From Legionella worsleiensis (lineage in GTDB: Bacteria > Pseudomonadota > Gammaproteobacteria > Legionellales > Legionellaceae), in NCBI RefSeq assembly GCF_001467535.1, contig NZ_LNZC01000022.1, forward strand, positions 41,960 through 92,915: a DNA stretch of 50,956 nucleotides. Direction: 5' to 3'. Both the position numbers and the translations under genes were made by a program. This document shows positions 1 through 50,956 of the stretch, piece by piece. Every line of letters begins with the position of its first letter. The first letter of the stretch is position 1. The notes under the pieces are model-generated. The model did no database searches and was not told where the DNA came from. It saw only the letters and a program-made list of their open reading frames with translations.

Positions 1-254
1 GCGACTTGAGGAGATAGGGCATCGACCACCTGTATTACGACTTCGTCTAATACAGGCTACATATGCTAAATGAGTCACAAATCCGTTGATGTAGCCTGTA
101 ATAGACGGAGTCGTATTACAGGGTGTTTAATCTGGGAATGTTTTTTCATGGCTGGGGGTTGTCGAGGTGATTCATTTGGTGCGTCTGTTTTTTTGCGACT
201 TGAGAAGATAGGGAATCGACCACCTGTATTACGACTTCGTCTAATACAGGCTAC
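1..254. repeat. Hairpin-repeat cluster (three copies)
   Basis: Bases 1-60 and 195-254 are direct copies of a 60-bp unit differing at two positions. Each contains a 28-nt near-palindrome (29-56 and 223-250) whose arms CCTGTATTA and TAATACAGG pair perfectly around a short GAC-TTC-GTC inner stem. A third, diverged copy in inverted orientation lies at 95-122. The first copy may continue to the left of the window. The arrangement resembles REP/BIME-type intergenic repeats. I see no coding capacity, and short reading frames across it are not credible. Confidence 0.75.
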
Positions 255-305
255 TTTAGGGGTTTTACTTGTCAATGATATGCAAGACCGACTTGATTTA
301 GTAAG

Positions 306-333
306 TAAAAAAAATCCCGGCAAAAGCCGGGAT
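306..333 (-). terminator. Rho-independent terminator of the BI-1 gene
   Basis: On the minus strand an 8-bp GC-rich stem (ATCCCGGC / GCCGGGAT, loop of 4) is followed directly by a run of eight T. It lies 20 bases past the stop codon of the minus-strand Bax-inhibitor gene. Confidence 0.85.
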
Positions 334-352
334 CCAGGTAGAGGAGACGTTG

Positions 353-1027
353 TCAGTCACGACCTGAGAAAGCGCTTAGCAAATTAAGCAGGCTGACGAA
401 TAAGTTATATATGGATACAAATAAACCAACTGTTGCAGAAATGTAGTTGGTTTCACCACTGTGAATAATTGCACTGGTTTGCAAAAGAATTAAACCTGAG
501 GAAATTAATACAAAAGCTGCAGAAATTGCTAATTGTAAGGCAGGGATTTGAATGAATATACCTGCTATCATGGCCAGCAGTGCAACCATCACGCCTACGA
601 AAAGGAATCCGCCAAGGAAGCTGAAATCTTTTCTGGTTGTCAAGGCATAGCCTGAAAGGGCAAAAAATATCATTCCAGTACCGCCTAAGGCTGTTGCAAT
701 AATCTGGGGACCGTTAGAAAAACCGGCAATGTAGTAGTTTAACAGTGGGCCAAGGGTGTATCCCAAAAATCCGGTAAAAGCAAAGACGCTGACCAGACCC
801 CAGACGCTGTTTCTTAATGCTTGGGTTAAAAACATGAGACCATAGACTCCGACTATCATCAGCAGTGGATTCATTGGGCCGGCACCGCTGGCAAAAGACA
901 TGTATGCAGTGAAGGCACTGAATACAAAGGTCAAGCTCAGCAAAAGGTAGGTATTACGCAGTACCTTGTTGGTTGCAAGCACTGATTCGCTACGTTGAGT
1001 TAGAAGAGTGACATCATTTCGGTTCAT
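353..1027 (-). CDS. Bax inhibitor-1 / YccA family membrane protein
   Basis: This 224-residue protein has about seven hydrophobic membrane segments after a short polar N-terminus, the size and layout of the BI-1 family (E. coli YccA and YbhL). Known bacterial members sit in the inner membrane; YccA binds and restrains the FtsH protease, and others have been linked to Ca2+/H+ leak. The specific role here is inferred from family only. It is transcribed alone, has its own terminator downstream, and a CTGGAG ribosome site precedes the ATG. The C-terminus is short and polar (FSGRD). Confidence 0.85.
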   Translation of the reverse strand: MNRNDVTLLTQRSESVLATNKVLRNTYLLLSLTFVFSAFTAYMSFASGAGPMNPLLMIVGVYGLMFLTQALRNSVWGLVSVFAFTGFLGYTLGPLLNYYIAGFSNGPQIIATALGGTGMIFFALSGYALTTRKDFSFLGGFLFVGVMVALLAMIAGIFIQIPALQLAISAAFVLISSGLILLQTSAIIHSGETNYISATVGLFVSIYNLFVSLLNLLSAFSGRD

Positions 1028-1270
1028 ATTGAGAACTCCAGTTTATTTATGTTGAGTATAGCATATCTATGGTCTGGTTTCCTGTTTTCAAGTAATTTAC
1101 TTGGGCAGTGCACTCCAGACTTTTAACTAGACGAATACTGACACGCTATTATTAAGTTGAAAATGGTGTTCTGTCAATTTAGTTATTTAATCTCAATGTA
1201 TTGACGATTCTGTAGTGCTCTATACTTGAGGTATAGTACTATCGGGTTATGTGAAACTTATGGAAATAAC

Positions 1271-2077
1271 ATGAAAAAGGTTGCTTTGTTACAGATGGTG
1301 TCTTCACCCAGGATTGACGAGAATTTACAGCAGGTTGAGCATTTTATGTTGCAGGCTCGTAATGAGCGTGCCGAGCTGGTTGTCTTACCGGAAAATTTCG
1401 CATTTATGGGGCTTAAAGAGACTGATAAACTAGACCTTGCCGAAACCTACGGTGATGGGCCAATTCAGCATAAAATCAGCAAATTAGCGAAAAAAAATGG
1501 TTTATGGGTTGTTGCTGGTACTATCCCTGTTAAAGGAATGACCAGTAAAGTCAGATCAAGCTGCATTGTCTATGACGATCAGGGGCAGCATGTTGCACGT
1601 TATGATAAAATACATTTGTTTGATGTACGTGTTTCTGAGCATGAGGCTCATCAGGAATCGCTCACTGTGGAACGTGGCCACAATCTAGTCGTTGTTGAAA
1701 CACCTGTTGGTAAAATTGGACTTTCCGTTTGTTATGATTTGCGTTTTCCTGAATTATATCAACAACTGGCAGCAAAAGGAGCCGAATTGTTTACTATTCC
1801 TTCGGCATTTACCGAGGTCACCGGTCTTGCTCATTGGGAAGTTCTGCTCAGAGCAAGGGCCATAGAAAATCTGTGTTATGTTGTAGCTCCCAATCAGGGT
1901 GGAGTTCATGAAAATGGCAGAACAACTTATGGTCATAGTATGGTTATAGAACCCTGGGGTAAAATTTTGGCGCAAAAGCAGGTTGGTTCTGGCATGATTA
2001 CTGCCGATATTGATTTGCAACGGTTGGATCAGTTAAGAAAGCAATTTCCTTGTATGGAACATCATGTTTTAGCATGA
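1271..2077 (+). CDS. Carbon-nitrogen hydrolase (nitrilase superfamily, Nit-like)
   Basis: This 268-residue protein is a complete nitrilase-superfamily amidase. The catalytic triad is visible: Glu41 in VLPENF, Lys113 in RYDKIHLFD and Cys154 in [12 protein letters not shown]. The sequence around the cysteine and the DKIHLFDV stretch match the Nit1/YbeM group, whose members act as deaminated-glutathione amidases in metabolite repair; this substrate is inferred. I chose the ATG at 1271 (MKKVALLQ) because the family begins there; an upstream in-frame ATG at 1226 adds 15 unrelated residues. The gene lies just before tldD, a pairing I recall from other gammaproteobacteria. Confidence 0.88.
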
Positions 2078-2106
2078 TCCTGAATAATCAACGAATAGGT
2101 AAAGAA

Positions 2107-3549
2107 ATGACACACGCTCTTGCAATAGCAAAAAAACTGTTACTGGCTCCCGCTGCTCTTGATGAATCAGGAATAGAAAAGTTATTTAAAACCATGATGA
2201 ATCATCATATTGATGATGCTGATTTGTATTTTCAAAGCTGCAGTTTTGAATCCTGGTATCTGGAAGATTCTGAAGTGAAAAGTGGAAGTTATTCTTTGGA
2301 TAAAGGCGTAGGTATAAGGGCTGTTAGTGGTGATAAAACAGGTTTTTCTTATTGTGATGATATCGTGTTATCTTCCATGTTGCGAGCAGCAGATGCCGCT
2401 CGCTCCATTGCCCTAACTGGTTCCAAAGTGGTGCAACCCATTCATGTCAAGAGTTCACCGGTCAGCCGTTATGAGTCTCTTAATCCTATAGAGGGCATGA
2501 CGAAACAGGAAAAAATCGCCCTTTTGGAGGCAATTGACAGAGAGGCTCGCAGTATTGATCCCAGAGTGATTCAAGTGAATGCATCCTTAAGTGGCTGTTA
2601 TGAAGTAGTTATGGTGGCCGGAATGCATGGGCAATTGATTGCTGATGTTCGACCCTTAGTCAGTGTTAATGTGAGTGTTATTGTTGAGGACAAGCAAGGA
2701 AGACGTGAGTCTGCACGAACCGGCGGTGGCGGCAGGGTTGCTTATTCATATTTCACAGAACGTGATAATGCCTTGGTTTATGCAAGGGAGGCTGTTCGTG
2801 AAGCCTTGATCAATCTGGAAGCAAAGCCAGCTCCAGCGGGGACTATGCCTGTGGTCTTAGGCCCAGGATGGCCGGGAGTTTTATTACATGAGGCCGTAGG
2901 TCATGGTTTGGAAGGAGATTTTAATCGCAAAGGGCTTTCCGCTTTTTCTGGTCGCTTGGGACAACAGGTTGCAGCGCCTGGGGTTACAGTAGTTGATGAC
3001 GGTACTTTGGCCAATAGACGGGGTTCATTAACCATAGACGATGAGGGAACTCCATCGCAATGCACTACCTTGATTGAAAATGGCATTCTGGTGAATTACA
3101 TGCAAGACAAGTTAAATGCCAAGTTGATGGGGATGCAGTCAACAGGAAACTGTCGCCGAGAATCCTATGCCCATATTCCCATGCCCAGAATGACGAATAC
3201 CTACATGTTGGCAGGACAGCATGATCCTGAAGAAATCATTCGTTCCGTTGAATACGGATTGTATGCTGTTAATTTTGGTGGTGGGCAAGTGGATATTACT
3301 TCGGGCCAATTTGTTTTTTCAGCAAGTGAAGCTTATCTAATCGAACACGGAAAAGTAACTCAACCCGTTAAAGGTGCGACTTTGATTGGGAATGGCCCTG
3401 ATGTGATGAAAAAAATCAGTATGATAGGTAATGATTTGGCTTTGGATAGAGGAATAGGGGTGTGCGGTAAGGATGGACAATCTGTTCCTGTAGGCGTTGG
3501 ACAACCAACTCTTAAAATTGATGCTTTAACGGTTGGTGGAACCCGCTAA
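2107..3549 (+). CDS. tldD: Metalloprotease TldD
   Basis: The 480-residue product has the usual length of TldD. It carries the family's metal-binding HExxxH signature ([11 protein letters not shown]) in its second half, followed by conserved GTPSQCT-like and [20 protein letters not shown] stretches. TldD forms a heterodimeric protease with TldE/PmbA that trims modified peptides such as microcin B17 and degrades the CcdA antitoxin in E. coli. TldE is not in this window. The start at 2107 ([10 protein letters not shown]) is preceded by AGGTAAAG and fits the family. An upstream ATG at 2050 would overlap the amidase gene and add an unrelated stretch, so I rejected it. It probably forms an operon with the upstream amidase. 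Confidence 0.93.
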
Positions 3550-3619
3550 TTTTTTAAGTCTCTGTTTTTACGTTTATTGGTCTAAAATTATATACAACTG
3601 GCCAATAAACGGATAATCC

Positions 3620-5287
3620 ATGCATGATGAAACAAAAGCTAACAGCTTGTTTCAGTTGCTTTTAAAAAAGGAACAGGAATCTGCCAACAGAGTGTATTTA
3701 AGACAACCTCGAAATGGGGTATGGCACGAATACACTTGGGCAGAGGTGATGCTGCAAGCACGCAAGGTAGCCCGATTTCTTCATCAGCTCAAATTAAAGA
3801 AAGGAAGCCATGTTTCCATAATTTCTAAAAATTGTGCTGAATGGTTTATTACTGATTTTGGCATTCATTTGGCCGGAATGGTCAATGTTCCCTTGTTTGC
3901 CAATCAAAATGAAGACAGTGCCCGCTATGTTTTGCACCATGGTGATGTTAAAGTGGTTTTTATAGGCAAGCTGGATCGCCATCAACAGGTTCGTCAGTAC
4001 ATTCCAGAAGGTTATATAACAGTAAATTTTAACTATCATTCTGATTTAAAGGTCGATTACACCTGGGCTGAGGTGATGGCGTATGAGCCTTTGGTTGATT
4101 TGAGTGAGCCTGGGCCTGATGATTTGTATACCATTATTTATTCATCGGGAACCTCTGGATCACCAAAAGGAGCGATGTATCCCAATAAAACCATAGCCAA
4201 TTACCTTACTCTTTTTCCAAAAGATCTTTTGCGTGTCCAAAACGCAGCTTATTACAAACTAATCTCATATCTTCCTTTGGCTCATATTTATGAGCGCTCT
4301 GCAATCGAGCTGGCCAGTCTTACCATTGATTGTGACGTTTCCTTCGTTGAAAGTCTGGAAAAATTTGCTGAAAATTTAAAAGAAATCCAGCCTACATTTT
4401 TTACAGCAGTACCTCGTATCTGGGGCGTATTTAAGCAAAAAATTGAGCAAAAACTACCGCCTGCCAAGTTAAATCTGTTACTAAAAATACCATTTATATC
4501 CTCATTGATTAAAAAGAAAATAATCCATAACCTTGGCTTGAACGAGTGTTTGAATGCATTTTCTGGCGCTTCACATCTTCCTGTTCCTATGATTGAATTT
4601 TTTGAAAAAATAGGAATAAACATCCAGGAAGGATACGGTCAAACAGAAAATCTGGCTTATGCGACTTTAACGTTACTTAACCAACAAAGAAAGGGTTATG
4701 TAGGTACTCCAAGATTGGATGTTGCCATTAAATTAGGTGAAGATTCTGAATTATTAATCCATTCCCCCTGTCTTATGTCGGGGTATTATAAAGACAAGCA
4801 GGCATCAAAGAATGCATTTTTTGACGGCTGGTTGCGTACAGGCGACGTTGCAGAAATTGACGCAGAACAAAGGGTCAAGATATTGGGGAGGCTGTCTGAA
4901 CATTTTAAAAATCAGACCGGGGAATTTGTGGCACCTTCTCCTATAGAAAAACGATTCACCACAAACAACGATATTGACCAATTGTGTCTGGTTGGACGAG
5001 GCCTACCCACTAATGTGCTTTTGATAACTCTAACTGATGCCGCTCGGTTAAACAAAAACAGGGATAAAATTAACCAATCATTACAGCACAGCTTGCATCG
5101 AGTTAATGAACAGTTAATGAAATTTGAAAAAGTCAGCCATATCATTGTGTTAAAAGATGCCTGGAGTACAAATAATGATATGTTAACGCCTACGCTAAAA
5201 GTAAAACGCAGAGTTGTGGAGCAAAAATATGAGCGTTTGATTGAGGATGTTTTGCTCAATCATCAAGCGATAGTCTGGGAGTCTTAA
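3620..5287 (+). CDS. AMP-dependent acyl-CoA synthetase (long-chain type)
   Basis: This 555-residue enzyme belongs to the ANL adenylating superfamily. The ATP-binding P-loop YSSGTSGSPKG lies at about residues 174-184, the GYGQTE adenine-binding motif at about 338-343, and the RTGD motif at about 407. The similarity to bacterial long-chain fatty-acyl-CoA synthetases (FadD15-like) is clear in the DLYTIIYSSGTSG and YLPLAHIYERS stretches. It probably activates a fatty acid to its CoA thioester in the cytoplasm; chain length is inferred, not seen. It is about 70 bases past tldD and convergent with mfd. Confidence 0.85.
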   Translation: MHDETKANSLFQLLLKKEQESANRVYLRQPRNGVWHEYTWAEVMLQARKVARFLHQLKLKKGSHVSIISKNCAEWFITDFGIHLAGMVNVPLFANQNEDSARYVLHHGDVKVVFIGKLDRHQQVRQYIPEGYITVNFNYHSDLKVDYTWAEVMAYEPLVDLSEPGPDDLYTIIYSSGTSGSPKGAMYPNKTIANYLTLFPKDLLRVQNAAYYKLISYLPLAHIYERSAIELASLTIDCDVSFVESLEKFAENLKEIQPTFFTAVPRIWGVFKQKIEQKLPPAKLNLLLKIPFISSLIKKKIIHNLGLNECLNAFSGASHLPVPMIEFFEKIGINIQEGYGQTENLAYATLTLLNQQRKGYVGTPRLDVAIKLGEDSELLIHSPCLMSGYYKDKQASKNAFFDGWLRTGDVAEIDAEQRVKILGRLSEHFKNQTGEFVAPSPIEKRFTTNNDIDQLCLVGRGLPTNVLLITLTDAARLNKNRDKINQSLQHSLHRVNEQLMKFEKVSHIIVLKDAWSTNNDMLTPTLKVKRRVVEQKYERLIEDVLLNHQAIVWES

Positions 5288-5374
5288 TGCAGGCATAACT
5301 CACCTTGAGTTAACTGGTTGTCTGGTCAGAAAGATGCAACGAACTCCGGTTGACGGACTGAAAGCAGCCCTATG

Positions 5375-8300
5375 TTATTTTGAGTTCGTTGAGCCGGTTA
5401 ATTGATTTAATAATGAATCGATTTCAAAAATACGCTCCTCGGGTACTGTGCTATCCAGAGTAAAGCGTAATCGTTGTGGGCCTTCCATCTTGTAGCGTTG
5501 GGCGTGAACTTGAATCAGATGAATTAATGCACCGGGATCAATAGCTGGTTTTTCGCTAAAATCGATTTTTCCTTGCGCTCCGCTGGCACTGATTTTATGT
5601 ATGCCTAATTCTGTTGCCTTTAATTTAAGTTCCGTGATGAGCAGCAAATGTTTCACTGGTTGGGGTAATAAACCAAATCGGTCTATAAGTTCTATTTGCA
5701 GGTCATGGATCTGTTGTTTGTTTTTGGCATTGGATATACGTTTGTACATGATCAAACGATTATGGATGTCTGCTATGTAGTCTTCAGGTATGACTGCACT
5801 GATGCGTAAATCAATTTCTGGCCCCTGATGCATGGGCGCTGATAGTTCAGGAATTTTACCTGCTTTTAAATCATGTACTGCTCTATCGAGCATTTCCATA
5901 AATAAATTAAAGCCTATGGCGTGCATGTTACCGCTTTGATCTTCTCCCAGTAATTCTCCAGCGCCTCTGATTTCCAAATCGTGAGTTGCCAGGGTAAATC
6001 CTGCTCCTAAATCTTCAAGAGACACTATGGCCTCAAGACGTTTTACTGCATCAGTTGTTAATGTTTTCTCGTCTGGCGTTAACAAGTATGCATAGGCTTG
6101 ATGATGAGAACGTCCAACACGGCCACGGAGCTGGTGCAGTTGGGCTAAACCGAATTTATCGGCTCTATCAATAATAATTGTATTGGCTGTGGGTATGTCT
6201 ATACCGGTTTCTATGATAGTTGTGCAGACTAACACATTAAAACGATGATGGTAAAAGTCAGACATCACCCGTTCCAGTTCTCGTTCGCGCATCTGTCCAT
6301 GCGCACTGCGAATTTTTGCTTCGGGTACCAGGGTTTGCAGATCCTGGCATATTCTGTTTATGGTTTGCACGTTATTATGCAGGAAAAATACTTGTCCGCC
6401 CCTGAGAATTTCCCGAAGAACAGCTTCTCTGACGACTATGTCTTTCTTTTCTTGCCAGAATGTTTTAATCGCCAGGCGTTTTGCAGGCGGCGTTGCTATC
6501 AAGGAAATGTCTCGTATGCCTGCCATGGCCATATTGAGGGTTCTGGGTATAGGTGTTGCGGTCATGGACAGGATGTCTACATGAGTACGTAATGACTTCA
6601 TGTGTTCTTTTTGTTTGACGCCAAAGCGATGTTCCTCATCAATAATCAACAAGCCCAGATTTTTAAAGTTAATGCTGCTTTGTAATAATTTATGAGTCCC
6701 TATCACAATGTCAACTTTGCCTGATGATAGCGATTGCAGTACTGATTCTGATTCTTTGGTGCTGCGAAATCGAGATAGCAGCTCAATAGTAATGGGAAAA
6801 TCTGCAAAACGATCGCGAAAGGATTCAAAATGTTGACCTGCCAGTAAGGTAGTAGGCACAAGGACGCAGACCTGTTTGCCGTTTTGCACGGCCACAAAAG
6901 CCGCTCGCATGGCTACTTCAGTTTTTCCAAAGCCCACATCCCCGCAAATTAATCGGTCCATGGGTCTTGGGGATTGCATGTCTTTAACGATTTGCTCTAT
7001 GGCTTGCAGTTGATCTGCCGTTTCAGTGAAGGGAAACGCACTGGCAAACTTGACGTATTCACTGTGATCAAACTCATGCTGGTGTCCGGGTTGGGCTTCT
7101 CTTTTGGCATAGAGATCCAGTAATTCAATAGCAACATCGTGAATTTTTTCAGCCGCTTTTTTCTTTTCTTTTTGCCATTGATCAGTGCCCAATTTATGTA
7201 GGGGAGCATGTTCACTGTCTACTCCCGTGTAGCGACTTATCAAATGCAGCGAAGTGACAGGCACATAAATTTTATCGTCACCTGCGTAGGCAAGCACCAG
7301 AAATTCGCTGGAGATACCATTAGTGCTGATATATTGCAGTCCTTGGTACCTTCCCACGCCAAATTGGAGGTGAACTACTGGAGCACCTAATCTTAACTCC
7401 GCCATATCACGAATAATCAAATCAGGATCTACTGATTTTTGTGTTGCTCTGCGTTGTGGAGTGCTTTGTTCACCAAATAATTGCGATTCTACGATTAGGA
7501 TAATATTGCGGTTATTTAATTCGCAACCGTAAATCAGTGGTCCTGTTGTAATGCTGATTGGTGCATCATCCTGAATAAAGTCAACCCATGAGTGGACTAC
7601 TTTGGGAACGATGCCACTGACTTTGAGTAAATCAAGTATGACTTCACGTCGTCCGGCACTTTCAACAACGATTAAATATCTAAATGCAGTTTTTGTGCAA
7701 TAGCGACTTAATTGTTCTAAAGGCTCCTGATTTTTTCTGTCTATAGGTAATTGAGGTGCTTTACCAATATCAAAATTAACCACAGCGCCTTTTTTTGAAG
7801 AGGGTTTATGGAATACACGCAATTGCTCGTATGTATTGGCATGGGTTAATAGTTCTGTGGGAGTGATGAAGCAGGCATAGGGAGTTAGTATTGGGCGGCT
7901 GATGTCATAACGTCTTTGTTCGTAGCGTTCGGTTAATTCGTGCCAAAATTGTTCGGCATTGTCCTGAATGTCTTCAATTAAACATACTTTGGAATCAGTG
8001 GGAAGGTAATCAAAAAAAGTAACGGTTTTTTCAAAAAACAAGGGAAGATAATATTCTATTCCGGCAGGAAATTGGCCATTGGAAATGGATTCATAAATGG
8101 GGCATTGACTGGGATTACCCGGAAACAGCTCTCTAAAGGTTCTTCTAAACAGCGTCTGGCTTTGCTCGTTTAAAGGAAATTCACGAGCGGGTAGTACGTT
8201 AATTTCCTTTATTTTTTCTATGGTGCGTTGGGTTTCTGTGTCGAAACGCCTTAAGCTGTCTATTTCATCATCGAATAATTCGATTCGAAAAGGAAGGCCA

Positions 8301-8836
8301 CTCCCCATTGGATAAACATCTATAATCGAACCTCGTAGAGCATATTCGCCATGCTCCAGTACTTTATTAACGCAGTGATAGCCTGCCTGTTGCAATTGGT
8401 GTCTGAAGGTATTGAGATCGAGTTTTTGCCCCTCTTTCAGCATTAAAGCATACTGATGTAAGAATTCAGGCGGGCATAGTCGGTGCATTAAGGTGCTGGC
8501 GGAGGTAATGACTACAGCGTCTTTCACCTGCTGCATACGGCTTAGAGTGTAGAGCCGTTCAGAAATTATGTCCTGATGCGGTGAAAACTGATCATAGGGT
8601 AGCGTTTCCCAATCAGGAAAAAATAACAGTTCTTGTTGTTGTTTTTGCGGATTAAGAAAAAATTGCAGTTCGTCTTGCAGCTGACTTGCACTGAGATTGT
8701 CCTGAGCAATCAGTAGCTTGATTCCAGGCGTTTCCTGACAATATTCAGCCAAGGCAAGAGCCAGGCTGCTGCCGTAAAGTTGCCCCCAAATGTGTTTGTT
8801 TTGCGTTGGATGGTAAATCAGTGTTTCAGTATTCAT
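5375..8836 (-). CDS. mfd: Transcription-repair coupling factor Mfd
   Basis: The 1153-residue protein has the full length and domain order of Mfd. The UvrB-homology region is N-terminal, the RNA-polymerase-interacting region lies near the middle, and the helicase core is RecG-like, with Walker [10 protein letters not shown] at about residue 630 and DEEH box [14 protein letters not shown] at about 730. A TRCF C-terminal domain follows. Mfd pushes stalled RNA polymerase off damaged template DNA and recruits UvrA. The TRG-type motif region [30 protein letters not shown] is intact. It is a single gene convergent with the acyl-CoA synthetase, with no clear terminator in the 87-bp gap between them. 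Confidence 0.97.
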
Positions 8837-8918
8837 GAAATGGTGATGCAGTCAAAACCTTTAGGTGAGGCATTATACCTGTATCTTGTGTATTGTGCAT
8901 CTCCAAAAGAGGTACGTT

Positions 8919-9092
8919 CAGGGCAAACGCATCTAAATTATGAACATAAATCTCTACCATTTTGCCTACGTCCTGCGCTTTATGCGCAGGATCCATGCGA
9001 TCTTAGTGCAGGCAAAGTTCTGAATTCTGCGCATAAAGCGCAGAACGTAGGCATCTGGGTCTTAGATAATACGTTTAGATGCGTTTACCCTG
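8919..9092. mobile_element. MITE-like element, copy 1 (174 bp)
   Basis: This non-coding 174-bp element has inverted ends: CAGGGCAAACGCATCTAAA at the left and the complement of CAGGGTAAACGCATCTAAA at the right. Two internal hairpins (arms around CTGCGC-TTTAT-GCGCAG) contribute most of its structure. The flanks gaggtacgtt (8909-8918) and gaggtgggtt (9093-9102) match at 8 of 10 bases and look like a decayed target duplication. A second copy of identical length lies at 36886-37059 in the opposite orientation. No transposase is encoded, so it must have been moved in trans. Confidence 0.85.
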
Positions 9093-9294
9093 GAGGTGGG
9101 TTTCAGGACTGATGAACTGTCAGTGGCATTTAGAATGCAACTAATCGGTGCTTTATCTGGCAAGGAGCTGACAAATCAAGTCATCGCTTCAAACTTAGCG
9201 GGATGTCGCTTTCTGTTTATTCATTTTGCGCAAGTAACCCTATTTACTCTTCCTTGCAAAACGTTACTTAAAAGCGGGGCGTTATGACTTTGGG
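9093..9294. other. Intergenic region after the MITE copy
   Basis: Together with 8837-8918 this forms the mfd-rmuC intergenic stretch outside the MITE. The short reading frames that cross it show no ribosome site or recognisable motif, and I see no clear hairpin or promoter. Confidence 0.4.
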
Positions 9295-10551
9295 TTATTC
9301 TGTTTCGATTAAGTCAACTTGAGCTAATTCAGGTTCATCCAGTTCTATATCAACAGCTTCAATTTTTTGGAAACGTGAAGTAATTTTTCGAGCTGAAGTA
9401 TTCACCTCATTAACATCCTGATGAGCCAGATCGATGTGTTTGGATAATTTATCCATGCGTTTCTCAAATCTTTGGAAATCGTCTGCGAGGGCATGTAAAT
9501 GTTTTTGAATGATGTGAACCTGTTTTCGGGTTGCATCGTCTTTGAGTACTGCTTTAGCTGTGGTCAATACAGCCATCAGTGTGCTGGGGGATACCAGCCA
9601 TACTTTCAGGCGTTGCGATAGGGAAATGAGATCAGGGTAATTGGCGTGAATTTCGGCAAAAATAGATTCTGCAGGGATAAACATCATGGCGCCATCAGTT
9701 GTTTCATTGGGAATGATGTATTTTTCCGCTATATCCTTGATGTGCTTTTGGATGTCCTGCCGAAATTGCTGTTGGATGGATTTTCTTTCTACCGACATGG
9801 CATCTGTGTTGATTAGCTTTTGATAGGTTTCAAGAGGAAATTTCGCATCAATGACTACATTTCCAGTTGGTTCAGGTAAGAATAAAATACAATCAGCACG
9901 CTTTTGATTGCTCAAAGTGTATTGCATCTGGTAATGAGATGCCGGGATCATATTGCTGATTAGGGTAGCAAGCTGTACTTCACCAAAGGCGCCGCGAGCT
10001 TTTTTATCCACCAAAACATCTTGCAAACTCACCACATGATTGGACAGTTCGGTAATTTTTTTTTGGGCTTCATCGATAATGGTAAGTCTTTTGACTACAT
10101 CAATAAATGTTGATGAAGTTTTTTCGAACCCTTCGGTTAATTTATGATTGACTTGTTGGGTCAGGCTGTTTAGATGCGTTCGTATCTCTTCTGTGAGAAG
10201 CTGTAAATGAGAGGTTAGCGAACTGGCGTGTTGTCGAAAACTATGATTCATTTGCTCTCTGACGTCCGTCATTTGTTTTTGGACCGTATCGCTGATAATT
10301 TGTTGGGTAATCAGCTGACCTCGAGCTATTTTTTCATTAACACTATTTTGACTGTTTTGCTGGGATTGGCTTAAATCAAGATGCAGCTGATGCAACTGAG
10401 AGGTCAGGGCATGCTGAATTTTTTCATGAATGCATTCGCTAAGGATTTTTTGTTGTTTTTGCTTTCTGATACACCAGAGGGTAAGAAACAATTGGAGGGC
10501 AAAAGCACAGGCTATGCCCTCCATCAGGCTTAAAGAAGAAAAAAACGTCAT
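9295..10551 (-). CDS. rmuC: RmuC family DNA recombination protein
   Basis: The 418-residue protein has one N-terminal membrane segment (about residues 10-28). A long coiled-coil region rich in Gln, Leu and Glu follows to about residue 170, and then the RmuC nuclease-like core. The core is recognised by KKARGAFGEVQLATLI, DAKFPLE and GAMMFIPAESIFAEI. RmuC limits recombination at inverted repeats in E. coli and resembles restriction-endonuclease-fold proteins; that function is known for the family, not shown here. It starts 3 bases after the DUF4785-like gene and is probably the last gene of a three-gene operon. Confidence 0.93.
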   Translation of the reverse strand: MTFFSSLSLMEGIACAFALQLFLTLWCIRKQKQQKILSECIHEKIQHALTSQLHQLHLDLSQSQQNSQNSVNEKIARGQLITQQIISDTVQKQMTDVREQMNHSFRQHASSLTSHLQLLTEEIRTHLNSLTQQVNHKLTEGFEKTSSTFIDVVKRLTIIDEAQKKITELSNHVVSLQDVLVDKKARGAFGEVQLATLISNMIPASHYQMQYTLSNQKRADCILFLPEPTGNVVIDAKFPLETYQKLINTDAMSVERKSIQQQFRQDIQKHIKDIAEKYIIPNETTDGAMMFIPAESIFAEIHANYPDLISLSQRLKVWLVSPSTLMAVLTTAKAVLKDDATRKQVHIIQKHLHALADDFQRFEKRMDKLSKHIDLAHQDVNEVNTSARKITSRFQKIEAVDIELDEPELAQVDLIETE

Positions 10552-10554
10552 GCA

Positions 10555-11733
10555 CTAATCCACAAGTTGGGTGAGCTTGATGGGCTGATTGTACTGATAA
10601 ACCGTTTTCAATTGCCCGTAATCTATCAAGCGTAAATAACCTAAATAGAGTGTATCGTCTGATAACTGATGGGAATTGTCAAAGGTAAACTGAATAATCT
10701 GTTTTCCGGGTTCAAGCCATTGTGCACTTTGCGAGGTTTCAATGGGTATGGGCTCGCCTGTAGCACTTTTTTTGTAGAGAACACTTTGTAAGGCGTAACG
10801 ACTTGCAGTCGCTACATCTAATGTAGCAACAAAGGTTAAGGGTTTTGTTGCTAACTTTTTAACATTTAGCATACTGGCTGAGGGTACTGCATAGGAAAAA
10901 GCAGTATGCCCGCTGCGCCGAATCAGGCTGGGTCCGTATTCAGAGAGAATGTTTGCTTCAAGATACCAGTTTTCCCCATGATCATTAGTCTCGGAGTCCA
11001 GAACTGCGACTGCTTCAAATTGGTTTTTCTTAACTTTTGTTAAATCCAGTGGAATGTATTTTCCACCCGGACCAATCAGTTGAGCGTCTATGTCATAAAT
11101 ATCGTATTCAGTACAATCGTCGGCCAGTGTGATTTTTGCAGTCAGTTTGTCGCCATATTGATAATGAATGGAGTCAGTTTGTACTTCGAGATAAGTGGCA
11201 GAAAATTTATCAAAGACATTAACTAAATAAGTATCGGAGTCGTTTGGTAGGTTTTTTTCACTTTTAATAATAAATGTTCCAGCGCCTAATTCCGGTTTTA
11301 ACTGCATCATGGTTTGGTGTGCACTGGATAAGCTTGTATCGCCAAAGGGTTCATCCTGGCTGAATAATGCTGAGGCATTTTGTGCTTTTAATAATTGATT
11401 TTTTGGGGTCTTTATGACGAGTTGTGGAATTTGTCTGTTTTTTTGCATGGGAGTAATGCGTATTACAGCTCCGGGCGCAGTTGTTGTGATCGCCACTCCG
11501 GTACGCAGCTGTTTGAGGCTTATGCGTTGTTTGTAACCGTAACTTTTTTGGCTGTTGTTAACATGCAAATTAAACGGTTCGCTGGTTATGCTCCATTTAT
11601 CTTGTAAATTCTCATGAGATAATTGGCTGCATACATCACAATCGTATGATTTTACGGGCTGTCTAGGTAAGGTTAGCGCCTGCGCCTGGGTAAAACACAA
11701 GACAGAACAGAGTATCAGTTGCGTTTTTTTCAT
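10555..11733 (-). CDS. Secreted protein, DUF4785-like
   Basis: This 392-residue protein has a cleavable-looking signal peptide (about 19 residues ending ALT-LP) and then a CDVC cysteine pair. The rest is predicted to be largely beta-rich, with repeated short Val/Tyr-containing strands and no membrane segment. I associate it with the DUF4785 family known from Legionella and relatives, but this rests on memory of the family and is not certain. No catalytic motif is visible. It overlaps the end of the upstream secreted hydrolase gene by 4 bases, so the two are translationally coupled and probably act in the same extracytoplasmic compartment. Confidence 0.7.
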   Translation of the reverse strand: MKKTQLILCSVLCFTQAQALTLPRQPVKSYDCDVCSQLSHENLQDKWSITSEPFNLHVNNSQKSYGYKQRISLKQLRTGVAITTTAPGAVIRITPMQKNRQIPQLVIKTPKNQLLKAQNASALFSQDEPFGDTSLSSAHQTMMQLKPELGAGTFIIKSEKNLPNDSDTYLVNVFDKFSATYLEVQTDSIHYQYGDKLTAKITLADDCTEYDIYDIDAQLIGPGGKYIPLDLTKVKKNQFEAVAVLDSETNDHGENWYLEANILSEYGPSLIRRSGHTAFSYAVPSASMLNVKKLATKPLTFVATLDVATASRYALQSVLYKKSATGEPIPIETSQSAQWLEPGKQIIQFTFDNSHQLSDDTLYLGYLRLIDYGQLKTVYQYNQPIKLTQLVD

Positions 11734-12629
11734 TGTACCGCTCCTTCTGTAGATAAGGTACTTATCAGAATATTATCAAAGCCAAAACAGGAGTGACGGC
11801 TTTGGTTATGACTGAGCGGCATGCGGTTTTCTGTTTTATCTTTGTCGTAGAACAACAGTTCGCCTGCAGCCAATTGCGATGTGCAATTTAAAAATCCATC
11901 GGCACAGTTATCCAGATAAAGTTTCGTAATCTTTAATCCACTGTTAAGCAAATACCCATTACAGTAACTTGACGATGAGAATGGGGATGCCTGAACGTCG
12001 GTACCAACAATGACTTTGAAGGGCGTAGACAGTGAGGGGCGGCCTTTACCACCGAGCAATAGTTCGTCGTTGTAAATGAGCATATCGCCAACACGTTGCT
12101 GCTTTACTGCATCGGAGAGATAGCCCAAAAGCCAGGCAAGGCTTGTTTCAAGAACACCGCCACCCAATACCTCATCGGCTAAAGGAGTTCCCAAACTGGA
12201 CGGTGCTATGGCGATAACTTGCTTGATTTTGGGCTTTAGCGCCAGATAACGACGGTCATAGGTAGGATTGGAGAGTATCCAGCGGATGATATTGGCTCCA
12301 TCCGAATGGGTATAAACAGTCATGGAGCTTATTTTTTTTTCTTTAATAAAATTAATCAGCTGATCTGCTACACAGTTTGCTGCATCTTCGTGCCACATGT
12401 ACTGACTAAAGTCGCAATGCACGACAAATAAATTTTCTGGTTTGGTCAAAGCTTTAGACATACTGTCTATAAAATCAATTTTCCAATATCCGCCATAGGC
12501 ATCTACTCTGTGATCACGGGTTCCATGAACCAATGCCACGCCCGGGTTGGGTTTATTGTCTGGGAGCGCCTGGGTAAATGGTGAAAATAACACGAAAAAG
12601 AGGGCGATTAGTTTGCGTAGAAAGTCCAT
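11730..12629 (-). CDS. Secreted alpha/beta-hydrolase-like (lipase/esterase) protein
   Basis: The 299-residue product has a signal peptide (about 21 residues, FSPFTQA) and begins the mature part with VALVHGTRDH, typical of an oxyanion-loop His-Gly in alpha/beta hydrolases. The stretch YTHSDGANIIRWIL places Ser in a T-H-S-D-G elbow, a variant of GxSxG in which the first Gly is Thr. A late His in SHNQSRHSC could complete the triad. Four or more cysteines suggest disulfides and export. The substrate is unknown; lipase or esterase activity is inferred. It is the first gene of the three-gene minus-strand cluster with the DUF4785-like protein and RmuC. Confidence 0.68.
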   Translation of the reverse strand: MDFLRKLIALFFVLFSPFTQALPDNKPNPGVALVHGTRDHRVDAYGGYWKIDFIDSMSKALTKPENLFVVHCDFSQYMWHEDAANCVADQLINFIKEKKISSMTVYTHSDGANIIRWILSNPTYDRRYLALKPKIKQVIAIAPSSLGTPLADEVLGGGVLETSLAWLLGYLSDAVKQQRVGDMLIYNDELLLGGKGRPSLSTPFKVIVGTDVQASPFSSSSYCNGYLLNSGLKITKLYLDNCADGFLNCTSQLAAGELLFYDKDKTENRMPLSHNQSRHSCFGFDNILISTLSTEGAVQ

Positions 12630-12718
12630 TTCTTTAATACCTTATCTAAATCAGAAACGTATCTATATCATAATTCTCCTTAGGGGTTCAAGCAGAAAAC
12701 TATAGGATCAGAGTTTAG

Positions 12719-14809
<2,091 letters not shown>

Positions 14810-14886
14810 AAACAGACTCGCTAAATACTTGAAGATAGGGATATACTTCTATGAATAAATTATTCAATTTAGCACAGGGATATTAA

Positions 14887-17064
14887 GTGCGGCATCTTAT
14901 CTTAACAGCGATGTTAATTTTATTGCAGTGTACTTTGGGGCTTGTTCATGCGGGCTCCTGGGTTCTTAATAACCCATATCCAGACAGTGAGGCAGATGAG
15001 AATATTTATTATTCTTCGTTTATTGAGCAGCCCAAAACCCTTGATCCGGCAAAATCTTATTCTGCAAATGAATACCTGTTTATTGCGCAGATTTATGAGC
15101 CTTTGTTGGAATACGATTATTTTGCCAGACCTTATAAGTTGATTCCTTTAACGGCTGCTCAGATGCCTCAAATTACCTTTTTGGATGTGCATCGTAATCC
15201 GCTTTTGCCGAGTGAACAAAGTAATGCCGCATACAGTGTTTATACCATTCAAATCAAGAAAGGAATTTATTATCAGCCGCATCCCGCTTTTGCCAAAACA
15301 AAAAAAGGAGAATATCGCTACCATCATTTAGCAGCAGATTACCTTGATGAGCATGATATCAATCAGCTTTCTGATTTTAAGTACACAGGTACAAGGGAAC
15401 TGGTGATTGATGATTATATTTACCAGATCAAACGCATGGCTTATCCCGGGGTGAATTCTCCCATTTACGGATTGATGCAACAGTATATCGAAGGATTTAA
15501 AGAATTCGGGCAGACGGTTCCGTACGCACCATTGTCCAATAATCATTTTATTGATTTGCGACAATATCCCCTGCAGGGTGTAAAAAAAATCGATGATTAC
15601 ACTATGGAGCTGACCTTAAAAGGGCAGTATCCGCAGTTTTTATTTTGGTTGGCTATGCCGTTTTTTTCTCCTGTTCCCTGTGAAGCCGATCTGTTTTACT
15701 CACAAGAAGACATGGATGATAGAAATTTATCTTTTGGTTGGTATCCTGTTGGTACAGGACCTTTTATGTTGAGTAAAAATAATCCTAACCGACAAATGGT
15801 ACTGGAAAAAAATCCTAATTATCGCGAGGTTTATTTTCCGGTTGATGCTACAGAAAAAGACAGACGTGATGGATACACAACTAATATAGGCAAGAGACTT
15901 CCTCTAATTACCAAGGCAGTTTATACCCTTGAAAAAGAATCTATCCCTCGTTGGAATAAATTCATCCAGGGTTACTACGACATATCCGGAGTTAGCGCTG
16001 ACAGTTTCGATCAAGCAATTCATATCAATCGTTTTGGAGAGGCAATTTTAAGTCAAGAAATGATCGATAAAAAATTGCACTTAACTCAAACTTTGGAACC
16101 TTATATCTATTATATGGGGTTCAATATGCTCGATAGTGTAGTAGGTGGACGAAGCGAAAGAGCGCGGAAATTAAGACGGGCTATCTCTATTGCCGTGAAT
16201 TATGATGAAAATATTGCCATCTTTTTTAATGGTCGAGGTATTCCCGCACAAGGCCCCATACCGCCAGGTATTTTTGGATACAGGGAAGGAAAAGAGGGCA
16301 TCAATCCTTATGTGTATCAATGGACGAATAATACGCAAAAACGGCGCTCTCTGGCTGAAGCCAAACGGCTCATGCGGCAAGCAGGATATCCGGGTGGTAT
16401 TGACCCTAAAACCGGGAAAGCTTTAATTTTGCATTATGATGTAACCACCAAGGGGGGGCCTGAGGATAAGTCCATGCTGGATTGGATGCGTAAACAATTC
16501 GCCAGTATCGGTATTCATTTGGATATCAGAGCCACTTTGTATAACCGTTTTCAGGAAAAAATGCGTATGGGGAATGCGCAAATATTCAGCTGGGGTTGGA
16601 ATGCGGATTACCCAGATCCTGAAAATTTTTTCTTTTTACTGTACGGTAAAAATGGAAAAGTGCGTTTTGGTGGTGAAAATGCAGCTAATTATGCGAATCC
16701 TGAGTTTGATCGTTTGTTTAATTTGATGAAAAATCGGAGTAATGATGAACTCCGGCAAAAGTATATAGATAAGATGATAAAGCTGGTTCAGTATGACGCT
16801 CCATGGATATGGGGTATGCATCCAGAAGATTTTATTTTATCTCAAAGTTGGGTTTCTAATGTCAAACCCAATGCAATTGCTTTGGGCACTTTGAAATATG
16901 TATCCATCAACACTAAAGAACGAAATCACTTGCGTGAGGTATGGAATCAACCGATATTTTGGCCTTTAATTCTTATCTTGCTTTTACTGGCAGCCTTAAC
17001 TCTTCCATTAATTATTGCGTACCATAAAAAAGAAAAACAACCAGCAAAGAGGGCGAATATATAA
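14887..17064 (+). CDS. Periplasmic peptide-binding protein (SBP family 5) with C-terminal anchor
   Basis: This 725-residue protein begins with a signal peptide (about 22 residues, LVHAGS) and carries the family-5 solute-binding fold. Seen directly are EQPKTLDPAKSY near the N-terminus, the VGTGPFMLSKNNPNRQMVLEKNPNY signature, and SWGWNADYPDPENFF near the C-terminus. It is much longer than a typical 530-residue OppA/DppA and ends in a hydrophobic segment (WPLILILLLLAALTLPLIIAY) followed by basic residues. That looks like a C-terminal membrane anchor, unusual for this family. The GTG start at 14887 has AGGGA upstream. It overlaps the first permease gene by 1 base. Confidence 0.87.
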   Translation: MRHLILTAMLILLQCTLGLVHAGSWVLNNPYPDSEADENIYYSSFIEQPKTLDPAKSYSANEYLFIAQIYEPLLEYDYFARPYKLIPLTAAQMPQITFLDVHRNPLLPSEQSNAAYSVYTIQIKKGIYYQPHPAFAKTKKGEYRYHHLAADYLDEHDINQLSDFKYTGTRELVIDDYIYQIKRMAYPGVNSPIYGLMQQYIEGFKEFGQTVPYAPLSNNHFIDLRQYPLQGVKKIDDYTMELTLKGQYPQFLFWLAMPFFSPVPCEADLFYSQEDMDDRNLSFGWYPVGTGPFMLSKNNPNRQMVLEKNPNYREVYFPVDATEKDRRDGYTTNIGKRLPLITKAVYTLEKESIPRWNKFIQGYYDISGVSADSFDQAIHINRFGEAILSQEMIDKKLHLTQTLEPYIYYMGFNMLDSVVGGRSERARKLRRAISIAVNYDENIAIFFNGRGIPAQGPIPPGIFGYREGKEGINPYVYQWTNNTQKRRSLAEAKRLMRQAGYPGGIDPKTGKALILHYDVTTKGGPEDKSMLDWMRKQFASIGIHLDIRATLYNRFQEKMRMGNAQIFSWGWNADYPDPENFFFLLYGKNGKVRFGGENAANYANPEFDRLFNLMKNRSNDELRQKYIDKMIKLVQYDAPWIWGMHPEDFILSQSWVSNVKPNAIALGTLKYVSINTKERNHLREVWNQPIFWPLILILLLLAALTLPLIIAYHKKEKQPAKRANI

Positions 17065-18041
17065 TGCTGCATTATTTATTTCGAAGAATGGTGTATGCCA
17101 TTCCTATTTTATTTGGAATCAACCTGCTTACCTTTATTCTTTTTTTCATGATCAATACGCCTGATGACATTGCCCGCATGCATTTAGGCAACAAACATGT
17201 TGATCAACGCATTGTTGATGACTGGAAAAAGGCTCATGGCTATGATTTACCTTTATTCATCAACCAGAATAAACAGGGAATTAATGCGCTTAAAGAGACT
17301 TTGTTTTATCAAAAATCCTTGATGTTGTTTACGTTTAATTTCGGGGTATCGGACTCTGGAAGGGACATCAGCCATGACATTACCTACAGAATGTGGCCAA
17401 GCCTGGCTATTGCTCTGCCTATTTTAATTTTTGGTATTTTGATTAATATTATTTTCGCTATGGGTATGGCTTTTTTTCGTACATCTTATCTTGATTTGAC
17501 CGGGGTGGTGATTTGTATCATTTTAATGTCCATATCCAGTCTTTTTTACATCATAGGAGGGCAGTATTTGTTCGGAAAAATTCTGCGTTTGTTTCCTATT
17601 TCTGGTTATGATGGCGGATTTGAAGCGCTTAAATTTATTATTCTTCCTGTCGTTGTTGCTGTGTTAAGTCAATTGGGATCGGGTTCACGATGGTATAGAA
17701 CTTTATTCCTGGAAGAAATTCACAAAGATTACGTTAAAACTGCTAAAGCCAAGGGATTGTCTGAGCAACACATTTTATTCAAACATGTTTTGAAAAATAC
17801 TCTTTTACCCATTTTGACCGGAGTAGTGGTAATTATCCCTTCATTGTTTATGGGCAGTTTGGTACTTGAATCATTTTTTGGGGTGCCTGGTTTGGGAAGT
17901 TACATCATAGACGCAATCCAGCAACAAGATTTTGCCATAGTGCGGGCTATGGTTTTTCTCGGCTCAATTCTCTATATCATTGGATTGGTAATGACCGATT
18001 TTTCTTATATGTTGGTTGACCCCAGGGTGCGATTGTCATGA
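17064..18041 (+). CDS. ABC peptide transporter permease, OppB/DppB type
   Basis: The 325-residue protein has six or so membrane segments. Its EAA loop (DYVKTAKAKGLSEQHILFKHVLKNTLLPIL) contacts the ATPase in this transporter family. The N-terminal MLHYLFRRMVYAIPILFGINLLTFILF is typical of OppB/DppB/YejB proteins. The start codon shares one base with the stop of the binding-protein gene, so translation is coupled. With the binding protein and the second permease it forms the membrane part of a peptide importer; the ATPase genes are absent here. Confidence 0.9.
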   Translation: MLHYLFRRMVYAIPILFGINLLTFILFFMINTPDDIARMHLGNKHVDQRIVDDWKKAHGYDLPLFINQNKQGINALKETLFYQKSLMLFTFNFGVSDSGRDISHDITYRMWPSLAIALPILIFGILINIIFAMGMAFFRTSYLDLTGVVICIILMSISSLFYIIGGQYLFGKILRLFPISGYDGGFEALKFIILPVVVAVLSQLGSGSRWYRTLFLEEIHKDYVKTAKAKGLSEQHILFKHVLKNTLLPILTGVVVIIPSLFMGSLVLESFFGVPGLGSYIIDAIQQQDFAIVRAMVFLGSILYIIGLVMTDFSYMLVDPRVRLS

Positions 18042-18087
18042 AATCATTTACTTTAACGGACTTTAAATTGCAGATGAGCGTTGAATC

Positions 18088-19428
18088 ATGAGCTTTGAAT
18101 TTCTATGGACTGATGTGTGTTTTCTTACCCTTTTAATTTTGGGGGGATTGGTTACTTTAGCAGGCTTGCGAAAGCAACACATCAGATTATCTTTTGCTAT
18201 AATCCTGCACAGACCGATGGCGTTGAGTGCGGCCATTGTATTAATGTTATTTTTGACAGTGGGTGTATTAGACTCCATTCATTTCAGAACCACCGCCGCT
18301 GGTTCTGATGTTGCTGAGTCTTTATTGGATAAAATATTAGCACCCCTGGGAACCTCTTATGAAAAAACCTATTCTGCTCCGCTTGCTTTAACGTTATTTG
18401 TAACAGAAACCGAACTGATAGATGGCATAACAAAACAAATTTATCCTCGTTTAAAGTATCCACCAAAATCCATTAAGAATGAAGCTGATAAATTTATTAT
18501 TATTAAAGGAGAAATACTTCGAGCCTTGTTGTTTAGTATTGGGATCACATTTGCAGTCTGGGGAGTTGTTGTTCTGGTGAAGCTCTGGACTCAATCCAGG
18601 CCATTGTTTCGTTTAAGCAACAGAGGGTTAAGTGTACTATTAACCTTAGCCTTGCTTTCTTTTGCTGTTTTATCGAGTTATTGGTTGTCGCGGTATTTTC
18701 ATGTTTTTGGCACAGGTCAGATTGGGCAGGACATCTTTTATTTTAGTGTTAAAAGCATCAGAACCGGTTTGATTATTGGCTTACTGACTACTTTGTTTAT
18801 GCTGCCTTTGGCTTTGTTTTTGGGGATAGTTGCCGGGTATTTTGGTGGATTGGTCGATGACATCATTCAATACGTTTATACCACTTTAAGCTCTATTCCT
18901 GGTGTTTTGTTAATTACGGCTTCTGTATTATCCTTGCAAACCTACATAGCCAGTCATCCAGAACAATTCTCTACTTTGGCAAAAAGTGCAGACGCACGTT
19001 TATTGGCATTATGCCTCATTTTGGGAGTCACCAGCTGGACGAGTTTGTGCCGTTTGTTACGTGCTGAAGCCTTGAAATTACGTGAAGTGGATTATGTCAT
19101 TGCGGCACGTGCCCTGGGAAGCAGCTGGTTTACCATTATTCATAAACATTTGCTGCCCAATGTCATGCACATCATCATAATCACCTTAGTGCTTGATTTT
19201 AGTTTTTTGGTCATGGCTGAAGCGGTATTGTCTTATGTCGGTGTGGGTGTTTCTCCCATGACCATCAGCTGGGGAAATATGATTAATGGTGCTCGATTGG
19301 AATTGGCTCGTGACCCGGTGGTTTGGTGGCCAATTTTTGCAGCTTTTCTTTTTATGTTTATTCTGGTTCTGGCCATTAATCTGTTTGCTGATGCCGTTAG
19401 AGATGCTTTTGACCCGCACCAATCGTGA
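18088..19428 (+). CDS. ABC peptide transporter permease, OppC/DppC type, with long N-terminus
   Basis: This is the second permease of the importer. The 446-residue protein has the EAA loop LRAEALKLREVDYVIAARALGSSWFTIIHKHLLPN in its last third and the FADAVRDAFDP end typical of OppC/DppC/YejE. It is about 150 residues longer than usual: an N-terminal extension of about 170 residues brings extra membrane segments and a periplasmic loop that starts after HFRTTAAGSD. It follows the first permease by 46 bases. No ATPase follows; dnaE is next. Confidence 0.88.
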   Translation: MSFEFLWTDVCFLTLLILGGLVTLAGLRKQHIRLSFAIILHRPMALSAAIVLMLFLTVGVLDSIHFRTTAAGSDVAESLLDKILAPLGTSYEKTYSAPLALTLFVTETELIDGITKQIYPRLKYPPKSIKNEADKFIIIKGEILRALLFSIGITFAVWGVVVLVKLWTQSRPLFRLSNRGLSVLLTLALLSFAVLSSYWLSRYFHVFGTGQIGQDIFYFSVKSIRTGLIIGLLTTLFMLPLALFLGIVAGYFGGLVDDIIQYVYTTLSSIPGVLLITASVLSLQTYIASHPEQFSTLAKSADARLLALCLILGVTSWTSLCRLLRAEALKLREVDYVIAARALGSSWFTIIHKHLLPNVMHIIIITLVLDFSFLVMAEAVLSYVGVGVSPMTISWGNMINGARLELARDPVVWWPIFAAFLFMFILVLAINLFADAVRDAFDPHQS

Positions 19429-19560
19429 ATCCGGGGTGCTGTGTTTAAAAAGGGGTTTAATAAAATGATGCGGCAAAAAGAAAAATCGAAAAACCTAGTG
19501 GATCCCATCTTGCTATTTGGGGTAAAGTTGCCTAATTAGTTTTAATGAGTTTATCCTCTT

Positions 19561-22500
19561 ATGCAACAACGTTTTGTTCATTTGCGTGTACACACAGAGT
19601 TTTCTTTGGTTGATGGCCTGGTTCGAGTGAAGCCACTCATGAAGACCTTACCTTCACGGGGAATGTGTGCGGTGGCAGTGACTGATTATTGCAATTTATT
19701 TGCGGCTGTAAAGCATTATAAAAACGCAGTCGATGCAGGAATTAAACCCATTATTGGCAGCGATCTGCCTTGTCATAATCCTGAGTTACCCGATGTCGTC
19801 TCTTCTCTCGTTTTACTCTGTCTTGATGCACAAGGCTATAAAAACCTAACCTGCCTGGTATCCAAAGCCTATCAGGAGGGACAGTATCAGGGGCAACCCC
19901 GTGTGCAGTTTGCATGGATTGAACAATATTCTGAAGGCTTGATTGCTTTATCCGGGGGCAGAGCTGGTGATATTGGGCAGGCACTTTTGGCCGATGATGA
20001 CTCGCTTGCCACTGCAAGGGCAAAACACTGGATGCGTCTCTTTCCTAATCGATTCTATCTGGAGATTCAACGCACCGGCAGGGCTGATGAAGATTTATAT
20101 AACGAAAAAGTAATTGCTCTGGCGGAACAATTGCAATTACCTATTGTGGCTACTAATGATGTTCGATTTCTTGACGCTGATGACTTCGATGCCCACGAAG
20201 CCAGGGTGTGTATTCATGAAGGATATACTTTGGCCGATCCTCGCCGAGTCCAACAGTACAGTGCCCAGCAATATTTGCGTTCAGCAGAAGAGATGGAGGC
20301 GTTGTTTGCGGATTTACCAAGCGCAGTAGCCAACACTGTAGAAATCAGTAAACGATGTAATGTCACCCTTAATCTGGGTAATAATTATTTACCTAACTTT
20401 CCTGTGCCAGAGGGTTCAACCGTTGAAGAGTATTTATCGCTGATTTCCGAGCAAGGGCTTGAGGAGCGATTAAGGCACCTGTTTCGCAATAAATCCGAAG
20501 AGGAGTTAAATGCCTCACGCAGTGAATACGATGCTCGTTTGCAAATTGAGTTGAAAGTCATTAATACCATGGGATTTGCGGGGTACTTCCTAATCGTTGC
20601 GGATTTTATTCAGTGGGCAAAACAAAACGGTGTTCCTGTAGGGCCAGGCCGTGGATCGGGTGCTGGATCCCTTGTTGCTTACGCCTTGAAAATCACTGAT
20701 CTGGATCCTTTAGAATTTGAACTGCTTTTTGAGCGTTTTTTGAACCCTGAGCGGGTGTCTATGCCTGACTTTGATATTGACTTTTGTATGGAGGGTCGTG
20801 ACAGGGTCATTGAGTATGTTGCTGAAAAATACGGCAGACAAAGTGTGTCGCAAATTATTACCTTTGGAACTATGGCGGCAAAGGCTGTGGTTAGGGATGT
20901 GGGGCGAGTATTTGGTCATCCTTATGGTTTCGTGGATAAATTGGCTAAATTAATTCCCTTTGAAATAGGCATTACTTTAAGCAAGGCAATGGAACAGGAG
21001 CCGGAACTTCGTCGTCGCTATGATGAAGAAGAGGAAGTTAAAGAGTTAATTGATCTTGCGTTAAAACTGGAAGGAATTACCCGTAATGCGGGCAAGCATG
21101 CCGGAGGAGTTGTTATTGCTCCATCGCAGCTGACTGATTTTACCGCCATTTATTGTGAAGAAGGTTCGACACAAATCGTCAGTCAATTTGACAAGGATGA
21201 TGTAGAAGCCGCAGGACTGGTTAAATTTGACTTTTTGGGCTTGCGAACCCTAACTATTATTGATTGGGCTTTGGCGACGGTTAACAAACAGCGTGAAGAG
21301 TCAGGGTTGGCTCCCATAGACATTAGTCACATTCCAATCGATGACACCAGTTCATTTGATTTGCTCAAGGCATGTAAGACAACCGCCGTCTTTCAGCTTG
21401 AATCACGGGGTATGAAGGAGCTTATCAACAGATTACAACCTGATTGTTTTGAAGAAATCATCGCTTTGGTGGCCTTGTTTCGTCCGGGGCCGTTGCAGTC
21501 GGGAATGGTGGATGATTTTATAGACAGAAAACACGGAAGAGCCGCCGTTGATTACCCTCATCCTGACTTGGAACCCATTTTGAAACCAACTTACGGCGTT
21601 ATCCTGTATCAGGAGCAGGTAATGCAGATTGCTCAGGTTCTGGCTAACTACACTCTGGGTGCCGCTGATATGTTACGTCGTGCCATGGGTAAGAAAAAAC
21701 CCGAAGAAATGGCAAAACAACGTGAAATATTTACCAAGGGAGCGACAGAACGAGGTGTCGCAGAAGAGGTAGCGACTCATATCTTTGACTTGATGGAAAA
21801 ATTCGCAGGGTACGGATTTAATAAATCGCATTCAGCCGCTTACGCCTTGGTTGCCTATCAAACAGCATGGCTTAAAGCCCATTATCCTGCTGCGTTTATG
21901 GCTGCGGTTATGTCTTCTGATATGGATAATACGGATAAAGTAGTTACTTTTATTGATGAATGCGCACACATGAAGCTCAAGGTTTTGCCGCCATCGATCA
22001 ATCAATCCATGTATCCTTTTACAGTGAAAGATGATGCAACCATTATTTATGGTCTTGGTGCGATTAAAGGAGTGGGAGAGTCTGCTATTGATTGCATTGT
22101 TCAGGAGCGGAGTTTAAATGGCCCTTATTCTGATTTATTCAGTTTTTGTCAAAGACTGGATTTGCGTAAAGTCAACCGTCGTGTTTTGGAAGCGTTAATT
22201 AAAAGCGGTGCATTTGATGATTGGCACGTTGAGCGGGCGGTTTTAACTGCCTCTTTGGAAAAAGCATTAAAAGTGGCTGAAAAAGAACACCAAAATCAAT
22301 CAAGCGGCCAATTTGATTTGTTTTCTCTTTTAGAAGACAAAGCCGATGAACAAGATTATTTGCCTTGCAAACCTTGGTCTGAGGCGCACAGGCTAGAAGG
22401 GGAACGAGAGGTATTAGGTTTTTATCTTACTGGTCACCCTGCAGATCAGTACAGACGAGAGTTTGGCGATTTTATTATTCCCATCAGTCAACTCAATCCA

Positions 22501-23007
22501 TCCATGCATAAGAAAGCAAACATTTGCGCTCAGGTTACTGCAATTCGAAAAATCATTACCAAACGGGGCAAAAAATTAGTGATTATTGGTATGGATGATT
22601 CTACTGCACGTATGGATGTTGTTGTTTTTGGCGAAGTATTTGATCTGTATAGTGAGCCATTGGCTTCAGGAAGCATGTTGGTAATAGAAGGTGAAGTTGC
22701 TCATGATGATTATAATGGGGGCGTGAAAATGACGGCTAGTCAACTTCACAGTATTTCGTCCGCACGCACTCGATTTTCCCGATGTTTGGAATTAAAGTTA
22801 AGCCAGTCAAGTCAATCTGTTTTGACAACGCTGCAATCTATTTTGCAGGCTCATCAGGGCAATTGTGTGGTGCAGTTTTTATATACTAATGAATTTGCAC
22901 GGGCTTACTTAAGTCTGGCGCAGAAGTGGCATGTTACTCCCAGCGATGAATTGATAGGACTTTTAAAAAATACTTTGGGCGAAGAACACGTTACAATGCG
23001 TTATTAA
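19561..23007 (+). CDS. dnaE: DNA polymerase III alpha subunit DnaE
   Basis: The 1148-residue protein is a full-length replicative polymerase of the C family. An N-terminal PHP domain (HLRVHTEFSLVDG) comes first. The catalytic core includes GPGRGSGAGSLVAY and MPDFDIDFC, whose two Asp are catalytic, and FDFLGLRTLT holds the third Asp. A tandem helix-hairpin-helix region, an OB domain (RKIITKRGKKLVIIGMDD) and a C-terminal tau-binding region follow. The start at 19561 gives the conserved MQQRFVHLRVHTEFS N-terminus, but its ribosome site is weak. A bidirectional hairpin follows downstream. Confidence 0.98.
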   Translation: MQQRFVHLRVHTEFSLVDGLVRVKPLMKTLPSRGMCAVAVTDYCNLFAAVKHYKNAVDAGIKPIIGSDLPCHNPELPDVVSSLVLLCLDAQGYKNLTCLVSKAYQEGQYQGQPRVQFAWIEQYSEGLIALSGGRAGDIGQALLADDDSLATARAKHWMRLFPNRFYLEIQRTGRADEDLYNEKVIALAEQLQLPIVATNDVRFLDADDFDAHEARVCIHEGYTLADPRRVQQYSAQQYLRSAEEMEALFADLPSAVANTVEISKRCNVTLNLGNNYLPNFPVPEGSTVEEYLSLISEQGLEERLRHLFRNKSEEELNASRSEYDARLQIELKVINTMGFAGYFLIVADFIQWAKQNGVPVGPGRGSGAGSLVAYALKITDLDPLEFELLFERFLNPERVSMPDFDIDFCMEGRDRVIEYVAEKYGRQSVSQIITFGTMAAKAVVRDVGRVFGHPYGFVDKLAKLIPFEIGITLSKAMEQEPELRRRYDEEEEVKELIDLALKLEGITRNAGKHAGGVVIAPSQLTDFTAIYCEEGSTQIVSQFDKDDVEAAGLVKFDFLGLRTLTIIDWALATVNKQREESGLAPIDISHIPIDDTSSFDLLKACKTTAVFQLESRGMKELINRLQPDCFEEIIALVALFRPGPLQSGMVDDFIDRKHGRAAVDYPHPDLEPILKPTYGVILYQEQVMQIAQVLANYTLGAADMLRRAMGKKKPEEMAKQREIFTKGATERGVAEEVATHIFDLMEKFAGYGFNKSHSAAYALVAYQTAWLKAHYPAAFMAAVMSSDMDNTDKVVTFIDECAHMKLKVLPPSINQSMYPFTVKDDATIIYGLGAIKGVGESAIDCIVQERSLNGPYSDLFSFCQRLDLRKVNRRVLEALIKSGAFDDWHVERAVLTASLEKALKVAEKEHQNQSSGQFDLFSLLEDKADEQDYLPCKPWSEAHRLEGEREVLGFYLTGHPADQYRREFGDFIIPISQLNPSMHKKANICAQVTAIRKIITKRGKKLVIIGMDDSTARMDVVVFGEVFDLYSEPLASGSMLVIEGEVAHDDYNGGVKMTASQLHSISSARTRFSRCLELKLSQSSQSVLTTLQSILQAHQGNCVVQFLYTNEFARAYLSLAQKWHVTPSDELIGLLKNTLGEEHVTMRY

Positions 23008-23059
23008 TGATTTTCATCTTGATGGCCTGGTGATTGAGTAGGCAGTTGATGAGCGTAAT

Positions 23060-23084
23060 CCGGGTGCGTTGCGAACGCACCCGG
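23060..23084 (+). terminator. Bidirectional terminator between dnaE and a convergent gene
   Basis: An 11-bp perfect GC-rich stem (CCGGGTGCGTT / AACGCACCCGG) with a 3-base loop lies between the two convergent genes and is followed by TTTAACTT on the plus strand. It probably stops dnaE transcripts, and the structure would also form in minus-strand transcripts. Confidence 0.75.
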
Positions 23085-23090
23085 TTTAAC

Positions 23091-24368
23091 TTAACTTGTA
23101 AGTTCAAGTTGAAAGGGTGAAGAACTGGCTGGTTTTGATTCTTCATGAGCGCTTTGGTCAGTTTGACCGCTTAATTGCAGTTGCAATTGTTGGATAATTT
23201 CCGCAGGAAACTGACTCTTGATATCGTCGATTAAAAATGGCTTTTGGTTAATGTAAAGATTTCCTTCTTTAAATTCAATTGCTTGAACGTCAGGGTGCAG
23301 TTCAGGGGTGGTTTCTGAGTCAGGACTGAATTTTATTTCAACACCACTTATCATGTGGGCCCCGTCTTTAATGCGAATACCTGTTGTAGTATTAGGTTTT
23401 TCCGAATAATAACTGCTAATAATTGCACAGGCTTTACAAAGTAAATTATAAGCAGCATCTAAAGGTAAGCCCACTCCAACACCAACTCCTTGTCCCATGA
23501 TTCCCATTACTGTACCAAGAATGTGTGCAAGACTAATACTGCAAAAAGTTGTGATTAATTTGCATGCAATAATTTGAGAGAATAAGGCCACACCCATAGG
23601 ACCTGCCGATCCTATCATCAATAACGAGCTGCCAATTAGCGCAGTAAGTTGGAATTTTACAGGAATACCTTGAACCGAGTCAGTCAATATTTGGCCACTC
23701 ATACAACCTAGGGTTGCTCCTGTGTAGGCAAAGGCAGCCCCAAACATGGGTTGAGTGATGGATGTGATGGGGTAATTTTTATAGGGATTTTCCTCTTTGG
23801 CATTTTCGCATATTCCGGCGAGGTATTTACAAAAGGCATTCCACTCATCTTCTGAAAAAGGTTCCATATCGGCTTCTCGAAGTTTCTGATTGGCATGAGT
23901 AAGCGCCATGAGAGATGAGTTAATGAAGCGATTTGCAGTCATATAACAGGCTAATTTATCATCTTCTTCAAGATAATTTTGCTCATTTATACCTAAATCC
24001 CTATTGATTAAATTATATAAAACCGAGTTTTTTTTTGGTTTGGATATTTGTGATTGCACATAAATACACGCAGCAATCATGATTTTAGAGGCGATAAAAT
24101 GAGCTTCCAAAGGACCGGCCCATAAGGTGGCATTCTGTTGCATGGTCTGAACTTGTTCGTCACGAAGCAGGTTTGCTGAGAAAACAACGAGCATTTTTTT
24201 AATAAATTTTGTTTGCACGTCACGTGCTACTACGTCTGTACCGCCAAGTATAATGGGTTTACCAAACATGGAAGGAGTTTTGTCCAGGTCGACTTTACGT
24301 TCTTTTTGATAATCATCACGCAAAAAACTGATACTTGTAAATACACCCGGTGGTAGAATATAACGCAT
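23091..24368 (-). CDS. Unrecognised protein, candidate Dot/Icm effector
   Basis: I do not recognise this protein of about 425 residues. The first half is polar and helical. Around residues 225-315 there is a Gly/Ala-rich, strongly hydrophobic block (GAAFAYTGATLGCMSG through GQGVGVGVGLPLDAAYNLL) that could span or insert into membranes. A polar C-terminal region ends in HEESKPASSSPFQLELTS. That tail (Glu pair, Ser-rich, hydrophobic near the end) resembles type IVB secretion signals of Legionella effectors; this is inference. I prefer the start at 24368 (MRYILPPG) because GAGG lies 6 bases upstream; an ATG at 24380 would add four residues. Confidence 0.6.
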   Translation of the reverse strand: MRYILPPGVFTSISFLRDDYQKERKVDLDKTPSMFGKPIILGGTDVVARDVQTKFIKKMLVVFSANLLRDEQVQTMQQNATLWAGPLEAHFIASKIMIAACIYVQSQISKPKKNSVLYNLINRDLGINEQNYLEEDDKLACYMTANRFINSSLMALTHANQKLREADMEPFSEDEWNAFCKYLAGICENAKEENPYKNYPITSITQPMFGAAFAYTGATLGCMSGQILTDSVQGIPVKFQLTALIGSSLLMIGSAGPMGVALFSQIIACKLITTFCSISLAHILGTVMGIMGQGVGVGVGLPLDAAYNLLCKACAIISSYYSEKPNTTTGIRIKDGAHMISGVEIKFSPDSETTPELHPDVQAIEFKEGNLYINQKPFLIDDIKSQFPAEIIQQLQLQLSGQTDQSAHEESKPASSSPFQLELTS

Positions 24369-24433
24369 AATAGACCTCATTTCCTATGATGAATTTCCTT
24401 TAGTATTTTTTATATTACTAATTCATTGATTAA

Positions 24434-24463
24434 TTGCAATCATATTTGGTTATTTTTTATAAA
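24434..24463 (+). promoter_or_regulatory. Candidate promoter upstream of the polysaccharide genes
   Basis: TTGCAA (24434-24439) and TATAAA (24458-24463) are 18 bp apart in the 300-bp AT-rich divergent region between the candidate effector gene and the UbiA-family gene. It would make a leader of about 220 nt. No other clear structure is visible in this stretch. Confidence 0.35.
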
Positions 24464-24691
24464 ATTTTTGCCCAATAAGTTTGAGTTCAGGCGTAAAAAA
24501 TCTTGTTTTTTTATTTTAATTTCCAATGATATGGTTGAAGAAAAGGGTGGAGGTAGTTATTCTAGGCAAGCCTTTTGCTGATTGAGCAAGATTGAAGTGT
24601 GACGCATTTTTAGGGTAAAAAAAGGGTTGGGTTTAAAGAAGTCCATTTAATAAAGACTAAATTACAGACAGTCTCCAAAAAGGTACGATTC

Positions 24692-25540
24692 ATGAATAGG
24701 TTAATTAATTTTTTTTTACTGCTTAGGGTATCTCATTGGAGTAAATCGGTCTTTGTTATGCTGGGGTATTTTTATACGCCTGTGCCCGGGTATTTGGTCC
24801 CCGCTTTATTGGCTTCATTGTCTTTTTGTTTGATATCCAGTGCTGTATACATTTACAATGACATTCAAGACCGGAATGAGGACAGTTTACATCCCTATAA
24901 ATGCCATAGACCTCTGGCCAGTGATCTGGTTTCTGTTTCCGATGCTGTCATTATGTTGTTTTTGCTTTTGGTTGCTGGATTGATTCTGGCCGCTTTTATC
25001 TCGAAACAACTGGCGATTATTCTAACCGGGTATTTATTGGTTAATCTGGCATATAACCACATGTTAAGGTTAATACCCATTCTTGATGTAGGCTGCATTG
25101 CTTTGGGTTTTATGCTCAGAGTACTTGCTGGAACAGTGGGGATAGGACTTCCTATTTCGGGTTGGCTGATTGTTGCCGCAACCTTGTTAAGTTTATTTAT
25201 CGCTTTAAACAAGCGTCAATTGGAGATGCATTTAGGATTAAAAAACTCCACTCGTATTGTTCTTAGAAAATACAAACCTGCGCTTCTTCAACAGCTTATT
25301 ATTGTAACGGGAGTAGCCAGTTTTGGTACTTACTTGTTTTACACCGTATATGCACGTGATGAGTCATTTTTCTTTATATTAACTTTGCCGTTTGCTGCAA
25401 TTGCATTATGGCGATTTGCCTGGTTATCTCACTGTAATGTTGAAAATGATGATCCTGTTAATGTATTTCTCGGTGACAGATTATCTCGGTTGAATCTTTA
25501 TTGTTTCGTCATTTTGACTTTCATGGCTTTGACTTCATGA
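24692..25540 (+). CDS. UbiA-family prenyltransferase, decaprenyl-phosphate phosphoribosyltransferase-like
   Basis: This 282-residue membrane protein has about eight hydrophobic segments and the UbiA Asp-rich motif in the form NDIQDRNEDSLHPYKCHRPLA (residues 56-76). The form NDxxDxxxDxxHPxKxxRP, together with DVGCIALGFMLRVLAGTVGIGLPISGWL and ALNKRQLEM further on, matches the 5-phosphoribosyl-1-diphosphate:decaprenyl-phosphate transferases (Rv3806c type). Those enzymes start synthesis of decaprenyl-phosphoryl-arabinose. This fits better than ubiquinone or heme enzymes, but the substrate is inferred. It overlaps the next gene by 4 bases (ATGA). Confidence 0.75.
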   Translation: MNRLINFFLLLRVSHWSKSVFVMLGYFYTPVPGYLVPALLASLSFCLISSAVYIYNDIQDRNEDSLHPYKCHRPLASDLVSVSDAVIMLFLLLVAGLILAAFISKQLAIILTGYLLVNLAYNHMLRLIPILDVGCIALGFMLRVLAGTVGIGLPISGWLIVAATLLSLFIALNKRQLEMHLGLKNSTRIVLRKYKPALLQQLIIVTGVASFGTYLFYTVYARDESFFFILTLPFAAIALWRFAWLSHCNVENDDPVNVFLGDRLSRLNLYCFVILTFMALTS

Positions 25541-27048
25541 AATCTGGTTTGCGTTGGTATGACGGCTTTTTTGTTTTGTTGTTTTTTTATTTGCTGGTGT
25601 TACAAATTCAGGCGATTTGGCCTTTTACTGTAGATGATATGTACATTTCCTTACGCTATGCCAAAAATTGGGTGTCAGGAGATGGTTTGCTATGGAACGT
25701 TGGTTCGCCTCCGGTTGAGGGATATTCCAATTTCTTTTTTGTTGTATTAGCTGCGTGTTCTTTATTAGTCAATGCAGATCCGGTGCTTACTCTAAAATTG
25801 GCAGGTTTTGCTGGTTTGATTTGTCTTTGTATTTTTCTGTATTTATTAAGCCGATTTTGGTTCACTCCAAGGGTATCTCTTATTCCTTGCATTGTAGCCT
25901 TATTGTATAAAGGACAAATCATCTGGGCTGTTAGCGGTTTAGAAACAGCCTTTTATCAGGCACTGATTTGTGGTGCTGTGTATTTTATCTTCAGAGGAAT
26001 GGGATATGCTCCATGTTGTGACGTGCGAGGAACAATCAGGCTTTTTAGCTTGTTTATTGCAGGAGTCTTACTTGCATGGGCAGGAATGACACGGCCTGAG
26101 GCTCCTGCGTTAGTTCTTTTATTTTTTCTTCTTATGTGGTGGGATAGGCCGCAAAATATGCGGGAACAGTACCAAAGAGGCATGGTGTGTTTTAGTGCTC
26201 CTGTCATTTTAATTTATTTGCCTTATTTTTTCTGGCGTTGGAGTTATTATGGATATTTGTTCCCCAATTCTGTCTATTGCAAAGGTTTTAACGAGGTATT
26301 TTTATATAACCTGGATTGGGATTATTTAAAATTAATTGCGCCTTTTGTTGTCTTGTCTATTCCTGCATTTTGCAAAGCCTGGGATAAAAGGTACTTTTTT
26401 TTGTGGCTACCCAGTCTGGTTTATCTCATTTTGCTTAGAGATGCTAATCCTGTAGTTGCCTTTGATAATCGCCTTTTCTTGCCGGCGTTTGTATTATTAA
26501 TCCCCCTTGCTTTGCGGGGCCTTGAGCAACTTGTTTTACCGCTATTGAACGAGAAAAGCGCTATTAAGTCAGGACTTTTTTATGTTCTTTTTGCCTTTAT
26601 ACTGGTTTTGTTTATACCCATGATGTCTGTGGGGCAATATCGCTATTTTACTGAGAATCCGGTGCGAGGTGAACAGTTGCGGTACTCTGTTGTTCAGTGG
26701 TTGAATACCCATTCCAGAACTAATGATAGAGTTGTTTTGGGAGATTCCGGTTTAATTCCTTATTTAAGTGACTTGCATTTTATTGATTCTTTTTGTCTCA
26801 ATAATTTAGCCATGACGCACTATTCTGTAAAACAAAGGTATAAAAAATGGTGTCAGCACCTGATGATCGAACAGCCGGAAATAATTATTTTGACTTCTTT
26901 GATAAAAAATGGTCAAGTTTTTTACGAGCCCGGTGATGAGTGTCTTAAAACAGCGCTTTCCAGTCACAGTGGCTATACAATGCGCCAATCGTTCACCGCA
27001 ATAAATCCTGATTCAAAGTATCGATATGAATTGTTTACGAATTTTTAA
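25537..27048 (+). CDS. Multi-spanning membrane glycosyltransferase, AftB-like (GT-C)
   Basis: The 503-residue protein has ten or so membrane segments and, just after the first, the stretch VDDMYISLRYAKNWVSGDGLLWNVG followed by VEGYSNF. An acidic pair in the first periplasmic loop is the hallmark of GT-C lipid-phosphosugar-dependent transferases, and the whole DDxYISxRYAxN...EGYSNF pattern recalls the mycobacterial arabinofuranosyltransferase AftB. I chose the start at 25537, which overlaps the UbiA-family stop in ATGA, over a start at 25501 inside that gene. With its partner it may add a pentofuranose from a polyprenyl-phosphate donor to a surface glycan; this is inference. Confidence 0.6.
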   Translation: MKSGLRWYDGFFVLLFFYLLVLQIQAIWPFTVDDMYISLRYAKNWVSGDGLLWNVGSPPVEGYSNFFFVVLAACSLLVNADPVLTLKLAGFAGLICLCIFLYLLSRFWFTPRVSLIPCIVALLYKGQIIWAVSGLETAFYQALICGAVYFIFRGMGYAPCCDVRGTIRLFSLFIAGVLLAWAGMTRPEAPALVLLFFLLMWWDRPQNMREQYQRGMVCFSAPVILIYLPYFFWRWSYYGYLFPNSVYCKGFNEVFLYNLDWDYLKLIAPFVVLSIPAFCKAWDKRYFFLWLPSLVYLILLRDANPVVAFDNRLFLPAFVLLIPLALRGLEQLVLPLLNEKSAIKSGLFYVLFAFILVLFIPMMSVGQYRYFTENPVRGEQLRYSVVQWLNTHSRTNDRVVLGDSGLIPYLSDLHFIDSFCLNNLAMTHYSVKQRYKKWCQHLMIEQPEIIILTSLIKNGQVFYEPGDECLKTALSSHSGYTMRQSFTAINPDSKYRYELFTNF

Positions 27049-27113
27049 TGCGATGATGAGTAACATGGTGTAACATCCTTTTTAACTATAATGGATTTAT
27101 AACTGTATATTAT

Positions 27114-28982
27114 ATGAAGCATAGAATTAAGATTTTAACAAAAAAATTACTGTCAAAATTTCCAGTTATTCTTTTTGATATAACAGCAATCCCAGTGGCA
27201 TGGTACGCCGCATACTGGTTACGGTATAATATGCAGCCTTATCCAAGCATGTTAACGTCAACACATTCTTTTGTGGCCTTGGCTTTATTGTTTGTGGTTC
27301 AGGTCAGTTGTTTTTATTATTTTAAAATTTACAGGGGATTGTGGCGTTTTTCTTCTTTAAATGACGTGGTTCGTATTTTAAAAGCTACGGTTGCTGCCAT
27401 GATTCTGGTCATCCCCGTATTTTATGCGACTTCAATCTTACACCATTTGTCTCGTTCTGTTTTTCCTCTGTATTGCATTATTTTGGCATCTATACTGTGC
27501 GGTGGTCGTTTGTTGGTCAGATTGCAATGGGACAGAAGAGGGCGTAGCAGTAAAATATCTGATGTAAGACGAGTTTTAATTGTTGGTGCAGGTCAGGCAG
27601 GAGAAGGGTTAGTTCGCGACTTAAAGCGAAGCAGTTACTACCAGCCTATAGGTTTTGTTGATGACAACATAAGTAAGCGAGGGCTTGAAGTTCATGGCGT
27701 CAGAGTATTGGGAACTACTCGTCAAATCGCTGACTTGGTCAGACAAAACGTGGTCGATCTGATCTTCATTGCCATTCCTTCAGCGCGCTCAGCGACCATG
27801 CGACGAATTGTAACCTTATGTGAAATCAGTAATGTGCCTTTCCGGACTTTGCCCAGTATTTCTGCTTTGGCCGCAGGACGGGTAGAGGTCAACGCTTTAA
27901 GACCCGTAAATATTGAAGATTTATTAGGAAGAGATCAGGTAACGCTCGAATGGGACAAGATAGCGACTACGATCACTGGAAAACGTGTGCTAATTACTGG
28001 TGGGGGTGGATCCATTGGTTCTGAATTATGCCGTCAGGTGATGGCCTTAAATCCACAGAGCCTTGCCGTAGTTGAAAATTCTGAATTTAATCTGTATCAG
28101 ATTGAGCAGGAACTCAAAAGGAATTTTCCCGATATTCCTGTAGATTTGGGATTAATCAGCGTTACTGACGAAGTAGCGATAAATCATTTGTTTCAACGAG
28201 TTCAACCCGAAATTGTTTTTCATGCCGCAGCTTACAAACACGTTCCCATGCTACAGAATCAAATCAGAGTAGCCGTGAATAATAACGTGCTGGGTACTCA
28301 GGTTGTTGCCAAAGCCAGCGTGACTGTTGGGGTAGATAAGTTTATTTTGATTTCTACAGATAAAGCAGTTAATCCAACGAATATTATGGGTACGACCAAA
28401 CGTGTGGCCGAGATTTATTGTCAGAATTTGAATACACGGGTTGAAACGCAATTTATTACGGTTCGTTTTGGTAATGTTTTGGGTTCTGCTGGCTCTGTTG
28501 TTCCGTTGTTTCAAAAGCAATTGCAAGCAGGGGGACCATTAACCGTCACTCATCCCGATATGCAACGCTATTTTATGACCATACCAGAAGCTTGCCAACT
28601 GATTTTACAAGCCATGGTTAACGGCCATGGTGGTGAAATATTCGTTCTCGATATGGGTGATCCGGTTAAAATAAGTTATCTGGCAGAACAAATGATTCGT
28701 CTGGCGGGAAAAGAGCCAGGCAAGGACATCATGATTGAGTACACCGGATTGCGACCTGGTGAAAAAATGTATGAAGAGTTATTCCATGAAACAGAACAAT
28801 TAGCGCCCACCGAACATGAAAAATTGTTTAAAGCCCGGTTTCGAGAAATAGACTGGTACGAACTGACTCAAACTATGAGGATGTTAAACACGGCCTGTCA
28901 TGATCATCAGGATGATGAGTTGCTTATTTTGTTAAAAAGCCTTGTTCCAGAGTTTCAACTGGATTCATTGGCTGCGGTCTAA
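27114..28982 (+). CDS. Nucleotide-sugar 4,6-dehydratase, WbpM/FlaA1/CapD type
   Basis: The 622-residue protein has four N-terminal membrane segments, a first Rossmann site (LIVGAGQAGEGLVRDL, about residues 155-172) and a second, catalytic SDR domain with ITGGGGSIGSELCRQ at about 295-310. The catalytic region STDKAVNPTNIMGTTK has Met where ordinary SDR enzymes have Tyr, the Ser-Met-Lys arrangement known for WbpM and FlaA1. Members convert UDP-GlcNAc to a 4-keto-6-deoxy sugar for O-antigen or capsule precursors. It lies 65 bases after the glycosyltransferase and reinforces a surface-glycan role for this block. Confidence 0.88.
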   Translation: MKHRIKILTKKLLSKFPVILFDITAIPVAWYAAYWLRYNMQPYPSMLTSTHSFVALALLFVVQVSCFYYFKIYRGLWRFSSLNDVVRILKATVAAMILVIPVFYATSILHHLSRSVFPLYCIILASILCGGRLLVRLQWDRRGRSSKISDVRRVLIVGAGQAGEGLVRDLKRSSYYQPIGFVDDNISKRGLEVHGVRVLGTTRQIADLVRQNVVDLIFIAIPSARSATMRRIVTLCEISNVPFRTLPSISALAAGRVEVNALRPVNIEDLLGRDQVTLEWDKIATTITGKRVLITGGGGSIGSELCRQVMALNPQSLAVVENSEFNLYQIEQELKRNFPDIPVDLGLISVTDEVAINHLFQRVQPEIVFHAAAYKHVPMLQNQIRVAVNNNVLGTQVVAKASVTVGVDKFILISTDKAVNPTNIMGTTKRVAEIYCQNLNTRVETQFITVRFGNVLGSAGSVVPLFQKQLQAGGPLTVTHPDMQRYFMTIPEACQLILQAMVNGHGGEIFVLDMGDPVKISYLAEQMIRLAGKEPGKDIMIEYTGLRPGEKMYEELFHETEQLAPTEHEKLFKARFREIDWYELTQTMRMLNTACHDHQDDELLILLKSLVPEFQLDSLAAV

Positions 28983-29192
28983 TCCAGAATTTATAAAATT
29001 TTGGAATGCAACGGCTAATAATGGACATGCGCAAGCGTGGAGTGATGAACATTTTTAGATGACGGACTTGCAAAAAAAAAGGAAGTCACGCAACAATGTA
29101 TTATGGTGCTACTCTTTAAATTGTCTCCACGCTTTGACCATGCTTCACAGTGAGACAGGGAATTCTATTTAAGCAGGGATGACGACACGATT
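28983..29192. other. Intergenic region with a separated 10-bp inverted repeat
   Basis: AAGCGTGGAG near 29033-29042 and its exact complement CTCCACGCTT near 29126-29135 lie about 80 bases apart in the leader of the efflux operon. The two arms could close a long stem. The function is unknown. Confidence 0.4.
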
Positions 29193-30311
29193 ATGTCCTC
29201 TAAATCAATATTGCTGTGTACAGTAGTTTTAATGGGACTTTTTTTAGCGGCATGTAATGACAATAAACCCCTCACCAATACTCCTCGCCTTGTTCCGGTA
29301 GCCCAACTTGGTTTTACCAAAATTCCTTTAACAAAGACGTATATAGGAATTACCCAATCCGTAGCTGAGGTGGGTATTCGTGCACGAGTTGAGGGTTTTT
29401 TGGTTAGAAAAAATTTTACCGAAGGCAAACCGGTTAAAAAGGACCAGTTAATTTACGCCATAGATCCTAAACCATTTCAGGCTCAACTGGATTTGGCAAA
29501 AGGGCAGTTGGCCAAAAGCATTGCTAATATGGAATATCAAAAGGTACAGTACCAGAGATTTAAAGAGCTGGTTAAAAAAGGAGATGTATCACAAACCCGT
29601 TTTGATGAAGCCAATGCACGCTATACCGAAGCTCAGGCTGAAACCCTGGTACAAAAAGCACAAGTGGCAACTGCCGAGATTAATTTGGGTTATTGTTCCA
29701 TGTTGGCCCCCTTTGATGGAATAATTGGTAAAAAATACGTGGATTTGGGAAATTTGGTAGGTGGCGCAGACAATACGCTACTGGCTAATATTGTTCAGCT
29801 AAATCCTATCTATGTTATGTTTAGTCCCAGTGTTGAAGATTATGCTATTTTTCTTAACTACAGAAAAAATATGCCTTTTCATGTTGAGGCTGTCCTGCCT
29901 TATAGTAATCAGCTCGTCTTTAAAGGTAAGGTTGATTTAGTCAATAACCAGGCAGATACATCAACTTCTACGATTTTGATGAGAGCACTTGTTGAGAATC
30001 CAGAGCAACTCCTCTTGCCTGGAGTTTATGTGACTCTTCATGTTGAACTTACCAAAGAAGAGTCGTGCATCCTTGTTCCGGCCACCGCAGTGATCGAATC
30101 GCAAGGGCAAAGAACAGTTTATCTGGTGAATAAAAAAAATCAGGTTGAGGCACATGTAATTCACACCAGCGGAATGTATCAGCAATCCTATATTGTGATC
30201 TCAGGCGTTAAAGATGGTGATTTACTTATCTTGAACGGGCTACAAAAGATTAATCCGGGTGATGCGGTCAAGCCCGAACTGCAAAAACAACACGGCTCAA
30301 ATAATGGTTAG
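29193..30311 (+). CDS. RND efflux periplasmic adaptor (membrane fusion) lipoprotein
   Basis: This 372-residue protein has a lipoprotein signal (LFLAAC, Cys21). The membrane-fusion-protein order follows: a barrel-sandwich/lipoyl half ([33 protein letters not shown]), an alpha-hairpin (about residues 90-160), the second lipoyl half ([19 protein letters not shown]) and beta-barrel domains. It matches AcrA/MexA and would bridge the RND pump to an outer-membrane channel. No channel gene is present, so it probably uses a TolC encoded elsewhere. Its stop overlaps the pump start by 8 bases. Confidence 0.92.
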
Positions 30312-33300
30312 ATTTTTTATTTACAGGCCTGTCTTTGCGATGGTAATCGCCATTTTAATGGTATTGGTTGGCAGTATTTGCATCTTTACACTGCCTGTCG
30401 CTCAATACCCCTCTATAGTTCCTCCTGAAGTTCAAGTCAGTGCTCAGTATATAGGCGCAAGTTCGCAGGTAGTGGCTGATACGGTGACGACTCCTCTTGA
30501 ACGAAACATTAACGGTGTGGAGGGGATGATTTATATGTCTTCTAACAGCACCAACAATGGCGATTCGGTAATCAGTATTACTTTTGATGTGGGGTATGAT
30601 ATAGATATTGGTGCTGTTGATGTTTTGAATAATGTTAATACTGCGAATTCTTTACTTCCTCCTGAAGTGATCCAGGCCGGTATTACCATTCAAAAAGTGT
30701 CTACAGATATGGTTTTGGTGGTTAATTTAATATCACCTGACGGGACTTTGGATGATGTGTTTCTCAGTAATTATGCAGACATTCATCTTACCCCAGCAAT
30801 AGAACGTATTCCTGGGGTTGGTAATGTAAATAATTTTGGCCTACTGCAATATTCAATCCGTATCTGGTTAAATCCTGATAAGCTGGCCAGTATGGGAATT
30901 TCTCCTCTTGAGGTTATCAATGCAGTTAAAGAGCAAAACCATCAAGCGCCGGTGGGAGTCGTTGGTCAACCCCCGGTTCCCAAGTCCATTCCTTTTCAGT
31001 ATCAAATTACGACCTTGGGACAATTGAGCGACGTTCACCAATTTGAAGACATCATCGTTAAAACCAAAGATAATGGGCAGATAGTTCGATTAAGGGATTT
31101 GGGGCGTGTTGAAATGGGCGCACAAACCTACATCAATACATCACAACTCAATGGGAAGCCCAACGCCAGTCTTGGTGTATATCAATTACCGGGAGCCAAT
31201 GCGTTACAGTTGGCTGATGGTATCAGAACACTAATGGATAAAATGAAAAGGCAATTCCCTAAAGGAATGGATTACACCATAGTTTATGATACCACCCAAT
31301 TCGTCAAGGAGTCTTTAACTGAGGTAGTGCTTACTCTTTTTGAAGCAATAGGTCTGGTTTTTATAGTGGTTTTTTTATTCTTGCACAATTGGCGAACCAC
31401 GCTGATTCCATGTATTGCCATTCCAGTTTCTTTGATTGGCACGTTTATTTTATTCAAAATATTCGGTTTTTCCATTAACACCTTGAGTCTTTTGGGACTG
31501 GTTCTAGCCATTGGATTAGTGGTTGATGATGCCATAGTTGTTGTCGAGAATGTTGAAAAAAAATTGGAAGAAAACGTCACGGATATTAAAGAAGCCACTT
31601 TGCTTGCAACAAAAGAGGTGCAAGGACCTATAGTTGCAACAACATTAATTCTGCTGGCTGTGTTTGTACCCGTTGCTTTCATTCCAGGAGTAACCGGGAG
31701 TCTTTATAATCAGTTTGCACTGGCTATTGCCTTTTCTGTGGCATTATCTGGAATTAATTCATTAACCTTAAGTCCCGCTCTTTGTGGTTTGTTATTGAAA
31801 CAGAAAGAGCAGCCTCGGTTTTTCCTGTTGCGTTGGTTTGAGCATGCTTATCAGGTCATACTCAATCATTATGCAAAGACTATAACCTGGTGTCTTAATC
31901 ACAAAAAAACCGTGATAATTATTTTTGTCCTTTTAGGTGCAGTGACCATTTTGATTTTTAAATCTTTGCCTAGCGGATTTTTACCTGAAGAGGATCAGGG
32001 GTATTTTATTACTGCTGTTAAAGGGCCTGATGCTTCTTCCCTTCACAGAACAGAAGAAACAGTCAAAAAAGTCCTTAAGATTTTAGGGGAGACAGATGGT
32101 GTTGCTAACGTAATCAGTATTAATGGGTTTAATATTATTGATGCAATTAATCAGCCTGATTCAGCGGTGCTTTTTGTCGTATTAAAGCCATGGTCAGAAC
32201 GTAAAACGCCAAGGCTGAGCGTTACGGGGATTATGAATACGGTACAGGCGCAGTTTAATGATATAAACGATGCCAGAATAGGTGTCTTTAATGCCCCCAC
32301 TATTCCAGGATTAGGATCTGTGGGTGGGTTTGAACTGGAAATAGAGGATGTCAACAATCAAGGTGTTAATCAATTAGCCGCAGTGGTTAATCAATTTGTG
32401 AAAGATGCGAATAATGAGCCGGCAATTCGGGGACTATTTTCTGATTTGTCTGTCGAGGTACCGCAATTATTTTTGAATATAGACAGAACAAAAGCCAAGG
32501 CGTTAAATGTGTCTATTGATGAATTACTGGCAACCTTGCAAATTTATTTAGGTTCGTTTTACGTGAACAATTTTACCAAATATGGGCAAACCTACAGAGT
32601 GATGATACAAGCTGAGGGTGATGCAAGGGCAGAGGTTACAGACATCAGTGCGCTTTATGTGAAAAGTAATCATGGTACTATGGTTCCTTTAAGCAGTTTG
32701 CTGCACGTTGAATACATTCATGGCGCTTACAATATACCTCATTATAACCTGTACAATGCTGCTGATTTGAATGGTGCCGCAGCCCCGGGTTATAGCTCTG
32801 GTGAAGCTATTGCCGCTTTAGAACACCTGGCGGCAGAAAAATTACCTAAGGGATATGCTATGGAATGGACTGGGATTACCTATCAACAGCTCAAAGCAGG
32901 CAATATGGCTGTATTGATTTTTATCTTATGTTTAATTTTTGTTTTTTTGTTTCTTGCTGCTTTATACGAAAGCTGGTCTATGCCGCTGATGATTTTATTG
33001 GTAGTTCCGCTGGCACTTTTGGGTGCTGGTTTGGCACTCATGCTCCGACATCTCGATTTGGATGTGTACGCTCAAATTGGTTTAATTTTGTTGATTGGTC
33101 TGGCGGCAAAAAATGCGATTTTGATAGTAGAATTTGCTAAAGAAAAACGGCGAAATGGTGCATCGATAATAAATTCCGCTAAAGAGGCTGCTGCATTACG
33201 TTTAAGACCTATTTTAATGACCGCTTTTGCCTTTATTTTTGGTGTAATGCCGTTGACAATGGCAACTGGGGCAGGGGCTGCCAGCCGCCATTCAATAGGC

Positions 33301-33399
33301 ACCACGGTTCTGGGGGGCATGTTGGTTGCAACCGTTCTGAGTTTATTAGTGGTTCCAGTCTTTTATGTGGTGATTGAGACATTGAGGGAACGACATTAA
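30304..33399 (+). CDS. RND multidrug efflux pump, AcrB/MexB (HAE1) type
   Basis: The 1031-residue protein is a complete HAE1 pump with twelve membrane helices and two large periplasmic loops. The proton-relay residues are present: the Asp pair in [15 protein letters not shown] (helix 4), the Lys in [18 protein letters not shown] (helix 10) and the Arg in [10 protein letters not shown] (helix 11). The start at 30304 ([17 protein letters not shown]) fits the family exactly; an earlier ATG at 30259 lies inside the adaptor gene. It forms a tripartite exporter with the adaptor just upstream. The drug range cannot be told from sequence. Confidence 0.95.
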
Positions 33400-33450
33400 A
33401 AATGCGGGAGTTTTGCAATAAACTGAGAAAAATTATAGTGATAATTTTGC

Positions 33451-33490
33451 AAACCCTATTCATTAATATCCGTTGAAACGAATAGGGTTT
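33451..33490 (+). terminator. Inverted repeat, probable terminator of the efflux operon
   Basis: The arms AAACCCTATTC (33451-33461) and GAATAGGGTTT (33480-33490) pair perfectly over 11 bp with an 18-base loop, in the gap between the convergent pump gene and the 605-residue gene. The symmetric A and T ends suit termination in both directions. Confidence 0.6.
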
Positions 33491-33509
33491 GAACCAAAAG
33501 TGATATACC

Positions 33510-35327
33510 TTAAGCTGTTATGTTGTGTTGCGATTCTTCGCTGAAATCAATATGTTGAAGGGTCTTTTCCAGAGTTTTTCTTAATTCATTAACTGCCTGA
33601 ACAAGATCATCGACAGCGGTTTTAGGTTTTTTGAAAAACTGAGGAGTTGTTCCCCCGCTTAATAATCGAATAGTCCAATTTGCAATAGATTTTAATACAT
33701 CCATGATCAGCTCCAGTCCTGTACGATTGTTTTCGAGACGTTGGGCTGCATTTTTGCCTGCTGCACAGCACGCCTCAAAAAACGCATGAAATTCTTTGGC
33801 GGTGATTTCTTCAAGCTGCTTAGGGCTTGCTGAGTTTTTGGGTTGATAAAATTGCTGCTTAGGGCTTGCTGAATTTTTTCGTTGATAAAATTGCAGCTCT
33901 TTTGCTTCCTTAATGGCAGTGTAAAAATCTGTAATAATGTTTTTAATATTTTCATCTGTTTGAGGATCTAATGAATTTACAATGTTCTCTACATTCTCGA
34001 AAGAAGGGAACCCATAGCCCAATTGTTGCAGTTGATTTTTGCGTAGCTCAGTTTGCTCGTTGATATTTTGAATTCGGGCATTAATAAAGGCATACAGATC
34101 TTTCAGCTCCATGGATTCAGGTATGTGAGTAGGCTCGTTTAAATACCAATAACACTGGGTTATTAATTGGTTTGTTGTTTCTTGTTCAATACCATTTTGA
34201 ATCGGCGTTTGTCCCTCGATAACTTGCTGAATAATTCCCATAATAAAATTGGGACTTGTAAATAATTGAGCAGTCATTTCGGGATAGATGTTTTCTATGT
34301 CTTTATTAATTAGTTCTTTAGCTTTTGGAAACGCTTTGCTTAGTAATGCCAGTTTACAGAGATTTTTTGTGAGTTCTACGTCGTTTTTCCGGCTAACCCG
34401 TATTGCCTTTTTAAATAATTCATCTATTTCTTCAGCTTTAAGAAAATGTGTATCAAGACGCATGGATCTTAAATCATGAAGGGCATGATCTTTTGTTAAT
34501 ATGGAGCTTATAGAGTCAAGCAATGATTTATTCAAACAGATAGTTGCTCTTAAATTGTTGAGCTGAGAGTTAAGAGTTGCATTTTTTATTTTTTTTGCGA
34601 ATGCTGCAATGAGCTCCACAATAACTTTAGTTTCATCTTCCTTGCTCAAAGCCCCTGCAAAAGGTAATAAATACTGTTGTGATTCCAGATAGGCAATAAA
34701 TAAGGGAATCACTTTATTCGTTTTTTTATACACACTTTCTTGCATGTTTTTAGCGAGTTTGAACAGTTCGGTAGAAATGGTGTCGTTATCTGCCAGGCCA
34801 TTTGTGCTTAGATGGTATTTGAGTTTACAAAGTATTGCATTAAAAAATACCTGATTTGGCAGGGGTATATCGTCTAATGAGTTGGTTAATTGTTCTAAAT
34901 CATTCAACTGATGGTGATATAAACTTGACCATAAATCCGGTTGATTTTTCATTTTTAAATAAGCTTCTTCAATCATTTCCTCATCGAGTGAGAACGGTTG
35001 AATTAAGGTAATTAATCGACTAAGCTCCTGAATAATCCATGCATTTTGGGATAGCGTATCCAGGCTAGGGCATTTCCCCGCTTTGCTTTGTTGTTCTAAA
35101 ATTGTAAATTTATTGAGTTCAGCTTGGCAATTTTCATTTTTACAGTCATTTTCTGTTAATTGCTGCAAGGCCTTTTCAGCGTCAGTAATACACTGAATTT
35201 CTCGTGCATAATCCTTCCTAATCGTTTGCAGCGAGCCTTTTGGATCTATGAGTTGTAAAACTCGAACAATAAAGCTCATTTTTCCAACAACTTGGCTATG
35301 ATACAATTCTTCAGGGAGATTATGCAT
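33510..35327 (-). CDS. Unrecognised helical protein, candidate Dot/Icm effector
   Basis: I do not recognise this 605-residue protein. It is polar, rich in Leu, Gln, Glu and Asn and predicted mostly helical, with no signal peptide and no clear membrane segment. A 13-residue unit (QFYQPKNSASPKQ) is repeated in tandem near residues 490-515. The C-terminus LQHIDFSEESQHNITA carries an acidic block close to the end, like many Dot/Icm substrates. AT-rich base usage and isolation between unrelated genes also fit a Legionella effector, but this is inference. No enzymatic motif was found. Confidence 0.6.
   Translation of the reverse strand: MHNLPEELYHSQVVGKMSFIVRVLQLIDPKGSLQTIRKDYAREIQCITDAEKALQQLTENDCKNENCQAELNKFTILEQQSKAGKCPSLDTLSQNAWIIQELSRLITLIQPFSLDEEMIEEAYLKMKNQPDLWSSLYHHQLNDLEQLTNSLDDIPLPNQVFFNAILCKLKYHLSTNGLADNDTISTELFKLAKNMQESVYKKTNKVIPLFIAYLESQQYLLPFAGALSKEDETKVIVELIAAFAKKIKNATLNSQLNNLRATICLNKSLLDSISSILTKDHALHDLRSMRLDTHFLKAEEIDELFKKAIRVSRKNDVELTKNLCKLALLSKAFPKAKELINKDIENIYPEMTAQLFTSPNFIMGIIQQVIEGQTPIQNGIEQETTNQLITQCYWYLNEPTHIPESMELKDLYAFINARIQNINEQTELRKNQLQQLGYGFPSFENVENIVNSLDPQTDENIKNIITDFYTAIKEAKELQFYQRKNSASPKQQFYQPKNSASPKQLEEITAKEFHAFFEACCAAGKNAAQRLENNRTGLELIMDVLKSIANWTIRLLSGGTTPQFFKKPKTAVDDLVQAVNELRKTLEKTLQHIDFSEESQHNITA
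33815..33892 (-). repeat. Tandem 39-bp duplication inside the 605-residue gene
   Basis: Two adjacent 39-bp units, each containing CTGCTTAGGGCTTGCTGA and GTTGATAAAATTG, differ at only a few bases and encode two copies of a 13-residue Ser/Pro/Lys-rich linker. The near identity indicates a recent duplication and possible length variation between strains. Boundaries are approximate. Confidence 0.75.
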
Positions 35328-35720
35328 AAGACACCTATACTTCAGTTACAAATTTTAAGTGGTCAAATAATATCAAAAGTGAGGTATTATTGCAACATAA
35401 TGTTAGATTTGTTTCTTTATTGTTGCATATATGTTAAGAAATGTTGTTTAAAACGGCAATGTTGCATTGTATTTTTTTCATAATTTTCAAAGAAGATAGA
35501 AAGCCTTATTATTCGTTTTTAAATGAAGTTTACTGGCCAATTAAGCATAAATTTAAAGTCTCGTTTTGAATGAGTTTCATTTTTGGCGATAGCCGCCTGT
35601 TTATGATAATTTCTTTTAAACAATAAGAGGGTCTTTATTAGTTTTCTCATTACACAAAGCACTAATCTGAATAAAGTTTTTCAGATTAGTGTGTTAGGTT
35701 TCTAGCCCCGGTTCTTCCCA
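35328..35720. other. AT-rich intergenic region
   Basis: This stretch of about 390 bases holds the upstream region of the 605-residue gene on the minus strand and, near 35660-35691, the hairpin listed separately. The rest is AT-rich and poly-T-rich with no credible reading frame. Confidence 0.5.
35660..35691 (-). terminator. Hairpin downstream of the first small membrane protein
   Basis: CACTAATCTGA (35660-35670) pairs perfectly with TCAGATTAGTG (35681-35691) around a 10-base loop, about 30 bases past the stop of the minus-strand 132-residue gene. It lacks a strong T run, so it may be a weak terminator or an RNA-stabilising hairpin. Confidence 0.5.
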
Positions 35721-36119
35721 TTAAAAAGCTGGTGACAGAGATGTTTCTGGTTCAGAATCAGAATCAATTGGTATAATAAATTCAAGTATTGCTACTAATG
35801 TAAACATGATTAGATGCATCGGTGCCACAAATACTTCAAGACATAGAAACAAAGGTAATGACATACACAGGGTGGGAATAATTACTCCAGCACAAAGAAT
35901 TTTGGCAATAATATCAATAACTTGTATTATAAGATCTTCCGATGTTTCTTCGAAAAATCCAAATTGCCTGACCCTATCTATTATTGTTTCCCTATCTTCT
36001 ATGTCGGTTATATTCCAACCAGTAAGAGGAAATGTCGCAAGTCTTAGGTATGTGCGATGATGCGACATAAAATAAGCGTTTATCTCATCTGAGGCACTGT
36101 CAGTTTTTTTAATGCTCAT
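35721..36119 (-). CDS. Small membrane protein, paralogue A
   Basis: This 132-residue protein is unrecognised. A polar N-terminus (MSIKK...) is followed by a conserved-looking FPLTGWNITD stretch, then two long hydrophobic segments (about residues 66-115) and an acidic tail DSDSEPETSLSPAF. It is clearly homologous to the 130-residue protein encoded 246 bases upstream on the same strand: both share MSIKK, the TGWxxTD motif, a hydrophobic middle and a DSDxExExSL ending. The tandem pair suggests duplication. The acidic C-terminus is compatible with a Dot/Icm export signal, but this is only a suggestion. Confidence 0.65.
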   Translation of the reverse strand: MSIKKTDSASDEINAYFMSHHRTYLRLATFPLTGWNITDIEDRETIIDRVRQFGFFEETSEDLIIQVIDIIAKILCAGVIIPTLCMSLPLFLCLEVFVAPMHLIMFTLVAILEFIIPIDSDSEPETSLSPAF

Positions 36120-36317
36120 GGTTATTTCCTCATGTATATTTTCTACTGTTTTGATTAATTATTTTTACATTTTATCTGATGAGTAGTTTAATAAATCGCA
36201 GAGCAACCCCTTCAGGGAGTAAATTTTTACGTCCAGATAGTATTGATGCTCACGTCCATAATAAAATGTTAACTGACGTCAAAGTGCATAAACCCACACG
36301 ACATAGTTATTTAAAAA

Positions 36318-36366
36318 ACAGATTGATAAATAAGGTTAGGGGCATTTTGCCCCACAGACCGTCTTT
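36318..36366 (-). terminator. Possible weak terminator of paralogue B
   Basis: Read on the minus strand just after the paralogue B stop, GGGGCA-AAA-TGCCCC forms a 6-bp GC-rich stem with a short loop, followed by a mixed T-rich stretch. The T run is poor. Confidence 0.4.
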
Positions 36367-36757
36367 ATTTAACTGGTGTTAAGCTCTTTTCTAATTCAGC
36401 ATCAGAATCATTGGATACCAAATCAACCAGATTCGCTATTGTCAGAGAGAGTAAATGCGCAGTTACTGCTATTACTTCTGCAGTCACGGCAATAGCCAAT
36501 GTCATGAATGTTGCAGGTAGTAATACCGGGCTAAACCACATTTTGAGCCCAATGTCTGTAGCTTGTACAATATATTCATCTGGTATTATCTGCAAGCCGA
36601 ATTCTCTATTGCCTTCGAGTATCCTGTTTCTGGGAACAAAATCGGTAACAGACCAACCTGTATAAGGATATGTAGCAATATGACCAATTAACTGATGTAC
36701 AGGCTTAAAAAAAGCGTTTACATTATCTACAGTTTTAGAACTTTTTTTAATGCTCAT
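36365..36757 (-). CDS. Small membrane protein, paralogue B
   Basis: This 130-residue protein is the tandem relative of paralogue A. It starts MSIKKSSKTVDNVNAFF, has YPYTGWSVTDF at the same place as FPLTGWNITDI in paralogue A, two hydrophobic segments (about residues 70-115) and the acidic tail VSNDSDAELEKSLTPVK. The two are well diverged over most of their length, so the duplication is old. A good ribosome site (GGAGAT) precedes the ATG. The function is unknown; the conserved TGWxxTD segment and acidic tail are the parts most likely to matter. Confidence 0.65.
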   Translation of the reverse strand: MSIKKSSKTVDNVNAFFKPVHQLIGHIATYPYTGWSVTDFVPRNRILEGNREFGLQIIPDEYIVQATDIGLKMWFSPVLLPATFMTLAIAVTAEVIAVTAHLLSLTIANLVDLVSNDSDAELEKSLTPVK

Positions 36758-36875
36758 TCTATCTCCTAGTCATTTTTAACCCTATTGTACATAAATAAAT
36801 CACTTGAGTCAATTGTTGATCTAAAGTATTTTTAAATTAACTACTCGGATTTATTTTTTCGGACAGAGAACGAAG

Positions 36876-37069
36876 GGAAACTGGCCAGGGTAAACGCATC
36901 TAAACGTATTATCTAAGACCAAGATGCCTACGTTCTGCGCTTTATGCGCAGAATCCAGATCTTTGTCTGCACTAAGATCGCATGGATCCTGCGCATAAAG
37001 CGCAGGCCGTAGGCAAAAGGGTAGAGATTTATGTTCATAATTTAGATGCGTTTGCCCTGGGAAACTGGC
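36876..37069. mobile_element. MITE-like element, copy 2, with 10-bp target duplication
   Basis: The element itself is 36886-37059 (174 bp), the same length as copy 1 and in the opposite orientation. Its ends are CAGGGTAAACGCATCTAAA and the complement of CAGGGCAAACGCATCTAAA. It is bracketed by a perfect 10-bp direct repeat GGAAACTGGC (36876-36885 and 37060-37069), strong evidence of transposition. The interior carries two GC-rich hairpins and no reading frame. Confidence 0.9.
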
Positions 37070-37532
37070 ATTTAGGTTTTAAATTGTATTTAACGAGTAG
37101 ATTTTCCCTTGAATTTGAACAGATAAGATTCAGCATTATCTAAAGTTTATTTTTTTATCTGGTGCTGATTGAAGTTCAGGTGAATAGTTTAGGTTATTCC
37201 ATATCCTGGAAAAGAGCCGGATCAGGTCAGAGCGACCCTTATTATCTGCGAATGAGCGGTTATTTAAAGATAAACAGACTGTATTTATCTTGATTTGCAA
37301 TAACAAAAACGTCTTGTTATGGTCTTTGGATTTAATAAAACATGATTGCGGATTTTAAAGAATCATGTGTTGTAGAACTCTTTATAATTCTGGTTGTGGC
37401 TACATTAACAAAATCATGTTGTCTGATTCATCATTATAAAGTGCAATTAACAGTGATTTTAAGAATAAAACGTTTGCAGCAGAATGTGTTCCTTTCTGCT
37501 GCACTACATTAAAACCAGTTGTTAATAAATCA
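37070..37532. other. Intergenic region before the permease terminator
   Basis: I see no credible gene in this AT-rich stretch between the MITE copy and the permease. Its only clear structure is the terminator hairpin at 37476-37502. Confidence 0.4.
37476..37502 (-). terminator. Terminator of the amino-acid permease gene
   Basis: GCAGCAGAA and TTCTGCTGC pair perfectly over 9 bp around a 9-base loop, about 31 bases past the permease stop on the minus strand. The hairpin is followed by AAACGTTTTATTC on that strand. Confidence 0.65.
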
Positions 37533-39008
37533 TTACTGTGGTGGAAATAAATCCTGAAATTTTACTCTGCTTTTTACATGCAAGGCTTTGCGCCTGTCTC
37601 TGGATAAATCGAATAATTTATAAATCACTATGGGTAACAGAAAACTGACTATTCCAATTCCAAAAGCCAGCTTATACATAGGATCTTTGTTCAGGACAAG
37701 AAAGAACAATGCAAAAAGCATAAGGATGACCGCAACGATGCCTGTATAGGGCGAGTAAGGAGTTACATAGCGCAGGTCTTTGATTGAATAACCGGCCTGA
37801 TACAGTCTGTTTCTAAAGCTGATTTGAGAAAGACATAATGAAATCCAAGCTAGGGTGCCAGTAAAACCAGATACCAGAAGTAATGCAATATAAAGTTTGG
37901 TCTGACCAAAAAAATACCCAACTCCTAATAAAGCCCAAACACCAGTTAACGTAGCTATTACCGCATTTTGCGGAATGGCGTTATGATTAAATTTAGCAAA
38001 AGTATGCGGAGCCATACCATCTCTGGCAAGAGCATTGAGTGAACGCACCGTTCCATAAAATCCTGAGTTAGCGCAAGACAAAGTTGCCGATAATGTAACA
38101 AAACTAGTTACCGCACCAGCCCAATTCAAACCGTAATAGTTAAGTGCATCAGCAAATACCGAATTTGATAATCCTGCTTTTTGCCATGGGAAGATGAGCA
38201 CCAGACAAAAGACCGGTATAATATAGATGAATAGAATTCTTAATGTCACATTTCTTATAGCATGAGGAATCATGCGAGCCGGATTTTCAGATTCACCAGC
38301 AGCCAGGCCAATAATCTCTGAACCTTGATAGTTTACCAAAAGCAAAACCATAGCGGTCAATAAGGACATGGTTCCATTAGGAAGAAGCCCTCCATCACCA
38401 AACATGTATTTAAATCCTATTATCCCAGGCGGTTCAGTCCCATGAACGATACCAAAGAAAATCAATAAAGCTAAAACCACAAAAGCCATTAAAGCAACAA
38501 TTTTAATCAACGCCAGCCAGAATTCAATTTCACCAAAGGTATCAACTTTAGCCAGGTTGATGTATGTGATAAGAAGCCCAAAGCAAATGGCCCAAATGTA
38601 GCCGTTTATACCAGTAAACATTTCCATAATGATACCGCCAGCAACGCACTCCGCAGGGATATACGCAACCCAACTTATCCAGTAAGACCACCCGACACCG
38701 CAAGCAACAGAGGGCGATATAAAGTCTGATGTATAGGTAACAAAAGAGCCCGAAATAGGGATAGCAACCGCCAGTTCACCCATGCATAGCATAGTCAAGT
38801 AGATAATTAATCCACCCAACATGTAGGCAATAAATACAGCCGGACCAACGAGATTAATGACTTCTCCTGTTCCTAAAAAATAACAGGATCCAACGATCCC
38901 GCCTAAAGCAATCAGCTGAACATGGCGGTCTTTTAACCCACGGCGATAGCCACTGTCTTTGATGGGTTTAGCTAATGTTGGATTTTTCACGGGCTGTTTA
39001 TTTCTCAC
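37533..39008 (-). CDS. Amino-acid permease, APC superfamily (LysP/GabP-like)
   Basis: The 491-residue protein has twelve membrane segments. The AAT-family signature begins GLKDRHVQLIALGGIVGSCYFLGTGEVINLVGPAVFIAYMLGGL in helix 1. GELAVAIPISGSFVTY in helix 2-3 and GSEIIGLAAGESENPARMIPHAI in helix 6 also match this group, including LysP, GabP and AroP. It probably imports an amino acid with protons. The substrate cannot be assigned from sequence. It is a single gene with its own terminator and is divergent from the tRNA that marks the island boundary. Confidence 0.9.
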   Translation of the reverse strand: MRNKQPVKNPTLAKPIKDSGYRRGLKDRHVQLIALGGIVGSCYFLGTGEVINLVGPAVFIAYMLGGLIIYLTMLCMGELAVAIPISGSFVTYTSDFISPSVACGVGWSYWISWVAYIPAECVAGGIIMEMFTGINGYIWAICFGLLITYINLAKVDTFGEIEFWLALIKIVALMAFVVLALLIFFGIVHGTEPPGIIGFKYMFGDGGLLPNGTMSLLTAMVLLLVNYQGSEIIGLAAGESENPARMIPHAIRNVTLRILFIYIIPVFCLVLIFPWQKAGLSNSVFADALNYYGLNWAGAVTSFVTLSATLSCANSGFYGTVRSLNALARDGMAPHTFAKFNHNAIPQNAVIATLTGVWALLGVGYFFGQTKLYIALLLVSGFTGTLAWISLCLSQISFRNRLYQAGYSIKDLRYVTPYSPYTGIVAVILMLFALFFLVLNKDPMYKLAFGIGIVSFLLPIVIYKLFDLSRDRRKALHVKSRVKFQDLFPPQ

Positions 39009-39367
39009 ATGGTAATTAAAGGTATAAACTCTAATGTTATAATTAACTTCAAAATTTTACAACCATTCTTTAATAAAAATTAAAAAATAGTTTTATGATT
39101 AATTTCTGGTCGTTAATACATCTCATCAAGCTTGCGCAAGTTTTAATTCAGGTAGAATTAAAATTTTGGGGGTTATAGCATAATATTTGTGCTTTTAAAA
39201 GAAAGTTTTTAGCTGTGTATTGTCAAACAGAAATTCAATTCAACTCACTTTTTGAGAACCCCCAAACCGTCCCAACTCCAATCACCAAAACCTCCAAAAT
39301 AAATATACAAACCGGATCGTGGGAACAGTATTGCAACATCATCAAACTTAAGTATACTTTTCAATAA
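39009..39367. other. Permease-tRNA intergenic region
   Basis: This divergent AT-rich stretch contains a 9-bp hairpin (TTTTAATTC / GAATTAAAA, 39141-39163) and the tRNA promoter listed separately. No coding region was seen. Confidence 0.5.
39331..39358 (+). promoter_or_regulatory. Promoter of tRNA-Thr
   Basis: TTGCAA (39331-39336) and TATACT (39353-39358) are separated by 16 bp and place the expected start a few bases before the tRNA. Confidence 0.65.
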
Positions 39368-39440
39368 GCCGCTGTAGCTCAGTTGGTAGAGCAGTTGATT
39401 CGTAATCAAAAGGTCCGCAGTTCGATTCTGCGCAGCGGCA
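39368..39440 (+). tRNA. tRNA-Thr (anticodon CGT)
   Basis: The 73-nt sequence folds as a canonical tRNA. The acceptor stem is GCCGCTG / CAGCGGC, the D arm GCTC / GAGC and the T arm CGCAG / CTGCG with TTCGATT in the loop. The anticodon loop TTCGTAA has CGT at 39401-39403, reading ACG. The base pair at 27-43 is G-A, a minor weakness. No CCA is encoded. Its 3' half, from the anticodon loop onward, is duplicated at the far end of the island, so this gene is the integration target and remains intact. Confidence 0.95.
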
Positions 39441-39481
39441 TAGTAAAATCAATTAGTTACGAAATTTTATTTAGGTTATCA
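39398..39481 (+). repeat. Left attachment repeat (tRNA 3' half plus flank)
   Basis: This segment runs from the anticodon loop of the tRNA to 41 bases beyond its 3' end. It is repeated without any difference I can see at 50873-50956. It marks the left boundary of the island; the crossover must lie within it. Confidence 0.92.
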
Positions 39482-39486
39482 GTTTT

Positions 39487-39506
39487 TGTGTCGCAGCTGT
39501 GTCGCA
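39487..39506 (+). repeat. Left arm-type sites (2 x TGTGTCGCA)
   Basis: Two copies of TGTGTCGCA start at 39487 and 39498, 11 bp apart, immediately inside the left attachment repeat. The same 9-mer occurs three times just inside the right end. Confidence 0.75.
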
Positions 39507-39572
39507 GTAAATTCTTTGTTTTTTCTTAGTCTATACTCTAGGTATCAGTATTTCAGTCGTAAAGGATATGAT

Positions 39573-39872
39573 ATGAATACTAGGGTCTTTATTTCTTTTC
39601 TATCGTTAGTTGTACTGCCGCTCACATCATTTTCTGAAGATAAATTTGACAAGATAAGATGTAATGGAAAGCTAATTGAACAGGGTGATTCTCTACAATT
39701 TGTTCTTGAAAATTGTGGCGATCCAGTTAATAGAAGAAATTGGGGAAACCAATATGAGACTCAAAAACATCTCTATTTCAAAGCTCCTGGTGAATCTGGT
39801 TGTTATTACACTTTTTTTATTGATGACAAGATAGTTGTTAGTGTCTACAGAGGATATCAAGGATGTCCTTAA
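39573..39872 (+). CDS. Small secreted protein, DUF2845-like
   Basis: This 99-residue protein has a signal peptide (about 21 residues, PLTSFS). Its mature part contains the pattern IRCNGKLIEQGDSLQFVLENCGDPV, close to the DUF2845 family pattern (a Cys-Gly strand, then a G-D-S-x-x-x-V-L-x-x-C-G-x-P turn). A Cys-rich ending (SGCYY...YQGCP) suggests disulfides in the periplasm. I chose the ATG at 39573, preceded by AAAGGA; an earlier start at 39486 would run through the arm-type sites. It overlaps the next gene by 10 bases, so the two are coupled. Confidence 0.7.
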   Translation: MNTRVFISFLSLVVLPLTSFSEDKFDKIRCNGKLIEQGDSLQFVLENCGDPVNRRNWGNQYETQKHLYFKAPGESGCYYTFFIDDKIVVSVYRGYQGCP

Positions 39873-40213
39873 GATCCCACATATACAAATTAGTAATAGG
39901 ATGTTTTTTTTCTGTATTACTTGTATTCCCTTTATTCACTTTTGCTAAATCAGGTTGTTGTTCCCACCATGGAGGAGTTGCGGGATGTAATTCATCAACT
40001 GGATTTTATCACTGTGTTGATGGAACAGATTCTCCTTCTTGTACTTGTGGATATTCTACCCAAGATAATTCTATCAAGTACAATCCTTTTAATGCCAATA
40101 CCAATAACAATATTAGCTCACCATCACCAACTATAACTATTGGACCCATGACTGTATATAAATGGACAGATAAGAAGGGAGTTGTCAATTATAGCGATCG
40201 ACCTCCTTGGTAG
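39863..40213 (+). CDS. Small secreted Cys-rich protein with a DUF4124-like C-terminus
   Basis: The 116-residue product has a signal peptide (about 28 residues, LFTFAKS). A Cys/His-rich segment follows (CCSHHGGVAGCNSSTGFYHCVDGTDSPSCTC), of a type I recall in small secreted proteins of mobile elements. After an Asn/Ser-rich linker it ends VYKWTDKKGVVNYSDRPPW, matching the DUF4124 signature (YKW-D-x-x-G-x-V-x-YSD-x-P). The function is unknown. Overlap with the upstream secreted gene suggests they act together in the envelope. Confidence 0.7.
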   Translation: MSLRSHIYKLVIGCFFSVLLVFPLFTFAKSGCCSHHGGVAGCNSSTGFYHCVDGTDSPSCTCGYSTQDNSIKYNPFNANTNNNISSPSPTITIGPMTVYKWTDKKGVVNYSDRPPW

Positions 40214-40316
40214 AAAATAAAACATTAATCTTATCGACACATAATTTAAATTTGTCTAAATATAGATATTTCATGACCCTAAACTAATAATTAATAATTT
40301 TGCTATAATTTGAATA

Positions 40317-41150
40317 ATGGATATTACAAGGGAATTTATGTCCGTAAATAAATTGCAATCCTTTTTAAAAAAAGCTCTTCCTAACTTATCTAAAATGTTT
40401 TCCGAAAAAGAAGGTGTTCAGCAATATAGGAAAATATTAACGTATTTTTTAAAGGATGGAGTAATAGATCCTCTTGAGTTAGAGCAACTTAAGTATGTTG
40501 AAAATAAATACGAACTTACACAGGAAGAAATAAGAAAAATTCAAAGAAAGGTATTATCAACCTATTTTAGTGAGATTATATCTGATCAAAGAATTACTGA
40601 AGAAGAACGAAAATCGTTACAAGATTTATTGAATTTATTCTCTTTACAAACGAATGAAATTAATTTTGATCAGAAAATTTTCAACAAATATTATACTTTG
40701 GGATTAATTGAGCAAGGGTCATTACCATCAGTTGAAAATAAAGATGAGCTTAACATTATTTTTAAACCAGATGAAATATTGCACTATGGCGCGTCTTCCC
40801 AATTAAATAAAATAAAAAAAGTTACTAAACGAATCAATTATGGTGGCTTGACTGGTTCTATAAAAATTATGAAAGGAGTTCGTTATAGGATCGGCTCTAT
40901 TGGTGTTCAAACAAAAACGGAAGAAATTCTTGATACTGAAGACATCGGAATTTTATACATTACAAACCAACGTATTGGTTTCAAAGGTAATAAAAAGCAA
41001 TTTAATATCTTATTTAATAAAATTATATCTTTTGAATTATTTTCAGAAGGCATCTTTATATTCAAACAAGGCAAAGAAACTCCTTATATTTTGACTTTGA
41101 ATGATTATGAAGTTCCTTTGAGCATTCTTTCTTGTCTCTTAAATAAGTAA
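40317..41150 (+). CDS. TerB-like / PH-like domain protein
   Basis: This 277-residue protein is very AT-rich. Residues about 35-110 (DGVIDPLELEQLKYVENKYELTQEEIRKIQ...ISDQRITEEERKSLQDLL) form a helical TerB-like fold with acidic pairs at the usual spacing. The C-terminal half contains ILYITNQRIGFKGNKKQFNILFNKIISFELFSEGIFIFKQG, a pattern typical of bacterial PH-like or GRAM-like domains that bind membranes or peptides. No signal peptide. An alternative start lies at 40338. It is followed after about 20 bases by the HNH-like gene, forming a two-gene unit that may be defence cargo; this is inference. Confidence 0.65.
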   Translation: MDITREFMSVNKLQSFLKKALPNLSKMFSEKEGVQQYRKILTYFLKDGVIDPLELEQLKYVENKYELTQEEIRKIQRKVLSTYFSEIISDQRITEEERKSLQDLLNLFSLQTNEINFDQKIFNKYYTLGLIEQGSLPSVENKDELNIIFKPDEILHYGASSQLNKIKKVTKRINYGGLTGSIKIMKGVRYRIGSIGVQTKTEEILDTEDIGILYITNQRIGFKGNKKQFNILFNKIISFELFSEGIFIFKQGKETPYILTLNDYEVPLSILSCLLNK

Positions 41151-41171
41151 GATAGAAAAGGATTATATTTG

Positions 41172-41966
41172 ATGCAGCCTAGTATTTGTAAATTATGTGA
41201 ATCCAAATTTCAACTTCATGAAAGCCATATTATCCCCAGATTCATTTATAAATGGTTAAAAAAAACATCTAAAACCGGTCATTTAAGAATAATGAATAAA
41301 ATAAATCATAGAATACAAGATGGTTATAAAAAATTGTGGTTATGCCAAAATTGTGAAACTTTATTTGGTAAATGGGAAAAGTATTTTGCTGAACAAATTT
41401 TTATTCCAGTAATTAAAAATAATTACGCTCAATTCATTTATAACGAAAATCTTATAAAATTTTTGATATCCGTTTGTTGGCGAGTACTATTATTTTTTAA
41501 AGAAGAAAGTCTATTAAAATCTAGAGTATCGTCTCTTACAAATTCAACATTAAATCAATGGTCAAATTTTATTCAAAATAAAGTTGCTAACCCAGGTTGT
41601 AATGAAGTACATCTCTATAATTTAGTAGGATATCCTAATGATTTAACCAATATTAGTATTTATCTTTCGAGAACCATTGATTTTGATGTCATATTTTTCG
41701 GAAACGATATCTTAGTATATATAAAATTACCGTTTTTTATTATTACGGGATATTTAAATCTTGAGTCAAAATCAGAGTTAAGAGAATCTCGTATTAAATT
41801 GGGCTATGGTAATTATCCAAAAAAATTTAATTTTCCTGGGGACTTATGGAGGTATATTAACAATAAAGCATTATACACTGAACAGTGTTTAAACAACTTA
41901 TCAGTTGAACAACACTCTAAAATCTTACAGTCATTACAGAAAGTCAGTCTATCAATTCCAAATTAA
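41172..41966 (+). CDS. HNH-like zinc-binding protein
   Basis: The 264-residue protein has a zinc site: CKLC (residues 6-9), ESHIIPRF (17-24) and CQNCE (58-62), the CxxC...SHIIP...CxxCE pattern of a treble-clef, HNH-endonuclease-like fold. The rest is AT-rich, helical and unrecognised, and I cannot point to a full set of nuclease residues. The ATG at 41172 was chosen over a TTG one codon earlier. It is tightly linked to the TerB-like gene. Its stop codon lies within the end of the decayed doc gene on the other strand. Confidence 0.6.
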   Translation: MQPSICKLCESKFQLHESHIIPRFIYKWLKKTSKTGHLRIMNKINHRIQDGYKKLWLCQNCETLFGKWEKYFAEQIFIPVIKNNYAQFIYNENLIKFLISVCWRVLLFFKEESLLKSRVSSLTNSTLNQWSNFIQNKVANPGCNEVHLYNLVGYPNDLTNISIYLSRTIDFDVIFFGNDILVYIKLPFFIITGYLNLESKSELRESRIKLGYGNYPKKFNFPGDLWRYINNKALYTEQCLNNLSVEQHSKILQSLQKVSLSIPN

Positions 41967-42249
41967 TTTCCGATGATGCCTTCAATTGCTTTAGTCAGAT
42001 CGTTAGCTTGCAAACGGGATTTAACTGATTTTAAAAGGCGGTTCTTTTATTACCATCGGGAAAAGCATGTGCCTTAGCAATACCAATGATATAGATAGCT
42101 GTTGACACAATAATATCATTAATACACTCATAATGATGATATTGTTCAGCGCAGATTTGAGTTTCCCTAAATCAGTAACAGAAGCATTAGATAATATTTC
42201 ACTTTGAATAAATACAACATCTTCTACAGTTAAAAAAATTTAATTCCAT
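41963..42249 (-). pseudogene. Decayed Doc/Fic-family toxin gene
   Basis: On the minus strand, pieces of a death-on-curing protein can be read in order but in different frames. From 42249 comes MELNF then LTVEDVVFIQSEILSNASVTDLGKLKSAL, reached by removing one T from a 7-T run. Next, after a second frameshift, is QYHHYECINDIIVSTAIYIIGIAKAHAFPDGNKRTAF, containing the Fic motif HAFPDGNKR. A third frame ends DLTKAIEGIIGN. The gene overlaps the end of the Phd-type antitoxin gene, the normal phd-doc order. At least two frameshifts and an internal loss make the toxin non-functional. Confidence 0.85.
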
Positions 42250-42485
42250 TATTTATCCGCTAAAGCCTTAATAGTGGCTGCATGCCGCTCTTTTAGTTTA
42301 GCAATTGTCTGAGCACGTTTCTTGTACTTTGCTTCTTCAAGTTGAGCTTCAGTTGGTGTGCCAATTTTCCCTATGATAAAAGGTTTTTGGCCTTTGCGAG
42401 TAAAGCAGATTTGCTCACCATTGGCGATTTTTTCCATGATTTCACATAAATGTTCGCGCATATGAGTATAAGATACTGTTTGCAT
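42249..42485 (-). CDS. Phd/YefM-type antitoxin (orphaned)
   Basis: This 78-residue protein starts MQTVSYTHMREHLCEIMEKIANGEQICFTRKGQKPFIIGKI, the DNA-binding N-terminal domain of Phd/YefM antitoxins. The charged, toxin-binding C-terminal helix is KKRAQTIAKLKERHAATIKALADK. I chose the ATG at 42485 because GGGGA stands just before it; a GTG four codons earlier is less likely. It should bind the palindromes upstream and repress itself. Its partner Doc gene is frameshifted, so the antitoxin remains without a functional toxin, perhaps protecting against related modules. Confidence 0.85.
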   Translation of the reverse strand: MQTVSYTHMREHLCEIMEKIANGEQICFTRKGQKPFIIGKIGTPTEAQLEEAKYKKRAQTIAKLKERHAATIKALADK

Positions 42486-42502
42486 GGTTTTCCCCACATT
42501 TC

Positions 42503-42554
42503 CTGTACATGTACAGTATAGTTGTTTTTATATGCTTGATTCAAGTTAACTTGA
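42503..42554 (-). promoter_or_regulatory. phd-type promoter with two palindromic operators
   Basis: On the minus strand TTGAAT (plus 42539-42544) and TATACT (plus 42515-42520) are 18 bp apart. Two perfect 14-bp palindromes overlap them: CTGTACATGTACAG (42503-42516) at the -10 region and TCAAGTTAACTTGA (42541-42554) at the -35 region. This suits autorepression by the antitoxin. Confidence 0.7.
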
Positions 42555-43139
42555 CTAAACAAAGTGCGACCTAACAAAACCTACTCAATCATTTAATCCG
42601 AGTTTTATCATATTTGGGCTCCAGCTTGTGTCGTAAATTACTGTACTTGTGCATGGGGTGTCATGGGGTTAACTCATACTGATTTGTTCATAATTCTGTG
42701 TTGTTCATTAAAAATGAACAAGATAAAAAAATGAATAAGATTACCTATAAGTCTAGAATATCATGTAAATTACTTCCTAAAAAATGGGGACACTTGGGAC
42801 AAGAGGGACAACCTTGTAAACACTAAATTTTCAGTGTCCCAATTTTAAAAAATCACTTGGGACAAATGGGACAAATCCTGCCAGCAAAATTTTTTTAGTA
42901 ACAAATAATATCATTTAATAACAATCAGATCAGCGTGCTTTAAAGCGCTTGACACCCTTTTAAATTCCACGCAATACTTCACCTGAGCTGTAAACTTTTG
43001 CGGATCCACGGTTCTGTAAAAGTCACGGAAAATGAAATATCACGACTATTATCCGGCCGGACAGTCAACTGATATTCATCGAGCAGGACGCATACCGTCG
43101 GCATTAAGCTGAATGAATAATCATTTGATGAGGTTCCAT
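42555..43139. other. Non-coding region upstream of the HTH/DUF927 module
   Basis: This stretch holds the GGGACA repeat cluster at 42785-42874 and a TTGACA at about 42954. A stretch at 42979-43104 has a less AT-rich codon pattern and contains a 41-codon minus-strand frame without a ribosome site. It may be a cis-acting origin or control region, or hold a gene remnant; I cannot decide. Confidence 0.4.
42785..42875. repeat. GGGACA repeat cluster upstream of the DUF927 module
   Basis: At least four plus-strand GGGACA-type motifs, two of them as CACTTGGGACAA followed by GGGACAA, and an inverted TGTCCCAA occur within 90 bases. The pairs are spaced about one helical turn apart. A similar cluster follows the DUF927 gene. 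Confidence 0.7.
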
Positions 43140-43412
43140 ATGAATAAAAAACTATCCCGTTTACAATTATTAAACGAATTTGAATCTGCACCAATTTCTG
43201 CGTTGTTTAATCAACACACTTTGGCGGCTGTTTTGGATTGTTCCACCCAACTTTTAGAACGCAATCGCTGGGAAGGAAAGGGCGTTCCCTATCTTAAAAT
43301 TGGTCGTAAGGTTTTGTATCGCAAAAGTGATGTGTTGTCTTTTCTCCAACAACAGAAAATCTATCGCTCTACTGGTGACCTAGGTGAGCTGCTTTCATTG
43401 GTCAACGAATAA
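43140..43412 (+). CDS. Helix-turn-helix DNA-binding protein (excisionase-like)
   Basis: The 90-residue protein contains FNQHTLAAVLDCSTQLLERNRWEGKGVPYLKIGRKVLYRKSDVLSFLQQQK, the winged-helix pattern of HTH_17/excisionase and AlpA-like regulators (a turn helix, then K-I-G-R-x-V-x-Y-x-x-x-D-V-x-x-F-L). I chose the ATG at 43140 because GAGG is about 8 bases upstream. In many islands such a protein controls excision or activates the replication module. The gene stands directly before the DUF927 ATPase, which supports a regulatory role there. Confidence 0.8.
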   Translation: MNKKLSRLQLLNEFESAPISALFNQHTLAAVLDCSTQLLERNRWEGKGVPYLKIGRKVLYRKSDVLSFLQQQKIYRSTGDLGELLSLVNE

Positions 43413-43487
43413 ATCCCATAGAAGAAATAGATTGTTCGCGGATGGATAGGGTTTCTATCTTCCTTGGACGTTGTCGGAGAAACAGTG

Positions 43488-45239
43488 ATGTTGCAAAATC
43501 AAATTATTACCTTAAAAAACAAAAACGGTCATAGTCCCATTATCTGCCAATACGCTGGAGGTCATTTTAAATTAAATGAGCAGGGCGTGTCTTTCCTTGG
43601 GAAAGATAAAGACGGTAATCCAATGGCACCAAAGTGGATTTGTTCTCCTTTGTATGTAGTAGCTAAAACTCGTGATGCTAAAAGTGGCGAGTGGGGTCGA
43701 TTACTCGAATGGCAGGATGATGATGGAATCATTCATCAATGGGCTATGCCTTTAGCCTTATTACAAGGAGATGCCTCCGAAGTTAGACGGGAATTGGCTA
43801 GCCTTGGTTTAACCATTTCACCTCATAGAATTTCTCGGGATTTACTGGCTACTTATTTACAAGTCTTTCCAGTTGAAGATCGGGCACGTTGTGTCGAAAA
43901 ACTGGGTTGGCATGAAAACCTCTTTGTTACTCCTTCACAAATCTTTGGACACTCCTCCGAGAAAATTGTTTTTCAAAATAGCCATGCGATTGAATCTGCT
44001 ATGTCTGTATCTGGAACTGTGGATGATTGGAGAGACTCAATAGGTTGTCTTGCTTCTGGCAATTCGCGGTTGGTTTTTGCTATATCTACTGCTTTTGCTC
44101 CTGCTTTAGCAAAGATTGCTGGTGAGGATTCAGGAGGATTTCATTTCAGGGGTGCTTCTTCAAGTGGTAAAAGTACCGCTTTAAAAGTAGCAGCTTCGGT
44201 TTGGGGGAATCCGCAAGCTTATTGTCGTTTATGGCGCAGTACTACTAATGGACTTGAAGGACTGGCTGCACTGCATAACGATGGCTTATTAATTCTGGAT
44301 GAGTTAAGTCAGATGGATCCCAAAGAAGCAGGGGAGGCGGCTTACTTGCTAGCCAATGGTCAAGGTAAAACACGAGCCTCACGCCATGGAACAGTCAAAC
44401 CATCTTCTCGATGGTCATTGTTCTTTCTCTCTGCTGGAGAAGAATCTTTAATGTCTTTGATGGCCAGAGCAGGGCAGAAAACCAATGCGGGTCAAGAAAT
44501 ACGTTTGGCAGATATTGAAGCCGATGCCGGATTGCATAAGGGGATTTTTGAAAAAATTCATAATCAGCTCAGTCCTGCCAGTATGGCTTTATCCTTAAAG
44601 GAATATTCCAGCAAGTATTATGGTGCTGTCGGCATGGCATGGTTGCAAAATGTGGTGGCAAATCATTCAAGTATTGCAACTGGTACTGCTGATGCGATGC
44701 AAGAATTTGTGAATAGTACTGTTTTACCCGATTCAACAGGGCAAATTATCCGCGTAGCCCGGCGGTTTGCTTTGGTTGCAGTAGCTGGCGAATTGGCTAG
44801 CCAATATGGATTGACGGGCTGGCAAGAAGGCGAGTCTACCTATGCAGCTTACAAATGTTATAGAACATGGTTGGAACATTTTGGCATAGAAGGTAACAAG
44901 GAGGACAGAGCGATATTAGCTCAAGTCAGAGCATTTTTTGAATCTCATGGTGCCAGTCGGTTTGACAATATCAGAACGCCAAACAATGAGAGGATTCAAA
45001 ATCGTGCTGGATTTTACCTTACCGATGATGCAGGTTTTCGAGTGTATATGGTTTTAACGGAAGTCTTTAAAAAAGAACTATGTTTGGGTTTTGAGCCTAG
45101 AATGGTAGTCCGTGTATTAATGAATGAAGGTTGGCTAAAGCCCGCAGCAGATGGATCGCCCTCTCATAAACCAAGGATTAAGGGAGTTGGCACACCCAGA
45201 CTATACATGTTTACAGATAAAATCTGGGGTGGAGAGTAA
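43488..45239 (+). CDS. DUF927 ATPase (predicted replicative helicase)
   Basis: This 583-residue protein has Walker A HFRGASSSGKST (about residues 218-230) and Walker B GLLILDELSQMDP (about 264-276) in the form typical of DUF927 proteins of mobile elements. The N-terminal part (ICQYAGGHFKLNEQGVSFLG...) precedes them, and a helical C-terminal region ends in a likely winged helix (LMNEGWLKP...KPRIKGVGTPRLYMF). The family is thought to act like D5/P4-alpha helicases in replication; that role is inferred. The start at 43488 has GGAGA 7 bases upstream. GGGACA-type repeats flank the gene on both sides. Confidence 0.82.
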   Translation: MLQNQIITLKNKNGHSPIICQYAGGHFKLNEQGVSFLGKDKDGNPMAPKWICSPLYVVAKTRDAKSGEWGRLLEWQDDDGIIHQWAMPLALLQGDASEVRRELASLGLTISPHRISRDLLATYLQVFPVEDRARCVEKLGWHENLFVTPSQIFGHSSEKIVFQNSHAIESAMSVSGTVDDWRDSIGCLASGNSRLVFAISTAFAPALAKIAGEDSGGFHFRGASSSGKSTALKVAASVWGNPQAYCRLWRSTTNGLEGLAALHNDGLLILDELSQMDPKEAGEAAYLLANGQGKTRASRHGTVKPSSRWSLFFLSAGEESLMSLMARAGQKTNAGQEIRLADIEADAGLHKGIFEKIHNQLSPASMALSLKEYSSKYYGAVGMAWLQNVVANHSSIATGTADAMQEFVNSTVLPDSTGQIIRVARRFALVAVAGELASQYGLTGWQEGESTYAAYKCYRTWLEHFGIEGNKEDRAILAQVRAFFESHGASRFDNIRTPNNERIQNRAGFYLTDDAGFRVYMVLTEVFKKELCLGFEPRMVVRVLMNEGWLKPAADGSPSHKPRIKGVGTPRLYMFTDKIWGGE

Positions 45240-45263
45240 TCATATCTCGATAATTAGCAAAAT

Positions 45264-45353
45264 TTGTCCCATTATTTTTAAATGCTGGGACATCTTGGGA
45301 CGGCTACAAGTCAGTATTTACAAGTCGTCCCTCATGTCCCAATTGTCCCAGCT
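45264..45353. repeat. GGGACA inverted-repeat cluster downstream of DUF927
   Basis: TTGTCCC, GCTGGGACA, TTGGGACG, CGTCCC, TGTCCCAA and TTGTCCCAGC follow each other in about 90 bases and form nested inverted repeats (GCTGGGACA with TGTCCCAGC outermost). The array lies between the convergent DUF927 and recombinase genes. It may be a terminator, or binding sites matching those upstream of the module. Confidence 0.7.
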
Positions 45354-45359
45354 AAATTT

Positions 45360-46169
45360 TTATTCCTTAAGATATAACCAAAGTGTATTTCTAGATTTTA
45401 TTCCCATCTCATCACGTATCAGCCAACAAGCCTTGTAATTTTTATATTCAGGTAGCAGGTGAGAATACATTTGTTTGGCATACAAGTAGCGCCAGGTTTT
45501 GGTACTGGATAACCAGTGCTTTGCTAATGCGCTACGCCAGATGATACGGATTTCCTCATAAGATTTTAATTGGAGCAAGTTACCATTTTGTTGAGTGAGC
45601 CAGTTAAAAAGACTGAGTACCATTTTCTGGTTTTCAGTTCGTACAGGTATAGTGCGGTCGCTGGAATTAAAAGCAATGTCTCGGGTTACCCAAATAGAAC
45701 ATTCACGAACTTGAATATGTGGCTTAATCAGAATCGCTTCTTTGAAAGTCAGTCCGAACTCAGTTTGTAATCCCATGATTACCCTGGCTATAGGATCGCC
45801 AAGTAACTTCCAAATATCTGGAGAGATTGTTTTCTTTCTCTTTTTTCTTGCTATAGGTCTTGAGAGTTCAAGTGATTGGTTATCGATATTCGATATAGCA
45901 CAATCATTCATCTGCAAAAAACGGCGAATAATGGTCATGTAGCGCATTATGGTGACTGGATTAATATTCTGCTTTTTCCAATAACGCACAAGCTTATGAA
46001 TTTGTTCAGATTGCAAAGCCTGCCATGAAGGTGGCACTTGCCGGATAACAAACAAGTCATCGATCATTTTATGGATGACATAGGCACGGTGTTTTCGATA
46101 TAGGTATTTACCTTGCCTATCCTGTTTGATTTGTCGGTTAGCGAATTGTCTTAAGGATTGTGTACGCAT
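45360..46169 (-). CDS. Degenerate tyrosine-recombinase-like protein (Integrase_1-like)
   Basis: The 269-residue protein has a basic N-terminal SAM-like domain (to about residue 105, PVTIMRYMTIIRRFLQ). Its catalytic-like domain recalls the integrase-domain proteins of islands. The first catalytic Arg region reads GLTFKEAIL where active enzymes have G-L-R-x-x-E. The H-x-x-R box is replaced by KTWRYLYAKQMYSH, though a possible Tyr remains in TLWLYL. I therefore think it binds DNA but may not recombine it. GGATGGGA lies just before the ATG. It is convergent with the DUF927 gene and has a long structured leader containing a hammerhead motif. Confidence 0.65.
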   Translation of the reverse strand: MRTQSLRQFANRQIKQDRQGKYLYRKHRAYVIHKMIDDLFVIRQVPPSWQALQSEQIHKLVRYWKKQNINPVTIMRYMTIIRRFLQMNDCAISNIDNQSLELSRPIARKKRKKTISPDIWKLLGDPIARVIMGLQTEFGLTFKEAILIKPHIQVRECSIWVTRDIAFNSSDRTIPVRTENQKMVLSLFNWLTQQNGNLLQLKSYEEIRIIWRSALAKHWLSSTKTWRYLYAKQMYSHLLPEYKNYKACWLIRDEMGIKSRNTLWLYLKE

Positions 46170-46229
46170 CTTCCCATCCGCAAAAAAATTATTAAAAAAG
46201 AATTTGCCCTGTGTATTGTTTAGTGTTGG

Positions 46230-46278
46230 TCGAGCGGTTCACTCTCTGTTGAAACCCGGCTAAAGCCGTAAAGCTCGA
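46230..46278. ncRNA. Structured cloverleaf-like segment in the recombinase leader
   Basis: An outer 6-bp stem (TCGAGC 46230-46235 / GCTCGA 46273-46278) encloses a GGTTCA...TGAAACC stem and a CGGC-TAAA-GCCG hairpin, forming a three-way junction. The strand is uncertain because pairing works on either, but co-direction with the hammerhead and the recombinase favours minus. I do not recognise the RNA family. Confidence 0.45.
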
Positions 46279-46424
46279 AGTAGGGGGCAAATCAATCGTT
46301 ATAAGGCAAACGATCTCGCCTGTACTGCTAGTTTTTTATGCGTTTTTCTCCTCAATAAAAATAAAGTAAATGAAGCGATAAAGCAGAGCTTTATCTCTAA
46401 TCCATGGTCAAATGAAATGACTTA

Positions 46425-46517
46425 GAGTCCCGAAGAACTCCCCTTACCGAATGGTAAAGGTTCCTGAAGGGTTTCCCGACTATACGTCCAGCCACAAGGT
46501 TAGGGAATGAGAGTGGC
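46425..46517 (-). ncRNA. Hairpin-rich RNA following the hammerhead
   Basis: Read on the minus strand from the ribozyme toward the recombinase, three hairpins follow in order. They are GCCAC/GTGGC (46491-46517), CCTTTACC-ATTC-GGTAAGG (46442-46460), and GAGTTC-TTCG-GGACTC (46425-46440) with a UUCG tetraloop. The dense pairing in a non-coding stretch indicates a folded RNA; its function is unknown. Confidence 0.55.
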
Positions 46518-46520
46518 TTA

Positions 46521-46572
46521 GCATAAGACGCCTATGCGTTTCATCGGAATTTCACCGATTCATCAGTTATGC
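46521..46572 (-). ncRNA. Type I hammerhead ribozyme
   Basis: On the minus strand the order is: stem I 5' arm GCATAA (46572-46567), core CTGATGA (46566-46560), stem II ATCGG-TGAAATT-CCGAT (46559-46543), core GAAA (46542-46539), stem III CGC-ATAG-GCG (46538-46529), T and C (46528-46527), and stem I 3' arm TTATGC (46526-46521). All core bases of the hammerhead consensus are present, the cleavage triplet is GUC, and the arms pair perfectly. Predicted cleavage lies between 46527 and 46526. The 10.1-11.1 pair is A-U rather than the usual G-C. Beyond stem I, AATGA and TCATT can pair across an asymmetric internal loop, as expected for loop-loop contacts in type I hammerheads. Confidence 0.88.
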
Positions 46573-46581
46573 TTCATTTAA

Positions 46582-46610
46582 AAAATAGCAAAGTGCAGAT
46601 CTCGGGGCAA
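46582..46610 (-). promoter_or_regulatory. Candidate promoter just upstream of the hammerhead
   Basis: On the minus strand TTGCCC (plus 46605-46610) and TATTTT (plus 46582-46587) are 17 bp apart. Transcription would start near 46575, a few bases before the ribozyme, so the hammerhead would be the first element of the transcript that continues into the recombinase gene. Confidence 0.4.
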
Positions 46611-46708
46611 TACGATTGTAGGAAATATTTTGTCCTATCTTATCTGGTGCGTTAGGACATATGGTTATTTAAGGCTTGGTACTGGAGGGTTAGTTAAGTC
46701 GAATATTC

Positions 46709-46740
46709 CTGCGTCACTGCAGGGAATTGCAGTGACGCAG
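46709..46740 (-). terminator. Strong hairpin after the SIR2-like gene
   Basis: A 13-bp perfect stem (CTGCGTCACTGCA / TGCAGTGACGCAG) with a 6-base loop lies about 36 bases past the SIR2-like stop on the minus strand. There is no good T run, so it may terminate weakly or serve as a protein-binding or processing site. It separates SIR2-like transcripts from the hammerhead leader. Confidence 0.6.
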
Positions 46741-46775
46741 AATTTGTAAGGTACTGAACTATAGGTTTTGATAAA

Positions 46776-47951
46776 TCAATTACTTAAAATGCTAGCAAGA
46801 GATTTCTCAGAAAAGCCATCAAATATAAATTTGATTTTATCTGAACCAAGATATGAATAAGTTTTTTGTATCTCAATTTTTTGTTTCTTCCTTGAAGCAT
46901 AATTAATAACAGATATTTCTTTTGTATGATTCATTCTTCGGTATTGGCGAACTATATCAAATACCCACTGCCTAATATATTTATCATAATCAACTAGCGA
47001 GCAACCAATTATAATAATTTGATCATTATCGGATCCATAAAATCCTGCACCATAAAATAAGTCTTTAATTGAATCAGAATAAAGTAGTTTGCTATATGAG
47101 GGACTAAGGAGAATAGGATGTGTGAGGGCAGGTGCTTCGTTATTATCAATCCGCCCAAGTGGATTATTATAAACTTTGATGAATTCATTTAAATCTTGAT
47201 CTGATAACCAATAAAGATATTTTAAATTTGTTTCAATTGTTAGTTCAATATTCATTGGGACTATAGGATTTAATTTAGGTTTATCATTACCATGATTATT
47301 GAAAATAAAATCAGCAGGTAATAATGAGTGGGGATTATTTAAATTATCAGTTCTTTGTTTCTCGTAATATTCATTTAGATTAAAGCAATTAATTGAACCA
47401 TGAACTTTTAGTAACGTTACACCGTCATATGGTTCAAAATTCAATTTATCTTTATATATCCATGGAGGCAATAAACGAAACTTTTGTCCTTTTTTCTGTA
47501 AAAAATATTCGATTAGGGTGTCATAATTTAGAGTTATTACAATATCATTGTTGGTTAGAGCTTCTGCAAAGTTATTATATAAATTTGTATTATGAGCTTG
47601 CTCCTGTTTTTTTAAAAGAACGGTTGCAATTAAAACTCTTATTACTTTCTGAATGTTATTACCTTGCCTTGAGCGAGAATTTAGAGTGCCATAAAAATTT
47701 AAAAAACTTTTGTAATCAATATACTCAATAAATTCTTCAATATTAACCTCATTAATTTTTTTATTAGAGTAGTCTTGGTATTCTGTGATAGTTCCAATAA
47801 ACAATTCTTTATATTCAGAAAAAATATTGTTGGTGGGGCTATCAACATAATTTACAATTTCTTGTAAAAGCTGAGTCCCAAGAGGTAAACCTGCTGGCTT
47901 GGAAAATCCAGCACCTAGTATAAATAGGCGACGAATATTATTTCGATTCAT
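46776..47951 (-). CDS. SIR2-like predicted NAD+ hydrolase (defence-type)
   Basis: This 391-residue protein opens with LFILGAGFSKPAGLPLGTQLLQEI (residues 9-32), the GAGxSxxxGLP nucleotide-binding loop of SIR2_2 proteins. VITLNYDTLIEYFLQ carries the conserved Asn-Asp, and LLKVHGSINCFN supplies the catalytic His. Late in the protein IIIIGCSLVDYDKYIRQWVFD matches the GxSLxDxD motif. Bacterial proteins of this type degrade NAD+ upon phage infection and cause abortive infection; that role is inferred from family and context. It is very AT-rich and stands alone: I see no partner such as HerA or an Argonaute next to it. Confidence 0.8.
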   Translation of the reverse strand: MNRNNIRRLFILGAGFSKPAGLPLGTQLLQEIVNYVDSPTNNIFSEYKELFIGTITEYQDYSNKKINEVNIEEFIEYIDYKSFLNFYGTLNSRSRQGNNIQKVIRVLIATVLLKKQEQAHNTNLYNNFAEALTNNDIVITLNYDTLIEYFLQKKGQKFRLLPPWIYKDKLNFEPYDGVTLLKVHGSINCFNLNEYYEKQRTDNLNNPHSLLPADFIFNNHGNDKPKLNPIVPMNIELTIETNLKYLYWLSDQDLNEFIKVYNNPLGRIDNNEAPALTHPILLSPSYSKLLYSDSIKDLFYGAGFYGSDNDQIIIIGCSLVDYDKYIRQWVFDIVRQYRRMNHTKEISVINYASRKKQKIEIQKTYSYLGSDKIKFIFDGFSEKSLASILSN

Positions 47952-48020
47952 ATTCTAATCATAGAGTAAATTATGACTGTTGCCTTAAATAAGGTTGAAT
48001 AAGCAATTATGGAATTATTG

Positions 48021-48098
48021 AAATGCAGAAAATCGGGAAAAATTCTAAACCAATTGCTAAGGCTTTAGATATTAATATTCAATTTAGTGCTGCTTGAT
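48021..48098 (+). pseudogene. Possible remnant of an XRE-type repressor
   Basis: A short frame reads MQKIGKNSKPIAKALDINIQFSAA and stops. The IAKALDIN pattern resembles the end of the HTH region in XRE regulators. It is too short to be a functional regulator and could be chance. Boundaries are approximate. Confidence 0.25.
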
Positions 48099-48125
48099 AA
48101 TATTATATTATTTAATTTTGAACTA

Positions 48126-48376
48126 TCCGGAAATTCCGGAGGGTTCATTTTGAAAATATATGCAGTGAGTTCCAAAATGGAACATACTGATGCTTGGATT
48201 TTTGAATTTGGCTGTCACTGCCTGCCAAATCCTAGACAGCTTTACTATCTATTTGTTTTGTTTCTCAAATTTGGTACACGGTGTGTTCCAAATTAGATAT
48301 GATTTAAATATGGAACGCAGTGCGTTCCGAATCTATGCTATAAATTTACTTATGATTTGGATCTCATTGCGATCCA
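48126..48376. repeat. Array of palindromic hairpin repeats
   Basis: Four related 17-nt imperfect palindromes of the form GGNNCNCANTGNGNNCC start at 48210, 48273, 48312 and 48359; the third, GGAACGCAGTGCGTTCC, is perfect outside its centre. Most have ATTTGG/CCAAAT extensions. Two other palindromes, TCCGGAAATTCCGGA (48126-48140) and GTTCCAAAATGGAAC (48169-48183), lie just before them. Short reading frames across this stretch are by-products of the repeats. Confidence 0.7.
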
Positions 48377-48521
48377 AATTGGAAAAACCTTCCCCTAATT
48401 CAGTTTATATTTGGCCTCACCATGAGCCTACAATGAATTGATGAACGGCCTCAAATTAGGGAGAAATTTCATCAAAGGGAAGGGATGATTTATCAGATTA
48501 ACTTTAGTTGCAGCGTATATA

Positions 48522-49028
48522 TTAACTTTTCAAAGCATCCAAACTGTTAGTTAATTTTTTCATTAACGTAGGATTATTTGCTTCTTTAAGTAACTCATCC
48601 CAATTATCAGGAGGATGTCCATTTTCCAGCATCTTTCGAAAAATATGATAAGCATCTGCTTTACTTTCATATGCTCTTTTAGAACTGTCATCATTAACCC
48701 AAGCATAAATAATTATTTTACTTTCTAGATGATATCTAAAAAATAACCGATATTGTTGAAAAAATTTAGCTCGAAACCAATGTTTGTGGTTATTTCCTAA
48801 TGTTGAGCCTTGTCGAAATTCTGTAGCTGCAGGATCGTTTGGAATTTTTTCAAAAGCTAATTTAGCAATAGCTGCTAATTTTTTTGTCGAGTTTCGTGTA
48901 TGAAAATTTAAAGGGTCCTTCTGTTTTACATTTTCTACCTCATCAGCCAGCGCCTCTACTTGTTGCAAAAAAAGAGGATGACATAAAATAGCCCAACCAT
49001 TTATTGTTATTATTGAATTATCAACCAT
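48522..49028 (-). CDS. yhaV: Toxin YhaV
   Basis: The 168-residue protein matches the YhaV family. The N-terminus INGWAILCHPLFLQQVEALADEVE is followed by the family core RQGSTLGNNHKHWFRAKFFQQYRLFFRYHLESKIIIYAWVNDDSSKRAYESKADAYHIFRKMLENGHPPDNWDELL. YhaV is a ribosome-dependent or free mRNA interferase of the RelE/ParE-like fold, neutralised by PrlF. Its start overlaps the last base of the antitoxin gene, ensuring antitoxin-first translation. It is intact and about the usual length, so the module is probably active and may stabilise the island. Confidence 0.92.
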   Translation of the reverse strand: MVDNSIITINGWAILCHPLFLQQVEALADEVENVKQKDPLNFHTRNSTKKLAAIAKLAFEKIPNDPAATEFRQGSTLGNNHKHWFRAKFFQQYRLFFRYHLESKIIIYAWVNDDSSKRAYESKADAYHIFRKMLENGHPPDNWDELLKEANNPTLMKKLTNSLDALKS

Positions 49029-49375
49029 TAGCGAGGTACTCTGTTTTCAATTAATTCTTCATCCTCGGTTAAAGGTTCATCTAAATTGACTTCTACATTT
49101 GCAACCAAAGAGTGGATGCGAGTTATTAAGTCCTGACTAATAGTAGTCAGATTTTTGGGGTTATTTTGAATGTCTTTAGCAATGAAATTCAAAAATTCAG
49201 CAATTACTGGATCTTCTTCTTCCTCTGCTCGAGTCATAAGGACGTGGCCGTCAGATTGAACGGTGTATCGAATTTTATCTCTTTTTCCTAGATGCAGGGC
49301 TTTTCTTACAGCATCTGGTACAGTTGTTTGATAACGATCTGTGAGGGTGGATTCGGTTTGTAGTAATCTAGCCAT
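49028..49375 (-). CDS. prlF: Antitoxin PrlF (SohA)
   Basis: The 115-residue protein has an AbrB/SpoVT-like DNA-binding N-terminus (ESTLTDRYQTTVPDAVRKALHLGKRDKIRYTVQSDGHVLMTRA) and a helical C-terminal toxin-binding part (DPVIAEFLNFIAKDIQNNP...), as in PrlF. The T-V-P-x-x-V-R-K-x-L pattern is the swapped-hairpin signature. It represses its own operon with YhaV; a perfect 14-bp palindrome sits within the promoter spacer immediately upstream. Confidence 0.92.
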   Translation of the reverse strand: MARLLQTESTLTDRYQTTVPDAVRKALHLGKRDKIRYTVQSDGHVLMTRAEEEEDPVIAEFLNFIAKDIQNNPKNLTTISQDLITRIHSLVANVEVNLDEPLTEDEELIENRVPR

Positions 49376-49404
49376 GATTATCTCGGATAAAATGTATATA
49401 TTAT

Positions 49405-49433
49405 ATGGTAATGCATATGCATTGTCCTGTCAA
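49405..49433 (-). promoter_or_regulatory. prlF-yhaV promoter with palindromic operator
   Basis: On the minus strand a consensus TTGACA (plus 49428-49433) and TACCAT (plus 49405-49410) are 17 bp apart. The perfect palindrome AATGCATATGCATT (49410-49423) fills the spacer and is the likely PrlF binding site. Confidence 0.7.
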
Positions 49434-49444
49434 GATTTGTACAT

Positions 49445-50695
49445 TTATAAAAATCCATGAGGCTCTTTTTTTATTTGTTCTAATGGTAGTATTTCTGCAG
49501 ATTTTACTATACCCATACATTTCAAAATGTAGTCTGTAATAAGCTGCATAGGCTTTCGTAGCCGTTCAACATCAACAATAATATATCCAGCAGTCACATC
49601 ATTACTCATTTTATGATTCATTAAACGCTTCAATGCATAAGCAGGGATATCGAGACTCTCTGCAATGGTGATAAAAGTCCGCCTCAAATCATGGACTGTA
49701 AACTGAACGCCTGAATTTTTTATCACATGCGCCATTGTCTTACGGGGTTCAATAATATGACCTGCTGCACCCGGTCCCGGGAAAATATAGTCGTTGATTG
49801 CTTTTTCTTTCCTGGCAATCAACAAATCATAAAGGAAGTCAGAAAGGGGGAGGGTGTGAGATTCATTGTTTTTGGTTTTATTGATAGTGAATGATTTTGC
49901 TTTTAAGTCGAGATCAGACCATTTCAATGTTGCTGCTTCTTGTCTGCGTAGGCCAGTTAATAAGATTAACAATAAATAGTCTCGTAATGTTTCATTTTGG
50001 ATTTGCTGTAATCCAGCATACCACGCTGCTAGCTCATGCGATTTTATATACGTTTTTCGCCTTTCAATGCGATACCAGGCACGTGTTTGAGACAGACGCT
50101 TTACCGGGTTATCGATGAAAAGAGAGTGGCCACTGTTGTCTTCATATTGACCCGCAGCAAAGTTGAATAAAGCTCTTAGAACTCTCATGGCAAGATTAGC
50201 ATAGGCTTCCCCATGTTCATTGCCCAGCTTTTCATGGTATTTCGCTATGCGATCTCTAGTGATTGATAGCATCGGTTTGCTTTTCCAGCTGGTGAAGGCT
50301 TTATCTAATATGTGTTTGTAGTTATCTATAGTTCTGGGTTTTAAGTTCTTTCTGGTTTTTAGGTAGTCTTTAAAGACTTGGTTCAAAGTAATATCTCGAA
50401 CTTCGGTAGCCTTTTTCTCAGCAACCGGATCAATGCCCATGGCGATTTGCCCTAAAAGATGCAGGGCTTTGTTTTTTGCCATTTCAGCAGTCAATTCCGG
50501 GTAGTGCCCTAAAGTAATGCGACAGCGTTTTTTATTTATGAATTTTTCAACAAAAAATGCTTTTGCTCCGCCAGAGGTCACACGTATGCCGAAACCCTTC
50601 AGGTTGTCATCGTAATATCTTTTTTGTGTTGTTTTTCCTTCTTCCTTTGCTTGAGGAAGAGGGAGGTTTTCAACGTTTGTTTTGGTTATTTTCAT
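49445..50695 (-). CDS. int: Tyrosine integrase, P4 type with DUF4102 arm-binding domain
   Basis: The 416-residue protein has an N-terminal arm-binding DUF4102 domain (YYDDNLKGFGIRVTSGGAKAFFVEKFINKKRCRITLGHYPELTAEMAKNKA). A core-binding SAM-like domain and a complete catalytic domain follow: Arg in LLTGLRRQEAATLKW (about residue 247), HDLRRTF (about 333) and the nucleophile Tyr in NDVTAGYIIVDVERLR (about 369). It is adjacent to the right attachment repeat, points inward, and is the enzyme expected to insert and excise the island at tRNA-Thr. Three 9-bp direct repeats precede its start and may both be integrase arm sites and regulate it. Confidence 0.95.
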   Translation of the reverse strand: MKITKTNVENLPLPQAKEEGKTTQKRYYDDNLKGFGIRVTSGGAKAFFVEKFINKKRCRITLGHYPELTAEMAKNKALHLLGQIAMGIDPVAEKKATEVRDITLNQVFKDYLKTRKNLKPRTIDNYKHILDKAFTSWKSKPMLSITRDRIAKYHEKLGNEHGEAYANLAMRVLRALFNFAAGQYEDNSGHSLFIDNPVKRLSQTRAWYRIERRKTYIKSHELAAWYAGLQQIQNETLRDYLLLILLTGLRRQEAATLKWSDLDLKAKSFTINKTKNNESHTLPLSDFLYDLLIARKEKAINDYIFPGPGAAGHIIEPRKTMAHVIKNSGVQFTVHDLRRTFITIAESLDIPAYALKRLMNHKMSNDVTAGYIIVDVERLRKPMQLITDYILKCMGIVKSAEILPLEQIKKEPHGFL

Positions 50696-50721
50696 AATTA
50701 ACTTTTACACTCGTTTTTGAA

Positions 50722-50752
50722 TGTGTCGCAACTGTGTCGCACTTGTGTCGCA
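50722..50752 (+). repeat. Right arm-type sites (3 x TGTGTCGCA)
   Basis: TGTGTCGCA starts at 50722, 50733 and 50744, exactly 11 bp apart, between the integrase start and the right attachment repeat. Two more copies with the same spacing and orientation lie at the left end. Confidence 0.8.
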
Positions 50753-50872
50753 CAAATATTTAAAATCCATTAATAGAACTTATAACGTAATAATGCTGTA
50801 ACATCAAGTAAATAAAGGGATATTAAAAGAATTTCAAAGAGTGTCTAGTTGGCTAAAACCCATAATTCACTA

Positions 50873-50956
50873 ATTCGTAATCAAAAGGTCCGCAGTTCGA
50901 TTCTGCGCAGCGGCATAGTAAAATCAATTAGTTACGAAATTTTATTTAGGTTATCA
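50873..50956 (+). repeat. Right attachment repeat (tRNA 3' half copy)
   Basis: This is the second copy of the 84-bp repeat: anticodon loop through acceptor stem of tRNA-Thr plus 41 flanking bases. It lacks the 5' half of the tRNA and is not a functional gene. It reaches the last base of the window, so its true right end may lie beyond. Confidence 0.92.

What the first reader, a model, noticed from the sequence alone, without database searches (positions are those of the whole stretch)
46521..46572. Type I hammerhead ribozyme inside a genomic island
Seen: the full hammerhead core (CTGATGA, GAAA, GUC triplet) in the correct order, with stems I (6 bp), II (5 bp) and III (3 bp plus the core A-U pair) all perfectly complementary. 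Satisfying the core and three helices together is very unlikely by chance. A stem I extension across an internal loop offers the usual tertiary contact with loop II (TGAAATT). Known: bacterial hammerheads occur in prophage-like and mobile DNA, but I do not recall one described in a Legionella tRNA-Thr island. The A-U pair next to the core in stem II is unusual.
Basis: partly seen in the sequence, partly recalled or inferred. Interest (0 to 1): 0.93.

Follow-up and report, generated by a model that had tools for sequence, protein, structure and literature searches.

The report
Self-cutting RNA at transcript start
Mobile DNA in Legionella carries a hammerhead-type self-cutting RNA placed where transcription of its recombinase-like gene is predicted to start, so the messenger probably cuts off its own front end, much like an insulator that engineers build on purpose.

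Summary
In detail: minus strand 46573-46520 holds a complete type I hammerhead, and relatives support it by covariation. Of 74 loci chosen by the downstream RAGATH-13 motif rather than by the hammerhead, 71 have it with an intact core; 162 pair cells are changed on both sides, against 44 in shuffles. The odd A-U pair beside the core is a compensated variant. In 60 of 61 unique copies before RAGATH-13 (window included) and 18 of 20 others, a sigma-70-like promoter ends 5-9 nt before stem I; in phage hammerheads 4 of 96. The ribozyme is therefore probably the first thing transcribed. A pseudoknot overlapping RAGATH-32 follows, then usually a terminator-like hairpin, RAGATH-13 and a recombinase-like gene. 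The same kind of leader precedes a second operon with ArdA. Most likely mechanism (inferred): the mRNA trims its triphosphate end, leaving a structured 5'-hydroxyl end, a natural counterpart of the RiboJ insulator. Hammerheads before ardA in Legionella were already published, so this is a new variant of a known kind. Neither transcription nor cleavage was measured.

The parts
46520..46573 (-). Type I hammerhead ribozyme; predicted cut between 46527 and 46526
   Evidence: Sequence and fold; covariation in relatives
46582..46610 (-). Sigma-70-like promoter: -35 TTGCCC 46610-46605, 17 nt, -10 TATTTT 46587-46582 with TGC before it; predicted +1 at about 46574
   Evidence: Same arrangement in 60 of 61 unique copies before RAGATH-13 and 18 of 20 others; position-shifted controls at most 1. 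The stricter consensus scanner did not list this site
46473..46517 (-). H-type pseudoknot: stem GCCAC 46517-46513 with GUGGC 46495-46491; loop UUCCC 46507-46503 with GGGAA 46477-46473
   Evidence: Stem: 5 of 5 pairs with both-side changes; loop helix 95.1% paired but only 2 both-side cells; a further inner pair covaries. Overlaps the 5' part of RAGATH-32
46418..46495 (-). RAGATH-32 RNA (RF02922)
   Evidence: 104.4 bits, gathering 41.8
46377..46395 (-). Terminator-like hairpin between RAGATH-32 and RAGATH-13
   Evidence: 1 found, shuffle mean 0.5; such hairpins in 49 of 60 relatives against a shuffle mean of 11.9
46202..46296 (-). RAGATH-13 RNA (RF02688), directly before the integrase-like gene
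   Evidence: 109.1 bits, gathering 80
45360..46169 (-). Int1: 269-aa tyrosine-recombinase-like protein that lacks most catalytic residues
   Evidence: No Pfam hit at E 0.001 on its own; Phage_int_SAM_2 in 16 of 17 family members at E up to 0.1; homologous to Int2 at 99.1% probability; alignments
46631..46659 (.). Inverted repeat TGTCC..GGACA upstream of the promoter, also seen in relatives
46710..46739 (.). Perfect 12-bp palindrome with 6-nt centre; left edge of the shared unit, possible recombination core site
   Evidence: 0 of 100 shuffles; similarity between cassettes starts in this 20-nt bin in 1211 of 1707 directed local alignments

Best explanation
It is a real type I hammerhead forming the extreme 5' end of the mRNA of a recombinase-like gene in a Legionella mobile element. 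Steps supported by comparative sequence: hammerhead core and stems; a promoter placing +1 at stem I; a pseudoknot right behind it; RAGATH-13 just before the gene; the same kind of leader on a second operon (small ORF, in about half of the loci an SSB-like gene, ArdA). Steps inferred: RNA polymerase starts at stem I; the nascent RNA folds and cuts itself after about 48 nt; the 5' piece (triphosphate and 2',3'-cyclic phosphate ends) is released; the mRNA keeps a 5'-hydroxyl followed at once by the pseudoknot. Such an end offers nothing to triphosphate removal and is a poor substrate for RNase E's 5' sensor, so the mRNA of early, transfer-related genes is stabilised and made independent of its first nucleotides. 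The terminator-like hairpin and RAGATH-13 then add control of read-through or translation. My separate odds: hammerhead identity 0.97, start at +1 0.85, 5'-end exchange as the selected function about 0.4.
For: Covariation: A1, 42 pattern-picked sequences, 117 both-side cells against 37.3 in shuffles; A2, drawn by RAGATH-13, 162 against 44.0. Intact core in 71 of 74 RAGATH-13 loci. Model R1 hits upstream of 72 of 74 RAGATH-13 hits (one of the 72 has the ribozyme deleted) and overlapping 56 of 56 RAGATH-32 hits; R1 includes the start of RAGATH-32, so the second count is not independent. Promoter 60/61 and 18/20, shifted controls at most 1; phage hammerheads 4/96 (shifted mean 0.33). An inner pseudoknot pair is CG 58 / UA 58 / UG 5 among 129 pattern-picked sequences. 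Second transcript: in 10 loci printed, ArdA-like ORF in 9 and SSB-like ORF in 5 after HH-B (ArdA tested by Pfam for one; SSB named by resemblance only). Host has RppH-like (139.8 bits, cut-off 116) and RNase E/G (533.7 bits) genes. Literature: cleavage of a 5'-hydroxylated substrate by RNase E is low, and E. coli seems to lack a kinase for hammerhead-made ends, the latter as unpublished data (PMC4191395 passages); RiboJ, an sTRSV ribozyme plus hairpin, raises transcript about twofold (PMC6206723 passages).
Against: No RNA data: neither transcription, start site nor cleavage was measured. The same PMC4191395 passages say that direct entry by RNase E, which needs no 5'-monophosphate, is a major pathway and that only 20-25% of detectable transcripts were stabilised without RppH, so a 5'-hydroxyl may protect little; and the RiboJ authors suggest the hairpin, not the 5'-hydroxyl, as the stabiliser. 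No stem I-loop II tertiary contact was identified, so cleavage speed in the cell is open. The window's promoter matches 8 of 12 consensus bases and the scanner did not list it. Plain folding of the 109 nt after the cut is only z -1.51. Other reasons for a fixed promoter distance were not excluded.
Confidence: 0.5

Rival explanations
1. Regulated ribozyme or attenuator: the RAGATH-32 pseudoknot and terminator-like hairpin sense something, and hammerhead cleavage or terminator read-through decides whether the recombinase and ardA operons are made.
For: RAGATH-32 is filed as cis-regulatory. Terminator-like hairpins in 49 of 60 leaders before RAGATH-13 (shuffle mean 11.9, maximum 17) and 43 of 53 others (mean 17.4, maximum 24). 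RAGATH-13 ends 9-35 nt before the start of the Int1 ORF where that ORF was found.
Against: Among the 40 top-ranked pairs none joins hammerhead loop II to the flank. The window's own terminator-like hairpin has 3 GC pairs and an interrupted T tail. No ligand or condition is known.
Confidence: 0.25
2. Transcript processing or circularisation: the hammerhead cuts longer read-through transcripts into gene-length pieces, or two hammerheads together release a segment that is ligated into a circle.
For: Perreault 2011 proposes processing of long phage transcripts. 33 of 53 further model hits lie 0.5-12 kb downstream of a RAGATH-13 on the same strand.
Against: A promoter sits right before almost every copy examined, so there is little upstream RNA to remove. 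No RtcB ligase family match in the host genome, although the search rings in E. coli. Perreault 2011 detected no spliced or circular products in the cases they looked at. The window itself has one hammerhead match only, though the next lies 7 kb further on the same strand.
Confidence: 0.15
3. Inert relic: the hammerhead is carried along with the mobile element and no longer matters.
For: 3 of 74 RAGATH-13 loci lack an intact hammerhead: two have no model hit and L102 has it deleted. L107 is a further decayed copy.
Against: Both-side changes in all three stems. In the window's own clade of 13 loci: core 0 of 12 columns variable, stems 2 of 30, loops 6 of 11, spacer 52 of 102; those loci were picked by a core pattern and by the 5' arm of stem II, so only the rest of the stem-loop contrast is fair.
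Confidence: 0.05
4. The conserved folding acts in DNA, as a recombination or transfer structure, and resembles a hammerhead by accident.
For: The unit begins at a perfect palindrome and an inverted repeat beside a recombinase-like gene.
Against: The unpaired catalytic core is kept in hammerhead order in 71 of 74 loci and a promoter precedes it; a DNA hairpin needs neither.
Confidence: 0.02

Closest known systems
Bacterial type I hammerheads, including those upstream of ardA in Legionella (Perreault et al. 2011, PMC3088659)
   Same: Core, three helices, type I topology, proximity to integrase and ardA genes; HH-B in relatives is very probably the published ardA case.
   Different: Section 6 and the passages read do not mention placement at the transcript start, the attached pseudoknot, or RAGATH motifs; the rest of the paper and its supplements were not read.
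RAGATH-32 (RF02922) and RAGATH-13 (RF02688), Rfam
   Same: Both are in the window far above gathering score.
   Different: The Rfam RAGATH-32 match starts at the 3' strand of the pseudoknot stem, so the model lacks that stem's 5' strand, the loop strand and the hammerhead.
RiboJ synthetic insulator (sTRSV-derived ribozyme plus 23-nt hairpin after a promoter; PMC6206723, passages)
   Same: Self-cleaving hammerhead at the promoter junction followed by a structured 5' end.
   Different: RiboJ is engineered from a plant satellite RNA hammerhead (type III by PMC6155905 passages); here it is natural, type I, with a pseudoknot and further motifs. Likeness of work, not membership.

Membership tests
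Hammerhead ribozyme, type I | Core CUGANGA...GAAA...UH in order | tested here: met
   Window; 71 of 74 loci drawn by RAGATH-13
Hammerhead ribozyme, type I | Three helices I-III, with stem I open | tested here: met
   Covariation in all three; minimum-energy fold
Hammerhead ribozyme, type I | G10.1-C11.1 pair at the core end of stem II (recalled) | tested here: inconclusive
   Window has A-U; among 65 distinct sequences GC 43, AU 16, GU 3, other 2, gap 1: compensated variant
Hammerhead ribozyme, type I | Tertiary contact between loop II and stem I region | tested here: inconclusive
   No stem I extension in the fold; no loop II-flank pair among the 40 top-ranked
Hammerhead ribozyme, type I | Rfam hammerhead model at gathering score | tested here: not met
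   but Rfam also reports none in 20 viral pattern-matching loci, so this test does not discriminate
Hammerhead ribozyme, type I | Self-cleavage leaving 5'-OH and 2',3'-cyclic phosphate | not testable with these tools
   No RNA data held
RAGATH-13 (RF02688) | Covariance-model score over gathering | tested here: met
   109.1 against 80 bits
RAGATH-32 (RF02922) | Covariance-model score over gathering | tested here: met
   104.4 against 41.8 bits
Active tyrosine recombinase (Int1) | Catalytic R, H-x-x-R, H and Y (residues recalled) | tested here: not met
   Int2 has FGLRREE, HGLRH, LGH, Y; Int1 has FGLTFKEA, TWRYLY, MGIK, Y; no structure model could be made

The most novel reading that the evidence does not exclude
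Legionellaceae mobile elements carry a dedicated mRNA 5'-end exchange module: hammerhead at +1 plus pseudoknot swaps the triphosphate for a structured 5'-hydroxyl end on several early operons (recombinases; ardA). It would be a natural, evolved RiboJ, and would give prokaryotic hammerheads, whose role is still open, a definite function.
Probability: 0.4. Interest if true: 0.82.

Novelty: new variant of a known kind. Interest (0 to 1): 0.62.

Why it matters
The role of prokaryotic hammerheads was called an open question in a 2017 review (PMC6155905 passages). A family in which the ribozyme lies at the predicted transcription start, with 127 model hits in 38 of 92 related genomes and strong covariation, turns that into a simple question about 5' ends that existing RNA-seq could answer. 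It also joins two orphan RNA families (RAGATH-13, RAGATH-32) and a hammerhead into one leader, and suggests that the Rfam boundary of RAGATH-32 is too short.

Tried and rejected
Rfam as judge: no hammerhead hit at gathering in the window or in 27 further sources (7, 20; some overlap each other and three, L166-L168, are from other families). Set aside as evidence after the viral control.

Palindrome as intrinsic terminator: rejected by eye, no consistent T run on either side. Integron-like cassette array: of 20 stretches of 14-20 kb, 16 had one palindrome, two (L123, L133) none by the exact pattern and two (L122, L126) two.

Loop II tertiary contact: none seen by mutual information. The cassette in the phage collection by nucleotide similarity: no match.

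Weinberg 2015 and 2017 (recalled as the sources of RAGATH motifs) are not held. Statements about what is in print rest on the searches, mostly seen as listings; passages were read of PMC3088659 (plus its section 6), PMC8191799, PMC6155905, PMC4191395, PMC6206723 and PMC6993053.

Full report
Observation. On the minus strand, 46573-46520 reads as a complete type I hammerhead: 7-bp stem I, CUGAUGA, 5-bp stem II with loop UGAAAUU, GAAA, 3-bp stem III plus the core A-U pair, and GUC, with the predicted cut between 46527 and 46526. The minimum-energy fold has these helices (z -2.12; 4 of 200 shuffles as good), and the core pattern occurs once in the window and in 0 of 100 shuffles. No Rfam hammerhead family reaches gathering, but Rfam at gathering also reports none in 20 viral loci that match the same pattern, so I give that absence no weight.

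Surroundings. Rfam does find RAGATH-32 at 46495-46418 and RAGATH-13 at 46296-46202 on the same strand, followed by a 269-aa integrase-like gene at 46169-45360. The host genome has a second copy of the cassette 13 kb away at 76% identity and a third hammerhead between the two.

Covariation. RAGATH-13 gives 74 hits in 32 of 92 related genomes. I took one locus per hit, so that the hammerhead itself is not the selection criterion. A model trained on 42 pattern-picked relatives (A1, R1) matches in 72 of the 74; in 71 the core is intact and in one (L102) the ribozyme is deleted. In these 72 (65 distinct), 95.3% of pair cells are standard and 162 cells have changes on both sides, against 44.0 (sd 4.7) in shuffles and at most 9 in slid controls. 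This alignment was fitted to the model's structure and leans towards it. The MAFFT alignment A1 gives the same picture (117 against 37.3, sd 6.6), and RNAalifold recovers hammerhead and hairpin from A1 unaided. A ranking by mutual information over 129 pattern-picked unique sequences (effective number 26.5) puts hammerhead and hairpin pairs at the top without being told the structure. The pair at 10.1:11.1 is GC 43, AU 16, GU 3, other 2, gap 1, so the window's A-U is a compensated variant.

Position at the transcript start. Among 61 unique hammerheads with the RAGATH-13 motif downstream (the window's own included), 60 have TTGNNN, 16-18 nt, TANNNT ending 5-9 nt before stem I (44 with gap 7 and spacer 17). 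Among 20 others, 18 do; these are HH-B copies, a few whose RAGATH-13 lies further off or varies, and one decayed copy. Moving the test along the upstream DNA gives means of 0.04 and 0.11 and a maximum of 1. In 96 structured hammerheads from viral contigs 4 pass (shifted mean 0.33) and 0 show the downstream hairpin; in 79 from genome contigs 65 (shifted mean 0.53) and 57 do. Phages may use other promoters, so the control is fair only for this promoter type. The consensus scanner did not list the window's site, which matches 8 of 12 bases.

The attached pseudoknot. Right behind stem I, GCCAC pairs with GUGGC, and UUCCC in its loop pairs with GGGAA downstream. All five stem pairs show both-side changes. 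The loop helix is 95.1% paired but has only two both-side cells; its best support is a further inner pair that is CG in 58, UA in 58 and UG in 5 of 129 sequences. This would be the missing 5' half of Rfam's RAGATH-32. Plain folding of the RNA after the cut is unremarkable (z -1.51). Terminator-like hairpins follow in 49 of 60 leaders before RAGATH-13 (shuffle mean 11.9) and 43 of 53 others (17.4).

Which genes. RAGATH-13 ends 9-35 nt before Int1 where that ORF was found. In 14 of 21 non-redundant Int1 loci a second recombinase, Int2, overlaps its end by 8-11 nt (four of them cut by the end of the stretch); five of the window's type, the window included, show none in the stretch searched, and two had too little sequence. 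The two Int2 proteins tested match Phage_int_SAM_2 and Integrase_1, and the ten aligned keep the catalytic motifs (recalled). Int1 is their homologue (99.1% probability) but has lost most of these residues throughout the family. A second hammerhead type (HH-B) with the same pseudoknot precedes a small ORF and, in the ten loci printed, an ArdA-like ORF in nine (one stretch ends too early) and an SSB-like ORF in five; ArdA was tested by Pfam in one, SSB is named by resemblance. In L. adelaidensis the recombinase pair and ardA lie directly downstream of conjugative-element genes. Perreault et al. 2011 already reported ardA immediately downstream of hammerheads in three Legionella strains, so HH-B at least is not new.

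The unit. Similarity among cassettes starts abruptly at a palindrome, TGCGTCACTGCA-N6-TGCAGTGACGCA in the window (46710-46739), in 1211 of 1707 directed local alignments; 46 run past the stretch compared, and 242 start only about 80 nt before the hammerhead. The window's unit of about 3.97 kb, from there to about 42762, is shared with four other loci (L118, L120, L121, L125), and L. fallonii plasmid III has the same gene order. Twenty-one of 57 genomes hold the palindrome pattern, 0 the reversed control. By eye, six sites without a full cassette among the 12 stretches fetched carry truncated left ends, two of them fused to right-end repeats. A recombination site is my reading, untested.

Mechanism. 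A hammerhead at +1 would cut off only itself and leave the mRNA with a 5'-hydroxyl and an immediate pseudoknot. The host has an RppH-like gene and RNase E/G but no RtcB match (the search rings in E. coli). RNase E cleaves a 5'-hydroxylated substrate at low efficiency; against this, the same paper makes direct entry by RNase E a major pathway and notes that only 20-25% of transcripts were stabilised without RppH (PMC4191395 passages). The engineered RiboJ raises transcript about twofold and protein two- to tenfold, which its authors tentatively ascribe to the hairpin (PMC6206723 passages). Protection by 5'-end exchange is my best guess, with attenuation or sensing as the main rival. Nothing here measures RNA.

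Distribution. Model R1 hits 38 of 92 relatives, 7 of 369 genomes of the class (those outside the family are weak, 38-58 bits) and 1 of 398 of the phylum, the own genome. These calls used strict filters. At this sensitivity the module is largely confined to Legionellaceae.

Noticed in passing
46710-46739: Perfect palindrome with 6-nt centre marking the left edge of the mobile unit; the centre differs between loci, and the outer bases show compensatory changes in L026, L077 and L092.
   Followed up: partly
46631-46659: Second inverted repeat (TGTCC..GGACA) between palindrome and promoter, with longer arms in many relatives.
   Followed up: partly
42762-42880: Right end of the shared unit carries repeated TTGTCCC motifs, iteron-like.
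   Followed up: partly
45360-46169: Int1 is a recombinase paralogue without most catalytic residues, conserved as such and in 14 of 21 loci paired with an apparently active Int2; the window unit shows Int1 only.
   Followed up: partly
L115 (own genome C22:95744-95844, minus): Another hammerhead-pseudoknot leader, before a small ORF, an SSB-like ORF and an ArdA-like ORF.
   Followed up: yes
L407, L411, L415: Deletion derivatives: left end of the unit fused to right-end repeats (L407, L411) or to the end of RAGATH-13 (L415).
   Followed up: no
L312, L333: Viral contigs with three hammerhead-pattern matches on one strand, 300 nt and 1.7 kb apart.
   Followed up: no
46776-47951, 48522-49375, 49445-50695: Next to the unit: a SIR2-like-domain gene, a YhaV-type toxin gene with a small ORF directly before it, and a tyrosine integrase with Pfam Phage_integrase domain.
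   Followed up: no
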